Assembly (NCBI GenBank): GCA_947577065.1
Contig: CANPTT010000006.1
Location: forward strand, 1 to 64,000
Direction: 5' to 3'
From: an uncultured Pseudoflavonifractor sp.
GTDB taxonomy: Bacteria; Bacillota; Clostridia; Oscillospirales; Oscillospiraceae
Length of the DNA: 64,000 bases
Shown here piece by piece: positions 1-64,000 of the stretch. Position numbers and translations under genes: made by a program. Under the pieces are notes generated by a model. The model was not told the DNA's origin and ran no database searches. It was given only the letters and a program-made list of their open reading frames with translations. The number at the start of each line of letters is the position of its first letter. Positions within the stretch are counted from its first letter, which is position 1.

Positions 1-14
1 TCGCCTGTACGGGT

Positions 15-647
15 ATGCTCTGCGCTGTGGCCTATGTGGTCATGTACCTGTCCAAAACCATCTTCGCCGGGATGGCTGTGGCCGGATTTTTGAAGTTCGA
101 TCTGAAGGATGTGGTCATCGCCATCGGCGGATTCCTCTTTGGCCCCCTCAACGTGCTTTGTACCTCCCTTGTCGTCTCTCTCATTGAGATGATCACCGTC
201 AGCTCCACCGGGCCCTGGGGTCTTCTCATGAACGTTATCTCCACCTGCACCTTCCTGTGCCCCGCCGCTTTCCTCTATAAGAAGAACCGCTCCTTCCAGT
301 GGGCGGTGCTGGGGCTGGTGATCGGGGGCGTGTTTATGACCGCCAGCATGATGCTGTGGAACTATCTGGTGACCCCCATCTATCAGGGGATGCCCCGGGC
401 CGCCATCGCGGAAATGCTGGTGCCCGTGTTCCTGCCCTTCAACCTGACCAAGGCCCTGATGAACGGGGCGCTGACCATGTTCCTCTATAAGCCGGTGGTT
501 GTGGCCCTGCGGAAGGCCCATCTGGCTCCCGAGTCCAGCGGCCACGACCAGGGCGGCAAGGGCCGGAACATCGCCATCAGCGTGGCGGCCCTGTTTTTGG
601 CGGCTACCGCCGTGTTTTTGGGGCTGGTGCTGGCCAAGGTCATTTAA
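15..647 (+). CDS. ECF transporter S component (RibU-like), probably 5'-truncated by the window edge
   Basis: Multi-TM protein with FDLKDVVIAIGGFLFGP and LPFNLTKALMNGALTMFLYKPV, typical of ECF S components; no RBS visible before the first in-window ATG. Confidence 0.7.
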   Translation: MLCAVAYVVMYLSKTIFAGMAVAGFLKFDLKDVVIAIGGFLFGPLNVLCTSLVVSLIEMITVSSTGPWGLLMNVISTCTFLCPAAFLYKKNRSFQWAVLGLVIGGVFMTASMMLWNYLVTPIYQGMPRAAIAEMLVPVFLPFNLTKALMNGALTMFLYKPVVVALRKAHLAPESSGHDQGGKGRNIAISVAALFLAATAVFLGLVLAKVI

Positions 648-662
648 AGCATTTCCCATTTT

Positions 663-698
663 ATCGCTCCCCCGGCTTTTGGCGGGGGAGCGATTTTG
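663..698 (+). terminator. Rho-independent terminator after ECF S component
   Basis: Perfect 12-bp stem ATCGCTCCCCCG/CGGGGGAGCGAT followed by TTTTGTT. Confidence 0.8.
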
Positions 699-728
699 TT
701 GACATTGCCCCCGTTTGTCAGGTATAAT
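699..728 (+). promoter_or_regulatory. Sigma-A type promoter for GH13 gene
   Basis: TTGACA (699-704), 18 bp spacer, TATAAT (723-728). Confidence 0.8.
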
Positions 729-765
729 TTGGGTGTATGGACCACTTATCTATAGGGAGGACTTT

Positions 766-2445
766 ATGATGGAGCGGAAATGGTGGCACGGCAAAACGGC
801 CTATCAGATCTATCCCAAAAGCTTCTGTGATTCCAACGGGGACGGCATCGGGGACCTGGGCGGCATTATCAGCAAGCTGGACTATCTGAAGGAGCTTGGG
901 GTGGATATCATCTGGCTCTCCCCCATCTATTGTTCCCCCATGGCGGACCAGGGGTATGACATCTCCGACTACTACAACATCGATCCCCAGTTCGGCACCA
1001 TGGAGGATATGGACCGGCTGCTCAGTGAAGCCAAAAAGCGGAATATGTACATCGTCATGGACCTGGTGGCAAACCACTGCTCCGACGAGCATGAGTGGTT
1101 CAAAAAGGCCTGCGCCGATCCGGAGGGACCTTATGGGAAATACTTTTTCATTGAGCCCTGGCATGAGGGGGAGCCCCTGCCCTGCAATTGGCGCAGCTAC
1201 TTTGGCGGCTCTTGCTGGGAAAAGCTGCCCGGACACGATGACAAAGTCTACCTGCACCTCTTTCACAAAAAGCAGCCCGATCTCAACTGGGAAAACCCCG
1301 CTCTCCGCCGGGAACTCTATGACATGATCAACTGGTGGCTGGACAAGGGGCTGGCGGGGTTCCGCATCGACGCCATCATCAACATCAAAAAGCTCCTCCC
1401 CTTCCGGGACTTTCCCGCCGACCGGGCAGACGGCCTCTGCTCTCCCCAGTACATGCTGGATGAGGCAGAGGGTATCGAGGAGTTTCTGGATGAGCTGGCC
1501 CGGGAGACCTTCCGGAAGCACGACGCCTTCACCGTGGGGGAGGTCTTCAACCCCAAGCCCGAGCACTTCCCCCTGATGCTGGGGCCCAAGGGGTGCTTCT
1601 CGTCTATGTTCGACTTCTCCACCGCCTTCCTCAATGGCAGCGACAAGGGCTGGTATGACGCGGGGGACGTGACTCCGGACCAGTTCAAAGAGACTTGCTT
1701 CGCCTCCCAGAAGCTGGTAGAGGGGATCGGGTTCTACTCCAACATCATCGAAAACCACGACGAACCCCGGGGAGCCTCCCGGTACATTCCCGCCGGGGAG
1801 CAGAGTGAGACCTCCAAAAAGCTGCTGGCGGGGCTTTACTTCCTCCTTCCCGGCCTGCCCTTCATCTACCAGGGGCAGGAGATCGGCATGGAGGATATGC
1901 CCTTCACGGATATCTCCCAGGTAGACGACGTGAACACCATCGCCGAGTATCAGGTGGCCCTGGACGCGGGTCTGGAGCCCAAGGAGGCCCTGCGCCTGGT
2001 GTGTCGGCTGTCCCGGGACAATTGCCGCACCCCCTTCCAGTGGGACAGCTCCGCCCACGCCGGGTTCACCACCGGCGGAAAGCCCTGGCTGGAGGTGAAC
2101 CCCAACTACACCAGGATCAATCTGGAGCAGCAGAGAGGGCGGGAGGATTCCCTCTATGCGTTTTACCGCGCCCTCTCCGCCCTGCGAAAGGATCCGGAAT
2201 ATCAGGAGAGCCTTGTCTATGGGGAACTGGTCCCCTACCTTCCCAAGCAAAAGCGCCTAATGGCTTATCTCCGCAAGGGTGACAAGGCCTTGCTGGTCTG
2301 CGGCAACTTCCAGACCGAACCTCAGGATATGGTCCTGCCCGGAAAGGTCAAGGCCGTAATTCTGAACAACCTGCCCGACTATTCGGCGGAGGAGGGTCTG
2401 GTCCATCTGAGGGGATATCAATTCCTGGTATTGGAGCTGGCATAA
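766..2445 (+). CDS. GH13 alpha-glucosidase (oligo-1,6-glucosidase / trehalose-6-P hydrolase type)
   Basis: WWHGKTAYQIYPKSFCDSNGDGIGDLGGI, GFRIDAI and ENHDEPR motifs; AGGGAGG RBS before ATG at 766. Confidence 0.9.
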   Translation: MMERKWWHGKTAYQIYPKSFCDSNGDGIGDLGGIISKLDYLKELGVDIIWLSPIYCSPMADQGYDISDYYNIDPQFGTMEDMDRLLSEAKKRNMYIVMDLVANHCSDEHEWFKKACADPEGPYGKYFFIEPWHEGEPLPCNWRSYFGGSCWEKLPGHDDKVYLHLFHKKQPDLNWENPALRRELYDMINWWLDKGLAGFRIDAIINIKKLLPFRDFPADRADGLCSPQYMLDEAEGIEEFLDELARETFRKHDAFTVGEVFNPKPEHFPLMLGPKGCFSSMFDFSTAFLNGSDKGWYDAGDVTPDQFKETCFASQKLVEGIGFYSNIIENHDEPRGASRYIPAGEQSETSKKLLAGLYFLLPGLPFIYQGQEIGMEDMPFTDISQVDDVNTIAEYQVALDAGLEPKEALRLVCRLSRDNCRTPFQWDSSAHAGFTTGGKPWLEVNPNYTRINLEQQRGREDSLYAFYRALSALRKDPEYQESLVYGELVPYLPKQKRLMAYLRKGDKALLVCGNFQTEPQDMVLPGKVKAVILNNLPDYSAEEGLVHLRGYQFLVLELA

Positions 2446-2458
2446 TATCAAAGCGGCG

Positions 2459-2496
2459 GAGCTCCCTCCCAGCATTTCTCTGGGAGGGAGCTCTTT
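2459..2496 (+). terminator. Rho-independent terminator after GH13 gene
   Basis: 14-bp stem GAGCTCCCTCCCAG/CTGGGAGGGAGCTC then TTT. Confidence 0.75.
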
Positions 2497-2509
2497 ATAG
2501 AACATTCGT

Positions 2510-2538
2510 TTGACATTCGTGGTACAGAATGATATAAT
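2510..2538 (+). promoter_or_regulatory. Promoter for dinB
   Basis: TTGACA (2510-2515), 17 bp spacer, TATAAT (2533-2538). Confidence 0.8.
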
Positions 2539-2604
2539 GGGCAGCGAGGCGGGCAGGTCCGCAGCCCGCTCTGCAAAGAGAAACTCAACAGCGAGGGTGA
2601 TGAG

Positions 2605-3807
2605 ATGGACCGCACCATTTTACACTGCGATCTGAATAGCTTCTACGCCTCGGTGGAACTGTTGGAGCACCCGGAGCTGCGGGAGGAGCCGGTGGCGGTA
2701 TGCGGCGACCCGGAGAGCCGCCACGGGATCATTCTGGCCAAAAATGAGGCGGCAAAAAAATATAAGATCCAGACAGCTGAGACGGTATGGCAGGCACGGA
2801 AAAAGTGCCCCCAACTGATACTTTTGGCTGCCCACCATGAGAAATACCACCACTACTCCAAGCTGGTCAACCAGATCTATGAGCGCTTCACCGACCTGGT
2901 GGAGCCCTTTTCCATTGATGAAAGCTGGCTGGATGTGACAGGTTCCCTTCACCTTTTCCATACGGACGGAAAGGGACTGGGCGACCTGATCCGTCAAACC
3001 GTGCGGGAGGAGCTGGATCTCACCATCTCAGTGGGGGTCTCTTTTAACAAGATCTTTGCCAAAATGGGAAGCGACTACAAAAAGCCCGACGCCACCACCG
3101 GCATCACTCGCGAGAACTACCGGAAACTGCTTTGGCCGCTGCCGGTAAGAGATCTGATCTTTGTGGGTCAGGCAGCGGCAAAAACCTTGGATACATATGG
3201 CATTCAGACCATTGGGGATCTGGCTCGATCCGACCGGGAAACCTTGATAAGGCTGCTGGGCAAGCAAGGCGGGACCCTTCACGACTATGCCGCCGGGCTG
3301 GAGCACGCCCCCGTCATCCCCGCCAGGGAATTGCCCCCTCCCAAGTCGGTTGGCAACGGCCTCACCTTCCCCCGAAATCTGGTGGGCTGGGAGGAGCTGC
3401 GTTCCGGCGTGACCCTACTGTCCGATGAAGTGGCGGGACGGCTGCGGCAATTGGACATGAAGTGTGCCACCATAAATATTACGGTCCGGGACCCCAGCTT
3501 CAAGGATATCTCCCGTCAAAAACCGCTTCCAGTTCCCACTTATCTGGCCCGGGAGTTGGTCCAGAGTGCCATGGAGCTGCTGGAACGGTCCTGGGAGCCA
3601 AACGCCCCTGTTCGGGCTCTGACAGTCACCGCCCAGAATCTGATGCCCGCTTCCCAAGCCGGAGAACAGCTGGACCTGCTCTCTCCCGGCGCTCCCCCCA
3701 AAAGGGAGAGGGTAGAGAAGATTGAACGGACTATGGACGGCATCCGGGGAAAGTTTGGCCGTGAGGCCATTGTTCCTGCCAGGATCAGGGATAAGCGGAA
3801 AAAATAA
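2605..3807 (+). CDS. dinB: DNA polymerase IV (Y-family)
   Basis: ILHCDLNSFYASVE, SIDESWLDVTGS and GVSFNKIFAKMGSDYKKPD Y-family motifs. Confidence 0.95.
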   Translation: MDRTILHCDLNSFYASVELLEHPELREEPVAVCGDPESRHGIILAKNEAAKKYKIQTAETVWQARKKCPQLILLAAHHEKYHHYSKLVNQIYERFTDLVEPFSIDESWLDVTGSLHLFHTDGKGLGDLIRQTVREELDLTISVGVSFNKIFAKMGSDYKKPDATTGITRENYRKLLWPLPVRDLIFVGQAAAKTLDTYGIQTIGDLARSDRETLIRLLGKQGGTLHDYAAGLEHAPVIPARELPPPKSVGNGLTFPRNLVGWEELRSGVTLLSDEVAGRLRQLDMKCATINITVRDPSFKDISRQKPLPVPTYLARELVQSAMELLERSWEPNAPVRALTVTAQNLMPASQAGEQLDLLSPGAPPKRERVEKIERTMDGIRGKFGREAIVPARIRDKRKK

Positions 3808-3817
3808 GCTTCAACGC

Positions 3818-3855
3818 CGGAGGGGACGCGTAAGACGCGTCCCCTCCGATTTTTG
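3818..3855 (+). terminator. Rho-independent terminator after dinB
   Basis: 14-bp stem CGGAGGGGACGCGT/ACGCGTCCCCTCCG with AAG loop then ATTTTTG. Confidence 0.85.
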
Positions 3856-3973
3856 TTGACACAGATCCCAGAGGTCCGTTGAAGCGTCCAAGCCCGGAGT
3901 GGAGGGGAGCAACCGCAGGAGGGCCCACGGAACGCACCGCACCCATGCAGAGCACCGTCCCAAGGGCCATCCC

Positions 3974-4831
3974 TCATCTGCCATCCTGCTGCCCCTCTTT
4001 GAATATGTGGGTCCGTACAAACCGCTTCATGCAGTAATCATATTCCGCATTTACAAAGCCGGCATAGAGGATATCCACCACATTGAGCTGGGCCATTCGG
4101 GAGGACAGGGCCCCCATGCGAAAGGTAAATTCGTTGGTAGCGGTGTGGAGCCGATAATCAGCCAGCTTAGCCACCGGGGAGGGGGCAGAGCGGGTAACGG
4201 CAATGACGGGGGTGCCGTTCTCCTTGAGCGCCTTGATGCACTCGATCATCTCCGCGGTCTGGCCGGAATAGGAAAAGACGATGCCCACATCCTCCCCTAC
4301 AGCATTTCGGGCCTGAAGGAGCTGGGAGTGCCAGTCATCGTTGAGAATGCAGGGCTTGTCCACCCGCAAGAACTTCAAACAGGCGTCCCTCGCCACGCAG
4401 AGAGACGCCCCTATGCCAAAGAGCAGGATGGTCCGGGCCCTGCGGATAAGCTCCACACATGCCGCCACCTCCTCCGCATCCAGCAGATACTGGGTATCCT
4501 GCAAGCACTGGATATTTCGTTTTGTAATGCCGGCAATAATATCGGGAATGGAAGCGGTACCGTCCAACTCCGCCTCCTCATGAGATCCTGTCTCTCCCAG
4601 GGAGTGGACGTCCAGAAGCAGCTCCTGGCGAAACTCCTTATACCCGTCAAAGCCCACGAACCGGCACAGGCGGACCACACTGGAGGGAGAGGAGTAGGTC
4701 CGATCCGCCAGCTGTCGGGCCGTAAGGTGTGCCGCCTCCTCCGGATGCGCACAGATGTATTTTGCTATGGTAGCTTCTGTGGCGCTCATGGCGCTTTGCG
4801 TCTCTCTCAGTCGAAGTAGTACATTTTTCAC
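3974..4831 (-). CDS. MurR/RpiR-family transcriptional regulator (HTH + SIS domain)
   Basis: N-terminal RpiR HTH (SSPSSVVRLCRFVGFDGYKEFRQEL), SIS-like C-terminal half; divergent from murQ. Confidence 0.9.
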   Translation of the reverse strand: MKNVLLRLRETQSAMSATEATIAKYICAHPEEAAHLTARQLADRTYSSPSSVVRLCRFVGFDGYKEFRQELLLDVHSLGETGSHEEAELDGTASIPDIIAGITKRNIQCLQDTQYLLDAEEVAACVELIRRARTILLFGIGASLCVARDACLKFLRVDKPCILNDDWHSQLLQARNAVGEDVGIVFSYSGQTAEMIECIKALKENGTPVIAVTRSAPSPVAKLADYRLHTATNEFTFRMGALSSRMAQLNVVDILYAGFVNAEYDYCMKRFVRTHIFKEGQQDGR

Positions 4832-4845
4832 AATTTCCCGCCTCT

Positions 4846-4875
4846 TTTATTCAAAGGTTTATTTAATTTATTCAA
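4846..4875. promoter_or_regulatory. Direct repeats TTTATTCAA x2, 21 bp apart, in the murR-murQ intergenic region
   Basis: TTTATTCAA at 4846-4854 and 4867-4875, within the murR leader. Confidence 0.4.
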
Positions 4876-4920
4876 CATGTCCTCTCTTGTAAAACATTGT
4901 ACCACACTTTTTTAAATTTG

Positions 4921-4949
4921 TTGACATATTTTTTTATTTTCGTTAGGAT
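4921..4949 (+). promoter_or_regulatory. Promoter for murQ operon
   Basis: TTGACA (4921-4926), 17 bp spacer, TAGGAT (4944-4949). Confidence 0.6.
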
Positions 4950-5012
4950 GATTTTATCCAAGACGGCCCCCGGCTTTGCGGCGGGCAACCATTAAGCAGA
5001 GGAGTTGATTTC

Positions 5013-5909
5013 ATGGATCTGAGCCATATGACCACAGAGAAACGAAATGCCGCCACCATGGATCTGGATCAAATGTCCGCCCTGGAGATCGCCACCGTCA
5101 TGAATCAGGAGGACCGGAAGGTGCCCCTGGCCATCGAGAGGGCCCTGCCCCAGATCGCCCAGACCATCGAGATCGTGGAAAATGCCTTTCGCCAGGGAGG
5201 GCGGTTATTCTATATCGGCGCGGGCACCAGCGGACGGCTGGGGGTCCTGGACGCCTCTGAGTGCCCTCCCACCTTCGGGGTGGACGCGGGCATGGTGGTG
5301 GGTCTCATCGCGGGGGGTGACCAGGCCCTCCGGTTCCCCATTGAGGGGGCCGAGGATGACCGGGAGCTCTGCGTCAGCGACCTGAAGGAGCGGCAACTCT
5401 GCTCCAAGGACGTGCTTGTAGGCATCGCCGCCTCGGGCCGGACCCCCTATGTACTGGGCGGCTTGGATTACGCCAAAAGCCTGGGGTGCAGGACTGCCGC
5501 CATCGCCTGCAACAGGGAAAGCGCCGTGGGCAAAGCCGCCGATATCGCCATTGAGGTGGAGGTGGGCCCCGAGGTCCTCACCGGCTCTACCCGCCTGAAA
5601 TCGGGCACCGCCCAAAAGCTCATCGTCAACATGATCTCCACCGGAGCCATGGTCCGTATCGGTAAGGCATACCACAATTTGATGGTGGACGTGGTCCAAA
5701 GCAACGCCAAACTCCAGGTTCGGGCGGAAAACATCGTCATAGAGGCCACTGGGGTAGACCGCGAAAAGGCCCGTCAAACCATCGACGCCGCCGACGGCAG
5801 TGTGAAAACCGCCATCACTATGATCCTGGCTGACTGCGGAAGGGGCGAGGCCCTCTCCCTTCTGGAAAAAGCCGGGGGCAGGGTCCGCGACGCCGTCCAG
5901 GGCCGCTGA
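5013..5909 (+). CDS. murQ: N-acetylmuramic acid 6-phosphate etherase
   Basis: FYIGAGTSGRLGVLDASECPPTFGV and IAASGRTPYVLGGLDYA MurQ SIS motifs. Confidence 0.97.
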   Translation: MDLSHMTTEKRNAATMDLDQMSALEIATVMNQEDRKVPLAIERALPQIAQTIEIVENAFRQGGRLFYIGAGTSGRLGVLDASECPPTFGVDAGMVVGLIAGGDQALRFPIEGAEDDRELCVSDLKERQLCSKDVLVGIAASGRTPYVLGGLDYAKSLGCRTAAIACNRESAVGKAADIAIEVEVGPEVLTGSTRLKSGTAQKLIVNMISTGAMVRIGKAYHNLMVDVVQSNAKLQVRAENIVIEATGVDREKARQTIDAADGSVKTAITMILADCGRGEALSLLEKAGGRVRDAVQGR

Positions 5910-6049
5910 AAGAGTGAACTTTGCGTCCCGCCACCCCGATCCGACGGAGGGCGACCGCTCGGAAGGGACGGCGGTGCGCATGGTCAAATATATTCCCGCG
6001 AAACCGTTTCCCCGCAACTATTTTTCAGAAGAAAGAGAGGTAATTTGCA

Positions 6050-7492
6050 ATGACTATCGAGCAACTGGTAGACAAGATCCTGGAAAATGTAGGTACCAAA
6101 GCCAACGTCATCACCGCCACCAACTGTATGACCCGCCTGCGTATCAACGTGAAGGATGACAGCGCTGTCAATGAGGAATCCCTCAAGTCCCTTGAGGGCG
6201 TCATGGGCATTGTCCATGACCGTGCCAACTACTGGGAAGTGGTGGTCGGCCCCGGCAAGTGCCGCAAGTGCGCCGACCGATGCAAGGACCTGGGCATCCC
6301 CGCCGCCGCCGACGCCACTGTGGGCGGCGACTGGAAGGAGAACAAGGCCGCCATTAAGGCCGGGCAGAAGCAGAGCAAGCTCAAGGAGATGCTCAAGACC
6401 TTCGGAGACATCTTTGTGCCCCTGATCCCCGGCGTCATCGCCGCGGGCCTGTGCGCCGGCATTAACACCCTGATCCAGCAGGTGTTCAAGACCTCCGCCG
6501 AGGCCGGCTGGTACATCATCGTCACAAGCCTTCTGGGTCTCATCAACACCGCCTTCATGACCTACCTCACCGCCTGGGCCGGCTACCGGGCCGCGGAGAA
6601 GTTCGGCGGGACCCCCATCCTGGGCGGTATGCTGGGCATGATCACCACCCTGGGCGGCATCGACGCCATCTCCAAGGTGGTCCACCTCTATAACGAGACT
6701 CAGCCTCTGGACGCCATCCTTCGGGCGGGCCGGGGCGGCGTTCTGGCCGCCGTCATCGGCGTGTGGTTCATGTGCAAGATCGAGCGGGCCATCCGGTCCA
6801 AAATGCCCGACTCTCTGGACATTGTTTTCACTCCCCTGCTGACCCTGATCATCACGCTGGTTCCCTATATCCTCATCGTCATGCCTATCACGGGTCTGAT
6901 CTCCACCGCCCTGGTGAAGCTGGTGGGCGCCGTGGCTTTGAGCGAGTCCGCCATCGTCCGGGCCATCTCCGGCTATCTGGGCGCGGCCCTGTTCCTGCCC
7001 ATGGTAGCCATGGGTATGCACCACGGTCTGGTGGCCCTCTACACCGTACAGCTTGAGACCTTCGGCGCTGTGTTCCTCTACCCCGCCCTGGCCATGGCCG
7101 GTGCCGGACAGGTGGGTGCCGCTCTGGCCATCTACCTCAAGTGCAAGAAGTGCGGCAACAAGCGGCTTCAGAGCGTCATCGGCGGCGCTCTCCCCGCCGG
7201 TATCCTGGGCGTGGGCGAGCCCCTGATCTACGGCGTGACCCTCCCCATGGGCAAGCCCTTCCTCACCGCTGGCCTGGGCGCCGGCTTCGGCGGGGCCTTC
7301 GTGAACTTCATGCAGGTGGCCTCCACCACCTGGGGTCCCTCCGGCCTGCTGGGCTGCTTTGTCATGACCGCCGGCAAGGGCGGCGCGGCCCTGAGCGTGG
7401 CCTGGTTCGTGGTGGGCCTGGTCATCAGCTACATCATGGGCTTTATCTTCACCAACGCCATGGTGAAGGTGGAGGACGTAGCCAATGCCTGA
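6050..7492 (+). CDS. PTS transporter subunits EIIB-EIIC (MurNAc / MurNAc-GlcNAc type by context)
   Basis: EIIB TNCMTRLRINVKD (active-site Cys) and EIIC MGMHHGLVALY, GVGEPLIYGVTLP; no EIIA domain. Confidence 0.9.
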   Translation: MTIEQLVDKILENVGTKANVITATNCMTRLRINVKDDSAVNEESLKSLEGVMGIVHDRANYWEVVVGPGKCRKCADRCKDLGIPAAADATVGGDWKENKAAIKAGQKQSKLKEMLKTFGDIFVPLIPGVIAAGLCAGINTLIQQVFKTSAEAGWYIIVTSLLGLINTAFMTYLTAWAGYRAAEKFGGTPILGGMLGMITTLGGIDAISKVVHLYNETQPLDAILRAGRGGVLAAVIGVWFMCKIERAIRSKMPDSLDIVFTPLLTLIITLVPYILIVMPITGLISTALVKLVGAVALSESAIVRAISGYLGAALFLPMVAMGMHHGLVALYTVQLETFGAVFLYPALAMAGAGQVGAALAIYLKCKKCGNKRLQSVIGGALPAGILGVGEPLIYGVTLPMGKPFLTAGLGAGFGGAFVNFMQVASTTWGPSGLLGCFVMTAGKGGAALSVAWFVVGLVISYIMGFIFTNAMVKVEDVANA

Positions 7493-8531
7493 GCTGGGCA
7501 GATCGGCCTATCTCACATCCTTTGAAAGCCAGCGTCCCGCTTTAGAGCGGGGCGCTGGCTCTGCTTCCCCCCTCTTTCTCTCCCTCCACATCAGCGAGGA
7601 ATTCTCCCCCGACTACTGTATCCGTGCGGAGGAGATCTGTCGGTGGCTCAGGGAGAAGGGGTACCGGATCATTGGGGATGTGTCTACAAAGACCGTTGAC
7701 CAATTCGGCCAGCCGGACCTTGTTGGACTCGCCGAAGCCTTTGGCCTGTGGGCTCTCCGGATAGATTACGGCTTTTCCCAGGCGGAGATCGCCGCCCTTG
7801 CCCGGAGGATCCCGGTGGTCCTCAACGCCTCCACTACCAGCCCCGACTTCGCCGGGGAACTGCTCCGAAGCGGAGGGCAGGTGATGGCAATGCACAACTT
7901 TTACCCCCGGCCCGAGACCGGACTGGACGACAGCTTCTTCCGGGAGACCACCCATGCTCTCCAGGCCGCGGGACTCCGGGTCCTTGCCTTTATCCCCGGG
8001 GACGAGGAACTCCGGGGGCCCCTTCACCTGGGCCTGCCCACCCTGGAGCGGCACCGGGGGCTTCCCCCCTCGGTCTGTTTCGCGGACCTGGCGGTGAATT
8101 TCGGGATCCGGGAGATCTTTGTCGGGGATCCGGGGGTTTCAAGCCGGAAGCTTCAGCGTATCCAGCGGTTTTGTCGGGAGGGCGTACTGGAAATTCCCGC
8201 CCTGCTGGAGGGAGAATATACCTCCCTCTACGGAAGGGTCTTTACCCGCCGGGTGGACTCCCCCGCGGGACTTATCCGCTTTGTCGAGTCCCGGACCTAT
8301 TCCTGCTTTGGCGGGGCAGTAGAGCCTGGTAAGTGTGAAGCGCGGCGGCGGGGGAGCGTTACCCTGGACAACAGCCGTTACGGCCGATACTCCGGGGAGC
8401 TTCAGCTTACCCTTCGGGATCTGCCGGCTGACGAACGGGTAAATGTCATCGGTCATGTAGAGGAAAGATTTCTTCCGCTGGCTGACTGCGTACAGCGGGG
8501 AGGAAGCTTTGCCCTTACCCCCGCTTGTTGA
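7485..8531 (+). CDS. MupG / DUF871-family TIM-barrel protein (putative 6-phospho-N-acetylmuramidase)
   Basis: GYRIIGDVSTKTVDQFG, ALRIDYGF, NFYPRPETGLDDSFF motifs of the DUF871/MupG family; start overlaps the PTS stop by 8 nt. Confidence 0.85.
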   Translation: MPELGRSAYLTSFESQRPALERGAGSASPLFLSLHISEEFSPDYCIRAEEICRWLREKGYRIIGDVSTKTVDQFGQPDLVGLAEAFGLWALRIDYGFSQAEIAALARRIPVVLNASTTSPDFAGELLRSGGQVMAMHNFYPRPETGLDDSFFRETTHALQAAGLRVLAFIPGDEELRGPLHLGLPTLERHRGLPPSVCFADLAVNFGIREIFVGDPGVSSRKLQRIQRFCREGVLEIPALLEGEYTSLYGRVFTRRVDSPAGLIRFVESRTYSCFGGAVEPGKCEARRRGSVTLDNSRYGRYSGELQLTLRDLPADERVNVIGHVEERFLPLADCVQRGGSFALTPAC

Positions 8532-8532
8532 C

Positions 8533-8575
8533 AAAGGCCCACCGCCCCACTGTCACGTGGGGCGGCGGGCCTTTT
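8533..8575 (+). terminator. Rho-independent terminator after mupG-like gene
   Basis: AAAGGCCCaCCGCCCCAC/GTGGGGCGGcGGGCCTTT stem then TTT. Confidence 0.75.
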
Positions 8576-8640
8576 GGGGATTGGAATCTCTTCTCTCTTG
8601 TGGTACAATAAGGTCGAATATCCGCAAAGGAGGCTCTCCT

Positions 8641-9528
8641 ATGACGCCCCGCTCTCCCCTTCCCGCCCTTCTGGGACTCCTCACCGCCCTGTCCCTGAGC
8701 TTTTACATCTTTCAGATCCGGCAGCCGCTCCCCTCTTACACTCTGGAGGCACTGCCCGCCTATGACGGCTCTCCCGCCGTCATCCTCAACGAAAACCAGC
8801 CCGACTTTCCCGACCGGGATAAGACTCCCTTGTCCTTTGAGCGCTACAGCCAGTTAGATTACTTTGGCCGCTGCGGGGCGGCCTATGCCAATGTGGGGCC
8901 CGAGACCATGCCCACGGAGGAGCGGGGCTCCATCGGACAGGTGAAACCCTCCGGCTGGCAGACGGTGAAGTATGAGCATGTGGACGGAAAGTATCTCTAT
9001 AACCGCTGTCATCTCATTGGCTGGCAGCTCACAGGAGAGAACGCCAACGAACTGAATCTGATCACCGGCACCCGGTATCTCAATGTCCAGGGGATGCTTC
9101 CCTATGAAAACGAGATAGCCGACTACGTGAGGGAAACGGGCAACCACGTCCTTTACCGGGTGACCCCGCTCTACCGCGAAGGCGATCTTGTGGCCCACGG
9201 GGTGGAGATGGAGGCCTGGTCGGTGGAGGACGAAGGCCAGGGGATCTGTTTTCACATATACGCCTACAATGTCCAGCCAGGAGTGGTCATCGACTATGCC
9301 ACCGGGGAGAGCTGGGCGGAGGAAAATCCCCTCCCCACCGCTCCCTCCGGATCTTCCGATGAAGAGGAAGAGTCCTCCTATCTTCTCAATACAAGCTCCA
9401 AAAAATTCCACCTTCCCTCCTGTCCCGGGGTGGAGAATATCAAGCCAGACAACCGTCAGGAATATACCGGTCCCCGCTCAGCTCTCCCGGAGCAGGGCTA
9501 CCAGCCCTGTGGGACCTGTAAGCCGTAA
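8641..9528 (+). CDS. Secreted/membrane-anchored DNA/RNA non-specific endonuclease with C-terminal Cys/His motif
   Basis: YLYNRCHLIGWQLTGENANELNLITGTRYLN nuclease core; N-terminal hydrophobic anchor; C-terminal SKKFHLPSC...GYQPCGTC. AAAGGAGG RBS before ATG 8641. Confidence 0.85.
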   Translation: MTPRSPLPALLGLLTALSLSFYIFQIRQPLPSYTLEALPAYDGSPAVILNENQPDFPDRDKTPLSFERYSQLDYFGRCGAAYANVGPETMPTEERGSIGQVKPSGWQTVKYEHVDGKYLYNRCHLIGWQLTGENANELNLITGTRYLNVQGMLPYENEIADYVRETGNHVLYRVTPLYREGDLVAHGVEMEAWSVEDEGQGICFHIYAYNVQPGVVIDYATGESWAEENPLPTAPSGSSDEEEESSYLLNTSSKKFHLPSCPGVENIKPDNRQEYTGPRSALPEQGYQPCGTCKP

Positions 9529-9535
9529 GACACGG

Positions 9536-9575
9536 AAAAGGGAAGCCACGCTGCGCGCAGCGTGGCTTCCCTTTT
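9536..9575. terminator. Bidirectional terminator between endonuclease and recQ
   Basis: Perfect palindrome AAAAGGGAAGCCACGCTGC/GCGCAGCGTGGCTTCCCTTTT. Confidence 0.8.
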
Positions 9576-11419
9576 TATTCGCCCAGATATTCTTCGATGG
9601 CCAGGAGGAAGGCTGTACCATACCTCTCCGCTTTCTTTTCCCCCACCCCGGAGACCTCCAATATCTCCGCCAGGTTCCGGGGCCGCTTGGCCGCCATGTC
9701 CGTAAGGACAGCGTTGGAGAAGATCATAAAGGGAGGCACATTTTCCTTCTGGGCCAACCGATAACGCAGCTTTTTCAGAGCCTGGAACAACCCCTCCTCC
9801 CCCTGGGCGGGAAGCCTCTCCCTCCGGCGGGGCCCCTCCTCCCGGGACAAGGGCTCGGGAGGAGGGATGAGACGCACCGAACGTTCCACCCGCTCCCCCC
9901 GGAACAACACCTCTCCCGCTTTCGCAGTGAGGAGAAGGCCCCCATACTCGCTGTCCCGAAGGAGGTAACCTTTATCCACCAGAAGCTGGATACAGCCACC
10001 GATCTCCCGGGCTGTCTCCCCCCTCATCAGGCCGTAGGTACTCAATCTGTCCAGGCCCTTCTCCCTCACTTTCTGGCTCCGGCTCCCCTTCAGGGTCTGG
10101 GCGATGAGGGATGATCCCACATGATAGCCCAGCAGATCCTGTGCCCGCTTCACACAGGAGAGGACCATCTGGGCCTGCCGGGTCACATCCTGGGTCACAA
10201 AGTCCCCCCGGCAATTTCCGCAGTTGCCGCAGGTCCCCGAATGCTCCTGTCCGAAGTAGTCCAGGAGAGAGCCCCGGTAGCACCCCTCAGCGGCACAGTA
10301 GAGCCGCATGGCCTCCAGCCGCTCATAGTCCCGGCGGATGGTCTCCTCCCGCTCAACGTCGGAGAGCTCCTTGTTGTCCCGTCCGTTCTCAAGGAGGAAA
10401 CGGGCGGTGACCAGGTCGGTGCCGCTGTAGAGGAGGATACAGTCGGCCCCCTCCCCATCCCGGCCCGCCCGGCCCGCCTCCTGATAGTAGGCCTCCAGGC
10501 TCTTTGGCATATTGTAGTGGATCACATAGCTCACATTGGACTTGTCGATTCCCATACCGAAGGCGTTGGTGGCTACCATGACGGGCTTTCTGTCAAAACG
10601 GAAATCCTCCTGATTTTGCCTCCGCTCGGCCTCCTCCAGCCCCGCATGGTACCGGGTGGCAGGAAAGCCCCGGCTTTGAAGGAGGGCGCAGACCTTCTCC
10701 ACGGCGTTCCGGGTGGAACAGTAGATGATACCGCTTTTCTCCCGGCGTTCCTCCACCAGGGCCAGCAGGGTCGCTTCCTTTTTCTTAGGACGCAGAACGT
10801 CAAAATAGAGGTTGGGCCGGTCAAAGCCGGTGACCAGGGTCAGGGGATCCTGAAGGCCCAACAGCCGGGTCATGTCCCGGCGCACCTCCCCCGTGGCGGT
10901 GGCGGTAAAGGCGGCCACCGGGGGCCGGGAGGCGAGCTGGGCAAGAAATTCTGGGATCTTCAGGTAGCTGGGCCGGAAATCCTGTCCCCACTGGGAGACA
11001 CAGTGGGCCTCGTCCACCGCCGCCAGAGAGATCTGGGTCTCTCTGCAAAGGTTCAGGAACCCCTCGGCGGCAAGGCGCTCAGGGGCTACATAGAGCAGCT
11101 TATACCGCCCCGCCCAGGCTCGGCGGTAGACTGCGCGCATCTCCTCCTCACTCTGGGAGCTGTTGAGGAAGTCGGCGCTGATCCCCACCTGCCGGAGGGC
11201 CATGACTTGGTCCTTCATCAGAGAGATCAGGGGGGAGATAACGACAGTGAGCCCAGGCAGCAGCAAGGCGGGGATCTGGTAGCACAGGGATTTTCCGCCC
11301 CCGGTGGGCATGACCCCCAACACATCCCGGCCTGACAGGATCCCATCGATCAGCTTCTCCTGTCCGGGGCGGAAGCCCTCATGGCCAAAATATTTTTTCA
11401 GCGCCTCCAGCTTGTCCAC
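9575..11419 (-). CDS. recQ: ATP-dependent DNA helicase RecQ
   Basis: GFRPGQEKLIDGILSGRDVLGVMPTGGGKSLCYQIPALL, DEAHCVSQWGQDFRPSY, Zn-binding Cys cluster, HRDC end. GTG start at 11419 after AAAGGAGG. Confidence 0.93.
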   Translation of the reverse strand: MDKLEALKKYFGHEGFRPGQEKLIDGILSGRDVLGVMPTGGGKSLCYQIPALLLPGLTVVISPLISLMKDQVMALRQVGISADFLNSSQSEEEMRAVYRRAWAGRYKLLYVAPERLAAEGFLNLCRETQISLAAVDEAHCVSQWGQDFRPSYLKIPEFLAQLASRPPVAAFTATATGEVRRDMTRLLGLQDPLTLVTGFDRPNLYFDVLRPKKKEATLLALVEERREKSGIIYCSTRNAVEKVCALLQSRGFPATRYHAGLEEAERRQNQEDFRFDRKPVMVATNAFGMGIDKSNVSYVIHYNMPKSLEAYYQEAGRAGRDGEGADCILLYSGTDLVTARFLLENGRDNKELSDVEREETIRRDYERLEAMRLYCAAEGCYRGSLLDYFGQEHSGTCGNCGNCRGDFVTQDVTRQAQMVLSCVKRAQDLLGYHVGSSLIAQTLKGSRSQKVREKGLDRLSTYGLMRGETAREIGGCIQLLVDKGYLLRDSEYGGLLLTAKAGEVLFRGERVERSVRLIPPPEPLSREEGPRRRERLPAQGEEGLFQALKKLRYRLAQKENVPPFMIFSNAVLTDMAAKRPRNLAEILEVSGVGEKKAERYGTAFLLAIEEYLGE

Positions 11420-11539
11420 TTCATCCCCTCCTTTTCTGCGGTTTTCTCCATGATAGCCCATTTTTTTCTTGGGTGCAAGGGGCAAAAGCAGGGGAGACGG
11501 CACAGCCCGGCTGTACCGTCTCCCCTTTCTTCCTCTTTT

Positions 11540-13555
11540 TTACGCTTGGGCCAACTTCTGGCCCAGGAGATACCCCTCGGTAAGAGTACGGCCCACAGCC
11601 ACGCCCACCACATACTCAGGATAGTTGTGGGCGAAGAACCCGCCGGAGCAGTCACCGGCGGCGTAGAGCCCCTCGATGGGGTTGGAGCCGGTATCCAACA
11701 CCTGCATTCCTGTGTTGATCCGCAAACCGTCCAGGGTGCACAGCAGACTGGCCCCCTGGCGGCAGCCGAAGAAAGGCGCGGTCTTCAGGGGCTGCATCCG
11801 CTCGCTCTCCTTGCCAAAGTCCTCATCCCTCCCCTTCTCGCACAGCTCATTATACCGCTTCACGGTGGCCAGGAAGGTATCCACCGGCATATCCAGTTTC
11901 TCCGCCAGTTCCTCCAGGGTATCCGCCCGTTGGACAAAGCCGGCCTGCTCCATTCCCATCAGCAGTCCCATCTCCGCCTCGGGACTAAATATCTGAAGCT
12001 TTCCACCGCTCTTGCTGGGCAGGATCCGGGCACAGCCAATGGCCTGAAAGTGAGCGATCTGCTCCATCCAGGCGCTGTCATAGATAGTGTTGTACAGGTG
12101 CTCCGGCTCCATATAGGCGGCGTGAAGGACAAAGTCATAGGGCAGACTCTCGTTGCAAAAACGCTCTCCCCGCAGGTTCACCTTCAGCCAGGGCTGGGAC
12201 CCCAGGTGGAAATAGCCACTCTTATCCCAGTTGCCATCGGAGAGCTGTCCGGGGGCGATGGTCCCCCGGTCAAAAAGCATGGCGGTAGCCTCTGGATCCT
12301 TATCCGCCCCCAGCCACATGGCGGCTTTGATCCCATCGCCGGTATCCAGGGGGGTAGCATCGGCCTCCACCGTGCTCTGGAAGGCGCAGGGGTTCAGGGC
12401 AGCCAGCATGGTCTTCTCATAGGCGTAACCACCGCAGCACAGGGCCACACCCTTGTTGGCGTTGATGCGGAGGTACCCCGTTCCATCCTTCACGATAGCC
12501 CCGGTGACCCTCCCGGCAGTGTTCTGCTCCAGCTTTACCAGGACGGTCTCATACCGGATCTGACCCTCCTTCTCCAGGAGAAGGGTAGTCAGGCTGGAAA
12601 GACCGTAGGCAGAGGTGGCCTCGCTGTAATCATGTTCAGGGATGTCATCTTGGAAGTTGTGCATAGTGGGGACCACATGGTAGACCCCGTGATCCTCCGC
12701 CCCCAGATCCCACTCCATATGTAATTTCACATCGGGGTTATACCTTTTCACTACGCCGGCATACCAATCCACTGCTTCCCCGCTGTGATCCAGCCAGAGA
12801 CGGATGAGCCGCTCATCACAGCGGTGGCTCGCATAGCGGCACAGCTCGGCGGCCAACTTGTCCTTGTCCACGCTCACCCCGGCCTCCCTGGCCGCCGCGG
12901 TGTCCACCGCACCGATCCAATGCCGCTCGGTCATACTGGAGACGGCCTTCTCCACCACCAGCACCTTGGCCCCCAGCTCGGCGGCCCGGGCCGCTGTCAT
13001 CAGGCCGGCGTTGCCGGCTCCCACCACCAGGACCTCAGTCTCCAGAGTCTCCCGTATGGCGCTCTCATCAATCTCCGGAGCCTTCCCCAGCCAATCCGTG
13101 TCAGGGCCTACGGTGATCTGCTCCACCACCTGGGGCGCAGGGGCCACCACCGCCCCGCCGCTGGCCTGGGCAATACAGTCGGCCGCGGCGGTACGGACGG
13201 CGCCACTGGTAAGACTGGCTCCGGTGACGCCGTCAATGGCGCTGCCCTGTGCGTCCAGCACCTGCTTCGCCAAGGCGTCGGCGGCCGCGGCTCCCACGTT
13301 CGCCGTCTCACCGCTGGCGTCTACCACCACATCGGTGATCGCGTTGGCGTCAAAAGTCATGGTGACGGTCACCTCGCCGTGGTATCCGGCGGCAGAGGCG
13401 GTGTAGGTCCCGGGGGTATAGAGCCCCTTGGCCTCGGGCGTGGGGGCAACCGGGCCATCCTTGCAGGCCGACAGCAGACCCATGCCCGCAATACCTACGG
13501 CTCCCGCTGCAATACCCTTTACAAATTCTCTCCGGGATATCTCCTTTTTTGCCAT
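11540..13555 (-). CDS. Tat-exported FMN_bind + FAD_binding_2 flavoprotein (fumarate/urocanate reductase-like)
   Basis: Tat-type signal SRREFVKGIAAGAVGIAGMGLLSAC; FMN-attachment-like DGVTGASLTS; FAD Rossmann VLVVGAGNAGLMTAARAAELGAKVLVVEK. Confidence 0.85.
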   Translation of the reverse strand: MAKKEISRREFVKGIAAGAVGIAGMGLLSACKDGPVAPTPEAKGLYTPGTYTASAAGYHGEVTVTMTFDANAITDVVVDASGETANVGAAAADALAKQVLDAQGSAIDGVTGASLTSGAVRTAAADCIAQASGGAVVAPAPQVVEQITVGPDTDWLGKAPEIDESAIRETLETEVLVVGAGNAGLMTAARAAELGAKVLVVEKAVSSMTERHWIGAVDTAAAREAGVSVDKDKLAAELCRYASHRCDERLIRLWLDHSGEAVDWYAGVVKRYNPDVKLHMEWDLGAEDHGVYHVVPTMHNFQDDIPEHDYSEATSAYGLSSLTTLLLEKEGQIRYETVLVKLEQNTAGRVTGAIVKDGTGYLRINANKGVALCCGGYAYEKTMLAALNPCAFQSTVEADATPLDTGDGIKAAMWLGADKDPEATAMLFDRGTIAPGQLSDGNWDKSGYFHLGSQPWLKVNLRGERFCNESLPYDFVLHAAYMEPEHLYNTIYDSAWMEQIAHFQAIGCARILPSKSGGKLQIFSPEAEMGLLMGMEQAGFVQRADTLEELAEKLDMPVDTFLATVKRYNELCEKGRDEDFGKESERMQPLKTAPFFGCRQGASLLCTLDGLRINTGMQVLDTGSNPIEGLYAAGDCSGGFFAHNYPEYVVGVAVGRTLTEGYLLGQKLAQA

Positions 13556-13644
13556 ATGTGTTTTCCACCCTTTCTTTGTTTTGCGGCTTATCTGTGAAAA
13601 CTGTAACATATTTTCTCTTGAAAATCGAATCATTTTATTCTATT

Positions 13645-13667
13645 ATTGATAAGCAATATTTATCGAT
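13645..13667. promoter_or_regulatory. Candidate LysR operator (inverted repeat)
   Basis: ATTGATAA-N7-TTATCGAT, one mismatch, directly upstream of the LysR gene in the divergent intergenic region. Confidence 0.45.
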
Positions 13668-13674
13668 CGGAGGG

Positions 13675-14574
13675 ATGGATATGACACTCCAAGCCCTGCG
13701 CTGTTTTGCGGCGGTGGCAAAATATCTAAGCTACGCCGAAGCCTCCAAGCAGCTCTATGTCTCTCAGCCCGCCGTCTCCCACCAGATCAAACAGCTGGAG
13801 ACCGAATTAGGTGTACGGCTGTTTGACCGGACCCAGAGGACCGTACGCCTGACCTCGGCGGGAGCCCTCTTCTACACCCAGGTGCCGGACATATTGAACC
13901 GGCTGGACTTGGCTGTGGAGCATGTCCAACGAAATCCCCGGTTTACCGACACCCTCACCATCGGTTGTGAAAGCACCATCCGGTTGGAGCTTTTGCCCCG
14001 GATCTACCAAGAGTTCCAGCGGGTCTGCCCCTCCGTGTGTATCAACACCGTGGAAACCTCCGGTATTGACCAGCGAAGGCAGCCTCTGTCCGATCGACTG
14101 GATGTGGTCTTCTCCTCCGAGTATGCCACTGCCTGTCCTCCGGGGATCCGGTATGTCCCCCTGCTTCAAGGGTCCTTCCGCTGCGTTCTTCCGGTATGGC
14201 ACCGGCTGGCAAAGCGGGAGGAGCTCTCCGCCCAGGATCTGCTCGGGGAGACCCTGATCTTTCTTGAACCCTCCCACTGTCCTCCCACCATGGAACGAGT
14301 CCAGGATGATCTCCGCCGGGAATGCCGCGACATCAACACCTATCTCAGCAGCTCCGCTATCTATACCGGGGCTATGATCCAGGGCGGCCTTGGCATCGCC
14401 GTCATGCCCAGCTTTGTCTGCCCCGAGGATCCCCAGCTGTCAGCCATTCCCTTCCGCACCAAAGCGGCGGTAGAGTATGGCATCGCTTGGCACAGTTACG
14501 ATACCTCGGAAAAGGTGCGGCAGTTTGTTCGCATTGCCCGCCAGCTCTACGACAAGGAGGGTGGTTTTTCTTGA
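13675..14574 (+). CDS. LysR-family transcriptional regulator
   Basis: N-terminal LysR wHTH (LQALRCFAAVAKYLSYAEASKQLYVSQPAVSHQIKQLE); divergent from the flavoprotein. Confidence 0.92.
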   Translation: MDMTLQALRCFAAVAKYLSYAEASKQLYVSQPAVSHQIKQLETELGVRLFDRTQRTVRLTSAGALFYTQVPDILNRLDLAVEHVQRNPRFTDTLTIGCESTIRLELLPRIYQEFQRVCPSVCINTVETSGIDQRRQPLSDRLDVVFSSEYATACPPGIRYVPLLQGSFRCVLPVWHRLAKREELSAQDLLGETLIFLEPSHCPPTMERVQDDLRRECRDINTYLSSSAIYTGAMIQGGLGIAVMPSFVCPEDPQLSAIPFRTKAAVEYGIAWHSYDTSEKVRQFVRIARQLYDKEGGFS

Positions 14575-14628
14575 CAGGATCCGCCGGGGCTTTTATGATA
14601 GAGAAAAACTCAAAAGGAGATACGCCTT

Positions 14629-15795
14629 ATGGATATGACCGCTCTTCTCCGTCGCCTCACCAGTCTCTCCGCCTTTCATGAGCTGTATGAGAAACCCATC
14701 TTCCAGGCTTCCCTGGACTTGGTCAAGGCCTTAGACCGGTGGGAACCCTCCGCCGCCCTTACCGCCTGGGGCTCCCTGCTCTCCCAGCTGGACCGGTATG
14801 GCTTTGACAGCCTGGGCGCCTGGCTCCGGGACCAGCTTCTCTTCAGTGACGCCCCCTGGCCCCGCTCCGTAGCTGAAGGGCAGGAGCTTCCCAGTCTGGA
14901 GAGCCGCGCCCATCGGGATGTGGAGACACTCTCCGCTCTGGGGTCTCTGGACCTCTCTCCTCTTCTGTCAGACCTGGACCTCCCTCCCTGGGCCCCCGGT
15001 CCCTCCTTTTCCTTCCAAGAGTTGCGGGACCAGTACCTTACCCAGGGCTGTGGTCCCTTTGCCCGACACCGGGCCTTCCTATGGGAGGATGGTCAGCTCC
15101 TCCCCATAGAAAACCCGGATGTGCCCACCCAGTCTGAGCTGATGGGCTACCGCCGCCAGCGGGATCAGGTGGAGGCCAATACCCGCGCCCTTCTCTCAGG
15201 AAAGCAAGTGAACAACGTGCTTCTCTTCGGGGACAGCGGCACAGGTAAGTCGGCCACCGTCAAATCTCTTCTGGGACTGCCGGATACACGGGAGCTGCGG
15301 CTCATTGAGATCCAAAAAAACAGCGTTGACCGGCTCCCCCGGCTCATCCGTTCCCTGGCGGGACGGCGGCAAAAGTTTATCCTCTTCATTGACGACCTGG
15401 CCTTTGACGAAGACGACATGACCTACTCTGTCCTAAAGACCATCCTGGAGGGTGGCTTGGAGCCCCGCCCCGCCAACGTGGCGATCTACGCCACATCCAA
15501 CCGCCGAAACCTGGTCCGCCAGACCTTCTCCAGCCGCGCGGGGGACGAGGTCGACCGTGAGGAAACCATTCAGGAAAAGACCGCCCTGGCCGACCGCTTT
15601 GGCCTGCGGATCCCCTATCTGGGGCTTTCCAAAGCAGAGTATCTGGAACTGGTTGAGCACCTGGCAGGCCGGGCGGTCCTAACGATCTCTCCAGACTCCC
15701 TTAGGGCCCAGGCCATCCGTTGGGATGCCCGCCATCCGGGCCGATCCCCCCGAAGTGCCCAGCAGTTCATTGCCAGTCTGAAAAACGAAAGCTAA
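14629..15795 (+). CDS. DUF815 AAA+ ATPase
   Basis: NNVLLFGDSGTGKSATVKSLL Walker A; FILFIDDLAFDEDD Walker B; NVAIYATSNRRNLV. Confidence 0.88.
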   Translation: MDMTALLRRLTSLSAFHELYEKPIFQASLDLVKALDRWEPSAALTAWGSLLSQLDRYGFDSLGAWLRDQLLFSDAPWPRSVAEGQELPSLESRAHRDVETLSALGSLDLSPLLSDLDLPPWAPGPSFSFQELRDQYLTQGCGPFARHRAFLWEDGQLLPIENPDVPTQSELMGYRRQRDQVEANTRALLSGKQVNNVLLFGDSGTGKSATVKSLLGLPDTRELRLIEIQKNSVDRLPRLIRSLAGRRQKFILFIDDLAFDEDDMTYSVLKTILEGGLEPRPANVAIYATSNRRNLVRQTFSSRAGDEVDREETIQEKTALADRFGLRIPYLGLSKAEYLELVEHLAGRAVLTISPDSLRAQAIRWDARHPGRSPRSAQQFIASLKNES

Positions 15796-15803
15796 ACCGA
15801 TAC

Positions 15804-15844
15804 AAAAAGGCGGCTTTTGGGTCTTGGCCCAAAAGCCGCCTTTT
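15804..15844. terminator. Bidirectional terminator
   Basis: AAAAGGCGGCTTTTGGG/CCCAAAAGCCGCCTTTT. Confidence 0.8.
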
Positions 15845-15863
15845 AACAGGCATTTCAAAAATA

Positions 15864-16898
15864 TCAGAAATTGCATCGGACAACGCATTTCAGCGTCACG
15901 CCGTCCACTGTAGCGGTGACCCGGCAGGTGCCCTTGCTCACCGCGGTGACCGTACCGTCAGCCCCGACCGTGGCAACCGTGGCGTCGCTTGTGGCCCAGG
16001 CCACCGCCGAGCTGGTCCCTGAGACGATGAGCCGCCAGGTCTCCCCCGCCCGGCTCAGCGTAAAGTCCTCTCGGTTCAGGGACAGGTTGGAGTTGGATAT
16101 GGTGGGTTGGGATGTAGATGTAGTCGGCGTTGTCGTGGACGGGGCTGACGGGGCACTGCCGGAGAAATTACAGCGGACGATACATTTCCGCTCCCCCACG
16201 CCCTCAATGCTGGCGGTAATGGTCACCGTGCCCTTGGATACCGCCGTCACAAGACCGTTCCAGGACACTGACGCCACGTTGGGATCGCTGGACTTCCACA
16301 CCACATCCCCATGGGCGTCCGCCGGGGTCAGGGTAACCTTGAACTGATAGGTCTCTCCCACGCCAAAGAAGGAGATATCCTCCCGGCTGATCTTAAAATC
16401 GGTGGGCGTCACCAGGGGAACCGAGGGCGTCTGTACCCCTACGGTAGGCACAGGGGTCGGATCCAGGGAAGGCTGCACCGAGGGCTGCTCCGGGGTGGGG
16501 ATCGGAGTGGGGGTGACGCTCTCCACAGGGGGAGGCATACTGCCTTCCGGTTGGGGATCCTTCTCCCCCCCCAATCCAAGCAGAGGCTTCACCAAGGAAA
16601 AGACGATCCCCGCAGCGGCAATGATAAGGGCCAGGGACAGCACCCAGCTGATGATGCTGCGCACCGAGGGACCATCCCCCCGGGGTCGGCTGGACCGGGA
16701 AGGCTTTGCCAGCCGGCGGCCGCCCCGAACGGGCAGGTCGTCGTCATAGTACTCCTCTTCATCCATGGTAGCCGGGTCGTCCCAGCGGCCTGTTCCGTCC
16801 TCATTGCAGAAGGGGCAGTGTTTATAGCTGGCGGCATACATTTCACCGCAATATTCACATTTGATAAGATCCTCCTTGGTCCCGTTCCTTCGTGCCAT
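15864..16898 (-). CDS. Zinc-ribbon + TM + Pro/Thr-rich linker + tandem Ig-like (Big_2) protein
   Basis: CEYCGEMYAASYKHCPFCN zinc ribbon; TM IISWVLSLALIIAAAGIVFSLV; two Ig-like repeats ending in VTAVSKGTVTITA / VTAVSKGTCRVTA. Confidence 0.75.
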   Translation of the reverse strand: MARRNGTKEDLIKCEYCGEMYAASYKHCPFCNEDGTGRWDDPATMDEEEYYDDDLPVRGGRRLAKPSRSSRPRGDGPSVRSIISWVLSLALIIAAAGIVFSLVKPLLGLGGEKDPQPEGSMPPPVESVTPTPIPTPEQPSVQPSLDPTPVPTVGVQTPSVPLVTPTDFKISREDISFFGVGETYQFKVTLTPADAHGDVVWKSSDPNVASVSWNGLVTAVSKGTVTITASIEGVGERKCIVRCNFSGSAPSAPSTTTPTTSTSQPTISNSNLSLNREDFTLSRAGETWRLIVSGTSSAVAWATSDATVATVGADGTVTAVSKGTCRVTATVDGVTLKCVVRCNF

Positions 16899-17037
16899 AG
16901 CATTCCCTCCTGATGCTTTTTCTGCTCCTATTTTACACGCTTCCCCCCTTATCGTCAACTTGATTTAGGGAAGTTTCATCAATTTGTAATGAAATCGCGG
17001 CTTTGGTCGTCAAAGAGAGAACGTCACATTTTGTCCG

Positions 17038-17760
17038 TCAGGGGTAAAAGCTCCGATAGGTCTCGCCGGCCTTTAGCTCCACATGGCGCTGAAGGGCCAG
17101 TTCCTCTACCGTGACAAAAAGAAAGCCCTTCTGGTGGAGTGCGTCCACCACCCGCAGGGCCGCATCCACCGAGGTGGGATAGATGTCGTGGAGCAGGATC
17201 ACATCCCCGTCCTTGGCCTGAGAGACGATATGTTCCACGATCCGGTCTGCATGTTTGTCGTTCCAGTCCTCCGGATCAATGGACCAGAGGATCAGCGCGC
17301 TGTTGGAACGTTTTTCTACCCCTTTGTCGATCATTCCGTAAGGGGGGCGAAGCACAAAGCCTCCGTGCCCCACGATCTCGGTCAACAGCGCCTCCGTCCG
17401 GTCCACCTGTCGGGCAAAATCGGCGGCATTGAGTCCGATGAGCCGCACATGATCATAGGAGTGTGTGCCGATCTGGTGTCCCTCCCGGTCCATCCGCTCT
17501 ATGAGGTCCTCACAGCCGGGGATCATCTCCCCCACTAAAAAAAAGGTAGCCTTTACCCCCCGCTCCGCCAAGCCGTCCAGCAACGCTTCTGTGGTGGAAC
17601 GGCGGGGACCGTCGTCAAAGGTAAGAGCGATCAATGGCTTTTCCGTTCCGATCTCCGCCGGACCGTCTGCACTCACCACGCCCCGTTCCCCTAAGCCCAT
17701 TCCAGCCAGCAGCAGAGCTAGGGCCAGGATCAGGAGCTCCGGTTTCCATTTTTTCCCCAC
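17038..17760 (-). CDS. Polysaccharide deacetylase (NodB-type) with signal/anchor
   Basis: PLIALTFDDGPRRSTTEALL, IGTHSYDHVRL, LRPPYGM, ILLHDIYPTSVDA. Confidence 0.92.
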   Translation of the reverse strand: MGKKWKPELLILALALLLAGMGLGERGVVSADGPAEIGTEKPLIALTFDDGPRRSTTEALLDGLAERGVKATFFLVGEMIPGCEDLIERMDREGHQIGTHSYDHVRLIGLNAADFARQVDRTEALLTEIVGHGGFVLRPPYGMIDKGVEKRSNSALILWSIDPEDWNDKHADRIVEHIVSQAKDGDVILLHDIYPTSVDAALRVVDALHQKGFLFVTVEELALQRHVELKAGETYRSFYP

Positions 17761-17900
17761 TTCCCCACCTTCCTTCTGTTCATTGTCACAAACAGTATGT
17801 CCAGGGCGAAGGGTTTTTTGCTGTCAAATCCTGTTTTGGCAGATTTTGATAAAAATTGCTTTGCACAGAGCCGCCACAGCCGTACGGAACAAACTGGAAA

Positions 17901-17923
17901 GGGGCGGGCCATGGGCCCGCCCC
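17901..17923 (-). terminator. Hairpin downstream of decayed moxR/transglutaminase locus
   Basis: GGGGCGGGCC-ATG-GGCCCGCCCC; followed by TTTCC on the minus strand. Confidence 0.5.
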
Positions 17924-18683
17924 TCAACTGTCAGCGCTCTTTTGGAATCGGTCCGCACCCCATCGATCGCTTTCCCCAGCACAGCTCAAACAGCGGCCGT
18001 TTCCACGCCGGCAGTTCCTTTTGAACACGCCGGGCTTCCCCGGCAAAAGCAGAAGCCCCACCCCATACCACACTCCGGAGGAACCTGGCTCCTCCCCCTC
18101 TCCCGCCCCCGGACCGGTCTGCCCTCCGGGCGCCTGGCTGGGGACAGGTTCTGCGCCGGGGGTAGCGCCGACCTCTTCGCCAACGTCCTTCACCGCCTGG
18201 GTCGGGACAGGCGTCGGCTTTTGGCTGGGGACGGCGGTAGGGGCGGCGCCGGCCTGTGCCTCCCCCGGATCCAAGGCAGGAATGTCCCCCATGGCGCTGC
18301 TTTGAAAACCGGGAGTTACCTCAAACGGATACCGGGCTACCTCGTCGCTGATGTGGACCGCCGCCACCTCCCGGCGACAGAGCTCCAGGCCCGGGCCGTC
18401 GGTGATCTGCTTCACTGAGTCCAACGGATTGCCCTTCTGCTTCCGGCGGAGCATCTCTACCTCGTTTTCCTCGTCGGGGTAGCCCAGGGACAGGCGGATC
18501 ATGAACCGGTCCATCTGGGGGTCGGGCAGGGGCTGGGTCCCCGAGGCCCACGCCGTGGATGTCCTCCATCAAAATATGTCCCCCCGCCAGAATGGCAAGG
18601 AGGGCCTTGGCTACCACGTCGTCCTTGCCCACCACGGCCTTGCGAACCTCATATAATACCTTTGTCGCCATTTCGTTGGTCAT
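17924..18683 (-). pseudogene. Collapsed MoxR-family ATPase / transglutaminase remnant
   Basis: Minus strand encodes MATKVLYEVRKAVVGKDDVVAKALLAILAGGHILMEDIHGVG, then in another frame GTQPLPDPQMDRFMIRLSLGYPDEENEVEMLRRKQKGNPLDSVKQ...ISDEVARY, then PFEVTPGF plus a Pro/Thr linker typical of transglutaminase C-termini. Confidence 0.75.
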
Positions 18684-18748
18684 GGGGGTTATCCTTTCTT
18701 TTGTTCTACTTCTTTAGGCGAAAATCAGGGGAATTTGTTCTCTTATTC

Positions 18749-19777
18749 TCAATAAAAGTTCAGAATTTCTCCATCAAAGCTCTCATACATGACAGAGGCG
18801 CCTTCATACCAGGCCAGCCTTCCCTCTTGATCGGCATAGAAGTAGCCGGGGACTTCTCCGCCCACCGCCTTGGCGTAGTTGGCCCGGGTCTCCTCTGTCC
18901 AGGGGAGGTCCACCCGGTCCATATTAGGAAAGTGCTCTCTTTGCACCTCGTCCAAGATCTCCTCCGGGTGCTTCTCCAAAGGTTCCCTTTCCACATATCC
19001 ATAAAAACCGAGGCTGGGCAGGGGTGGGAGTTGTTCCCGCCAGGGCTCTCCCTCCCAAGCGTTGGGCATATACTCCAGTTGTGAGAGAGCCACAGTTATG
19101 GTTTGTTCCCAGAGAAGGCCACTGCCGCAGTCCCAGCCGCCCTCGGAAAAGGCCCGCTGGGTATACCTGCCCTCCTCAAAGTCGTAGCACTCTACAATAC
19201 CCCGCTCGCCGTACCTGCTCATGGTTTCCAGCCGGGTCATGAGCAGCATATCATAACGCCAGGAGAATGTGTAAGAATTCCCCCATCTCCAGGCGGAACC
19301 GCCATAATCTTTGTAGTGAAGTTCTCCATTCTCAATAAAAATTCCCTCATAGGGGTCCCCGTACACACCCCCCTGGGTATCCCGGCGAATGAAGTGGTCA
19401 TTGCTCTGGCCCAGAGTATAGCCGCCATCCCCGTCTCCCAGTATGATCGCCAGGGTGCGGGGGGCGTCTGTAAAATACTCGCTGGGCTCCTCCGCCTCCG
19501 AGGGCCGCTCGATGACCACCGCCCAATCCTCCAGGCCGTCCCCGTTCAGGTCCCCGGCGGCCTGGTCCATCACCCGGTCGATGTCCGAGAGCTCCAGCAG
19601 AACCAGGGCCGCTTCAGGAAGGGGTCGCTCAGCGTTGGGGGTGGGCGTTGGGGAGGCGGTCGGGTCGACGGGGGCGCCGGCCTCCGTGGTGGGGGCGAGA
19701 GGCATTATCTCTCCAGCCCTCTCTCCACACCCCGCCAGTATGCAAAGGAACAAGAGCAAGAATAACTTCCGTTTCAC
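18749..19777 (-). CDS. Lipoprotein of unknown function
   Basis: KRKLFLLLFLCILAGCGE lipobox; DLNGDGLEDWAVV FG-GAP-like segment; GTG start overlaps the upstream phosphoesterase stop (GTGA). Confidence 0.7.
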   Translation of the reverse strand: MKRKLFLLLFLCILAGCGERAGEIMPLAPTTEAGAPVDPTASPTPTPNAERPLPEAALVLLELSDIDRVMDQAAGDLNGDGLEDWAVVIERPSEAEEPSEYFTDAPRTLAIILGDGDGGYTLGQSNDHFIRRDTQGGVYGDPYEGIFIENGELHYKDYGGSAWRWGNSYTFSWRYDMLLMTRLETMSRYGERGIVECYDFEEGRYTQRAFSEGGWDCGSGLLWEQTITVALSQLEYMPNAWEGEPWREQLPPLPSLGFYGYVEREPLEKHPEEILDEVQREHFPNMDRVDLPWTEETRANYAKAVGGEVPGYFYADQEGRLAWYEGASVMYESFDGEILNFY

Positions 19778-20244
19778 CGGATGGCCTCCAGCCGGCAGTA
19801 GACCTCCCCATCCCGCTCCTCGATCACGCCGTAAGTGGCCCGGGGGAACCCGCTGACCGTGCCCGGGTTCATCACCCACATAGTCCCTTCCCGAAAGCAG
19901 ACCGGCTCATGGGTGTGTCCAAAGAGAGCCACGGTCGCCTCCCGGCTCCGTGCCTCGGAGGTAAAGGCGCCCACACTCAGCTTTACGTGGTATTCGTGTC
20001 CGTGGGCCATCCACACCTTTTTGCCCAAAAAGGACAACTCCCTCTCCTCCGGCGCGTCTCCATACCAGCCGTCACAATTGCCCCGGACCATCTCCACCGG
20101 AATGTCCGGACAAAGGCTCTGAAGCCGCTCCGCGTCCCGGCTCACGTCCCCCAGATGGAGGATCCGCTCCGGTCTCTCCCGTTCCACCGCCGTCTGCATG
20201 AATCCCAAATTTCCGTGAGAGTCTGAGAATACCAGCCATTTCAT
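19774..20244 (-). CDS. YfcE/MJ0936-family metallophosphodiesterase
   Basis: MKWLVFSDSHGN, HLGDVSRD, VRGNCDGWYGD, MAHGHEYHVK, FGHTHEP metallophosphoesterase motifs. Confidence 0.9.
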   Translation of the reverse strand: MKWLVFSDSHGNLGFMQTAVERERPERILHLGDVSRDAERLQSLCPDIPVEMVRGNCDGWYGDAPEERELSFLGKKVWMAHGHEYHVKLSVGAFTSEARSREATVALFGHTHEPVCFREGTMWVMNPGTVSGFPRATYGVIEERDGEVYCRLEAIR

Positions 20245-20316
20245 ACGCAGTTCACCTTTCCCGCCTTCATTCATATAATAAAAAGAAACCAACTATAATG
20301 TTTGGAGGGACCTTCT

Positions 20317-20595
20317 ATGACCCAGTCTGACTCCACCTTTGACGCCCTGAAGCAAGACCCCAAGGCCGCCCAGCTTTTGGGAGACCCCACCGCTCTAAGA
20401 TCCCTGTTGTCCTCACCGGAGACCCAGAAGCTGGTATCTCTGCTGAACCAGGCGGGTGGCAGCTCTCTCAAATCCGCCGCTCAGGCCGCCGCGAAAGGCA
20501 GCCCCGATGCCCTCATGGGGATCCTGAACCAAGTTATGGGCAGCCCTGAGGGGGCCAAAGCCGCAGAGGCCTTTCAAAAGAAGACCCAAAAATAA
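20317..20595 (+). CDS. Small uncharacterised helical protein (cassette gene 1)
   Basis: GGAGG RBS; 92 codons; LLSSPETQKLVSLLNQAGG and VMGSPEGAKAAEAF. Confidence 0.7.
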   Translation: MTQSDSTFDALKQDPKAAQLLGDPTALRSLLSSPETQKLVSLLNQAGGSSLKSAAQAAAKGSPDALMGILNQVMGSPEGAKAAEAFQKKTQK

Positions 20596-20630
20596 GCACA
20601 TCCGGTCCACCGGGAAAGGGGGCGAGGGAA

Positions 20631-21155
20631 ATGGCGGACCTTCAGGAACAGCTACAGGCTATCTTAGGAAACCCAGAGGCCATGGGGCAGATCACCGCCA
20701 TTGCCCGCGCCCTCACCGGCGGACCCTCGGAAGAGCCGTCGCCCCGGCAGGAACCAGAAGCCCAGGATGTGGAGTTTGTGCCTGTGGAGGAGCCCATCCC
20801 GGACAGTGGCGAAGACGGCCCATATACACCGCATCCACCGGCAGGTCCCGGGGGACCGGGGCAGCCCGGGAAGGGGGCAGAGGAGCAGGCTTCGGCGCCC
20901 GATCTCAGCGCCCTTTTGGGAATGCTGGGAGGCGGAGCCGACATCGACCCCCGGCTCATCCAGATCGCCCTGCGGGTCTTTTCCGAATACTCCGCCCAAG
21001 ATAACGAAAAAGCCGCCCTTCTCTCCGCACTGAAACCCTTTCTTCGCGCCGAGCGCCTGGAGAAAATGGAAAAGGCGGAGAAGGTGGCCAGGCTGAGCCG
21101 GGTGGTGCGGGTGGCCATCCAGCTTCTAAAGGAGGAGGGTACGGGCCGTGTATAA
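20631..21155 (+). CDS. Uncharacterised acidic/Pro-linker protein (cassette gene 2)
   Basis: LQAILGNPEAMGQITAIARAL N-terminus resembling gene 1; overlaps gene 3 start. Confidence 0.7.
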   Translation: MADLQEQLQAILGNPEAMGQITAIARALTGGPSEEPSPRQEPEAQDVEFVPVEEPIPDSGEDGPYTPHPPAGPGGPGQPGKGAEEQASAPDLSALLGMLGGGADIDPRLIQIALRVFSEYSAQDNEKAALLSALKPFLRAERLEKMEKAEKVARLSRVVRVAIQLLKEEGTGRV

Positions 21156-21393
21156 CCCCTATCTCTCTCAGAGCTGGGAGGACCGTATGGGTCCCTCCCA
21201 GCCCCTTAGGACAAAAGCCCCTCCCCCCAGCCGGGAAAAGGCAGGGCTGGGAGGGCTTCTGAAAGGTCTTACATTCGAGGAGCTGGACACGGGGGACGTG
21301 CTGCTCCTGCTCATTTTGCTCTTCCTCTTCCTGGACGACAGAGAGGAAAATCTGGAACTGCTCATCACTCTGGGGCTTATGCTGATCTTATGA
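21148..21393 (+). CDS. Small protein with hydrophobic C-terminus (cassette gene 3)
   Basis: LTFEELDTGDVLLLLILLFLFLDDREENLELLITLGLMLIL; start overlaps gene 2 stop. Confidence 0.7.
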   Translation: MYNPYLSQSWEDRMGPSQPLRTKAPPPSREKAGLGGLLKGLTFEELDTGDVLLLLILLFLFLDDREENLELLITLGLMLIL

Positions 21394-21423
21394 CGGCTCA
21401 GTCCCACGCATACTCCGGAAAAT

Positions 21424-22179
21424 TCAGGAGGCCGTCTCCCCTATGGTGTGCAGGACCGTTCCGTCAGGCAGCTGGAAGGAGGCCGACTGGGATACCGGGA
21501 TCTCCGGAGCGTTGGCGGTCATGGTCCAGACTGTTTCCTCTCCCACCACCGTCTCTGCCGCCGTCAGCAGACCGGTGCTCTCCGAGACCCAATACCGTTC
21601 CACCTGGGAAAGCTCTGGGACCGAGACCTCTACATAGACGCACGCCTCGCCGTTTTTCTCCTCATATCCCGCCGCGGTGATGGAGTCCGTCTCCAGCTTC
21701 AGCACATCCTCATAGGTGGGGATGCGCTGCCCCTCAATATCCATAGAGGAGCTGTCGGCCTCCCAGCTGAGGACCGCCTGTTCCGTACCATACCAGCGCC
21801 AGAGTCTCCCGTCCCCCACTATCGTGTGGACTGAGAGCCCCGAGGGCAGATCCATATCCGCCCGTGTCCAGCCTTCATCCACCCAGACCCAGGCGACAGC
21901 GCTGCTCCCCTCCAGAGTGGTGGTGACCGTACGGGAATAGCTCTCCAGGCGCTCCATCACAGAGATAACGCTCTGGACTGTCTGGGGAGTCACCTCCACC
22001 CGGACCCCGCCCGTCTGCTCCAAGCTCCCCGGCTCCTTCGTCTCTCTGGGGAGCGGGGTGGGCAGGGTGATGGTGGCAGTAGGCCCGGCAAAAAGAGGCA
22101 GCCCAAAGCTGGAGAAGACCGCCAGGGCAATAACAACGGCGATCAGACCGATCAAGATATTGCGATTGTTGCCTTCCAT
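21424..22179 (-). CDS. Uncharacterised membrane-anchored protein
   Basis: N-terminal TM NILIGLIAVVIALAVFSSFGLPLFA; C-terminal region loosely resembling LolA/LppX-like domains. Confidence 0.6.
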   Translation of the reverse strand: MEGNNRNILIGLIAVVIALAVFSSFGLPLFAGPTATITLPTPLPRETKEPGSLEQTGGVRVEVTPQTVQSVISVMERLESYSRTVTTTLEGSSAVAWVWVDEGWTRADMDLPSGLSVHTIVGDGRLWRWYGTEQAVLSWEADSSSMDIEGQRIPTYEDVLKLETDSITAAGYEEKNGEACVYVEVSVPELSQVERYWVSESTGLLTAAETVVGEETVWTMTANAPEIPVSQSASFQLPDGTVLHTIGETAS

Positions 22180-22236
22180 ACTCCGCCCCCTTCCTCTGTT
22201 CAAGCAAAATGCCTCCCCCCAGGGGAAGGCTTTTTG

Positions 22237-23385
22237 TTACGCCCTAAACTCCTCCGGAGCCCTGTCCCGAAGGCCAAAGGCGTACGCAACCGCGTCGGCG
22301 ATGCGTTCGCAGGCATGGCCGTCGCCATAGGGGTTCACCGCATGGGCCATGGAGTCGTAGAACGTCTTGTCGGTAATGAGCTGGGCCCCAAGGGCAAAGA
22401 TATCCTCTTCTCCCGTCCCCGCCAGCTTCACCGTACCCGCCGCCACCGCCTCGGGGCGCTCCGTCTCCCGGCGAAGGACAAGCACAGGCTTGCCCAGGGC
22501 GGGGGCCTCCTCCTGAAGCCCTCCGGAGTCGGTCATCACAAAGGAACACCGGGCCATCAGGTTGTGCATCTCCTCCACGTCAATGGGGTCGATAAGGTGG
22601 ATCCGCTCATGCCCTGCCAGGTACTTCCCCGCCGCTTCCCGGACCACGGGAGACAGATGGACCGGATAGACCAGCTCCGCCTGGGGATAGGTCTCCACCA
22701 ACCGGCGCAGGGCTGTCATGATGTTCTTCATGGGCTCTCCATAGTTCTCTCGGCGGTGGCAGGTCACCGCTATAACGGTCTTTCCCTCATAGTCCAGGTC
22801 ATTCAAGATCCGGGTGGGAAAACAAAAATTGGGCCGAACCGTGGTAGACATGGCGTCTATCACCGTATTGCCCGTCAGAAACACACCCTTGGTGATCCCC
22901 TCCCGGCGGAGATTGTCCCGGTTGGCGGCAGTCGGGCTGAAGTGGAGATCACACAGGTCCCCCACCAGGGTCCGGTTCATCTCTTCAGGGAAAGGAGAAT
23001 ACTTGTCATAGGTCCGCAGCCCCGCCTCCACATGACCCACCTTGATCTGCCCATAAAAGGCGGCCAGGGCGGCAGAAAACGCAGTGGTGGTATCCCCATG
23101 GACCAGCACCAGGTGGGGCTTGGCCTCCTGAAAAACCTTTTCCAGCCCCAGAAGACATTTGGTGGTGATGGTGGACAGCGTCTGCCCCGGCTCCATAATG
23201 TTGAGATCAAAGTCGGGGGTGATCCTGAAGATATCCAGTACACTGTCCAGCATCTGGCGGTGCTGGGCGGTAACGCAGCAGAGACTTTCTATGGCCTCCC
23301 GGCGCTCCAGCTCCTTGACCAACGGGGCCATTTTGATGGCCTCGGGCCGGGTTCCAAAGATGGACATGACACGGATCTTTTTCAT
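22237..23385 (-). CDS. wecB: UDP-N-acetylglucosamine 2-epimerase (non-hydrolysing)
   Basis: KIRVMSIFGTRPEAIKMAPLVKELE, VHGDTTTAFSAALAAFY, GHVEAGLRT, TDSGGLQEEAPALGKPVLVLR. Confidence 0.95.
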   Translation of the reverse strand: MKKIRVMSIFGTRPEAIKMAPLVKELERREAIESLCCVTAQHRQMLDSVLDIFRITPDFDLNIMEPGQTLSTITTKCLLGLEKVFQEAKPHLVLVHGDTTTAFSAALAAFYGQIKVGHVEAGLRTYDKYSPFPEEMNRTLVGDLCDLHFSPTAANRDNLRREGITKGVFLTGNTVIDAMSTTVRPNFCFPTRILNDLDYEGKTVIAVTCHRRENYGEPMKNIMTALRRLVETYPQAELVYPVHLSPVVREAAGKYLAGHERIHLIDPIDVEEMHNLMARCSFVMTDSGGLQEEAPALGKPVLVLRRETERPEAVAAGTVKLAGTGEEDIFALGAQLITDKTFYDSMAHAVNPYGDGHACERIADAVAYAFGLRDRAPEEFRA

Positions 23386-24482
23386 TTTTTGTTCTCCCCT
23401 CTCCGATCCCGCCGGGGCCGGTGCGCCCCATAATACACACTAAGAGCCACCGCCCCTGCCACGCAGAACGCGAACAGCAGCAGCATGGCCTTCACCGCCC
23501 CGCTGGTGGTGAGCACCACAGCGGAGAGGCCCAGGATGGCGGTGATCACATAGAGGACCGCCACCGCCTGCTTTTGGGAGAAGCCCATATCGATGAGCCG
23601 GTGGTGAACATGGCTCCGGTCCGCATGCATAGGACTCTGACCGTGGGCAATGCGGCGGATAAAGGCGAAGCAGGTGTCAAAGATGGGCAGGCCGAACAGG
23701 AGGAAGGGCACCACAAAAGAGATAAGGGTATACATCTTAAACAGGCCCTGGACCGAGATCACCGCCAGAATGTATCCCAGAAAGGTGGAGCCCGTGTCTC
23801 CCATAAAGATTTTAGCCGGGTTCATATTGTAGGGCAGGAAACCCAGGCACCCGCCCGCCAAGGCAGCCACCAGGATGGCTACGGTAGGTTCGCCCAGAAT
23901 AAGGGCGATGACCAGCAGAGTGAGGGAGCTGATAGAGCTGACCCCGCAGGCCAGGCCATCCAGGCCGTCGATGAGGTTGACGGCGTTGGTCATGCCCACG
24001 ATCCATACCACCGTCACCGGGATGGATAGCCAGCCCAGGATCCAGTAGGGTTCGGCGGAAAAGACGTTGGGGTTGGACAGGGCTTCGATCTGATTACCCG
24101 CCAGCACGGCGATCAGGGCGGCAATGATCTGCACCCCCAGTTTGAACTTGGCCCGCAGGTCGTAGATATCGTCAAAGACCCCCAGCACCACGACGATAAC
24201 CGCCCCCAGCAGCATCCCCCGGTAGTTGCCGTACTCCTCCCCCAGAATGGGCAGGAAGACGAGAGTGCTTAAGAGAAAGCCCAGGGCGATAGCCAGCCCC
24301 CCCATCCGGGGGATGGGGTCAGAGTGCATCCGCCGCTCCGGGTCCTTGTCCTTCCGGGGGTCGTCCACCGCCCCCATCTTCACCGCCAGGTTCTTCACCA
24401 CAGGGGTGAGGATCAGGGCGATGAGGAAAGAGGCGCCCAGGGCGGCGGCCACCTGGCCGATCATTTCCAGTGAAATAGGCAT
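23382..24482 (-). CDS. MraY-family UDP-GlcNAc:undecaprenyl-P GlcNAc-1-P transferase (TagO/WecA type)
   Basis: MGAVDDPRKDKDPERRMHSDPIPRMGGLAIALGF, NAVNLIDGLDGLACG, MGDTGSTFLGY; 4-nt overlap with wecB. Confidence 0.93.
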   Translation of the reverse strand: MPISLEMIGQVAAALGASFLIALILTPVVKNLAVKMGAVDDPRKDKDPERRMHSDPIPRMGGLAIALGFLLSTLVFLPILGEEYGNYRGMLLGAVIVVVLGVFDDIYDLRAKFKLGVQIIAALIAVLAGNQIEALSNPNVFSAEPYWILGWLSIPVTVVWIVGMTNAVNLIDGLDGLACGVSSISSLTLLVIALILGEPTVAILVAALAGGCLGFLPYNMNPAKIFMGDTGSTFLGYILAVISVQGLFKMYTLISFVVPFLLFGLPIFDTCFAFIRRIAHGQSPMHADRSHVHHRLIDMGFSQKQAVAVLYVITAILGLSAVVLTTSGAVKAMLLLFAFCVAGAVALSVYYGAHRPRRDRRGENKK

Positions 24483-24543
24483 TTGTTTTTCTCCTTGGTT
24501 CCGGCGTCAGGGCCGGAGGGGTTTTCTGTATGCGCAGGGAGCT

Positions 24544-25545
24544 TTACCGGGGCAGGAAGCCCACCTTTTTATAGACCTTCCGCAGAGTCTTGTTGGCAAT
24601 ATACTCCGCCTTCTCCGCGCCGGCGCGGTAGACGCTCTCCAGGTATGCTTTGTCGGCCAGGAGCCGCTGGGCCTCCGCCTGAATGGGGCGGAGGGTCTCC
24701 ACCACCGCCTCCCCCACCGCAGGCTTGAAGGCGCCGTAGCCCTTGCCCTCAAACTCCCGCTCGATCTCCTCATAGCTCCTTCCGGTGACCGAGGCATAGA
24801 TCTGCATCAGGTTGGCTACGCCGGGCTTCTCCTCCGGGGCATAGCGGACACAGCGTTCCATGTCGCTGTCGGTGACCGCCCGCTTAAACTTTCGCATAAT
24901 GTCCTCCGGCTTATCCATGAGAAACACGCAGCCCTCAGGCTGGGATTTGGACATCTTCTTCTCCGGGGTGGACAGGCTCATGATCCGGGCGCCCACCTTC
25001 TGGATCAGGGGCTCGGGGACCTTAAACACATCGCCATAGACCCCGTTGAAGCGATTGGCGATATCCCGGCAGATCTCCACATGCTGGCGCTGATCCTCCC
25101 CCACGGGGACAAAGTCAGGCTGGTAGATCAGGATGTCGGCAGCCATAAGCACCGGATAGGTGAACAGACCGGCATTGATATTGTCCGCGTTCCGGGCGGA
25201 CTTATCCTTGAACTGGGTCATGCGGGAGAGCTCCCCGAACATCGTATAGCAGTTCAGTACCCAGGCAAGCTGGCTGTGGGCGGGAACGTGGGACTGAATA
25301 AAAAGGGTACATTTCTCCGGATCCAAGCCGCACGCGATATAGCTGGCCAACAGATTCAGCACCCGGCGGCGCAGCTCGGCAGGCTCCTGCCGAACGGTGA
25401 TGGTATGCAGGTCGGCCAGGAAGAAATAGCAGTCGTACTCCTCGATCATCTCCGGCCAGTGGCGCAGGGGACCCAGATAATTGCCGATATGAAGCTCCCC
25501 GCTGGGCTGGATGCCGGAGAGCATTACTTTTTTCTCATTTTCCAT
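24544..25545 (-). CDS. trpS: Tryptophanyl-tRNA synthetase
   Basis: MLSGIQPSGELHIGNYLGPLRHW, KMSKSQP signature. Confidence 0.95.
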   Translation of the reverse strand: MENEKKVMLSGIQPSGELHIGNYLGPLRHWPEMIEEYDCYFFLADLHTITVRQEPAELRRRVLNLLASYIACGLDPEKCTLFIQSHVPAHSQLAWVLNCYTMFGELSRMTQFKDKSARNADNINAGLFTYPVLMAADILIYQPDFVPVGEDQRQHVEICRDIANRFNGVYGDVFKVPEPLIQKVGARIMSLSTPEKKMSKSQPEGCVFLMDKPEDIMRKFKRAVTDSDMERCVRYAPEEKPGVANLMQIYASVTGRSYEEIEREFEGKGYGAFKPAVGEAVVETLRPIQAEAQRLLADKAYLESVYRAGAEKAEYIANKTLRKVYKKVGFLPR

Positions 25546-25585
25546 GGTGTTCACTCCTTTTAGGTACATTGACCCATGTTGATTT

Positions 25586-25614
25586 ATCATACCACATTTT
25601 CCCCCGCTTGACAA
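25586..25614 (-). promoter_or_regulatory. trpS promoter (minus strand)
   Basis: Minus: TTGTCA (25614-25609), 17 bp spacer, TATGAT (25591-25586). Confidence 0.65.
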
Positions 25615-25636
25615 GTTCTTCCCCGGTGGATACAAT
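25608..25636 (+). promoter_or_regulatory. gltX promoter (plus strand)
   Basis: TTGACA (25608-25613), 17 bp spacer, TACAAT (25631-25636). Confidence 0.7.
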
Positions 25637-25759
25637 AGAACTGCTTCACAAGCGCGGAGCGGGATCCGGCAGTTCCTTACGCCGCTCCTTCATTGCAAGC
25701 CGCGAAGGTCCTGCATCGCGGTAAAATAGGGTCAGGCCCATATTTTGGAGGAATCTATC

Positions 25760-27241
25760 ATGGATATGACATGGTTTAATGAGATGGAAGCTCGGATCCC
25801 CACCGGGAAGGTCCGCACCCGGTTCGCCCCCTCCCCCACGGGGTATATGCACGTGGGAAACCTGCGCACCGCCCTCTACACCTGGCTCATCGCCCGGCAT
25901 CAGGGGGGGACTTTCATCCTGCGCATTGAGGACACCGACCAGGGCCGGCTGGTGGAGGGGGCCACCGACGTGATCTACAACACCCTCCAAGAGTGCGGTC
26001 TTACCTGGGATGAGGGCCCTGATGTGGGCGGCCCCGTGGGACCCTATATCCAGACGGAGCGGCGGGACCTATACGGCAAGTACGCCCAGCTTTTGGTGGA
26101 GAAGGGTCACGCTTACTACTGCTTCTGTGATAAGGCAGAATCTGCCGAAGACTCCGGGAATTTTACCAGAGAGGCCGACCCCTGCCGGGACCTCCCCCTG
26201 GCGGAGGCCAAAGCCCGGGTGGCGGCGGGAGAGCCCTATGTCATCCGCCAGCGGATCCCCCTGGATGGACAGACCACCTTTCACGACGCCATCTTCGGCG
26301 CCATCACCGTGGACAACGACACCCTGGACGACCAGGTGCTGCTAAAGCGGGACGGGCTGCCCACCTACAACTTTGCCAACGTCATTGACGACCACCTCAT
26401 GGGTATCACCCACGTGGTCCGGGGCAGCGAATACCTGTCCTCTGCCCCCAAGTATAACCTGCTGTACCAGGGCTTCGGCTGGGCGGTGCCTGAGTATATC
26501 CACTGCTCCCCCGTCATGCGGGACGCCCACAGCAAGATGTCCAAGCGCCACGGAGACCCCTCCTATGAGGACCTGAAGGAGCAAGGTTACCTCACCGGAG
26601 CCATCCTCAACTATGTGGCTCTGCTGGGCTGGGCTCCCAAGGGGGAAAACGCGGAGCGGGAATTCTTTACCCTTCCCGAGCTGGCGGAGATCTTTGAACT
26701 CTCCGGGGTATCCAAATCCCCCGCCATCTTTGACAAGGAAAAGCTCAACTACTTTAACGCCCACTATCTCCGAGAAATGGACCCCGACGCCTTCTTTGCC
26801 GTGGCCGAGCCCTATCTCAAGCAGGCGGTAAAAAACCCTGCGATCGACCTGCGGCTCATCGCTCCCCTTGTCCAAGGCCGGTGCGACACGCTGTGCGACA
26901 TCGCCCCCCAGGTGGACTTTTTTGACGCTCTCCCCCAGTATTCCAACGAGCTGTACTGCCACAAAAAGATGAAGACCGACGAGAAAAACTCCCTGGAGGC
27001 CCTAAAGGCCACCCTTCCTGTGCTGGAGTCTCTCCCGAGTTGGACCTATGAGGCCATCCACGACGCCCTGGTGGGACTGGCCGAGAAGCTGGAGCTGAAA
27101 AACGGCCGTATCATGTGGCCGGTCCGCACCGCTCTCTCGGGAAAGCCTGTCACCCCCGGCGGAGCGGTGGAGCTGTGCCACATATTGGGCAAGGCTGAGA
27201 CGCTGAAGCGGATGGAGCAGGGCATGGCCCAGCTGAGTTGA
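25760..27241 (+). CDS. gltX: Glutamyl-tRNA synthetase
   Basis: VRTRFAPSPTGYMHVGNLRTALYTWLIAR, KMSKRHGDPSYEDL; TTTGGAGG RBS before ATG 25760. Confidence 0.97.
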   Translation: MDMTWFNEMEARIPTGKVRTRFAPSPTGYMHVGNLRTALYTWLIARHQGGTFILRIEDTDQGRLVEGATDVIYNTLQECGLTWDEGPDVGGPVGPYIQTERRDLYGKYAQLLVEKGHAYYCFCDKAESAEDSGNFTREADPCRDLPLAEAKARVAAGEPYVIRQRIPLDGQTTFHDAIFGAITVDNDTLDDQVLLKRDGLPTYNFANVIDDHLMGITHVVRGSEYLSSAPKYNLLYQGFGWAVPEYIHCSPVMRDAHSKMSKRHGDPSYEDLKEQGYLTGAILNYVALLGWAPKGENAEREFFTLPELAEIFELSGVSKSPAIFDKEKLNYFNAHYLREMDPDAFFAVAEPYLKQAVKNPAIDLRLIAPLVQGRCDTLCDIAPQVDFFDALPQYSNELYCHKKMKTDEKNSLEALKATLPVLESLPSWTYEAIHDALVGLAEKLELKNGRIMWPVRTALSGKPVTPGGAVELCHILGKAETLKRMEQGMAQLS

Positions 27242-27263
27242 ACTCATAAGGGGAGGTCGGAAC

Positions 27264-28169
27264 ATGATCTATACCGTCACCTTTAACCCCGCCTTGGATT
27301 ATGTGATGCGTATGCCCTCTTTTCTTCCCGGAGAGACCAACCGGGCGGAGAGCGAGGAGCTCCAGGTGGGAGGCAAGGGGGTCAACGTGTCCTATGTCCT
27401 GAGTCAATTGGGACAGGAGAGCGTGGCCCTGGGCTTTCTGGCCGGGGACACGGGGGAGCTGCTGCGCCGCCGGGTGGAGGCCATGGGGGTCCGGGCCGAT
27501 TTCGTCACCCTTCCCACCGGAGAGACCCGGATCAATGTAAAGGTCAAGGGACAGGTAGAGACCGAGCTCAACGGCCGGGGACCGGACATTCCACCCCAGT
27601 CCATGGAGGAGCTTCTCTCCAGGCTGCACGCCCTGCATGCGGGAGATACCCTTGTCCTGTCCGGCTCCATCCCCGTCTCCCTCTCTCCCCACACCTATGA
27701 GGATATCTTAAGACGCATGTCGGGAAGAGGTGTCCGGTGCGTGGTGGACGCCACCGGGGAGCTGCTCTCCCTCTCCCTTCCCTGCCGTCCATTTTTGGTA
27801 AAGCCCAATCACCAAGAGTTGGGGGAGCTGCTGGGACAGATCCTGGCCCCCGACGATCTGCCCGCCCTCGCCGCCGCGGCCCAGAAGCTGCGGGAGCGAG
27901 GGGCGGAGAACGTGCTGGTCTCCCTGGGGGCCCACGGGGCCCTGCTGGCAGCGGCGGACGGGGAGATCTATGTTCAGAAGGCCCCGGCGGGAACGCTGAA
28001 AAACTCCGTGGGAGCCGGAGATTCCACCGTGGCCGGATTTTTGACCGCCTACAGCCAAGGCTGCCGGGAGTCCCTACGACTGGCAGTGGCCGCCGGAAGC
28101 GCCACGGCCTTCTCCCTTGGTCTGGCCCAGGGGGAAGAGATCCTGGCGTTATACCAAAAGATGGAGTAA
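27264..28169 (+). CDS. 1-phosphofructokinase-family hexose kinase (PfkB)
   Basis: MIYTVTFNPALDYVMRM, GGKGVNVSYVL, NSVGAGDSTVAGFL. Confidence 0.92.
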   Translation: MIYTVTFNPALDYVMRMPSFLPGETNRAESEELQVGGKGVNVSYVLSQLGQESVALGFLAGDTGELLRRRVEAMGVRADFVTLPTGETRINVKVKGQVETELNGRGPDIPPQSMEELLSRLHALHAGDTLVLSGSIPVSLSPHTYEDILRRMSGRGVRCVVDATGELLSLSLPCRPFLVKPNHQELGELLGQILAPDDLPALAAAAQKLRERGAENVLVSLGAHGALLAAADGEIYVQKAPAGTLKNSVGAGDSTVAGFLTAYSQGCRESLRLAVAAGSATAFSLGLAQGEEILALYQKME

Positions 28170-28177
28170 AAACGAAA

Positions 28178-28214
28178 AAGCGTCATCCGGAATCTCCGGA
28201 TGACGCTTTTTTCT
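28178..28214. terminator. Bidirectional terminator
   Basis: AAAAAGCGTCATCCGGA-atc-TCCGGATGACGCTTTTTT. Confidence 0.8.
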
Positions 28215-29049
28215 ATTTCAGATCCTTTTTGCGGAAGACCGCCATTCCCCCCAGGGCGGCGGCCAGGGTCAGCGCCGCAGAGGAAAGTATGTTCCACACA
28301 GGGTGGTCTACCGCCATGTCCGCCAAAAGGACCGCCTGCCCGGTGGGGAGAACGTTCAGAAGTCCCTGAAAAACCTGCCGCAGAGCTCCGCTCACATAGC
28401 GGGGGTTGGGGGTGGGCTCTCCCCACTCCATGCCCGCGGCGGTAATGATAAGCCCGTTCTCCATCTCCGGCTCCAAAAGCCGGGAGTAGAGCCAGGTGGA
28501 GACCAGCACCAGACCCAGCGCCAACAGGATGGAGACCACCGCGGCAGTGGACTTTTTCTCGGCCAGCATTCCCACTACTGACACGACAGAGGTCAACGCC
28601 AAGGCAGAGAACAGGGCCACCAGGATATAAAGGGCGGTCTGTCCGCCCCCCATCTGCCAAAGCTCCCGGTGGAAAAGGGCCGGGACCCCGCCCCCCAAAA
28701 ACCAGGCCGCCGCAAAGCAGAGCGTTCCCGTCATAGCCGTCCCCAGCCCCGCCAGGTAGATCTGAACCCGGCTATGGCCCACTATCAGCCGGTTTCGAAG
28801 GGCTCCTTCGCTTTGGTCAGTGCCCAGATACAAGCCTGTGAACACCGCAACGCATACCATCGCCGCCTGTACCAAGGGGAAAAAGGAGCCCGCCAGAGCC
28901 ACCGCGTAGCCTTCCGCCGCCATAGCCCGGCATTGCCGGACGCCTATGGACATCTGGCCCACGGCAATGATCAGCATGGCCCCCAGGCAGAGCCAAAACA
29001 CCCTGTCCCGTTTCAGCCGAAACAGTCCCGCCCGCATCAGCTCACTCAT
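28213..29049 (-). CDS. ABC-2 type transporter permease
   Basis: Multi-TM protein overlapping the upstream ABC ATPase gene by 8 nt. Confidence 0.8.
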   Translation of the reverse strand: MSELMRAGLFRLKRDRVFWLCLGAMLIIAVGQMSIGVRQCRAMAAEGYAVALAGSFFPLVQAAMVCVAVFTGLYLGTDQSEGALRNRLIVGHSRVQIYLAGLGTAMTGTLCFAAAWFLGGGVPALFHRELWQMGGGQTALYILVALFSALALTSVVSVVGMLAEKKSTAAVVSILLALGLVLVSTWLYSRLLEPEMENGLIITAAGMEWGEPTPNPRYVSGALRQVFQGLLNVLPTGQAVLLADMAVDHPVWNILSSAALTLAAALGGMAVFRKKDLK

Positions 29050-29761
29050 CCCAGTCCCCTCCCATTAGCTTCATATAGTGCTTTTCCAGATCCTCCCCCA
29101 TATCCGCCGCCTCCTTCTCCTCCACCATACGGCCCTTGTCGATGAAACCGTAGTGGGTCGCCAGCTTGGAGAGCTCGTCCAGGATATGGCTGGAGATGAG
29201 GATGGTGACCCCTCTGTCCCGGTTCAGCTTCTGGAGCAGCCGCCGCATCTCAATGATCCCCTGAGGATCCAGGCCGTTCACCGGCTCATCCAGGATCAGC
29301 AGCTCCGGCTCCCCGGCCAGGGCCACGGCAATACCCAGGCGCTGGCGCATCCCCAGAGAGAAGTTTTTGACCTTCTTCTTCCCTGTGTTCCCCAGCCCCA
29401 CCAGCTCCAAAAGGCCGGGGATCGTCTCATGGTCCCGGCGGCCCAGGAGCCTATACTGGATCCGCAGGTTTTCCTCCGCCGTCAGCTCCTGATAGACGGC
29501 AGGGGCCTCTACCACCGCTCCCATCCTCCGGCGGGCTTGGAGGATCTCCCTGTCCCCACTGTCCACGCCAAAGATGATATACTCCCCGGCAGAGGGCTCC
29601 TGAAGGGCGCAGAGGATCCGGATCAGGGTGGTCTTCCCCGCCCCGTTCTTCCCCACCAACCCATAGATGGAGCCCCTGGGAACGTGGATGGAAAGGGCGT
29701 CCAGAGCCCGGAAGCCCTTATAATCCTTACTCAGATTTTTGGCTGTCAGCACATATTCCAT
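29042..29761 (-). CDS. ABC transporter ATP-binding protein (BcrA-like)
   Basis: GLVGKNGAGKTTLIRIL, NFSLGMRQRLGIAVALAGEPELLILDEPVNGLDP. Confidence 0.93.
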   Translation of the reverse strand: MEYVLTAKNLSKDYKGFRALDALSIHVPRGSIYGLVGKNGAGKTTLIRILCALQEPSAGEYIIFGVDSGDREILQARRRMGAVVEAPAVYQELTAEENLRIQYRLLGRRDHETIPGLLELVGLGNTGKKKVKNFSLGMRQRLGIAVALAGEPELLILDEPVNGLDPQGIIEMRRLLQKLNRDRGVTILISSHILDELSKLATHYGFIDKGRMVEEKEAADMGEDLEKHYMKLMGGDWDE

Positions 29762-29847
29762 AAAATGCCCTCCCTTTCTTGGGAGAGTCTACCAAACAAT
29801 TTATGAGACCGTTTTATAAATCTCTTACGTTTTTTTGAAGGTTTTTT

Positions 29848-29890
29848 AAAAAAAGGAAAGGCCCCGCCGAGGAGGGCCTTTCCTTTTTTC
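29848..29890. terminator. Bidirectional terminator
   Basis: AAAAAAGGAAAGGCCC...GGGCCTTTCCTTTTTT. Confidence 0.75.
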
Positions 29891-29891
29891 T

Positions 29892-30755
29892 TTATGAATG
29901 AGCAAAGCCCACTACACCGAAAGCACTGGGCCCGGCATGGGTGGTGATGACCCCGCCGCTCTTGATCCAGGTGACGGTGCGGAAGCCCAGGGCTTTGGCC
30001 GTCTCCTCCACCACCGCCCTCACCTCATCGGGGAAGCCGGGGGTCCAGATAAGCCACAGCTCCTCCTGGTCCAGTCCCTGTCCCTCCGCATAGTCCCGGA
30101 CCAGTTGGGGTGCCAGCTTCAGAAGTTTCCCCCGCAATTTTTTCGTTGCCACCAATTCGCCGTTCACAAATTCGATAAGGGGATGGATCCCCAGCACCCG
30201 CCCCGCCAGGGCCACGGCGTTACTCACCCGCCCCCCGGCCCGGAGATATTCCAGGTCGTCGGGGATAAAGCACATCCGCACCCGATCAATAAGGTCCCCC
30301 GCCGCCTTCGCGGCCTCCTCCATGCCCCAATCCGGGTTCTCCTCCAGCAGCCGGGCCAGGGAAAGCACCACCGCCCCCTGCCCCGCGCAGGCCACCCCGG
30401 TGTCCAGGCTCCTCACATACTCCCGGCCCTCGGCGGCGATGAGGGCGCTCTGGTAGGAACAGGTGGTGGCCGCCGAGTAGGCCAGATGTAAGATCTCCGC
30501 CTGAGGCCACCTCTCGCGAGCGGCGTCAAATGCTTTCGCAAAATCTTCCGGCACGCTGCCGCTGGTCTTGGGCAATATCCCCGTGCGGTCATAAAAGGCG
30601 CAGATCTCCTCCGATGGGAAGCTGCCGTCATCTCTGGTCTCCGCCCCAAAGGCAATGTGCATGGGCACGATCTGAAGGTCATATTTTTCCGCTAAACGGG
30701 GTGGGATATCCGCCCCCGACTCCGCCATCAGCAGCAGCCTTCTGCTTTGATCCAT
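29892..30755 (-). CDS. DegV family (fatty-acid-binding) protein
   Basis: ESGADIPPRLAEKYDLQIVPMHI, TSGSVPEDFAKAF, DTGVACAGQGAVVL. Confidence 0.9.
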   Translation of the reverse strand: MDQSRRLLLMAESGADIPPRLAEKYDLQIVPMHIAFGAETRDDGSFPSEEICAFYDRTGILPKTSGSVPEDFAKAFDAARERWPQAEILHLAYSAATTCSYQSALIAAEGREYVRSLDTGVACAGQGAVVLSLARLLEENPDWGMEEAAKAAGDLIDRVRMCFIPDDLEYLRAGGRVSNAVALAGRVLGIHPLIEFVNGELVATKKLRGKLLKLAPQLVRDYAEGQGLDQEELWLIWTPGFPDEVRAVVEETAKALGFRTVTWIKSGGVITTHAGPSAFGVVGFAHS

Positions 30756-30856
30756 AGTTTCCCTGCCCCTTCCGAATATGATTTTCCTGTGTGTTATGAC
30801 AAGGGCATCATACCATAAAGAGAAGGGATTTTCAAACCTTTTGTTATCCGATAAAA

Positions 30857-30888
30857 AGCAAGGCCCGGCATAGCTGCCGGGCCTTGCT
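30857..30888. terminator. Hairpin/terminator
   Basis: AGCAAGGCCCGGCA-TAGC-TGCCGGGCCTTGCT; minus-strand T run TTTTTATC follows. Confidence 0.65.
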
Positions 30889-30900
30889 CACTTGCTCTTG

Positions 30901-31455
30901 TTACGCCGCACTTCCCACCAGGCCGCCTACCTCGCCCCGGTGAACGGGACGCAGGCCCTGAAGCTGGCAAAAGTCCATGGGCCGGGTCATCGCGGGGACC
31001 TTATCCAGCTCCACCGCACCGCTCTCGCTGAGGACCTCCGCCACAAATTCAGAACAGAATTTATGGTGGCGCCGCTCGATCCGCAGATGAAACAGGCAGG
31101 CCAACGTACCCAGCAGGTTGTAATGATACCTCTCCCGGTGCTCATACATCACCCAGAGGCGGCGGCAGATGAACTGATATGTATCCTCGCTGACCTCCAG
31201 TTCGTAAAGGCAGCAGGGAATGTTGGGATGGAGGGAGAAAAAGCCCCGGTCCATGCGTTCTTGGATCAATCCCGCCGGCAGGGCCATGCGGGGATTCTTT
31301 CGGGCAAAGCTGTAGAAGGGTCCCTTCGGCCCCTCTAGGCCAATGGAGGCATGGGTGAACTCCCCCTTGGTAAAGCGGTGGATCAGTCGGGAGAAGTAGG
31401 TCTCCGACCGAGTCAATAGCAGATATACGGTTCTAATCTCCTGGGTCCTTGTCAT
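30901..31455 (-). CDS. Permuted papain-fold (YaeF/YiiX-like) hydrolase candidate
   Basis: FTHASIGLEG (His motif) and HHKFCSEFVAEVLSESGAV (Cys motif) pattern of NlpC/P60-superfamily permuted members. Confidence 0.6.
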   Translation of the reverse strand: MTRTQEIRTVYLLLTRSETYFSRLIHRFTKGEFTHASIGLEGPKGPFYSFARKNPRMALPAGLIQERMDRGFFSLHPNIPCCLYELEVSEDTYQFICRRLWVMYEHRERYHYNLLGTLACLFHLRIERRHHKFCSEFVAEVLSESGAVELDKVPAMTRPMDFCQLQGLRPVHRGEVGGLVGSAA

Positions 31456-31658
31456 GGGAAGCCCTCCCCCTGTTACTGGGAACAGTATAGCATAAAATAT
31501 GGGGAATGTCCTGAAGAAAGTATTAAAATTTCAAAAAGAAATGATTTTTCCCTGCGGCGGGACTTGATGAAAGCGGAAAATTCCGGGATTCTTTTTCGCT
31601 TGACAGGGGGAAAGGAACTTTATACTATAATGGTAGTAAAATAGAGGAGGACAGCCCC

Positions 31659-34265
31659 ATGAGAAAAAAGATCCTGGCTCCGCTTCTGTCCCTCGCCCTA
31701 TGCCTGTCTCTGCTCCCCACCGCCCAGGCCGCCGGAAAGACCTATGATCAGGCGGTGAAGGAGCTTCAGTCCGATGCGTATTACAAGACCGAGCAGTCCT
31801 TCGACAGCGACTATGGCACGGTTTTTATTTACAGCCTGGGGAACACCCCCCACGGTGCCCACGGCTTTCTGTGCTTCATCACCAAGGCCCCCTGCGCCAA
31901 GGGAGAGGGGGAGGTCATCGGTCTTCCTCACGCCCGCCACAGCCTTTGGTGCAACACCAAGCCACCCCTGACGGCGGAGTTGAGCGAGGATGGAAAAACC
32001 TTCACCTACACCTACCACTATGACGACCCTGTCCTCTCCGGGGTAGATGTGATGCTCCGCCCGGCGGGGGATTTCGTCTATACCCTGGACCTGACAACGG
32101 GGGAGGTCACATCCCAGGAGCCCTCCATCCCCGAGGACTACAACACTTACCCCGCCGCCATGGAGCGGTTGAAGAACGAGGACGGCTGGGTGATCGAGCA
32201 GACCCTGGAGGCCCCCGACTGCACCGTACTGCTGCGGTATTTTCAGGCAAGCGATGGCCGGCGGTCCTATTTCCTGGACTGCGTCTACAAGGTAGCCCAG
32301 CAGTCTTACCGCGAGGGCATGGTGGTCAGTCACAACCTGACCATCACCAAAAACGACGGCACCGGGGAGCCCGGCTTCCCCGTCTACTACACCCACCGTG
32401 CCCCCGACACCCTGGAGCTGAACGAGGATAAGACCCTCCTCACCTACACCTACAGCGAAAGCCTGAACGGCGGAGCAGACAGCGAGACCCTGGAACTGGC
32501 CACCGGGCTTTCCAGCAAATTCAACACCCTGCCCACTATCACCCCCGAAGAGGCCCAGTCACCCACAGCGGATTTCACCGACGTCCCCGCCGGGAGCTGG
32601 CTTGAGCAGGGCGTGACCACCTGCGCCCAAGAGGGCGTGATGGTGGGCTTAGGGGATGGCACCTTCTCCCCCACCTCAGAGCTTACCGCCGCCGAGTGCC
32701 TCACCTTTGCCCTGCGGCTCTATGATCTCCGCCGTGGTGGGGACGGAACTCTGGAGACCGCTCCAGAGGATTGGGGCAAGTTGGAACTGGCCCTCTCCGA
32801 TGGCACCACCTTTACCCGGTATGGATACTACAATCCCTTCTTCTCTGAATCCTGGTTCTCAGGCCCCGACGGGATAGATGTCCGCCATCTTTATGTCCAG
32901 GCCCCCGGTGAAACCTCCGAAGAGAGGGAGGCTTGGGCCGAAGCCCACCAGGGCAAGGGAACCGTCCGGGCTTACGGCAAGGACTACCCCGGTACCCTCA
33001 CCCCTGACAGCAACTACTACGGCCCCCTGCTGCGCTTTGACTTCGATACGCCCAACGACGGTGGGCTGGATATTACCGACCTGATCGACACCACCCGCCC
33101 CGGCCCCGACAAGTGGTTCCGAAACACCATATACACCGCCGAAGCTTGGGGCCTGCGGGACAAGCCCGGCTTTGAAACGCTGACCCGCTGGTGCTACGGC
33201 AACTCCGGAGAGGCCGGCGGCTGGTGTAACCGAGGGCTCTTTGCCCAGACCCTCTCCATCGCCGCCGGGGACTTGGAGAAGCGGTACACCGTGGAGCGTA
33301 TCCCTGACCTGGAGCGGAACGAATCCAGCGAAGCCATCTACGGTCTATATGAGGCGGGTATCCTCAACGGCATGGACAAAACCGGCACCTTCTACGCCGA
33401 CAAAAGTCTGACCCGGGCCGAGGCCGCCGTCATGGTAGCCCGTATTCTGGACGAGAGCCAGCGTCTGACCGAGGCTCCCACTGCCCCCAACGCTTACGAC
33501 CTGGCGGTGGCCGAGCTGCGAACCAGCCTCACATATATCAGCGACAGTGAGCGCACCTTTGAGACCGACGATTGCACCATCTTCGTCTACGACCGGGGCG
33601 GCGCCATGTGGACAGGTCCCGGCAATATCACCATCATCTACAAGCCCGGCTCCCAGCCGGGGGCGGGTACCCGCATTGAGGCGGAACGTCCCTACCCCAT
33701 GCGAACTTACGTCACGGGCGCCGATTCCGTTCAACTCAGTGAGGATAAAAAAAGCCTTATCTACACCTATCACCTGGACAGCTCTGTGGGCGATCCGGTG
33801 CAGGAGGCGGGCGTCTACACCTACACTGTGGACCTACCCACCGGGACCATCACCAGCAGCTATTCCCCCTTCTCCTACGAGAACTTGACCTACCTTCTGG
33901 CCAATAATACTTTGGAACAGAGACTGGAGGTCCCCACCTGCACCGTACTGCTGCGCTGGAAGCCCCTCCACTTGTACGATGACACCAGAGACTACGAGCT
34001 TTGGCTTTCCTACAAGGACCCAAGGGCCGAGGAAACAACTCAAAAACTACTCCTTCCCAGCACGGTCCTTCGGAATTCCGGTTACGGTTACTACAAACCC
34101 ACTGACCGTGCCCCGGATTCCTTGGAGCTGAACGAGGACGGCTCTGTACTGACCTACATATATCACTTTGACGAGGCTCTGGAGGATTGCCATGATGCCG
34201 GGACCTACACCTACACGGTGGATTTGACAACCGGAGAATTAAGCGTCACCCACACGGCAGATTAA
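31659..34265 (+). CDS. Secreted S-layer homology (SLH) domain protein with duplicated flanking modules
   Basis: Signal peptide MRKKILAPLLSLALCLSLLPTAQA; SLH signatures DFTDVPAGSWLEQGVTTCAQEGVMVGLGDGTFSPTSELTAAE and IYGLYEAGILNGMDKTGTFYADKSLTRAEAAVMVARIL. Confidence 0.85.
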   Translation: MRKKILAPLLSLALCLSLLPTAQAAGKTYDQAVKELQSDAYYKTEQSFDSDYGTVFIYSLGNTPHGAHGFLCFITKAPCAKGEGEVIGLPHARHSLWCNTKPPLTAELSEDGKTFTYTYHYDDPVLSGVDVMLRPAGDFVYTLDLTTGEVTSQEPSIPEDYNTYPAAMERLKNEDGWVIEQTLEAPDCTVLLRYFQASDGRRSYFLDCVYKVAQQSYREGMVVSHNLTITKNDGTGEPGFPVYYTHRAPDTLELNEDKTLLTYTYSESLNGGADSETLELATGLSSKFNTLPTITPEEAQSPTADFTDVPAGSWLEQGVTTCAQEGVMVGLGDGTFSPTSELTAAECLTFALRLYDLRRGGDGTLETAPEDWGKLELALSDGTTFTRYGYYNPFFSESWFSGPDGIDVRHLYVQAPGETSEEREAWAEAHQGKGTVRAYGKDYPGTLTPDSNYYGPLLRFDFDTPNDGGLDITDLIDTTRPGPDKWFRNTIYTAEAWGLRDKPGFETLTRWCYGNSGEAGGWCNRGLFAQTLSIAAGDLEKRYTVERIPDLERNESSEAIYGLYEAGILNGMDKTGTFYADKSLTRAEAAVMVARILDESQRLTEAPTAPNAYDLAVAELRTSLTYISDSERTFETDDCTIFVYDRGGAMWTGPGNITIIYKPGSQPGAGTRIEAERPYPMRTYVTGADSVQLSEDKKSLIYTYHLDSSVGDPVQEAGVYTYTVDLPTGTITSSYSPFSYENLTYLLANNTLEQRLEVPTCTVLLRWKPLHLYDDTRDYELWLSYKDPRAEETTQKLLLPSTVLRNSGYGYYKPTDRAPDSLELNEDGSVLTYIYHFDEALEDCHDAGTYTYTVDLTTGELSVTHTAD

Positions 34266-34276
34266 AGAAATATATC

Positions 34277-34317
34277 AAAAGCCGCCCGGCTGATATTTTG
34301 CCGGGTGGCTTTTTTGT
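34277..34317 (+). terminator. Rho-independent terminator after SLH gene
   Basis: AAAGCCgCCCGGC...GCCGGGtGGCTTTTTT. Confidence 0.75.
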
Positions 34318-34322
34318 ATATC

Positions 34323-34351
34323 TTGCATTTCTTTTCCCTATCCGTTATAAT
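34323..34351 (+). promoter_or_regulatory. leuS promoter
   Basis: TTGCAT (34323-34328), 17 bp spacer, TATAAT (34346-34351). Confidence 0.7.
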
Positions 34352-34402
34352 GTGTGAGATATCTTTCCGCTACGCACAAATTCACAAGGAAAGCGTGATA
34401 CC

Positions 34403-36838
34403 ATGAAATACGATTTCGGTTCCATCGAACCCAAATGGCAAAAAATCTGGAAGGAGAAAAAGTCCTTCGCCGCCCAGGATCACTCGGACAAGCCCAAATT
34501 CTACGGACTGGTGGAGTTCCCCTACCCCTCGGGCCAGGGCCTTCACGTGGGCCACGCCCGGCCCTACACCGCCATGGACGTGGTGGCCCGGAAGAAGCGG
34601 ATGGATGGGTACAATGTACTGTTCCCCATGGGCTACGACGCCTTCGGCCTGCCCACCGAGAACTACGCCATCAAGAACCACATCCACCCCGCCAAGGTGA
34701 CCCACGACAACATCCAGAATTTTCGCTCCCAGCTCCAGATGCTGGGCTACTCCTTTGACTATGACCGGGAGGTCAACACCACCGATCCCGCTTACTACAA
34801 GTGGACCCAGTGGATCTTCCTCCAGCTCTTCAAAAAGGGTCTGGCCTACAAGACCACCATGCCGGTGAACTGGTGTACCTCCTGCAAGTGCGTGCTGGCC
34901 AACGAGGAGGTGGTGGAGGGCGTGTGTGAGCGGTGCGGCTCCCCCGTCATCCGCAAGGAGAAGAGCCAGTGGATGCTGAAGATCACCGAGTACGCCCAGC
35001 GGCTCATCGACGACCTGGACGATCTGGACTTCATCGAGCGGGTGAAGATCCAGCAGCGCAACTGGATCGGCCGCTCCACCGGCGCGGAGGTCACCTTCAA
35101 GAGCACCGCCGGGGACGACATCGTGGTGTTTACCACCCGGCCCGACACCCTCTTCGGCGCCACGTATATGGTGCTCTCCCCGGAGCACGAGCTGGTGAAG
35201 AGCTGGCTGGAGGCGGGCAGGCTGGCCAACGCGGACGAGGTGACGGCCTACCAGAAGGCCGCGGCCTCCAAGTCCGACCTGGAGCGCACCGAGCTGAACA
35301 AGGAAAAGACCGGCGTGCGCCTGGACGGCGTGAAGGGCATCGACCCGGTGAACGGCCGGGAGATCCCCATCTTCATCTCCGACTACGTGCTGTCCACCTA
35401 CGGCACCGGGGCCATCATGGCCGTCCCCGCCCACGACGACCGGGACTGGGAGTTCGCCAAGAAGTTCGGCTGTGAGATCATCGAGGTGGTGTCCGGCGGC
35501 GAGGACGTGCAGAAGGAGGCCTTCACCGCCAAGGACGACACCGGCATCATGGTCAACTCCGAGTTCCTCAACGGCATGACGGTGAAGGATGCCATCCCCG
35601 CCATCACCAAATGGCTGGAGGAGAAGGGCATCGGCCACGAGCAGGTGAACTACAAGCTCCGGGACTGGGTGTTCTCCCGCCAGCGGTACTGGGGCGAGCC
35701 CATCCCCATGGTCTGGTGCGACAAGTGCGGCTGGGTCCCTCTCCCCGAGGACCAACTTCCCTTGCTCCTGCCTGAGGTAGCCAGCTACGAGCCCACCGAT
35801 GACGGCGAGAGCCCCATCTCCAAGATGACCGACTGGGTCAATACCACCTGCCCCTGCTGCGGCGCCAGCGCCAGGCGGGAAACCGACACCATGCCCCAAT
35901 GGGCAGGTTCTTCCTGGTATTTCCTGCGGTATATGGATCCCCACAACGACAAGGCTTTGGCCTCCAAGGAGGCACTGGAGCAGTGGTCCCCCGTGGACTG
36001 GTACAACGGCGGCATGGAGCATACCACCCTGCACCTTCTCTACTCCCGGTTCTGGCACAAATTCCTCTACGATATTGGAGTGGTGCCCACCAAGGAGCCC
36101 TACGCCAAGCGGACCAGCCACGGCATGATCCTGGGCGAGGGCGGGGAAAAGATGAGCAAGAGCCGGGGCAACGTCATCAATCCCAACGACGTCATCGCCG
36201 CCTACGGCGCGGACACCATGCGGACCTATATCATGTTTATCGGCGACTTTGAAAAGGCCGCCTCCTGGTCCGATAACGGCGTGAAGGGCTGCAAGCGGTT
36301 CCTGGACCGGGTGTGGAACCTCTCCGAGAAGGTCACGGGCGGCATGGAGCAATCTGAGGCCAACGCCGCCGCCCTCCACAAGGCCATCAAAAAGGTCAAT
36401 GAGGACATCGACGCCATGAAGTTCAACACCGCCATCGCCACCCTCATGGCCCTGGTCAATGACTTCTATGCCAACGGCTGTACCAAGGGGGATTACGGCG
36501 CGCTGCTGCTGATGCTCTCCCCCTTTGCCCCCCATATGGCGGAGGAGCTGTGGGAGCAGATGGGCTATGCCAAGGACCACGGCGGCATGGCCTGCGAGCA
36601 GCCCTGGCCCGTCTACGACGAGAGCAAGACCGTGGCCCAGACCGTCACCATTGCCATTCAGGTCTCCGGCAAGCTCCGGGGCACCGTGGAGGTTCCCGCC
36701 GGCAGTGACAACGCCGCCATCGAACACGCCGCCAAAGAGGTCCCCACCGTAGCCAAGTTCCTGGAGCCTCTGGACATCGTCAAGGTCATCCATGTCCCCG
36801 GCAAGCTGGTGAACTTCATCGGCAAGCCCAAGGGCTGA
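34403..36838 (+). CDS. leuS: Leucyl-tRNA synthetase
   Basis: [58 protein letters not shown]. Confidence 0.98.
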
Positions 36839-36847
36839 TAAGAGAAC

Positions 36848-36887
36848 AAAACCGGGCCCCTCTCCTTTGAGAGGGGCCCGGTTTTTG
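36848..36887. terminator. Terminator after leuS
   Basis: AAACCGGGCCCCTCTC-CTTT-GAGAGGGGCCCGGTTTTT. Confidence 0.8.
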
Positions 36888-36902
36888 AAGATAGATCAAG
36901 GT

Positions 36903-37718
36903 TTACCTCTTCCTCCCCCGGACCAGCATGGTCCCCAGGGCGGCCAGCAGGGCCAGGCGAAGCCCATCCTGAAACCATCCCATGAAGGTGACCAGGCCGC
37001 TGACCGGCAGCCCACCCGCCTGAAAGAGCCAGGTCCCGAGGGGCAGGCTCAGCAGTAGGAACAAAACGCACCCCGCGGCGAACAGGGTCCTATTTTTCTT
37101 CGTCCACTCCATCGTCCCGGCCCTGCCCAGTTTCAGCACCGTCCCCACCAGCAAAGTCATGGCACACAACAACTGGCACCAGGCGATGGCCAACCGGGTG
37201 TAATTCCAGGAGGGCTTCCACAGGAAGGTAAATCGCACCTGGACCCAGCTCAGCCCCGTACCATACCGCAGAAAACCGTCCACCATCAGGAACAGCGCCC
37301 AAGCGCACCACAAGCCCGGACGCCTTTCCACCAGCAGGCAAATCAGGCCGCAGATAAAAAACGGTGTTCCCAGCAAAACTCCCAGCCAGAAAACTCTCCC
37401 TGCCGTGCACACCAGCACCGTTAAAAAAGCCATGCCTAAAAGGACAAGGGCCGCCAGCTTCCGGCCCTCCACCCTCCGCCGCTCTACAACGACCGTCCGG
37501 GGACCTTCCTCCTTTTGCCCCGCTTTCCCCGCTACCAGTTCATCCAAGGTCACTCCGAACAGCTCAGACAGTCTCACCAGCTTATCCAGTTCGGGAACCG
37601 CGCCGTCGGTCTCCCACTTGGAGATAGACTGCCGGGATACCTCCATCGCTTCCGCCAGATCTCCCTGGCTCATATTTTTTGCTGTCCGCAGACGGTTGAT
37701 GTTTTCTCCCAAGCTCAT
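36903..37718 (-). CDS. XRE-family HTH regulator with C-terminal transmembrane region
   Basis: LGENINRLRTAKNMSQGDLAEAMEVSRQSISKWETDGAVPELDKLVRLSELFGVTLDELV then several TM helices. Confidence 0.85.
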   Translation of the reverse strand: MSLGENINRLRTAKNMSQGDLAEAMEVSRQSISKWETDGAVPELDKLVRLSELFGVTLDELVAGKAGQKEEGPRTVVVERRRVEGRKLAALVLLGMAFLTVLVCTAGRVFWLGVLLGTPFFICGLICLLVERRPGLWCAWALFLMVDGFLRYGTGLSWVQVRFTFLWKPSWNYTRLAIAWCQLLCAMTLLVGTVLKLGRAGTMEWTKKNRTLFAAGCVLFLLLSLPLGTWLFQAGGLPVSGLVTFMGWFQDGLRLALLAALGTMLVRGRKR

Positions 37719-37854
37719 TTGGATCTCCTCCTCTTCTGAGGAAAGGATATCATTTTCAAGCTGAAATGTCCACCAAGCCGCCTTGGAATTTTAGCAACCG
37801 GCGGTTGCGGCCCGCCTTTCAGACCAATTTACAAAAGTTCAAGGAAAAAGTGCC

Positions 37855-37883
37855 TTGACATTCCTCGGCAAATCTCATATAAT
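37855..37883 (+). promoter_or_regulatory. rpsU promoter
   Basis: TTGACA (37855-37860), 17 bp spacer, TATAAT (37878-37883). Confidence 0.85.
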
Positions 37884-37960
37884 ATCAATGTTAAAGCCAT
37901 AGCTATGTGGCCCTTTCGCGGTGGACGAGTTCCCGCCGCTTTGGAGGGAGGGGAAATACA

Positions 37961-38143
37961 ATGTCGGAGATCCATGTAAAAGAGGGCGAGTCCCTGGAAA
38001 ACGCACTCAAGCGCTTCAAGCGCAGCTGCGCCAAATCTGGCGTGCTGGCCGAAGTCCGCAAGCGCGAGCATTACGAGAGCCCCAGCGTCAAGCGCCGCAA
38101 GAAGTCTGAGGCCGCCCGCAAGAACCGCAAAAAGTTCTATTGA
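37961..38143 (+). CDS. rpsU: 30S ribosomal protein S21
   Basis: [60 protein letters not shown]. Confidence 0.97.
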
Positions 38144-38149
38144 TCAAGT

Positions 38150-38184
38150 CAAAAGCCCTGTGCCGTAAGGCACAGGGCTTTTTT
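38150..38184 (+). terminator. Terminator after rpsU
   Basis: AAAGCCCTGTGCC-GTAA-GGCACAGGGCTTTTTT. Confidence 0.85.
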
Positions 38185-38217
38185 CCGTCCAAGGGTGCGG
38201 AGGACCTTCACGGCGGC

Positions 38218-38988
38218 TTACCCCAGCAGCTCCCCCAAAAGGTCTCCCGTGGTCTCGTAGGGCAAAAAGGCGGTCCGGATCCCCAGGTTGGCCGCCAACC
38301 GCAGCTTTTTTCGGATACTCCCGGCATCGTCAAAAAGGACGAAGTGGCCCTTCTCCCCCGCCATATAGGTAAAGTAATGGGCACACAGCTCACCGGAAAA
38401 AAACACATCCGCCCCGTGCTCCTCCCGACGGCGCTCCAGCTCCTCCACCGTCAGGGGTGCTCCCGTGCCGTTGGGAGAGGGCAGCAGGAAATCCTCCGCC
38501 GTGCGCTCGATCCATAGGGCCAGCCGCCCCGCGCCGAAGCTCTCCCCCGCCGCCTCCAGCCGCCCCTGGAGAGATCCGCCGGAAAGGGCGGTGGAAATCA
38601 GCACTCCGGCAGAGGGCGCGGCGGACCCGTAAGGCTCAGAGACATAGAATTTCAGTCCCCGGCTCCGGCACAGCTCCCCCAGCTTTCCCACCGCCTCGCT
38701 GAGGACCGGAGCGGGGCGGCCCAGAAAGCGGCAAACCACCCCGGTAAACTTCCGGGCGGCACACTCCCGCAGCACCTCGTTGCAAAAACCCCCGGCCTCC
38801 CCACCCCCGGAAAAGCCGGCGTCGTCAATGACCATCAACCCTCCCTGCGGCGTTACCGGGCCATTTGCCCGAAAGAGATGGGGCCCGCCCCCCACCCGGT
38901 AGGCCAAATGGGCCACCGGCTTTCCCCAGGTCCCAACGGCGGTCACTTCACCCGGCTTGGCCGCCAAAATCATTCCGATCTGCTCCAT
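38218..38988 (-). CDS. Uncharacterised protein (TIM-barrel-like)
   Basis: Complete ORF, alternating beta/alpha pattern (e.g. KFTGVVCRFLGR, GLKFYVSEPYG); no recognised catalytic signature. Confidence 0.6.
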   Translation of the reverse strand: MEQIGMILAAKPGEVTAVGTWGKPVAHLAYRVGGGPHLFRANGPVTPQGGLMVIDDAGFSGGGEAGGFCNEVLRECAARKFTGVVCRFLGRPAPVLSEAVGKLGELCRSRGLKFYVSEPYGSAAPSAGVLISTALSGGSLQGRLEAAGESFGAGRLALWIERTAEDFLLPSPNGTGAPLTVEELERRREEHGADVFFSGELCAHYFTYMAGEKGHFVLFDDAGSIRKKLRLAANLGIRTAFLPYETTGDLLGELLG

Positions 38989-39092
38989 CTTCCATTTCCC
39001 CCTTGTCCAAAGGACCATAATGGTGGTATAATTATTTCATATTATGATGCTGGAACGGAAAACAGAAGTCCCAGTTGACAAGAGGTGATCCC

Positions 39093-39590
39093 TTGGCTTT
39101 TCCCCTGATCCCCCGACGGGTGGTGGACAGCATATACGACCTGCGGCCCCGGGACCTGTGGGATGCCGGGGTCCGGCTGGTACTGGCCGATCTGGACAAT
39201 ACCCTGACCCCCTATGAGCAAGCGCTCCCCTCCCCCGCCCTCCGGACCTGGAAGGAGGAATTGGACCGCGTCGGTATCCCCCTCTATGTGGTCTCCAACA
39301 GCCGCAAAAGCCGCCGTTGTCCCGATTTTTGCTCCGCCCTGGGCGTCCCCTGCGTGCGCCATGCCGGCAAGCCCAGCCGCAAGGGGTTTGCGCGGGCTTT
39401 AGCGGAAACGGGGATCCCCGCGGAACACGCCATTATGGTGGGAGATCAAATTTTCACCGATATCTGGGGCGCCAACCGGGCGGGGGTGACCTCCGTGTTG
39501 GTACGGCCCCTGGCATGGGGGAAAAACCCCCTGCGGCGAGTGCGCTATGCCGCTGAAGCTCCCTTCCGCCTGCTTGGAAAAAGGATGTGA
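39093..39590 (+). CDS. YqeG-family HAD IIIA phosphatase
   Basis: VLADLDNTLTPYEQ, YVVSNSRKS, MVGDQIFTDIWGANRAG; probable TTG start after AGAGGTGAT. Confidence 0.85.
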   Translation: MAFPLIPRRVVDSIYDLRPRDLWDAGVRLVLADLDNTLTPYEQALPSPALRTWKEELDRVGIPLYVVSNSRKSRRCPDFCSALGVPCVRHAGKPSRKGFARALAETGIPAEHAIMVGDQIFTDIWGANRAGVTSVLVRPLAWGKNPLRRVRYAAEAPFRLLGKRM

Positions 39591-39594
39591 TCAG

Positions 39595-40443
39595 ATGCCT
39601 GCCAAATTTGGACCCGCCGGCAATGCCGACGCCTTTCCCTACAGATCCTCGATAGACGCGCCCCGCTGGCTCAGGGAGTTGGGGCTGGACTGCTATGAAT
39701 ACCAATGCGGTAAGGGGGTCAACGTGGGAGAGGATACCGCCCGAAAGCTGGGCCAAGCGGCCCGGGAGGCGGGTATCTCCCTCTCCCTCCACGCCCCCTA
39801 TTTCATCAACCTGGCCAACCCTGACCCGGAAAGCTTGAAAAAGACCACCGGCTACATTCTGGCCGCCTGTCAGGCCGCCGACTGGATGGGGGCCACCCGG
39901 GTGGTGGTCCACACCGGGGCCCTTATGAAGCGGACCCGGCGGGAGGCGCTGGATATCGCCCTGGATTCCATGAAGAGGGTACTGAAGGCCTGGGAGGGCG
40001 AGGGCTATAGCCACATCGCCCTATGCCCGGAGACCATGGGAAAGATCAATCAGCTCGGTGACCTGACCGAGGTCTTGGAATTGTGCCGGCTTGATGATCG
40101 GCTCATCCCCTGCGTGGATTTCGGACATCTGTACGCCCGGTCCCTGGGGGAGCTGACGGGGCCCGAGGCCTGCGGGGCCATACTGGATCAGATGGAGAGG
40201 GCCCTGGGTTCGGAGCGGGTCCGGACCTTCCACAGTCACTTCTCCCAGATCGAATTTACTCTCAACGGCGGAGAAAAATGCCACCGGACCTTTGCCGACA
40301 ACGGGGGCTTCGGCCCCGACCCGGCCCCTCTCATGGCGGAGATCGCCCGCCGGGGATGGGAGCCCACCTTCATCTGCGAGAGCGCCGGGACCCAGGACAA
40401 GGACGCCCTGACCATGAAGGATCTCTACCTAAAGGCGCAGTAA
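39595..40443 (+). CDS. AP endonuclease family 2 / endonuclease IV-like TIM barrel
   Basis: SLHAPYFINLANPD, VVHTGA, CPETMGK, CVDFGHLYAR, FHSHFSQIEF metal-binding residues. Confidence 0.85.
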   Translation: MPAKFGPAGNADAFPYRSSIDAPRWLRELGLDCYEYQCGKGVNVGEDTARKLGQAAREAGISLSLHAPYFINLANPDPESLKKTTGYILAACQAADWMGATRVVVHTGALMKRTRREALDIALDSMKRVLKAWEGEGYSHIALCPETMGKINQLGDLTEVLELCRLDDRLIPCVDFGHLYARSLGELTGPEACGAILDQMERALGSERVRTFHSHFSQIEFTLNGGEKCHRTFADNGGFGPDPAPLMAEIARRGWEPTFICESAGTQDKDALTMKDLYLKAQ

Positions 40444-40662
40444 CTCTATCCCCAGCCGTATCCCATTGAGAAGATAGCGCCGACATTCTATTTCCATGTA
40501 CTCCCAATGGGCATCCATAAATTTATCCATGAGTTCTGGACCTACTGCTTCTTCCACTCTATCTTCCAATTTATCCCGGAGTTTTTTATTTTCCAAATAT
40601 TCCTCTGTTTTTGGGATCGGCTCCTGCCAAAGCAGGTCAAATAGCTCTTCCATAAAATTCAT
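40429..40662 (-). CDS. Small DUF6809-like protein
   Basis: MEELFDLLW...KLEDRVEEAVGPELMDKFMDAHWEYMEIECRRYLLNGIRLGIELL helical pattern; AT-rich. Confidence 0.55.
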   Translation of the reverse strand: MNFMEELFDLLWQEPIPKTEEYLENKKLRDKLEDRVEEAVGPELMDKFMDAHWEYMEIECRRYLLNGIRLGIELLRL

Positions 40663-40735
40663 AAAATCACCTCTATTAGATATTTTCTATGTTTATTGTA
40701 TAGCTTTTTTCTAAGTGCGTCAAGGGGGTATCCTT

Positions 40736-40954
40736 ATGTTTGATGCAAAAATATTTGGGCAACGGCTCTTTTGCCTTAGAAAGCAGCTGGGCAAAACACA
40801 AGCCGATATTGCAAAATTATTAGGGGTCACTCCTACTCAAGTCAGCGATATGGAGGGGGGCAAAACTGGCACCACAATGCCCCGTCTCTGCCTCCTCTGC
40901 GACTACTTCAACGTCTCCGCCGATTATCTTCTGGGTCGTACAGATTCCAAGTAA
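40736..40954 (+). CDS. XRE-family HTH regulator (short)
   Basis: RLFCLRKQLGKTQADIAKLLGVTPTQVSDMEGGKTGTTMPRLCLLCDYFNVSADYLLGRTD. Confidence 0.88.
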   Translation: MFDAKIFGQRLFCLRKQLGKTQADIAKLLGVTPTQVSDMEGGKTGTTMPRLCLLCDYFNVSADYLLGRTDSK

Positions 40955-40995
40955 GATGATTGCCAGCAAATTTATCACTGCGTGGTTGCGAAAGA

Positions 40996-41021
40996 CCATT
41001 CTTTGACGGGCCAAAGAATGG
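40996..41021. repeat. Perfect inverted repeat (hairpin 1 of non-coding mosaic)
   Basis: CCATTCTTTG-ACGGGC-CAAAGAATGG, extended imperfectly by flanking GCGAAAGA/CCTCTCGC. Confidence 0.8.
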
Positions 41022-41209
41022 CCTCTCGCGCTCTCCAAGAAAGCCCTAAGGTCAAGACCATGTGTTCTGAAGTCGGCTCTTGCGCCTTTTCGCTCCCTGG
41101 TTCTTCTTGCCCCGCACCCGTGCGTACGCAAGCGGAACACAGAAAGAAAGTTCGTTGAAATCACGCCGCCTCTATCCTACACAGCTTGATGCCTGGTTCT
41201 TCTCAGGGC

Positions 41210-41231
41210 GGGCCGATGAGGATATCGGCCC
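41210..41231. repeat. Inverted repeat (hairpin 2 of mosaic)
   Basis: GGGCCGAT-GAGGAT-ATCGGCCC. Confidence 0.75.
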
Positions 41232-41383
41232 CTACGGGAGGGAGGGTCCTGCGGCCCTGCCGCCACCTCAAAGCCCACGGAGTTTGGGCGGATCAACGGT
41301 CAGCTCCACCAGAAAAAAGGCCATAACCAAAGGTTTGTGTCAAATCGCAGGGGGGCTTGACCCCCAACATGAAAGCCTGGGGT

Positions 41384-41407
41384 CCAGGGGGCCCGCAGGC
41401 CCCCTGG
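41384..41407. repeat. Inverted repeat (hairpin 3 of mosaic)
   Basis: CCAGGGGGCC-CGCA-GGCCCCCTGG, perfect 10-bp stem. Confidence 0.8.
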
Positions 41408-41422
41408 TGCTTTTCTGGGGGT

Positions 41423-41460
41423 CCGGGGGGCGTCTTTTTGCACAAAAAGATGTCCCCCGG
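41423..41460. repeat. Long inverted repeat (hairpin 4 of mosaic)
   Basis: CCGGGGGGCGTCTTTTTG-CA-CAAAAAGATGTCCCCCGG; 16/18 Watson-Crick plus two G.T wobbles in plus orientation. Confidence 0.8.
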
Positions 41461-41558
41461 GCTTCCCACCTATCAATGTTGCTCATCGGATGGGCTAAAC
41501 GTGGTACCGCCTACATCAGACTGTCAGAACATCATTTTCCAGAAAGGAAGTCCTTACT

Positions 41559-42623
41559 ATGAACCACCTGAAACAGATCGCCGCCAAGCTATCCGAGTTC
41601 CATATTGACGCCATGCTCTGCTCCTCCGAGCCCGGAGAGTTCTATGCCGTAGGTCTCCACGGGGAGGGCTACGCCATTGTAACGGCTGACGCCGCCCGGT
41701 ATATCACCGACTCCCGGTACATCGAGGTCGCCAACGAGACCGTGAAGGACGCCGAGGTCATTATGGTGGACGGACAGAGGAACTACGCCGCCGCCCTCAA
41801 CGAGTTTATTGACGCCCACGGCGTTAAGACTCTGGGCATTGAGGATGGGTATATGTCCCTGGGGCAATATAACGCCCTTACCAAGGACCTTCACGCCAAG
41901 CTGGTAAATGCCAACGGACTTATTACCGGCCTGCGCGCCAGCAAGGATGAGGAGGAGTTTGCCCGGATGGTGAGGGCCCAGGAGATCACCGACAGGGCCT
42001 TTGCCGAGATCCTGAACTTTATCAAGCCCGGCATGACCGAGGCGGAGATTGCCGCCAAGCTGGTCTACGACATGATGCGCTTTGGAGCCCAGCGGACCTC
42101 CTTCGATCCCATCGTGGCCTCCGGGCCCAACGGCAGCAAGCCCCACGCTATCCCCGGTCCCCGCCAGGTCCAAAAGGGAGAGTTCATCACCATGGACTTT
42201 GGCTGCGTCTATGAGGGCTACTGCTCTGACATGACCCGAACTGTGGCGCTGGGAGAGATCGACGGGGATAAGCGCCGGGTCTATGACACCGTGCTGGCCG
42301 CTCAGAAGGCGGGCATTGCCATGTCCAAGGCCGGTGTCCCCGGCGCGGACATCCACAAGGCCGCCGCCCAGGTCATCCAGGAGGCGGGCTACGGCCCCTA
42401 TTTCGGCCACGGCTACGGTCACAGTGTGGGCATCGAGATCCACGAGTCCCCCAACGCCAACTCCCGGGACCACACCCCCATGCCTGTGGGGGCCATGGTG
42501 TCCGCCGAACCGGGCATCTATCTCCCCGGCCAGTTCGGTGTGCGCATCGAGGATGTGGTCCGGATGGACCAGGGTGGCTGCACCGACATCACCCACTCCC
42601 CCAAGGAGCTTATCATTCTGTAA
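41559..42623 (+). CDS. M24 family Xaa-Pro aminopeptidase/dipeptidase
   Basis: TMDFGCVYEGYCSDMTRTVALGE, GYGHSVGIEIHESPN, SAEPGIYLPGQFGVRIEDVV metal ligands. Confidence 0.95.
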   Translation: MNHLKQIAAKLSEFHIDAMLCSSEPGEFYAVGLHGEGYAIVTADAARYITDSRYIEVANETVKDAEVIMVDGQRNYAAALNEFIDAHGVKTLGIEDGYMSLGQYNALTKDLHAKLVNANGLITGLRASKDEEEFARMVRAQEITDRAFAEILNFIKPGMTEAEIAAKLVYDMMRFGAQRTSFDPIVASGPNGSKPHAIPGPRQVQKGEFITMDFGCVYEGYCSDMTRTVALGEIDGDKRRVYDTVLAAQKAGIAMSKAGVPGADIHKAAAQVIQEAGYGPYFGHGYGHSVGIEIHESPNANSRDHTPMPVGAMVSAEPGIYLPGQFGVRIEDVVRMDQGGCTDITHSPKELIIL

Positions 42624-42633
42624 GGAGGCCCTC

Positions 42634-43302
42634 ATGGTTATTGAGATCATTCAGCGGGAGATCCCCGTGAAAGGCATTGGCTATCTGATCCTTCGGGACT
42701 GCCCGGAGGACCGGCTGGACGACGGACTGAAAAAGGGCATGGAGCGGCTGAAAAAGGCCGGGGCTAAGAAGGTCTGGGCCACCTCCCTGCCGGAGGGCGA
42801 GCCTTTTCACTCCGGCCCGGTCGGCATATGGCAGCTCACCCATGTCCACGATATAGTGCGTATGGAGCGCGCCCTGCCCGCCGAAAAGCCCGAGCGCAAG
42901 CTGAATCTCCGCTCCCCCAAAAAGGGACAGGAGGAGGGGCTTTATCTGTCCCTTGTGAACCGTGCCTTTGCCGATGTGCCCAACGCCGCCACCCAACGGC
43001 CCACCGATCTTCGGAAACAGAACCACCGCTATGCCGTCGCCTACCAGGGGGACAAGCCGGTGGGCGCCTTCGAGATGGATCTGACGGAAAAGACCCCTGA
43101 GCTGGTATCTCTGGCGGTGGAGCCGGAGATTTGGCGGCAGGGGTATGGGCGCGCTGTCCTCCGGGCGGCCCTTGACTCCCTGGGCAAGGCCCCGGCCTGT
43201 ACTTTGATGGTATCCTCCGCCAACCCCGCCGCCCTGGCCCTTTACGAGGCCGAGGGCTTTGCCCAGACCGGGGTGGTCTCCAGCTGGTTCGAGGTGGTTT
43301 GA
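42634..43302 (+). CDS. GNAT family N-acetyltransferase
   Basis: LVSLAVEPEIWRQGYGRAVLRAALDSL...NPAALALYEAEGFAQTG; AAGGAGG RBS before ATG 42634. Confidence 0.9.
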   Translation: MVIEIIQREIPVKGIGYLILRDCPEDRLDDGLKKGMERLKKAGAKKVWATSLPEGEPFHSGPVGIWQLTHVHDIVRMERALPAEKPERKLNLRSPKKGQEEGLYLSLVNRAFADVPNAATQRPTDLRKQNHRYAVAYQGDKPVGAFEMDLTEKTPELVSLAVEPEIWRQGYGRAVLRAALDSLGKAPACTLMVSSANPAALALYEAEGFAQTGVVSSWFEVV

Positions 43303-44009
43303 TGTTCCCTCCCGCCTTTTCAAATCCCATCCCCCCCGCCCCCGACTTTGACTGGGATCGTATCCCCGCCCCTCAGGAGTGCGGGGAGCCTCTGGTAGAC
43401 CCCACTCTGCTCTCCTCTAAAATCATCTACGGGGCGGCCTATCTCCAGCAGGGCCTGCCCAAGGCGGAAAAAACCTGCCTGTGCCGTCAAACCGTGGCCC
43501 AAAAGCTGGTCCAGGCGGCGGATAAGCTCCCCCAGAGGTACGGTATTTACATCTTTGACTCCCTGCGGTCTCTGGACGTGCAAAAGGCCCTCTACGACCA
43601 GTTCCGGGCTACCGCGGAGCGGGACCACCCGGGCCTCACCCCCAGCCAGTTGGATGAGATCATCGATGAGTTTGTAGCCCTCCCTGTCAAACGCTTGGAC
43701 CGCCCCTCTCCCCATGCCACAGGCGGAGCGGTGGACCTGACCCTGTGCAGGAACGGCCATCCACTGAACATGGGCACGGATTTCGATGACTTCACCGACC
43801 TTGCCCATACGGACGCCCTGGAAAAAGCCTGTCCTTCGGAGATGGAGGAAGCCCGCCAAAACCGCCGTATCCTCTATCACCTCATGGATTCGGTGGGCCT
43901 TGTAAACTACTCCAGCGAGTGGTGGCACTTCGCCTACGGCGAACGCCAGTGGGCCGCCCGGACAGGCAAGGCCCCCATCTACGGCTTCTGTCCGGAATGT
44001 GATTTTTAG
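43302..44009 (+). CDS. VanX-like D-Ala-D-Ala dipeptidase/carboxypeptidase (M15)
   Basis: IYIFDSLRSLDVQKALYDQF, SPHATGGAVDLTL, SSEWWHFAYG; TGATG overlap with GNAT gene. Confidence 0.88.
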   Translation: MFPPAFSNPIPPAPDFDWDRIPAPQECGEPLVDPTLLSSKIIYGAAYLQQGLPKAEKTCLCRQTVAQKLVQAADKLPQRYGIYIFDSLRSLDVQKALYDQFRATAERDHPGLTPSQLDEIIDEFVALPVKRLDRPSPHATGGAVDLTLCRNGHPLNMGTDFDDFTDLAHTDALEKACPSEMEEARQNRRILYHLMDSVGLVNYSSEWWHFAYGERQWAARTGKAPIYGFCPECDF

Positions 44010-44015
44010 GTAATA

Positions 44016-44053
44016 AAAGAGAGCGGACCTTTTCAGGGTCCGCTCTCTTTTAT
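44016..44053. terminator. Bidirectional terminator
   Basis: AAAAGAGAGCGGACC-TTTTCA-GGGTCCGCTCTCTTTT. Confidence 0.8.
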
Positions 44054-44382
44054 TACCGGTTCTTCTCTCCCCACTCACACATCCCGTCCAGAATGGGCAT
44101 AAGGGACCTTCCCCTCCCGGTCAGGCTGTATTCCACCTTGGGCGGGACCTGCGGGTATTCCTCCCGGTGGACCAGCCCGTCCGCCTCCAGCTCCTTCAAG
44201 GTGGCGCTGAGGGTTTTGAAGGATACCCCGCCGATATACCTCTTCAGCTCATTGAACCGAACCACCCCAAACTCGGCAAGGGCATAAAGGATGGTCATCT
44301 TATATTTTCCACTGATAAGGGAGAGGGTGTAGGCAAACCCCGTCTCCCCCAAGCTTTCTGCCGAAATGCAGCGCAGGGTCAT
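44053..44382 (-). CDS. HxlR-family transcriptional regulator
   Basis: LISGKYKMTILYALAEFGVVRFNELKRYIGGVSFKTLSATLKELEADGLVHREEYPQVPPKVEYSLT. Confidence 0.93.
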   Translation of the reverse strand: MTLRCISAESLGETGFAYTLSLISGKYKMTILYALAEFGVVRFNELKRYIGGVSFKTLSATLKELEADGLVHREEYPQVPPKVEYSLTGRGRSLMPILDGMCEWGEKNR

Positions 44383-44404
44383 CTTTTGCACTTCCCTTTT
44401 GGTT

Positions 44405-44415
44405 AGTATATTACT
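44405..44415. promoter_or_regulatory. Candidate HxlR-type operator
   Basis: AGTA-TAT-TACT inverted repeat in the divergent intergenic region. Confidence 0.35.
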
Positions 44416-44507
44416 TTTATGTGCGTACTTGCTCTTTTGTCCTCGCCCTGCTATCATCATACCAGAGTTTTTCCCCCATTTCAAGCGAAAAAGGAGCTGT
44501 CTATTCC

Positions 44508-45053
44508 ATGTCTAAAAAAATCGTCATCCTTCTGGGTTCTGCCCGGAAAAACGGCAACAGCGCCGCCATGGCCCATGCCTTTATGACCGCCGCCCAGGCC
44601 AAGGGCCACACCGTCATTGTCCATAACGCCGCCCTCATGAACGTGGGCGGCTGCCACGGCTGCGAGACCTGCTACTCCACCGGAAGGCCCTGCACCTTTG
44701 ATGATGGCTTCAACTCCATTGCGAACGACCTCCTCACCGCCGACGGTATCGTCTTCGCCATGCCCCTCTACTGGTACTCCATGCCTGGTCAAATCAAAAA
44801 CGTCATCGACAAGATGTTCTCCTTCGTCATCGGCGGTAAGGATATCTCCGGTAAGGAAACGGCTCTTATTGCCTGCTGCGAAGAGGAGGATCCCACCGTT
44901 CTGGACGGCATCCGCATTCCTTATGAACGTACCGCCGCCCTCAACAAGTGGCATGATATGGGCCAAGTTCTTGTCCCCGGAGTGCTGGAGGCCGGGGCCA
45001 TCCATAAAACTGACGGCGAGGCCCGGGCCGCCATGCTGGCAGAACGGTTTTAA
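44508..45053 (+). CDS. NADPH-dependent FMN reductase / flavodoxin-like fold protein
   Basis: KIVILLGSARKNGNSAAMAHAF, GCHGCETCYSTGRPCTFDD, AMPLYWYSMPGQIKNVIDK. Confidence 0.9.
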   Translation: MSKKIVILLGSARKNGNSAAMAHAFMTAAQAKGHTVIVHNAALMNVGGCHGCETCYSTGRPCTFDDGFNSIANDLLTADGIVFAMPLYWYSMPGQIKNVIDKMFSFVIGGKDISGKETALIACCEEEDPTVLDGIRIPYERTAALNKWHDMGQVLVPGVLEAGAIHKTDGEARAAMLAERF

Positions 45054-45065
45054 GGATGAGCTTCA

Positions 45066-45103
45066 AAAAAGGTCGGACCCTTCAAAAGGGTCCGACCTTT
45101 TTC
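45066..45103. terminator. Bidirectional terminator
   Basis: AAAAAGGTCGGACCCTT-CAA-AAGGGTCCGACCTTTTT. Confidence 0.8.
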
Positions 45104-45107
45104 CAGA

Positions 45108-45470
45108 TCAATTTTCCGTCAGGATCCCGCTCAGGTCCACAGGAACGGCATCACTCCACAGGCGCTCCAGGTCATAGAACTCCCGGGCCTCCTCGTTGAA
45201 GATGTGGACCACCACCGCTGAGAAATCCAGCAGGATCCAGGTGCCCCCCCGGTGGCCCTCCACATGGTGGGGGTCCTCCCCCGCCTGCTCCTTCATAGCC
45301 TTTTCACAGGCGTCAGCCAGGGCCTTGATCTGTGTGGTGGAGGTGGCGGAGCAGAGAACAAAGTAATCGGCCAGAGTGGTCAGGTGACCGGTCTCTAAAA
45401 CTTTAATATCCAGGCCCTTCTTGCTGTCCAAAGCCTGCGCCAACAGTAGGGCGGTCTCTTTTGGAGTCAT
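45108..45470 (-). CDS. rsfS: Ribosome silencing factor
   Basis: MTPKETALLLAQALDSKKGLDIKVLETGHLTTLADYFVLCSATSTTQIKALADACE...HHVEGHRGGTWILLDFSAVVVHIF. Confidence 0.95.
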   Translation of the reverse strand: MTPKETALLLAQALDSKKGLDIKVLETGHLTTLADYFVLCSATSTTQIKALADACEKAMKEQAGEDPHHVEGHRGGTWILLDFSAVVVHIFNEEAREFYDLERLWSDAVPVDLSGILTEN

Positions 45471-45492
45471 ATAAAAATCTCCTTTCCTTTCA

Positions 45493-47085
45493 TCACATAG
45501 GCGGCAGCAGGGGCTCCTCGTCAGGCGTTGGGGCCGGCGGCGGAGCCGTATCTGCCGGCGGCGGGGTGGGCTCCGCCGTGGGGACCGGGGTGGACTCTCC
45601 CCCAACGGGAGTTCCACTGGGAAGCACCACACCGCCGGGGTTGGAGGCGCTGGGTTTGGGGCTGGGCGCCGCGCTGTCTGTGGGCCTTGGACTGCCACCG
45701 GGCGCCGCGCTCTCGCCGGGCCGTGGGCTGGCCGAGGGACGGGAGAAGGAACCGGGGGGCAGGACCACATCCTCACTCTCGGTAGGCCGGAAGCTCTCGC
45801 TGGGAGCCGGGCTGTCGTCAGTATCCGGCTCCTCCGTCTCCTTCGGCTCAGGGGTAGGGGTGACCAGCGGCGAGGCGTCCGCCAGCCGCAACTCACCCAG
45901 ACGGATGGCCTCCTTATAGGGATTAAATCCATCATTGACGGTCTTTACGATCTGGCTGCCTACCGGCAGGAGATGGGCGCCGTCCCCGGCGTTCCGGTTG
46001 GGCAGGGTGACAAAGCTCACTTGATCCATATCCAGCCCGCCCAGAGCCGACTTGCCGAAGTAGGCCATGTTGGCCACCGACAGGTCGGTGGTCACATTCT
46101 TTTGGAAGATATTGATAAATTCTCCCAGGTTGCCCAGCAGCACATCCGTCTGGAGGCATTTTTTAATGACCTCCTTCAAAAATGCCTGCTGCGTCTTGAT
46201 CCGGCCAATATCTCCCTCCGCGTAGCCGTAGGTTCTGGAGATATTTCCCCGGTCGTCGCTGTTGTGCCGCCAGCGGACAAGGCCCATGGCCCCCTCTCCA
46301 TCCAAAAGCTGATAGCCCTTTTTCAGATCGATCTTAAAGTGCTGGGAGAGATCATTGTAGTACATATCAAAGGGGACCTCGTAATAGACCCCTCCAATGG
46401 CGTCCACCAGCTCTCCCAATGCCTCCCACTGGATGATGACATGAAAATCGGGATACACTCCCGTCAGGTCCTTTACCGCCTGCTTGAGTCCCGCGATACC
46501 CTTTCCGTCCCTGTCGCCGCCGGCAGCGTTATACACCCCGTTTATCATGATGGTCCGTCCGTTGTACCGCACCCAGGTGTCTCTGGGCAGACTCATCACG
46601 CTGAGCCTTTGGTTGGGCACATCATAGGCCGCCAGCATCATCGTGTCAGAGAGCTTTCCGCCGGTGTCCTGGCTCTGCCCCACCAAAAGGAAGGTATAAA
46701 ATTCCTTCTTCCGGTCGGCGGGAAGACCGGGGATCTCGATCTCGATCTCCTCCCCTGTCTCCGGATCTATCGTAGTCGTGACCTGGGGACGCTCCACTTC
46801 CGTCACCCCGCCGGGGCCCGGCTTGATATCGGGGGGAGCGGCAAAGAGATTCACCCCGATGTAGGCCAGTACGATAATGGCGGAGATCACCGTCAGGGCC
46901 ATATAGAGCCCTTTCAGGATCTTCTGCTGGCTGGTCAGCGGCGGCTTCTTCGATTGAGAGGCCGTCCTCGTTCCCCCGGTGCTCCGCCTGGGCCCCCGGC
47001 TCCCCTGGGTCCGTTTCCCCGTATTAGGTCCGGTAGGCTTCCTCTCCGGAGCCTTTCCCGCTTTTTTCTCTTTCGGATCGCTCAT
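45493..47085 (-). CDS. LytR-CpsA-Psr (LCP) family protein with Pro/Ser/Thr-rich tail
   Basis: LLVGQSQDTGGKLSDTMMLAAYDVPNQRLSVMSLPRDTWV, YYEVPFDM, VRWRHNSDDRGNISR LCP motifs. Confidence 0.93.
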   Translation of the reverse strand: MSDPKEKKAGKAPERKPTGPNTGKRTQGSRGPRRSTGGTRTASQSKKPPLTSQQKILKGLYMALTVISAIIVLAYIGVNLFAAPPDIKPGPGGVTEVERPQVTTTIDPETGEEIEIEIPGLPADRKKEFYTFLLVGQSQDTGGKLSDTMMLAAYDVPNQRLSVMSLPRDTWVRYNGRTIMINGVYNAAGGDRDGKGIAGLKQAVKDLTGVYPDFHVIIQWEALGELVDAIGGVYYEVPFDMYYNDLSQHFKIDLKKGYQLLDGEGAMGLVRWRHNSDDRGNISRTYGYAEGDIGRIKTQQAFLKEVIKKCLQTDVLLGNLGEFINIFQKNVTTDLSVANMAYFGKSALGGLDMDQVSFVTLPNRNAGDGAHLLPVGSQIVKTVNDGFNPYKEAIRLGELRLADASPLVTPTPEPKETEEPDTDDSPAPSESFRPTESEDVVLPPGSFSRPSASPRPGESAAPGGSPRPTDSAAPSPKPSASNPGGVVLPSGTPVGGESTPVPTAEPTPPPADTAPPPAPTPDEEPLLPPM

Positions 47086-47088
47086 AGG

Positions 47089-48288
47089 TTATCCTTTCCG
47101 ATGCTCCAGCACCCAATCCATGGCCGCCTGCGTATTTTTGTGGATAGGGACCCCCCGTTCGTTCAGGTCCTCAATGCTCATACGGACCCCCAGCAAAAGG
47201 GCCCCGTCCAGATCCTCACCGCACAGCCGCCGCAGGTCCTCGACCCCGTCAAACTTGCGGTTGGGCTCCATATAGTCGGCTAAGTAGATGATCTTTTCCA
47301 GTTTGGTCATATCCGCCTTTCCGGTGGTATGCCAGTAAATGGCCCGGCAGACCTCCTCCGGCTGACCGTAGAGATGCTTCGCCAGGGCGGCTCCCGTCTT
47401 GGCGTGAAGGAGCTTGGCGCTGCCCACCTCCATCTCGTCCAGGGCAAGACCATATCTCTCGCAGATGTCCAGATGCTCCTCCAGGGAGAGATATTTGGTA
47501 CAGTCATGGAGGACGCCTGCCCGAAAGGCCAGCTCCTCGTCCGCTCCCCATCGTCTGGCCAGCTCCACCGCCGTCTGGGCCACCCCCAAAATATGGGCAT
47601 GGCGCTTGGCGTAGACCATGGACAGGGAGCAAGCCGTCAAATCCTCATGGTCAAGACTCTTCAGATCCGCGCCGCTGCCATACAGTCCGCCGCGCAGAAT
47701 ATACCCGTAGACGCCGGGGACCAGATACTCCCGGCCCTCTCCCCTCTCCAATCGCTGCCGAAGCTGGGTGGAGGACACGGGGGTGATCTGGGGAAGCTGG
47801 AGGATCGTACAGCGAGCCCCGTAGGTCTCGCTAAGGTATTTTCCCTGCATCTCCAGCCTCTCCCCCGTATCTGCCTGAGTCCGGGCAAAGGCAGTCAGGT
47901 GGGCCAGCTCACAGATGACCTCCGGCTTTTTCCAATTTTGAAGGGTCAGGAACATATCGGTCCCCACCAAAAGAAACAGCTCATCCTGGGGGTACTGCTC
48001 ATGAAGCTCGGACAGCGTATCGGCGGTATAGCTTTTTCCCTCCCGGCGCACCTCCATGTCAGAGACCTCCACCCGCCCAGGCAAAAGCATGGAGTCAGCG
48101 GCCAACTCCACCATGGCCAGCCGCTCCCGCGCCGTTGGAGAGCCCTGGGGCAGCTCTTTATGGGGCGGATCCCCCGCGGGCATAAAAATGAGCCGATCCA
48201 GACCCAGCGCCTCCATGGCAAACCGCGCCGAGATCAGGTGCCCCAGATGGGGCGGGTTAAAGGTACCGCCATATACACCGATCTTCAT
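47089..48288 (-). CDS. nadD: Fused NadD nicotinate-nucleotide adenylyltransferase + YqeK-type HD hydrolase
   Basis: MKIGVYGGTFNPPHLGHLISARFAMEAL (NadD) and RWGADEELAFRAGVLHDCTKYLSLEEHLDICERYGL...HAKTGAALAKHLYGQPEEVCRAIYWHTTG (HD) in one ORF. Confidence 0.93.
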   Translation of the reverse strand: MKIGVYGGTFNPPHLGHLISARFAMEALGLDRLIFMPAGDPPHKELPQGSPTARERLAMVELAADSMLLPGRVEVSDMEVRREGKSYTADTLSELHEQYPQDELFLLVGTDMFLTLQNWKKPEVICELAHLTAFARTQADTGERLEMQGKYLSETYGARCTILQLPQITPVSSTQLRQRLERGEGREYLVPGVYGYILRGGLYGSGADLKSLDHEDLTACSLSMVYAKRHAHILGVAQTAVELARRWGADEELAFRAGVLHDCTKYLSLEEHLDICERYGLALDEMEVGSAKLLHAKTGAALAKHLYGQPEEVCRAIYWHTTGKADMTKLEKIIYLADYMEPNRKFDGVEDLRRLCGEDLDGALLLGVRMSIEDLNERGVPIHKNTQAAMDWVLEHRKG

Positions 48289-48306
48289 ATTTAGGGTCCC
48301 CCCTTT

Positions 48307-48618
48307 TTATCTGCGCACCAGAACGATTTTATCCTTTTTTTCCTTTTTATGGCTTGGACGATATAAAATGAATTTTGTTCCAATGACCTGGACAACCTCG
48401 CTGCGGGTGGCCTTTCCCAGAGCCTCGGCCGCCTCTCTGGGGGTGTACTCCGAGGTCTCCAGCACCCGGCACTTGATGAGCTCCCGAGCCTCCAGGGCAT
48501 CGTCGGCCTGTTTGACGAGGTTGTCGTTCAGATCTCCCTTGCCTATGTGGACAATGGGCTCCAGAGGATTCGCCAGAGCCCGGAGCTGAGCGCGCTGCTT
48601 GCTTGTCAGATCACCCAT
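48307..48618 (-). CDS. yhbY: YhbY-family RNA-binding (CRM domain) protein
   Basis: LTSKQRAQLRALANPLEPIVHIGKGDLNDNLVKQADDALEARELIKCRVLE. Confidence 0.93.
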   Translation of the reverse strand: MGDLTSKQRAQLRALANPLEPIVHIGKGDLNDNLVKQADDALEARELIKCRVLETSEYTPREAAEALGKATRSEVVQVIGTKFILYRPSHKKEKKDKIVLVRR

Positions 48619-49201
48619 TGAGATACTTCTCCAATTCCACTTTAAATTTTTGCAGGGCCACGCCCCGATGGGAGATGGCGTTTTTCTCCTCCCCCTCCAT
48701 CTCGGCAAAGGTCTTTTTCTTCTCCGGGACCAGGAAAATGGGGTCGTAGCCAAAGGTACCGCTGCCTCTGGGGGAGTATGTGATAAGGCCGGGGCACTCC
48801 CCCCTCGCCGTCACCACATCCCCGTTGGGAAAGGCGCAGCAAATGGCGGAGACAAACTTGGCGCCGCGGTCCAGCTGTCCGGAAAGGCCCTTGAGCACCA
48901 GCTCATAGCGATCCTTGTCGGTGAGACCCTCCCCGCCGTAGCGGGCGGAGTAAACCCCGGGGCCTCCCCCCAGGGCGTTGACACAGAGGCCGGAGTCGTC
49001 GGCGATGGCGGGAAGACCGCTGGCCTTCATCACCGCCGCAGCCTTGAGAGCGGCGTTTTCTTCAAAGGTGGTCCCCGTCTCCTCCACGTCTACATCCACA
49101 CCCGCGTCGGATTCCAGGATCACCTCGATCCCCAATTGGGAGAGAATGGCAGACATCTCTGTGAGCTTGTGGGGATTTTTGCTGGCTAATACCATTTTCA
49201 T
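48611..49201 (-). CDS. rdgB: RdgB/HAM1 family XTP/dITP pyrophosphatase
   Basis: VLASKNPHKLTEM, ADDSGLCVNALGGGPGVYSARYGGE, GSGTFGYDPIFLVPE. Confidence 0.95.
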   Translation of the reverse strand: MKMVLASKNPHKLTEMSAILSQLGIEVILESDAGVDVDVEETGTTFEENAALKAAAVMKASGLPAIADDSGLCVNALGGGPGVYSARYGGEGLTDKDRYELVLKGLSGQLDRGAKFVSAICCAFPNGDVVTARGECPGLITYSPRGSGTFGYDPIFLVPEKKKTFAEMEGEEKNAISHRGVALQKFKVELEKYLNG

Positions 49202-49204
49202 GTG

Positions 49205-49921
49205 TTATCCCTCCAAAACCTTCATCTGAATGGCTTGGAGCTCTTGGATCCCCTTGGCACAGAGCTCCACCAAGGCCCGCTGCTCCGCGATGGTAAAGGC
49301 CCGGCCCTCCCCGGTGCCCTGAAGCTCCACCAGGCCGCCGGAACCGGTCATAACGCAATTCAGATCCACCTGGGCGGAGGAGTCCTCCTCGTAGCAGAGG
49401 TCCAAAAAAAGTTCATCGTTTACAATGCCCGCCGATACGGCGGCTACGCTGTCCAGAAGGGGGTTTTCCGTCAAGGTCCCCTCCTCCATCAGCTTTTTCA
49501 CCGCCAGACGGAGGGCCACATAACCGCCCGTAACGCTGGCGGTGCGGGTGCCCCCATCCCCCTGCAATACGTCGCAGTCGATGGTGATGGTCCGCTCCCC
49601 CAGCTTGCCCATGTCCACACAGGCCCGAAGGGAGCGGCCCACCAGCCTTTGTATCTCAGCGGAACGGGGAGAAAGCTTCAGTTTGGCAATATCCCGCTTG
49701 CTCCGCTCCCGGTTGGCCCGGGGGAGCATGGAGTATTCCGCCGTGACCCAGCCCGTCCCCTCGGGGACATGGGGCGGGGTGCGCTCCTCCACGCTGGCAC
49801 AGCAGAGCACGTGGGTGTTGCCGCAGCGGATGAGGCAGGAGCCTTCGGCAAATTTGTTGATACCGGGGATGATCTCGATGGGGCGGAGTTCATCGTTTTT
49901 TCTTTGGTCGATACGGGACAT
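49205..49921 (-). CDS. rph: Ribonuclease PH
   Basis: GSCLIRCGNTHVLCCASVEE, ANRERSKRDIAKLKLSPRSAEIQRLVGRSLRACVD, CDVLQGDGGTRTASVTGGYVAL. Confidence 0.96.
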   Translation of the reverse strand: MSRIDQRKNDELRPIEIIPGINKFAEGSCLIRCGNTHVLCCASVEERTPPHVPEGTGWVTAEYSMLPRANRERSKRDIAKLKLSPRSAEIQRLVGRSLRACVDMGKLGERTITIDCDVLQGDGGTRTASVTGGYVALRLAVKKLMEEGTLTENPLLDSVAAVSAGIVNDELFLDLCYEEDSSAQVDLNCVMTGSGGLVELQGTGEGRAFTIAEQRALVELCAKGIQELQAIQMKVLEG

Positions 49922-50048
49922 TGCTATGCTTCCTTTCTTACCGCAGGGGCGATCTTGGCTCGCCCGGTACGTTTATATCAGAAATTCCCTTCCCGGCAGA
50001 GAATGGGCAAGCTCAGCTCGCCCCTATGGGGAAAGGCAAAAGTAAGGA

Positions 50049-50948
50049 TCAGAGCAGGGCTTCCACAAAGGCCTCTGGCTCGAAGGGCATCAGGTCGTCG
50101 ACCCCCTCCCCTACGCCGATGAATTTGACGGGGATCCCCAACTCCCGGGCGATGGCCACCACGATGCCCCCCTTGGCAGTGCCGTCCAGCTTGGTGAGGA
50201 CCACCCCGGTAAGGCCGGCGGACTCCATGAACTGCTTGGCCTGGATCAGGCCGTTCTGGCCCGTGGTGGCGTCCAGGACCAGAAGGGTCTCCCGGCTGGC
50301 TTCGGGGAGCTCCCGGTCGATGACCCGGCTGATCTTATTGAGCTCGTTCATCAGGTTCTGCTTGTTGTGGAGCCGCCCGGCGGTGTCCACCAATATCACA
50401 TCCGCCTTTCGGGCCTTGGCGGCGGTACAGGCGTCAAAGACCACAGCGGCGGGGTCGGCCCCCTCATGCTGGCGGATGATGTCCACCCCCGCCCGCTCGG
50501 ACCAGATCTCCAGCTGGTCGGCAGCGGCAGCCCGGAAGGTGTCCCCCGCGGCCAGAAGGACCCGCTTGCCCTCCCCCTTCATCCGGGAGGCCAGCTTGCC
50601 GATGGTGGTGGTCTTTCCCACCCCGTTCACCCCGATAAAAAGGCAGACGGCGGGACGGTTTTCCAGGTCCATCTCCGTGCCGCCGATATTCAACAGTCCC
50701 GTCAGGATATCCTTCAGGGTCTCCCGGGCCTCCTGCGCGCTTTTACACTTGCCCAGCTTGGCCCGGCGCTTCACTTCCCCACTGATCTCCAGGGCGGTGT
50801 CCACCCCCACGTCGGAGAGGATGAGGGTCTCCTCCAGCAGGTCGTAGAAGTCGTCGTCCAGCTCCCCGGCGAAGAGCTCCGCGAAGGAGTGGCCGATGTT
50901 TTCCTTGGTGCGGGTCAGGCCCTGCTTGATCTTATCAAAAAAGCCCAT
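50049..50948 (-). CDS. ftsY: Signal recognition particle receptor FtsY
   Basis: CLFIGVNGVGKTTTIGKLASR, LLAAGDTFRAAAADQLEIW, DVILVDTAGRLHNKQNLMNEL. Confidence 0.96.
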   Translation of the reverse strand: MGFFDKIKQGLTRTKENIGHSFAELFAGELDDDFYDLLEETLILSDVGVDTALEISGEVKRRAKLGKCKSAQEARETLKDILTGLLNIGGTEMDLENRPAVCLFIGVNGVGKTTTIGKLASRMKGEGKRVLLAAGDTFRAAAADQLEIWSERAGVDIIRQHEGADPAAVVFDACTAAKARKADVILVDTAGRLHNKQNLMNELNKISRVIDRELPEASRETLLVLDATTGQNGLIQAKQFMESAGLTGVVLTKLDGTAKGGIVVAIARELGIPVKFIGVGEGVDDLMPFEPEAFVEALL

Positions 50949-50962
50949 AGTCGTCCTCCCAG

Positions 50963-51214
50963 TTATTTCGCGTCGTAGTCGATCTCTTTTCCACACTCAG
51001 AACAGAAGGGACGAAACCCCCTGGCATAGAGGGGTCTACCACAGTGGGGACAGCGCATCCAGCGCATACCCAGTATCCCGCCGATGATAAGCGGTACAAA
51101 ACCAAGGCCGAAGCCGACAGGCCAGTCTATTGCGGCGGAAAGCCATACAATCGGAATACTTGACAGCATAACTCCAAGAGAAAGATTGCTCTTCTGACGC
51201 AGGCTCAGCTTCAT
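50963..51214 (-). CDS. Small membrane protein with C-terminal zinc ribbon
   Basis: Two TM segments, then CPHCGRPLYARGFRPFCSECGKEI. Confidence 0.7.
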   Translation of the reverse strand: MKLSLRQKSNLSLGVMLSSIPIVWLSAAIDWPVGFGLGFVPLIIGGILGMRWMRCPHCGRPLYARGFRPFCSECGKEIDYDAK

Positions 51215-51224
51215 CGGTGACACC

Positions 51225-54200
51225 TCACTTGATATTCAGTTCCTTCTCCACATCGTTGAGGTTGATGGCCAGGACCCTCGTCACGCCCTGCTCCTGCATG
51301 GTCACGCCGTAGAGTGCGTCGGCCTCCTCCATGGTGCCCCGGCGGTGGGTGATGACGATGAACTGGGTGTTCTCCGACATCTGGCGCATATAGCGGGCAA
51401 AGCGGACGATGTTGGGGTCGTCCAGTGCGGCCTCGATCTCGTCCATGACCACGAAGGGGGTGGGGCGGACCTTCAGGATGGCAAAGTAGAGGGCAATGGC
51501 CACAAAGGCCTTCTCCCCGCCGGAGAGAAGGGTGATGATCTTCAGACTCTTTCCGGGGGGCTGGACCTTGATCTCAATGCCGCAGTTGAGAATATCCTCC
51601 GGGTCCTCCAGCTCCAAGTTGGCCTTGCCGCCGCCAAAGAGCTCCACAAAGGTCCCCTGAAACGCCTCGTTGATCTTGGAGAACTGATCGGCAAAGATAC
51701 GCTCCATCTCCCCCGTCACATCGGCAATGACCTTCAAAAGCTCGGCCTTGGACTGGCGCACATCGTCCCGCTGGCTGGTGAAGTAAGTATACCGCTCGTT
51801 GACCCGCTGGAACTCATCGATGGCGTCCAGGTTGATATTGCCCAGGGAGGCGATGGAGCGCTTCAGCTCCCCCACCCTTCTCTGGGCCCTGGGGACGCTC
51901 TCCAGCTCCAGGCGCTGGGCCCGGGCGGCCTCGTGAGTCAGCTCATAGGTCTCCCACAGCCGGTCCAGGATCTGCCGCTCCTCCATCTCGGCGGTGGTCT
52001 TCTTCTGCTCCAGCACCGAGACCTCCCGCTCCATGGCGAGCAGCTCGTTGTTCTTGTCCCGGCTCCGCTTGTCGGCCTTTGTCCGCTCTCCCTCCAGATC
52101 CAGCCGCTCCTGGTTGAGCCGCTGAATGTCCCCCTGCTTGGCGGCGGTCTCGGCCTTGATGGCCTGGAGCTGCTCCTGATTCTCCTTGATCTGGGTCTCC
52201 AGCTCCTGGTTCTGGGCCTTCAATTCACAGATACGGCGGGAGCGGTCCTCCCGGTCTCCCACCATGTCCCGGCGCAGGTCCTCCAGTTCCCGAAGGGACT
52301 GGCGGGCCGCCAGGGTCTCAGCCTCCAGAGCCGCCTTCTGGGCGTTGAGGGCGGCGATCTCGCCGTTCACGGCCTCGCTCTTCTCCCGTGCCTCATTCTG
52401 GCCCTGGATCTTGCTCTCCGCCTCGGCCCGGAGGGCGGCGGCCGCCCCCTCCAGCTCCTCGATCCGCTTCCGGGCGCTCTCGGTATCCTTCTCGGTCCGC
52501 TCAGCCCTGTGAGCAAGCTGCTCCAGCTCCCGCTGCCACTCATCCCGCTGGCGGCGGATATCCTCCACGCCCTGGTCCAGGTGGCCCACCCGCTCCTCCA
52601 GCTTCAGGATGTCGTCCTCATGCTGGCGCTGCTGGGCCTGGGCCGTGTCCATCTCATACTGGGCGCCTGTGACCTCCCGCTTGGCCTCCTCCAGCGTCTT
52701 GGCAGCGGCGGCAAGCTTTTCACTCAGGCCCGCCTCCTGCTCCCGCAGCCGCTCCAGCTCTCCCTGGCGGCTGAGGATGCCCGCCGTACGGGAGGCCGAA
52801 CCGCCCGTCATAGCGCCGCCGGGATTCAGCACCTGACCGTCCAGCGTCACGATCTTCAGTTTATGCTTATATTTCCGTGCCATGGCAATGGCGGCGTCCA
52901 TATCCTCGGCGATCACCGTCCGGCCCAGCAAATAGGAAAAGACCTTCTCATACTTTTTCTCGCACTCAATGAGCTCGTCGCCCAGCCCCACAAAGCCGGG
53001 CTCGTCCACTACGTCGGTCTCCTTGAACTCGGCGGGCTCAATGGCCTTGAGGGGCAGGAAGGTGCAGCGCCCCCCGTCCCGACGCTTCAGATACTGGATG
53101 GCGCTCTTGCCATCCTCCTCCCGCTCCACCACCACGTTCTGCATGGCGGAGCCCAGGGCGGTCTCGATGGCCACGGTGTATTCTCCCGAGACCCGCAGAA
53201 GCCCCGCCACCGGCCCCAGGATCCCTTTGAGCTGGCCCCGCTCAGACTCCCCCATCACCATCTTCACCGCTTTGGAATACCCCTCATAGAGCTTTTCCAT
53301 TTCAGCAAGCATGTGGATGCGGGACTGCAGGGCGCTGAGCTCCATCTGAAGCTTCACATGCTTCTCATCAGCCTCCTGAAGCTTTTTGGTCCGACTGGAC
53401 AGCCGCAGGGCATAGCCGCTGATGATATTTTTAATGGAGTCCCGGTCCTCCCGGGCCTCAGCCAATTCCTTTTTGGCCTCCTTGGCCTCGGCCTGGGCGG
53501 CGGCAAGCCGCTCCTCACCCTGGGAGAGCTCCTGGCGGACTGTGGCGTCCCGGTCCAGCACCTCCTGGGCGGCGGCGGCAAGGGCGGAGAGAAGGGCCTT
53601 GGCCTCGGCGGCGGAGGCGGTCTCCACCGCCTCCTTCTCCCGCAGGGCCTCCATCTCGGCGGCAAGGCTGCCCGCGTTTCGGCCCAGCTCATCGGCCTCG
53701 GCCTGCTTCCCGGCGATTTGTTCCTCCAGTCCGGCGATCTCCCTCTGGATCTCATCCAGACGACCCTGGCGCTGGGCGATCTGTCCCTCAATGGAACCGG
53801 CCCGCCCCTCCTGGGTCTCCAGCTCCCGCTGGAGGCGGTCAGTGTTTTCAATGTTGTTCTGGATGTTGGCCTTCAGGACCTCGATGGCCTTCTCCCGCTC
53901 GTTGGCGTCGGCTTGGCGGCCCATCATCTCAAAGCGGATACCCTCGGCGTCCATCTCCTTCTGGCGCATCTGCTGACCAATGGCCTCGGCGGCGGCGTAG
54001 AGCCTCTCCACCTCCGCCTGGACCTCCCCCTTTTGGCGAACGGCGTTTTCATAGTCGGACTGGATCTTGATGCTTCCGGTGCGGATCCGGTCCAGCTGCT
54101 CCATCCAAAGGGAGATCTCCAAGCCCCGCAGCTCATCCCGAAGGACCAGAAATTTCTTGGCCTTCTCCGCCGAGATCCGCAGGGGCTCCACCTGGAGCTC

Positions 54201-54809
54201 CAGCTCATCGATCTTGTCGTTGATCCTCGTCAGGTTCTCCTCGGTCCGCTCCAGCTTCCGCTCGGCCTCCTCCTTCCGGTGGCGAAAACGGGAGATGCCC
54301 GCCGCCTCCTCAAAGACCTCCCGGCGGTCGGAGGACTTGATGGACAGGATCTCGTCGATCTTTCCCTGGCCGATGATGGAGTAACCCTCCCGGCCCAGGC
54401 CCGTGTCCATAAACAGCTCATTCACATCCCGCAGCCGTACCGACCGGCGGTTGATGTAGTATTCGCTCTCCCCTGAACGGTAGTAGCGCCGGGTGACCAT
54501 GACCTCGCTTTCCTCCATGTGCGGGAAAAGATGCTCGGTATTGTCCAGCACAAGAGATACCTCGGCAAAGCCAAGCTGCTTCCGCTTGGCCGTTCCGCCG
54601 AAGATCACGTCCTCCATCTTCCCTCCCCGCAAGGCCCGGGTGGACTGCTCCCCCATGACCCAGCGGATGGCGTCGGAGATATTCGATTTTCCCGATCCGT
54701 TGGGGCCGACAATGGCGGTGATGTCCTCGTCAAAGGAGAGCACCGTCTTGTCGGGGAAGGATTTAAAGCCCTGGATCTCGAGCGCTTTAAGGTACATGCT
54801 TTCACTCAT
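51225..54809 (-). CDS. smc: Chromosome segregation protein SMC
   Basis: LKALEIQGFKSFPDKTVLSFDEDITAIVGPNGSGKSNISDAIRWVMGEQS, hinge region, LLSGGEKAFVAIALYFAIL signature. Confidence 0.98.
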   Translation of the reverse strand: MSESMYLKALEIQGFKSFPDKTVLSFDEDITAIVGPNGSGKSNISDAIRWVMGEQSTRALRGGKMEDVIFGGTAKRKQLGFAEVSLVLDNTEHLFPHMEESEVMVTRRYYRSGESEYYINRRSVRLRDVNELFMDTGLGREGYSIIGQGKIDEILSIKSSDRREVFEEAAGISRFRHRKEEAERKLERTEENLTRINDKIDELELQVEPLRISAEKAKKFLVLRDELRGLEISLWMEQLDRIRTGSIKIQSDYENAVRQKGEVQAEVERLYAAAEAIGQQMRQKEMDAEGIRFEMMGRQADANEREKAIEVLKANIQNNIENTDRLQRELETQEGRAGSIEGQIAQRQGRLDEIQREIAGLEEQIAGKQAEADELGRNAGSLAAEMEALREKEAVETASAAEAKALLSALAAAAQEVLDRDATVRQELSQGEERLAAAQAEAKEAKKELAEAREDRDSIKNIISGYALRLSSRTKKLQEADEKHVKLQMELSALQSRIHMLAEMEKLYEGYSKAVKMVMGESERGQLKGILGPVAGLLRVSGEYTVAIETALGSAMQNVVVEREEDGKSAIQYLKRRDGGRCTFLPLKAIEPAEFKETDVVDEPGFVGLGDELIECEKKYEKVFSYLLGRTVIAEDMDAAIAMARKYKHKLKIVTLDGQVLNPGGAMTGGSASRTAGILSRQGELERLREQEAGLSEKLAAAAKTLEEAKREVTGAQYEMDTAQAQQRQHEDDILKLEERVGHLDQGVEDIRRQRDEWQRELEQLAHRAERTEKDTESARKRIEELEGAAAALRAEAESKIQGQNEAREKSEAVNGEIAALNAQKAALEAETLAARQSLRELEDLRRDMVGDREDRSRRICELKAQNQELETQIKENQEQLQAIKAETAAKQGDIQRLNQERLDLEGERTKADKRSRDKNNELLAMEREVSVLEQKKTTAEMEERQILDRLWETYELTHEAARAQRLELESVPRAQRRVGELKRSIASLGNINLDAIDEFQRVNERYTYFTSQRDDVRQSKAELLKVIADVTGEMERIFADQFSKINEAFQGTFVELFGGGKANLELEDPEDILNCGIEIKVQPPGKSLKIITLLSGGEKAFVAIALYFAILKVRPTPFVVMDEIEAALDDPNIVRFARYMRQMSENTQFIVITHRRGTMEEADALYGVTMQEQGVTRVLAINLNDVEKELNIK

Positions 54810-55001
54810 TTCTTATGGGTCGGCCCCAAAGGCCGGCCCTTCTTTGCGTTCTTCCTTCGGACATAGCGATAGATATTATATTATAGCAAAAAACTTCCCC
54901 CTTTGCAATCGTTTTTCATCGACTTTCACCATCCCCCCAGCCCTTGCAAACAAAGAGAGAACGTGCTATCCTTATGCAAAGAGAAAAGAGGTTTTATTCC
55001 T

Positions 55002-56381
55002 ATGGATCCAAAACGTCATGAGCTCGATATGTGTAGCGGCCCCCTGGCCCCCAAGCTGCTGCTTTTTGCCCTCCCGCTGATGCTCTCCAGCATTCTGCAG
55101 CTTCTCTTCAACGCCGCCGATGTGATCGTGGTGGGGAAATTTGCCGGGGACGCCTCCCTGGCCGCAGTGACCTCCACAGGGGCCCTTATCAACCTGCTTA
55201 TCAACCTGTTCATGGGCCTGTCCATCGGCGCCAACGTAACGGTGGCCCACGCCATCGGCCACGGGGATGAACAGCGCGCGGAAAAGGCGGTCCACACCTC
55301 GGTGGTCGTCAGCCTTGCCAGCGGCGTATTCCTCGCCGTCGTGGGCTTCTTTGCCGCCCGGCAGTTTTTGGAGTGGATGGACTCCCCTGAGAACGTCATC
55401 GGCCTTTCCGCCCTCTATCTGAAAATTTATTTTTTGGGCATGCCCGCCTCTCTGTTCTACAACTTTGGAAGCGCTCTTCTGCGGGCGGCGGGAGATACCA
55501 GGCGGCCCCTCAACTATCTGTCTGTGGCCGGGGTCATCAATGTGTGTTTGAACCTGCTGCTGGTCATTGTCTTCCACCTGGACGTGGCGGGGGTGGCCAT
55601 TGCCACTATCATTTCCCAGTACATCTCTGCCCTGCTGGTCCTGCGGTGTCTTCTGCGGGAACCGGGTCCCCTTCATCTCGACCTGAAGCGGCTGCGGGTG
55701 GACAGAGAGGTCTTTCTGGGGATCGTCCGCATCGGTCTGCCCGCCGGATTCCAGGGGGTGGTGTTCTCCCTGTCCAATGTGGTCATCCAGTCCTCCATCA
55801 ACTCCTTCGGAGACGTCGTCATGGCGGGCTCCGGAGCCAGCGCCAACATTGAGAGCTTTGTCTACATGGGGATGAACGCCTTTTATCAGACCTGTCTTAC
55901 CTTCACCAGCCAAAACTATGGCGCAGGCAAATGCGACCGGGTGGATAAGGTACTTCTCTGGTGTCAACTCTATTCCCTGGTCACAGGGCTTTTGCTGGGC
56001 AATCTGGCCTATCTGTTCGGTCCCCAGCTCCTCAGCATCTATTCTCCCAGTCCCGACGTCATCGCCCAGGGTATGGTGCGGCTGCTCTATGTCTCGGTCC
56101 CCTATGCCCTGTGCGGCATTATGGATGTGATGGTTGGCTCCCTCCGGGGGCTGGGGTGGTCGGTGGCCCCCATGTTCGTATCGGTGGTCGGCGCCTGTGG
56201 GCTGCGGCTGGCCTGGATCGCCACTGTGTTCCAGCTCTACCGCACCCCTCAATGCCTCTACTTCTCCTACCCCGTCACCTGGGTCATCACCGGCGCCACC
56301 CATATCGTCTGCTTCCTCATTATCCGGCGCAAGGCTTACGCCAGAGTGGCCGATCTGGCCGAGACAACGGGCCGGCCGTAA
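55002..56381 (+). CDS. MATE family efflux transporter
   Basis: 12-TM pattern; LFNAADVIVVGKFAG, SIGANVTVAHAIG, NFGSALLRAAGDTRRPL. Confidence 0.93.
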   Translation: MDPKRHELDMCSGPLAPKLLLFALPLMLSSILQLLFNAADVIVVGKFAGDASLAAVTSTGALINLLINLFMGLSIGANVTVAHAIGHGDEQRAEKAVHTSVVVSLASGVFLAVVGFFAARQFLEWMDSPENVIGLSALYLKIYFLGMPASLFYNFGSALLRAAGDTRRPLNYLSVAGVINVCLNLLLVIVFHLDVAGVAIATIISQYISALLVLRCLLREPGPLHLDLKRLRVDREVFLGIVRIGLPAGFQGVVFSLSNVVIQSSINSFGDVVMAGSGASANIESFVYMGMNAFYQTCLTFTSQNYGAGKCDRVDKVLLWCQLYSLVTGLLLGNLAYLFGPQLLSIYSPSPDVIAQGMVRLLYVSVPYALCGIMDVMVGSLRGLGWSVAPMFVSVVGACGLRLAWIATVFQLYRTPQCLYFSYPVTWVITGATHIVCFLIIRRKAYARVADLAETTGRP

Positions 56382-56497
56382 AAAACGGAGAGAAGGCCGC
56401 CTCTCTTTGTCCGCCGCGATATCTCTATAGGGACCTGAGACCCAGAGCCTCACCCCGGCGCTCATCATCCTGTCTCAAGAACAAAAGGGGGATCCCG

Positions 56498-57196
56498 ATG
56501 AAAAGACCGTCCAAGTTCTTCTCCATCCTCACCACAGTGGTCCTGACCCTGTTTCTCCTCACCGGGGCGGTGGCGGTCCCCATCCTCTGGCGGGGATTCT
56601 ACTATGGTCAGATCGACGCCCTCTCCCTCCCCGCTCTGACGGGCTTCTCGCCCGAGGTCATCCGGGGGGCCTTTGACGAGGTGATGGACTACCTGGTAAA
56701 GGGCGCCCCCTTCGGTACGGGGGAGCTGATCTGGTCTGAGAGCGGCATGGCCCATTTTGCCGACTGCCGGGCCCTGTTCCAGCTGGATCTTCGGATCCTG
56801 GAGATCACCGCTGCCCTGCTGCTGGCCACTTTGCTGCTCACCGCCTCCAAAAAGCTGACGCTTCATCGCTTTTTCGGTCGGGGCCCCTGCTTCTGGGCCT
56901 TTGCGGCCATGGCCCTGGCTGTTTTGGCGTTTGGGCTTTGGGGGTTGTTGGACTTCCAGTCCCTTTTCACCACGTTTCACACTGTCTTCTTCCCCGGCAA
57001 GGACAACTGGGTCTTTGACCCCCGCTATGACCAGATCATCCTGATCCTGCCCGAGGCCTTCTGGGCTCGGGCAGGGGCCCTGGTAGCAGGGCTGGCCTTT
57101 GGCGCGGGGGCGCTTCTGACCGTTCTGGACGAGATCCTCCACCGGATCCGCCAGCCGAAGAGCGTATATGAGCAGCTGAGGGAAAAGGACTTTTAA
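56498..57196 (+). CDS. TIGR01906/DUF1461 family integral membrane protein
   Basis: Membrane protein with F-H-VFFPGKDNWVFDPRYDQIILILPEAFW motif; GGGG(A) RBS and ATG 56498. Confidence 0.85.
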   Translation: MKRPSKFFSILTTVVLTLFLLTGAVAVPILWRGFYYGQIDALSLPALTGFSPEVIRGAFDEVMDYLVKGAPFGTGELIWSESGMAHFADCRALFQLDLRILEITAALLLATLLLTASKKLTLHRFFGRGPCFWAFAAMALAVLAFGLWGLLDFQSLFTTFHTVFFPGKDNWVFDPRYDQIILILPEAFWARAGALVAGLAFGAGALLTVLDEILHRIRQPKSVYEQLREKDF

Positions 57197-57216
57197 GAGC
57201 AAGGGCACGGAAAGCC

Positions 57217-57255
57217 AAAAAGGCCGGGAACGTTTGACGTTCCCGGCCTTTTTTA
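57217..57255. terminator. Bidirectional terminator
   Basis: AAAAAGGCCGGGAACGT-TTG-ACGTTCCCGGCCTTTTTT. Confidence 0.85.
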
Positions 57256-57921
57256 TCCTTCTATCGTCTCCATGGCCGCTTTGGCAGCCAACTGTTCGGC
57301 TTCCTTCTTGCTGTGGCCCCGACCCTCTCCTACGCTCCGCCCGTTGAGCTCCACCGCCACGGTGAACACCTTGGCGTGGTCGGGTCCCGACTCTCCGGTG
57401 AGACGGTAGGTCAGCACCTGTCCGCTCTCCCGCTGGACCCGCTCCTGAAGAGCGGTCTTATAGTCCTGGCTGGCGACCTTCTCGGCCTCCTTGTCCAGAA
57501 TGAACCGCTGGACGATCCGCTTGGCCTCTGCCAGTCCCCCGTCCAGAAAGACGGCGGCCAGCACCGCCTCCACCGCATCAGCCCGGATGGAGGGCCGCTC
57601 CCGGCCCCCGCCCTGGTCCTCCCCCTTGCCAAGGCGCAGGTAAGCGCCCAGGTCCAGCCGGTCCGCCACCTCCACCAAGCTCTCCTCCCGTACCAGGGCC
57701 GCCCGTTTCCGGGTCAGGTCCCCCTCGGGAAGATCGGGGTGAGTCCGGTAGAGAAACTCCGCCGTCACCATCCCCAGGATGGAATCCCCCAAAAACTCCA
57801 GCCGCTCGTTGCTGCCGTCGGGAGAGTGATTCTCGTTGGCGAAGGAGGAGTGGGTCAGGGCATTCTCCAGCAGGGCGCGGTCATGAAACGTATAGCCCAG
57901 CTTGGTCTCCAGTGTCTCCAT
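57253..57921 (-). CDS. rnc: Ribonuclease III
   Basis: LTHSSFANE, NERLEFLGDSILGMV, C-terminal dsRBD; TGATG coupling to acpP stop. Confidence 0.96.
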   Translation of the reverse strand: METLETKLGYTFHDRALLENALTHSSFANENHSPDGSNERLEFLGDSILGMVTAEFLYRTHPDLPEGDLTRKRAALVREESLVEVADRLDLGAYLRLGKGEDQGGGRERPSIRADAVEAVLAAVFLDGGLAEAKRIVQRFILDKEAEKVASQDYKTALQERVQRESGQVLTYRLTGESGPDHAKVFTVAVELNGRSVGEGRGHSKKEAEQLAAKAAMETIEG

Positions 57922-58154
57922 CACTCGCCCAGCTTCTTCTGGAGATAGTTCACAAGGTCGCCCACATTGTGGATGGAGGCGATATCCTCTTCCCCCATCT
58001 CCTCAATGTCAAACTCCTCCTCCAGGTTCATGGACAGCTCCACCAGGTCCACCGAGTCGGCCCCCAGCTCCTCAAAGCCGGTGTCCTCGGTGATGTCCTC
58101 CGCTTCCAGTCCGAACTGCTCAGAGAGCAGCTTTACCAACCGATCAAAGATCAT
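57921..58154 (-). CDS. acpP: Acyl carrier protein
   Basis: EELGADSVDLVELSMNLEEEFDIEE phosphopantetheine site. Confidence 0.96.
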   Translation of the reverse strand: MIFDRLVKLLSEQFGLEAEDITEDTGFEELGADSVDLVELSMNLEEEFDIEEMGEEDIASIHNVGDLVNYLQKKLGE

Positions 58155-58214
58155 AAAAGATCGCTCCTATCATATGGGGTTTCGCCCTGCGCTCAGGAGG
58201 GCTAAATCACTATG

Positions 58215-58243
58215 ATAATAGGCAATATCTTCCGCCCTGTCAA
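58215..58243 (-). promoter_or_regulatory. acpP promoter (copy A of duplicated promoter block)
   Basis: Minus: TTGACA (58243-58238), 17 bp spacer, TATTAT (58220-58215). Confidence 0.75.
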
Positions 58244-58301
58244 GGGGGAAATGCAAAATTTTTCTTCTCCGCACCCGTTCGGCAGACTTCGCCCCTCCAT
58301 A

Positions 58302-58339
58302 GCAAAGGACCCGGAAATTTTCTTTTCCGGGTCCTTTGC
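58302..58339. terminator. Hairpin downstream of flavoprotein 1 (copy A)
   Basis: GCAAAGGACCCGGAAA...TTTCCGGGTCCTTTGC, perfect 16-bp stem. Confidence 0.65.
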
Positions 58340-58361
58340 CGTATAAGGAGAGAGGATACGC

Positions 58362-60479
58362 TTATTTATTGTTGGCAGCGCTGGTGCCGGCGATGCGGCC
58401 ATAGACCACAAAGTCAACGATAGCGTTACCACCCAGACGGTTACCACCATGGATATCACCGCAAACCTCACCAGCAGCATACAGGCCCTTGATGACCTGG
58501 CCGCTTTGGCTGATGACCTGGGCGTCCGTGTTGATGTGAATGCCGCCCATGGTGTGGTGGGCTGAGGGAGCCCGGGAGAAGGCATACCAGGGTCCTTCCT
58601 CAAACTTATAGGTCAGCAGGGTCCGGCCAAACGCCTCATCCACGCCGGAGTCCACGGCCTCGTTATACTGAGCGACGGAAGCCTTCAGGTTCTCGGCAGG
58701 AACCCCGATTTTCTCAGCCAGTTCCTCCAGAGTGTCGGCGCTGTAATACTCAGAGATGCCGTTCTCCACCATGAAGCTGACCGAACGGCCATCGGTGGTC
58801 AGGGTGGCGTCGGGATCAGGGATGGCGATGGAGTTCTCAATGACCCAGAACTTGCCCCGCTCATTCTGCTCCTTGGCAGCCAGGGAGAGGTCATCCCGGC
58901 GGCCATCCTCCCGCCAGAAACGGTTGCCGTCCTGGTTCACGAAGATGGCGCCCGAGGTACTCTTGGGCATGCAGGCGTCGCCGGTGGTGCCGATGAGGGG
59001 GTTGGTGGTATGCAGCAGCTGGATCTGGTCCATATCCACCAGGTCCGCACCGATGGCCTCAGCCATGCGGATACCATCACCGGTGACAGCAGGCATATTG
59101 GTAGAGATCAGGGAGGAGCCCAGATCAGGCCACTTGTCGCCCTCGCAATACTGCTGACGCATCTCCACGTTTCCGGCAAAACCGCCGGTGGCCAGGATCA
59201 CGCCATTTTTTGCCGTGAAGGTAACGCTCCGGCCGTCCTTGGTGGTGGCCTGCACGCCGGTGACAACGCCATTGCTGGTCACCAGGCTCTCAGCGGTGGT
59301 GTTCATCACAAAGGTGACGTTGTCCCGCTCCGCCAGAGTCCGGGTGAAGGCGGAGATGATGCCGGTGGTATTGGGCATCTGGGCATTATAGGTATAGTGG
59401 GTCCGGTTATAGAGAGAACCCGCACCCTGTCCGATACGCTCCTGAACCACCAGACCCATTCCCTTCAGCCAATTCAGTCCCTCAAGGGCATGGCTGGTCA
59501 TTCCATAGATCAAATCCAGATCGCCCAACCGATCTCCGCCGATCCAGGTCTGGAGGGCATGCCAGGTGGGGGAATCGAAGAGATAGGTTGCACCGGAGGC
59601 ATTATACTCTTCATACTCCTTCTTCAGGGCAGCCTGGAGCTTGGCATGGGTATCGTTCACAGGCTTCTCCGCGATGGCCGCCTCGATCTCAGCCCGGTTG
59701 GCATCGGTGATCTCCAGGGTAGCCTGAAGCTCAGGGTCAGCGCTGTTGTAAATACCGCCGGCCACAATGGAGTTGCCCCCCAGGAAGCCGGTCTTCTCCA
59801 CCACGATAACGTTGGCGCCGCTCTCAGAGGCAGCAGTGGCGGCGCTGAGGCCGGCTCCGCCGCCGCCAACGATGATCACGTCAGCGGTATAGCTGTCCTG
59901 CACGCTCTTCTCCTCGGGAGCCGCAGTGCCGAATACGCTCATATCAAGCCCAGCCTGGGTCAGGCAGTCCCGCACAGCCAGCTTTAAAGCCGCGCTGCTG
60001 ACAGTGGCTCCGGTGACGCCGTCCACCCCTACGCTCTGCTTGTCCAGGATGCGCCCGGCAACCACCTCCAGGGCATACTTGCCCACACCGGCGGTTTCCA
60101 TATTGTCAGAGTAGTCAATGTCGGTGATCTTACCATCGGCAACGGTGACCTTCACGGTGATCTTTCCGTTCATACCCTGAGCCTGGCTGGTATAGGTCAT
60201 CTTGTTCATGACCAGCTTGGCCGTGTTGGGGTCGTCAGCGTCCCATTCCACCTTGAGCCCCAGCAGTTCGCTGAGGTAACGCAGAGGGACATAAGTAGCG
60301 CCGTCATAGGCGAACACCTCGGCGGCTTCCCCGTTGGACTTGGTGGGGGTAACGGTCTGGCCGTTGATGCTCATACCCATGGGGGTCACGGTGATACTCT
60401 TATCCGTGCCCGCCGCCACGGCAACGGTACCCAGAACCATGAGGAAGGCCAGTGTCAGGGCTGTGATCCTTTTTTTCAT
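58362..60479 (-). CDS. Exported flavoprotein reductase 1: Cu_amine_oxidN1-like + FMN_bind + FAD_binding_2 (urocanate/fumarate reductase-like)
   Basis: Sec signal MKKRITALTLAFLMVLGTVAVAAG; TYVPLRYLSELLGLKVEWD stalk domain; DGVTGATVSS; VIIVGGGGAGLSAATAASESGANVIVVEK; HHTMGGIHIN, GGNRLGGNAI. Confidence 0.88.
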   Translation of the reverse strand: MKKRITALTLAFLMVLGTVAVAAGTDKSITVTPMGMSINGQTVTPTKSNGEAAEVFAYDGATYVPLRYLSELLGLKVEWDADDPNTAKLVMNKMTYTSQAQGMNGKITVKVTVADGKITDIDYSDNMETAGVGKYALEVVAGRILDKQSVGVDGVTGATVSSAALKLAVRDCLTQAGLDMSVFGTAAPEEKSVQDSYTADVIIVGGGGAGLSAATAASESGANVIVVEKTGFLGGNSIVAGGIYNSADPELQATLEITDANRAEIEAAIAEKPVNDTHAKLQAALKKEYEEYNASGATYLFDSPTWHALQTWIGGDRLGDLDLIYGMTSHALEGLNWLKGMGLVVQERIGQGAGSLYNRTHYTYNAQMPNTTGIISAFTRTLAERDNVTFVMNTTAESLVTSNGVVTGVQATTKDGRSVTFTAKNGVILATGGFAGNVEMRQQYCEGDKWPDLGSSLISTNMPAVTGDGIRMAEAIGADLVDMDQIQLLHTTNPLIGTTGDACMPKSTSGAIFVNQDGNRFWREDGRRDDLSLAAKEQNERGKFWVIENSIAIPDPDATLTTDGRSVSFMVENGISEYYSADTLEELAEKIGVPAENLKASVAQYNEAVDSGVDEAFGRTLLTYKFEEGPWYAFSRAPSAHHTMGGIHINTDAQVISQSGQVIKGLYAAGEVCGDIHGGNRLGGNAIVDFVVYGRIAGTSAANNK

Positions 60480-60502
60480 TGCTCTCTTCCTTTCTGTTTT
60501 TC

Positions 60503-60524
60503 CTGTTTGATATTTCCCAAACAG
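60503..60524. promoter_or_regulatory. Perfect inverted repeat upstream of flavoprotein 1
   Basis: CTGTTTG-N8-CAAACAG, 24 bp upstream of the start codon. Confidence 0.4.
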
Positions 60525-60544
60525 TTCACTTTCCTCATGTTAGC

Positions 60545-60592
60545 ACAAAAAAATCCACACTGGAAATACCAATAAAGTATTCCAGCGTGGAT
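60545..60592 (-). terminator. Terminator of LysR gene (minus strand)
   Basis: Minus: ATCCACGCTGGAATAC-TTTATTG-GTATTTCCAGTGTGGAT then TTTTTTG. Confidence 0.75.
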
Positions 60593-60607
60593 AACTATAA
60601 CCTGTTG

Positions 60608-61489
60608 TTATGGCTCCTCAAAAGCCTCCAATAACCGTTTCAGCTCCTCCAGTATTGGCGACTGATTTTTCCTTCGCCACACACAGACACTTCCAAACCG
60701 TTCCGGGCCGTCCACTATAGGGATTCCCCTGTAATCATTGATGTCTATCGCTCCAAAGAGGGCCGAGCCTATCCCAACCGCATTGTGAAGCCTGACCTGG
60801 GCCAGAACGTCTCCCAGCTTCTCCCCCTCCGCCACAATATTGGGAACGATCCCCGCCTCCACACACACATGGATCGCACCGGTTCTGAACAGGGTCTCCT
60901 TGAAGATGACAAGGGGCTGATCCCGCAGCTCCTCCAGATAAATTTCCGTCCTTTCGCTGAACGGGTGTGACGTATGGACGATCACATGAAGAGGTCCCTT
61001 TAACAGATACCTGTATTCCACATCCTCCAGTCCCACTATACAGGCCTCCGGCAGAATCGCCACATCCATCTCCCCGGATATCAGGCTCTGCCTGACATTG
61101 GCAACGATATCATAAACCGTCTCTATCCGGATAGATGGAACAGGGTCTGTTCCGCCAAACACCCTCTGCATAAAATCCTTCAGATAGTCACGCATGACAT
61201 ACCCCACCCGCAGGGGGGGCTGGTTTTTCCATCCCACCTCCCGAAGCTTTTGCTTCAATCCAGCGCACTGCTGAAGGACCTGCTTGACCTCAGCAAGGCA
61301 CACCTCCCCCTCCGGTGTCAGGGTAGCCGTCCGCCCTGAGCGGATGAGCAGAGGGCAGCCCAGTTCCTCCTCCAAGCCCCGAATGGCCCGGCTCAAGGCG
61401 GGCTGGCTCACATGGCAGGCCTGCGCCGCCTTGGTGAAGTTCCGGTGTTGGGCCACGGCGATAAAATATTCCAGGATTTGCAGGGTCAT
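60608..61489 (-). CDS. LysR-family transcriptional regulator
   Basis: MTLQILEYFIAVAQHRNFTKAAQACHVSQPALSRAIRGLEEELGCPLLIRSGRTATLTPEG. Confidence 0.93.
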   Translation of the reverse strand: MTLQILEYFIAVAQHRNFTKAAQACHVSQPALSRAIRGLEEELGCPLLIRSGRTATLTPEGEVCLAEVKQVLQQCAGLKQKLREVGWKNQPPLRVGYVMRDYLKDFMQRVFGGTDPVPSIRIETVYDIVANVRQSLISGEMDVAILPEACIVGLEDVEYRYLLKGPLHVIVHTSHPFSERTEIYLEELRDQPLVIFKETLFRTGAIHVCVEAGIVPNIVAEGEKLGDVLAQVRLHNAVGIGSALFGAIDINDYRGIPIVDGPERFGSVCVWRRKNQSPILEELKRLLEAFEEP

Positions 61490-61544
61490 GGAAACTCTCC
61501 TTTTTCGGGACGGGGATATGGTGCGCAGGGGCAAATTCACTATG

Positions 61545-61573
61545 ATAATAGGCAACATTCTCCGCCCTGTCAA
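61545..61573 (-). promoter_or_regulatory. LysR promoter (copy B of duplicated promoter block)
   Basis: Minus: TTGACA (61573-61568), 17 bp spacer, TATTAT (61550-61545). Confidence 0.75.
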
Positions 61574-61624
61574 GGGAAAAATCAAAATTTTACTCCCTCT
61601 TCCCTTGACCGTTTTCCCCGGCAC

Positions 61625-61665
61625 AGCAAAGGGCCCGGAAAATTTCTTTTCCAGGCCCTTTGCTG
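61625..61665. terminator. Hairpin downstream of flavoprotein 2 (copy B)
   Basis: CAGCAAAGGGCCCGGAAAA-TTTC-TTTTCCAGGCCCTTTGCTG, one wobble position. Confidence 0.65.
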
Positions 61666-61688
61666 TATAAGGAGAGATGGTATATATC

Positions 61689-64000
61689 TTACTTATTGTT
61701 GGCCGCATTGGCTCCGGCGATCCGGCCGAAGACCACGGTGTCCACAGAGGCGTTGCCACCCACGCGGTTGCCGCCGTGGATGCCGCCGCAGACCTCACCC
61801 GCGGCATAGAGGCCGGGGATGATACCACCCTTGGCGGAGACCACCTTAGCATCGGCAGTGATCTCCACGCCGCCCATGGTGTGGTGTGCGGAGGCCACCC
61901 GCTTGCCGGCGAACCAGGGGCCCTCTTCCAGGCGCAGGGTGAACAGGGTCCGGCCCAGCTCATCGGCATAGGCACCGCCCTCCTGGGCCTTGTCATAGTC
62001 GGCATTGTAGCTGTCCACCGCGTTCTTCAGACGGTCAGCGGGCACATCAATGAGGGCGGCCAGCTCCTCCAAGGTGTCGGCCCGGTACATATAGCCGCCC
62101 AGGATCTTACCCTCGGTGTCGGCGGAGTAAGGATCGATACCCTGAGAGTCGTGGATCATCCAGTAGAAAGAACCGGGCTGCTTGATGATGGCGTTGCACA
62201 TCACGTCCCGGCGCTGATCCTCGGCCACAAAACGGTCTCCCTCAGCGTTGACGAAAATCACATCGTTGGAGCTGCGTCCCTTGTAAGGTACGATGCCCTT
62301 GGTGGAGCCGGTGAAGGGGTTGCCCAGGTGGAGCAGCTGGAGCTGGTCCATGTCCACGAAAGAGGCGCCGATCTTCTCGGCCATGAGGATACCGTCACCG
62401 GTGACCGCCTTCAGGTTGGTGGTGCCCACACCGGGTCCCAGGTCCTCCCAGGTGGCGCCCTCGCAGTACTTCTGCCGAAGCTCCACGTTACCCGCAAAGC
62501 CGCCGGTAGCCAGGATGACGCCATTGTTAGCCTTGATGGTGTAGGTGTTGCCGTTGGTATCGGTGGCAGAGACGCCCACCACCTTGTCGCCCTCCATGAT
62601 GAGCTCGGTGGCCTGGGTATTCATCAGGATCTCACACTTGTCCGGGTTCTTAGCCAAGGTGGAGGTATAGGCGTTGATGAAGCTGGAGCCGTTGTCCACA
62701 AAGCACCCGTGGGTCCGCTGATAGAGGGAGCCGGCGCCCTGGGTGATCTTGCTCTCGTCAAACTCCACGCCCAGGCTCTTGACCCAGTTGTAGCCGTCCA
62801 GAGCGTTGCTGCACATGATGTCCACCAGGGACTTGTTGGCCACCTTGTCGCCGGAGTTCCAGGTCTGGAGCGCGAACCAGGCGGGGGAATCGAACAGGCC
62901 CTTGGAGCCCGCCTTCTGCCATGCCTCATAGTCAGCCTTGACATCGGCCATGGCTTTCCTGTGCTCCTCGTTGACAGGCTCTTCGGAGATGGCCGCCTCG
63001 ATGGATGCCTTCACAGCGGCGGACATCTCTACGGAAGACTGAAGGGCCTCATCAGGAGTGTTATAGATGCCGCCGAAGACCAGCAGATTGCCGCCCAGGT
63101 AGGGGGCCTTCTCCAACACGATGACGTTGGCGCCCTCCTGCACAGCAGTGACAGCGGAGGCAAGGCCCGCGCCGCCGCCGCCCACCACCACCACGTCAGC
63201 ACTCTTGGTGATCTGGGTGGGGGGCACAGTCTCCCGGGTGCGGGGGGCCTTCAGGGCAGTCAGGTCGCTGGCGGCCAGGCTCACCGCGTTCTCCACGGCG
63301 CTCAGGATACCCCTGCTGCTGGTAGTGGCGCCGCTGACGGTGTCCACGTCCAGAGACTGATACTTCATGATATCACCCGTCACATTGTCCCAGGCGGTAT
63401 CGAAGATGATGGGTGTCTCGCCCTGGGAGACCAGCTCGATGCCGGTGATGGCATCGGCAGAAGTGGTCACCTTCACACGGATCATACTCACGTTGCCGTA
63501 GGCCTCCCCATCGTAGGTGCCGGGGGTGTAGGTCATGCTGCCGGCAGCCACCGCGCCCTTGGCGGTATTGAGGGCGGCCTTGACAGCCTCCTTGACGCCG
63601 TTGCTGGTATAGGTGGCGCCGGACACACCGTCAATGTCAGCACTGCCCGCGGCGATGATCTGAGCCTGCAAGGTCTCCAGAGCGGCTCCGCCGATGGCAG
63701 GGGTCTCCTCAGCACCCTCCAGGGTGCAGGCGGTGATCTTGCCGCCCACCACGGTGACGGTGGCGGTGACAACGCCGCCGAAGCCGGTAGCGGTACCGGT
63801 GTAGGTCCCGTCCCCACCGGCGGTGGGCAGGGTAATATTACCTATCAGCTTGGCGGTGTTGGGGTCATTCTTGTCCCACTCCACGGAGATACCCAGCAGC
63901 TCGCTGAGATAGCGGAGAGGCACGTAGGTGGCGCCATCATAGGCGAACACCTCAGCGGCATCCCCATTGGACTTGGTGGGGGTGACCACCTGGCCATTGA
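61689..64000 (-). CDS. Exported flavoprotein reductase 2, N-terminus beyond window: stalk domain + two FMN_bind domains + FAD_binding_2
   Basis: TYVPLRYLSELLGISVEWD; DGVSGATYTS and DTVSGATTSS; VVVVGGGGAGLASAVTAVQEGANVIVLEK; HHTMGGVEIT, GGNRVGGNAS. Open at the 64000 end. Confidence 0.88.
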   Translation of the reverse strand, partial: NGQVVTPTKSNGDAAEVFAYDGATYVPLRYLSELLGISVEWDKNDPNTAKLIGNITLPTAGGDGTYTGTATGFGGVVTATVTVVGGKITACTLEGAEETPAIGGAALETLQAQIIAAGSADIDGVSGATYTSNGVKEAVKAALNTAKGAVAAGSMTYTPGTYDGEAYGNVSMIRVKVTTSADAITGIELVSQGETPIIFDTAWDNVTGDIMKYQSLDVDTVSGATTSSRGILSAVENAVSLAASDLTALKAPRTRETVPPTQITKSADVVVVGGGGAGLASAVTAVQEGANVIVLEKAPYLGGNLLVFGGIYNTPDEALQSSVEMSAAVKASIEAAISEEPVNEEHRKAMADVKADYEAWQKAGSKGLFDSPAWFALQTWNSGDKVANKSLVDIMCSNALDGYNWVKSLGVEFDESKITQGAGSLYQRTHGCFVDNGSSFINAYTSTLAKNPDKCEILMNTQATELIMEGDKVVGVSATDTNGNTYTIKANNGVILATGGFAGNVELRQKYCEGATWEDLGPGVGTTNLKAVTGDGILMAEKIGASFVDMDQLQLLHLGNPFTGSTKGIVPYKGRSSNDVIFVNAEGDRFVAEDQRRDVMCNAIIKQPGSFYWMIHDSQGIDPYSADTEGKILGGYMYRADTLEELAALIDVPADRLKNAVDSYNADYDKAQEGGAYADELGRTLFTLRLEEGPWFAGKRVASAHHTMGGVEITADAKVVSAKGGIIPGLYAAGEVCGGIHGGNRVGGNASVDTVVFGRIAGANAANNK

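Follow-up and report, generated by a model that had tools for sequence, protein, structure and literature searches.

In an Oscillospiraceae gut bacterium, a gap of ~600 bp lies between an XRE gene and an M24 peptidase gene. The question addressed here is what this tract is, and whether the hairpins it contains belong together. The window (the whole stretch of DNA analyzed, 64 kb) comes from a 2.0-Mb assembly of 64 contigs, in which it is contig C6. A first-pass annotation had described the tract as carrying multiple independent strong hairpins and no convincing CDS, and had offered two readings, namely REP/MITE-like elements nested at this position or a structured non-coding RNA.

Inverted repeats and coding potential of the tract

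All of the four inverted repeats claimed in the first-pass annotation were found at, or close to, the positions assigned to them. Compared with dinucleotide shuffles, the RNA folds of the first (40984-41033; -21.6 kcal/mol, z -3.7) and the last (41418-41466; -37.4 kcal/mol, z -7.4) far exceed chance folding, while the two middle ones do so modestly (41205-41240, -16.6 kcal/mol, z -2.2; 41376-41413, -25.8 kcal/mol, z -2.0). Strict inverted repeats, defined by a stem of at least 10 with at most one mismatch, occur twice in the tract, whereas the rest of the window predicts 0.43 and shuffles give 0.14. The scan for intrinsic terminators returned two plus-strand candidates, 41384-41407 and 41411-41430, and the T run is broken in both. 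The hairpins are thus real, and strong in the case of the outermost two, but the latter are not independent of each other, being the inverted ends of one element (see below).

No open frame in the tract gave a significant Pfam match (e.g., 41080-41562, 160 aa). In the copies of the 5' module, no frame is kept open and no 3-base periodicity was seen. A coding gene was rejected on these grounds, in line with the first-pass annotation, and the element lacks coding capacity in the same way as MITEs do. An origin from a phage or plasmid was also rejected, as searches of plasmids, phages, and viral contigs returned no matches.

Variation at the XRE-M24 junction

The orthologous XRE-M24 junctions of two genomes (G009 and G010) are devoid of the element: the XRE stop is ~20 bp before the M24 start, and the ribosome-binding site of M24 directly follows the XRE stop codon. 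The orthologous M24 sites of three others (G011, G007, and G008) carry related elements of different composition, and that of G002 carries other hairpins. As the site is empty in the first two genomes and differently filled in the other four, DNA was gained at this junction within the genus, with varying composition. The termini of filled and empty sites are too diverged from each other for a target-site duplication to be defined. The element may affect M24.

The first and last hairpins as inverted ends

A covariance model, R1, was built from 37 hairpins, with the right end of the window left out. R1 recognized the left hairpin and, on the opposite strand, the right hairpin (E 8e-7), the preference for the opposite over the same strand at the latter being just 5 bits; no third site was found below E 0.75 in the 64-kb window. 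Aligned directly, the two ends of the window bear a weak resemblance to each other. Among neighboring hairpin pairs located within 1 kb of each other in 80 sources, 20 of 21 are convergent and 490-885 bp apart, mostly 490-640 bp; these loci were selected because they had hits, and G007 and G008 share some of them as orthologs, which makes the sample neither random nor fully independent. When the left and right ends were aligned in G007, G008, and G010, the same layout was seen past the hairpin. Altogether, the first (40988-41029) and last (41418-41465) hairpins are the inverted ends of one non-coding element of ~550 bp, and the element has terminal inverted repeats like a MITE, the right end being found inverted by R1 and the pairs being convergent. 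The features of the element and its flanks are summarized in Table 1.

Table 1. Features of the ~550-bp element and the flanking genes (window coordinates)
Feature	Position	Strand	Basis or remark
XRE/HTH_3 gene	40736..40954	+	Upstream flank; family match
Whole ~550-bp non-coding element	40957..41511	+	Left end lost in part; outer limits deduced from copies
Left terminal unit: covarying hairpin 40988-41029 and pyrimidine mirror repeat CCTCTCGCGCTCTCC	40977..41044	+	CM R1 91.9 bits; covariation; fold z -3.7
Interior module, P core, conserved	41036..41207	+	Common to own-genome copies and G007/G008; non-coding
Nested GTAG-tagged REP palindrome GTAGGGGCCGAT-ATCCTC-ATCGGCCC	41210..41235	-	Pattern search; copies in relatives
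Rare interior module C	41245..41400	+	Other copies only in G014, 85-86% identical
GC-rich palindrome CCAGGGGGCC-CGCA-GGCCCCCTGG, adjoining right end	41384..41407	+	Inverted repeat; fold
Right terminal unit, inverted counterpart of left, hairpin 41418-41465	41409..41470	-	CM R1 36.0 bits (-), 31.1 (+); fold z -7.4
Probable right terminus, reverse complement of GGCGGTACCACG, resembling the GGTGGTACCGTTTG terminus of other copies	41500..41511	-	Inferred
Peptidase_M24 gene	41559-42623	Same direction as XRE/HTH_3 gene	Family match

The left hairpin is the start of a conserved block of ~250 bp, which in other copies runs on into a second block, Q (~290 nt), that the window lacks. Block Q appeared as a separate, highly repeated, and strongly conserved non-coding module in its own right (L126-L138 of G004, L121, L122, and L139-L146), and neither covariation nor a coding signal was detected in its copies. 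One copy (C11) has a 20-nt match to the GC-rich palindrome of the window ahead of its right end, and some copies (C54 and C16) differ at the 3' end. Since the 3' ends of the latter differ, part of the mosaic could be a product of recombination and not of transposition. Directly after the 3' arm of the end hairpin comes its mirror copy (e.g., CCTCTCGCGCTCTCC and CCCCTCAGACTCCCC), at 41022-41038 in the window and in ~61 terminal units of related loci; the arms are symmetric in most of the 61 sites, which represent a few haplotypes only. Such a mirror repeat might form a triplex. A T-box reading of the GGTGGTACCG terminus was discarded, as there was no Rfam match and the parts are in the wrong order.

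Covariation and strand polarity of the end hairpins

Double changes were found in 11 of the 17 pairs of the end hairpin, a count that does not equal the number of independent events, the hairpin copies being related. Paired cells amount to 97.0%, against 85.9% after shuffling, and the covariation score is 0.368, compared with 0.163 in shuffled alignments (0 of 500 reaching it) and at most 0.148 when the structure was slid. Several separate double changes are needed, because the hairpins fall into several subfamilies: GAAAG/CTCTC, GGGGG/CCCCC, GAAGG/CCCTC, variants with either GC or CT at the base of the stem, and L142 with its altered apical stem.

The mismatches are polarized. On the inward strand, A.C, the one mismatch that is frequent, occurs in 49 cells and G.T in 4, and A.C on this strand is G.U on the outward one; two columns (21/55 and 24/52) supply almost all of the A.C cells, and elsewhere A.C and G.T account for 4 cells each. 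At 73 of 86 sites, it is the outward-read strand that folds better. This polarity points to an RNA read outward, DNA-level causes being possible as well, and the end hairpins may act at the RNA level.

In block Q, no double change was seen in 30 predicted pairs, and block P outside its hairpin shows very little. Covariation of the grade expected for a structured RNA is thus confined to the end hairpins and excludes the interior modules. A search of Rfam found no family matching the tract. The structured-RNA alternative of the first-pass annotation may hold for the strongly covarying end hairpins but extends neither to the interior modules nor to a known RNA family.

Copies in the own genome and across the genus

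By BLAST, a check of the kind proposed in the first-pass annotation, the tract gave 17 matches in its own genome including the window, the longest of the other blocks measuring 225-265 bp and being 86-88% identical. Throughout the genus, members of the family lie between genes, in dozens of copies. R1 matched 14 of the 16 genomes of the genus and two genomes outside it (119 searched), with 42 matches, both strands counted, in the single-contig genome G010. The records matching the exact hairpin motif are MAGs of Oscillospiraceae bacteria. The unit occurs in both orientations relative to genes, and its copy number and composition differ between species. The family is dispersed, multicopy, and mostly intergenic, as MITEs are. 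Instead of a single-copy tract absent elsewhere and free of covariation, we found copies, relatives, and covariation; the nested REP/MITE-like reading was borne out by the copy number, the covarying hairpin class, the empty orthologous sites, and the GTAG REP nested in the tract.

The genomes compared are mostly MAGs with gaps at repeats. Eight contigs of G004 (C141, C85, C50, C83, C28, C75, C94, and C44) start inside the right-end module (first 150 bases). This repeat thus breaks the assembly, and its copies are probably undercounted.

The nested GTAG REP and RAYT genes with internal REPs

GTAG REPs are recognized by a GTAG tag beside a stem of 5-13 bp with a loop of 2-20 nt, and the palindrome in the window has the tag, an 8-bp stem, and a 6-nt loop. 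A single motif of this kind is roughly what chance would yield in 64 kb, and its significance rests on the copies: the pattern was found in 14 of the 119 genomes, with 88 sites in G034, whereas the reversed-pattern control gave 0. The own genome has just one exact copy of the window REP and, as for transposases of this kind, a decayed Y1 transposase only. An independent nesting was seen in G013 (L274:700-1500), where these GTAG REPs form an inverted pair just after the interior block.

RAYT-like proteins of the same bacterial family (Oscillospiraceae) were gathered by protein similarity alone; they matched NF047646 with E 3e-19 and 5e-18, below the cut-off, and Pfam Y1_Tnp near the cut-off. 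At 23 of the 33 loci, a GTAG palindrome lies within the matched RAYT frame, and at 20 of the 33 an inverted REP pair does so, near nucleotides 100 and 270. The frames hold 43 palindromes, whereas codon-shuffled frames yield 0.22. Within a single gene, the first 12 nt of the two REPs are 98% identical, compared with 71% between genes. The REPs internal to the RAYT genes of G034 and G087 share the stem of the window REP, and in both genomes they are inside the frame, not flanking it.

RAYT-like HUH genes with an in-frame inverted REP pair at conserved positions were observed at L266, L275, L273, L244, L245, L249, L251-L257, L259-L262, L265, L269, L271, L084, and L088, with stems that differ between genes and match within a gene. 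Longer RAYT-type proteins of 248 and 272 aa (L082 of G005 and L236 of G034, respectively) have no GTAG REPs in or beside the gene; L236 has one distant GTAG palindrome.

Rayt genes have been described as always flanked by REPs (PMC2817692), and both intragenic REPs and flanked RAYTs have been described (PMC3733652). Flanking by inverted REPs is an optional trait of the family, and REPtrons may be missing. Our literature search met no description of REP pairs lying within RAYT frames, which is not proof of absence. Judging from these sequences, the gene and message of a RAYT enzyme would hold the very sequence on which the enzyme is thought to act, and the REPs of each gene would change together.

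Nature of the element

We propose that the tract is probably a MITE-like, non-autonomous element of ~550 bp with hairpin ends and a nested GTAG REP. Such an element would have entered the XRE-M24 junction within this clade. Each end is an inverted unit of ~70-100 bp, comprising the conserved hairpin and then the pyrimidine mirror repeat, and non-coding modules that can be exchanged make up the mosaic interior. The hairpin-bearing ends were presumably recognized by a transposase acting in trans. The nested GTAG REP is of the kind associated with RAYT HUH transposases, and its mobilization by a RAYT is suggested by the relatives. The end hairpins are kept by compensatory change, the likeliest selected form being an RNA hairpin in transcripts exiting the element, because the recurrent mismatches become G-U on the outward strand. 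No autonomous partner of the ~550-bp element was found in the loci examined. A 4.1-kb autonomous candidate in G010 was rejected as its interior consists of host genes, and RAYT/IS200 was rejected as the carrier since the ends of the element do not border the Y1 transposase genes of the genus.

A structured ncRNA or untranslated-region element of ~550 nt with a host function and many copies would account for the strong covariation of the end hairpins, their G-U-compatible polarity on the outward strand, and the conservation of blocks P and Q. We consider it unlikely, as there was no Rfam match and little or no interior covariation, copy number and composition vary among species, the unit has no fixed orientation relative to genes, and it is missing at orthologous sites. 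Less likely again is a chance pile-up or recombination of unrelated short palindromes (REP/BIME-like) at a permissive intergenic site, with no whole mobile unit involved; the mosaic composition with its differing 3' ends, the REP nested in the tract, and the several kinds of palindrome carried by different species at the XRE-M24 site agree with it, but the convergence of nearly all end-hairpin pairs and their narrow spacing across genomes do not. That the tract comprises the remnants of a decayed gene or prophage is hardly credible: the 160-aa open frame spans the tract, yet the frames lack family matches, the copies keep no frame, and the phage and plasmid collections and viral contigs gave no match. 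As for the MITE-like element and the nested REP taken together, we see evenly balanced chances for a wider reading, in which a genus-wide mosaic family of ~550 bp has inverted, covarying hairpin ends selected on the outward-read strand and used by a putative transposase, and the REP belongs to systems whose RAYT gene carries its own inverted REP pair in frame.

Comparison with known systems

The bacterial MITEs listed in PMC3733652, including RUP, NEMIS/Correia, bcr1, and ERIC, are 70-300 bp in size. The present element shares with them its non-coding nature, dispersed intergenic copies, inverted ends, strong secondary structure, and presumed mobilization in trans. Unlike them, it is ~500-640 bp long, with hairpin-to-hairpin distances of 490-885 bp, and we term it MITE-like rather than a MITE because its size is out of their range. 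It also differs from them in that a covarying hairpin and, next to it, a pyrimidine mirror repeat make up each end and in that the interior consists of exchangeable modules, with no transposase or target duplication found.

The nested palindrome resembles GTAG REPs and RAYT REPtrons (PMC2817692; PMC3733652) in its tag, stem, and loop, in its dispersed copies in relatives, and in the presence of RAYT genes in the same bacterial family. On the other hand, the host belongs to Bacillota, a phylum that is not among the GTAG REP hosts in PMC3733652 (Proteobacteria, Cyanobacteria, Chloroflexi, and PVC), and, unlike in REPtrons, where inverted REPs flank the gene, the pair here sits within the open reading frame of the cognate RAYT genes. 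TIRtrons and the TIR repeats of TIRYTs (PMC3733652) are similar in having long inverted ends, some with stem-loops, and in forming moderately abundant families, but we found no gene for a tyrosine transposase lying between ends of this sort.

Few descriptions exist of the intergenic repeats of gut Clostridia, which interrupt MAG assemblies, and the definition of this ~550-bp family accounts for contig ends as well as spurious ORFs. A transposase whose own reading frame contains the REPs that it presumably mobilizes would provide a direct and testable case of coevolution between an enzyme and its target.
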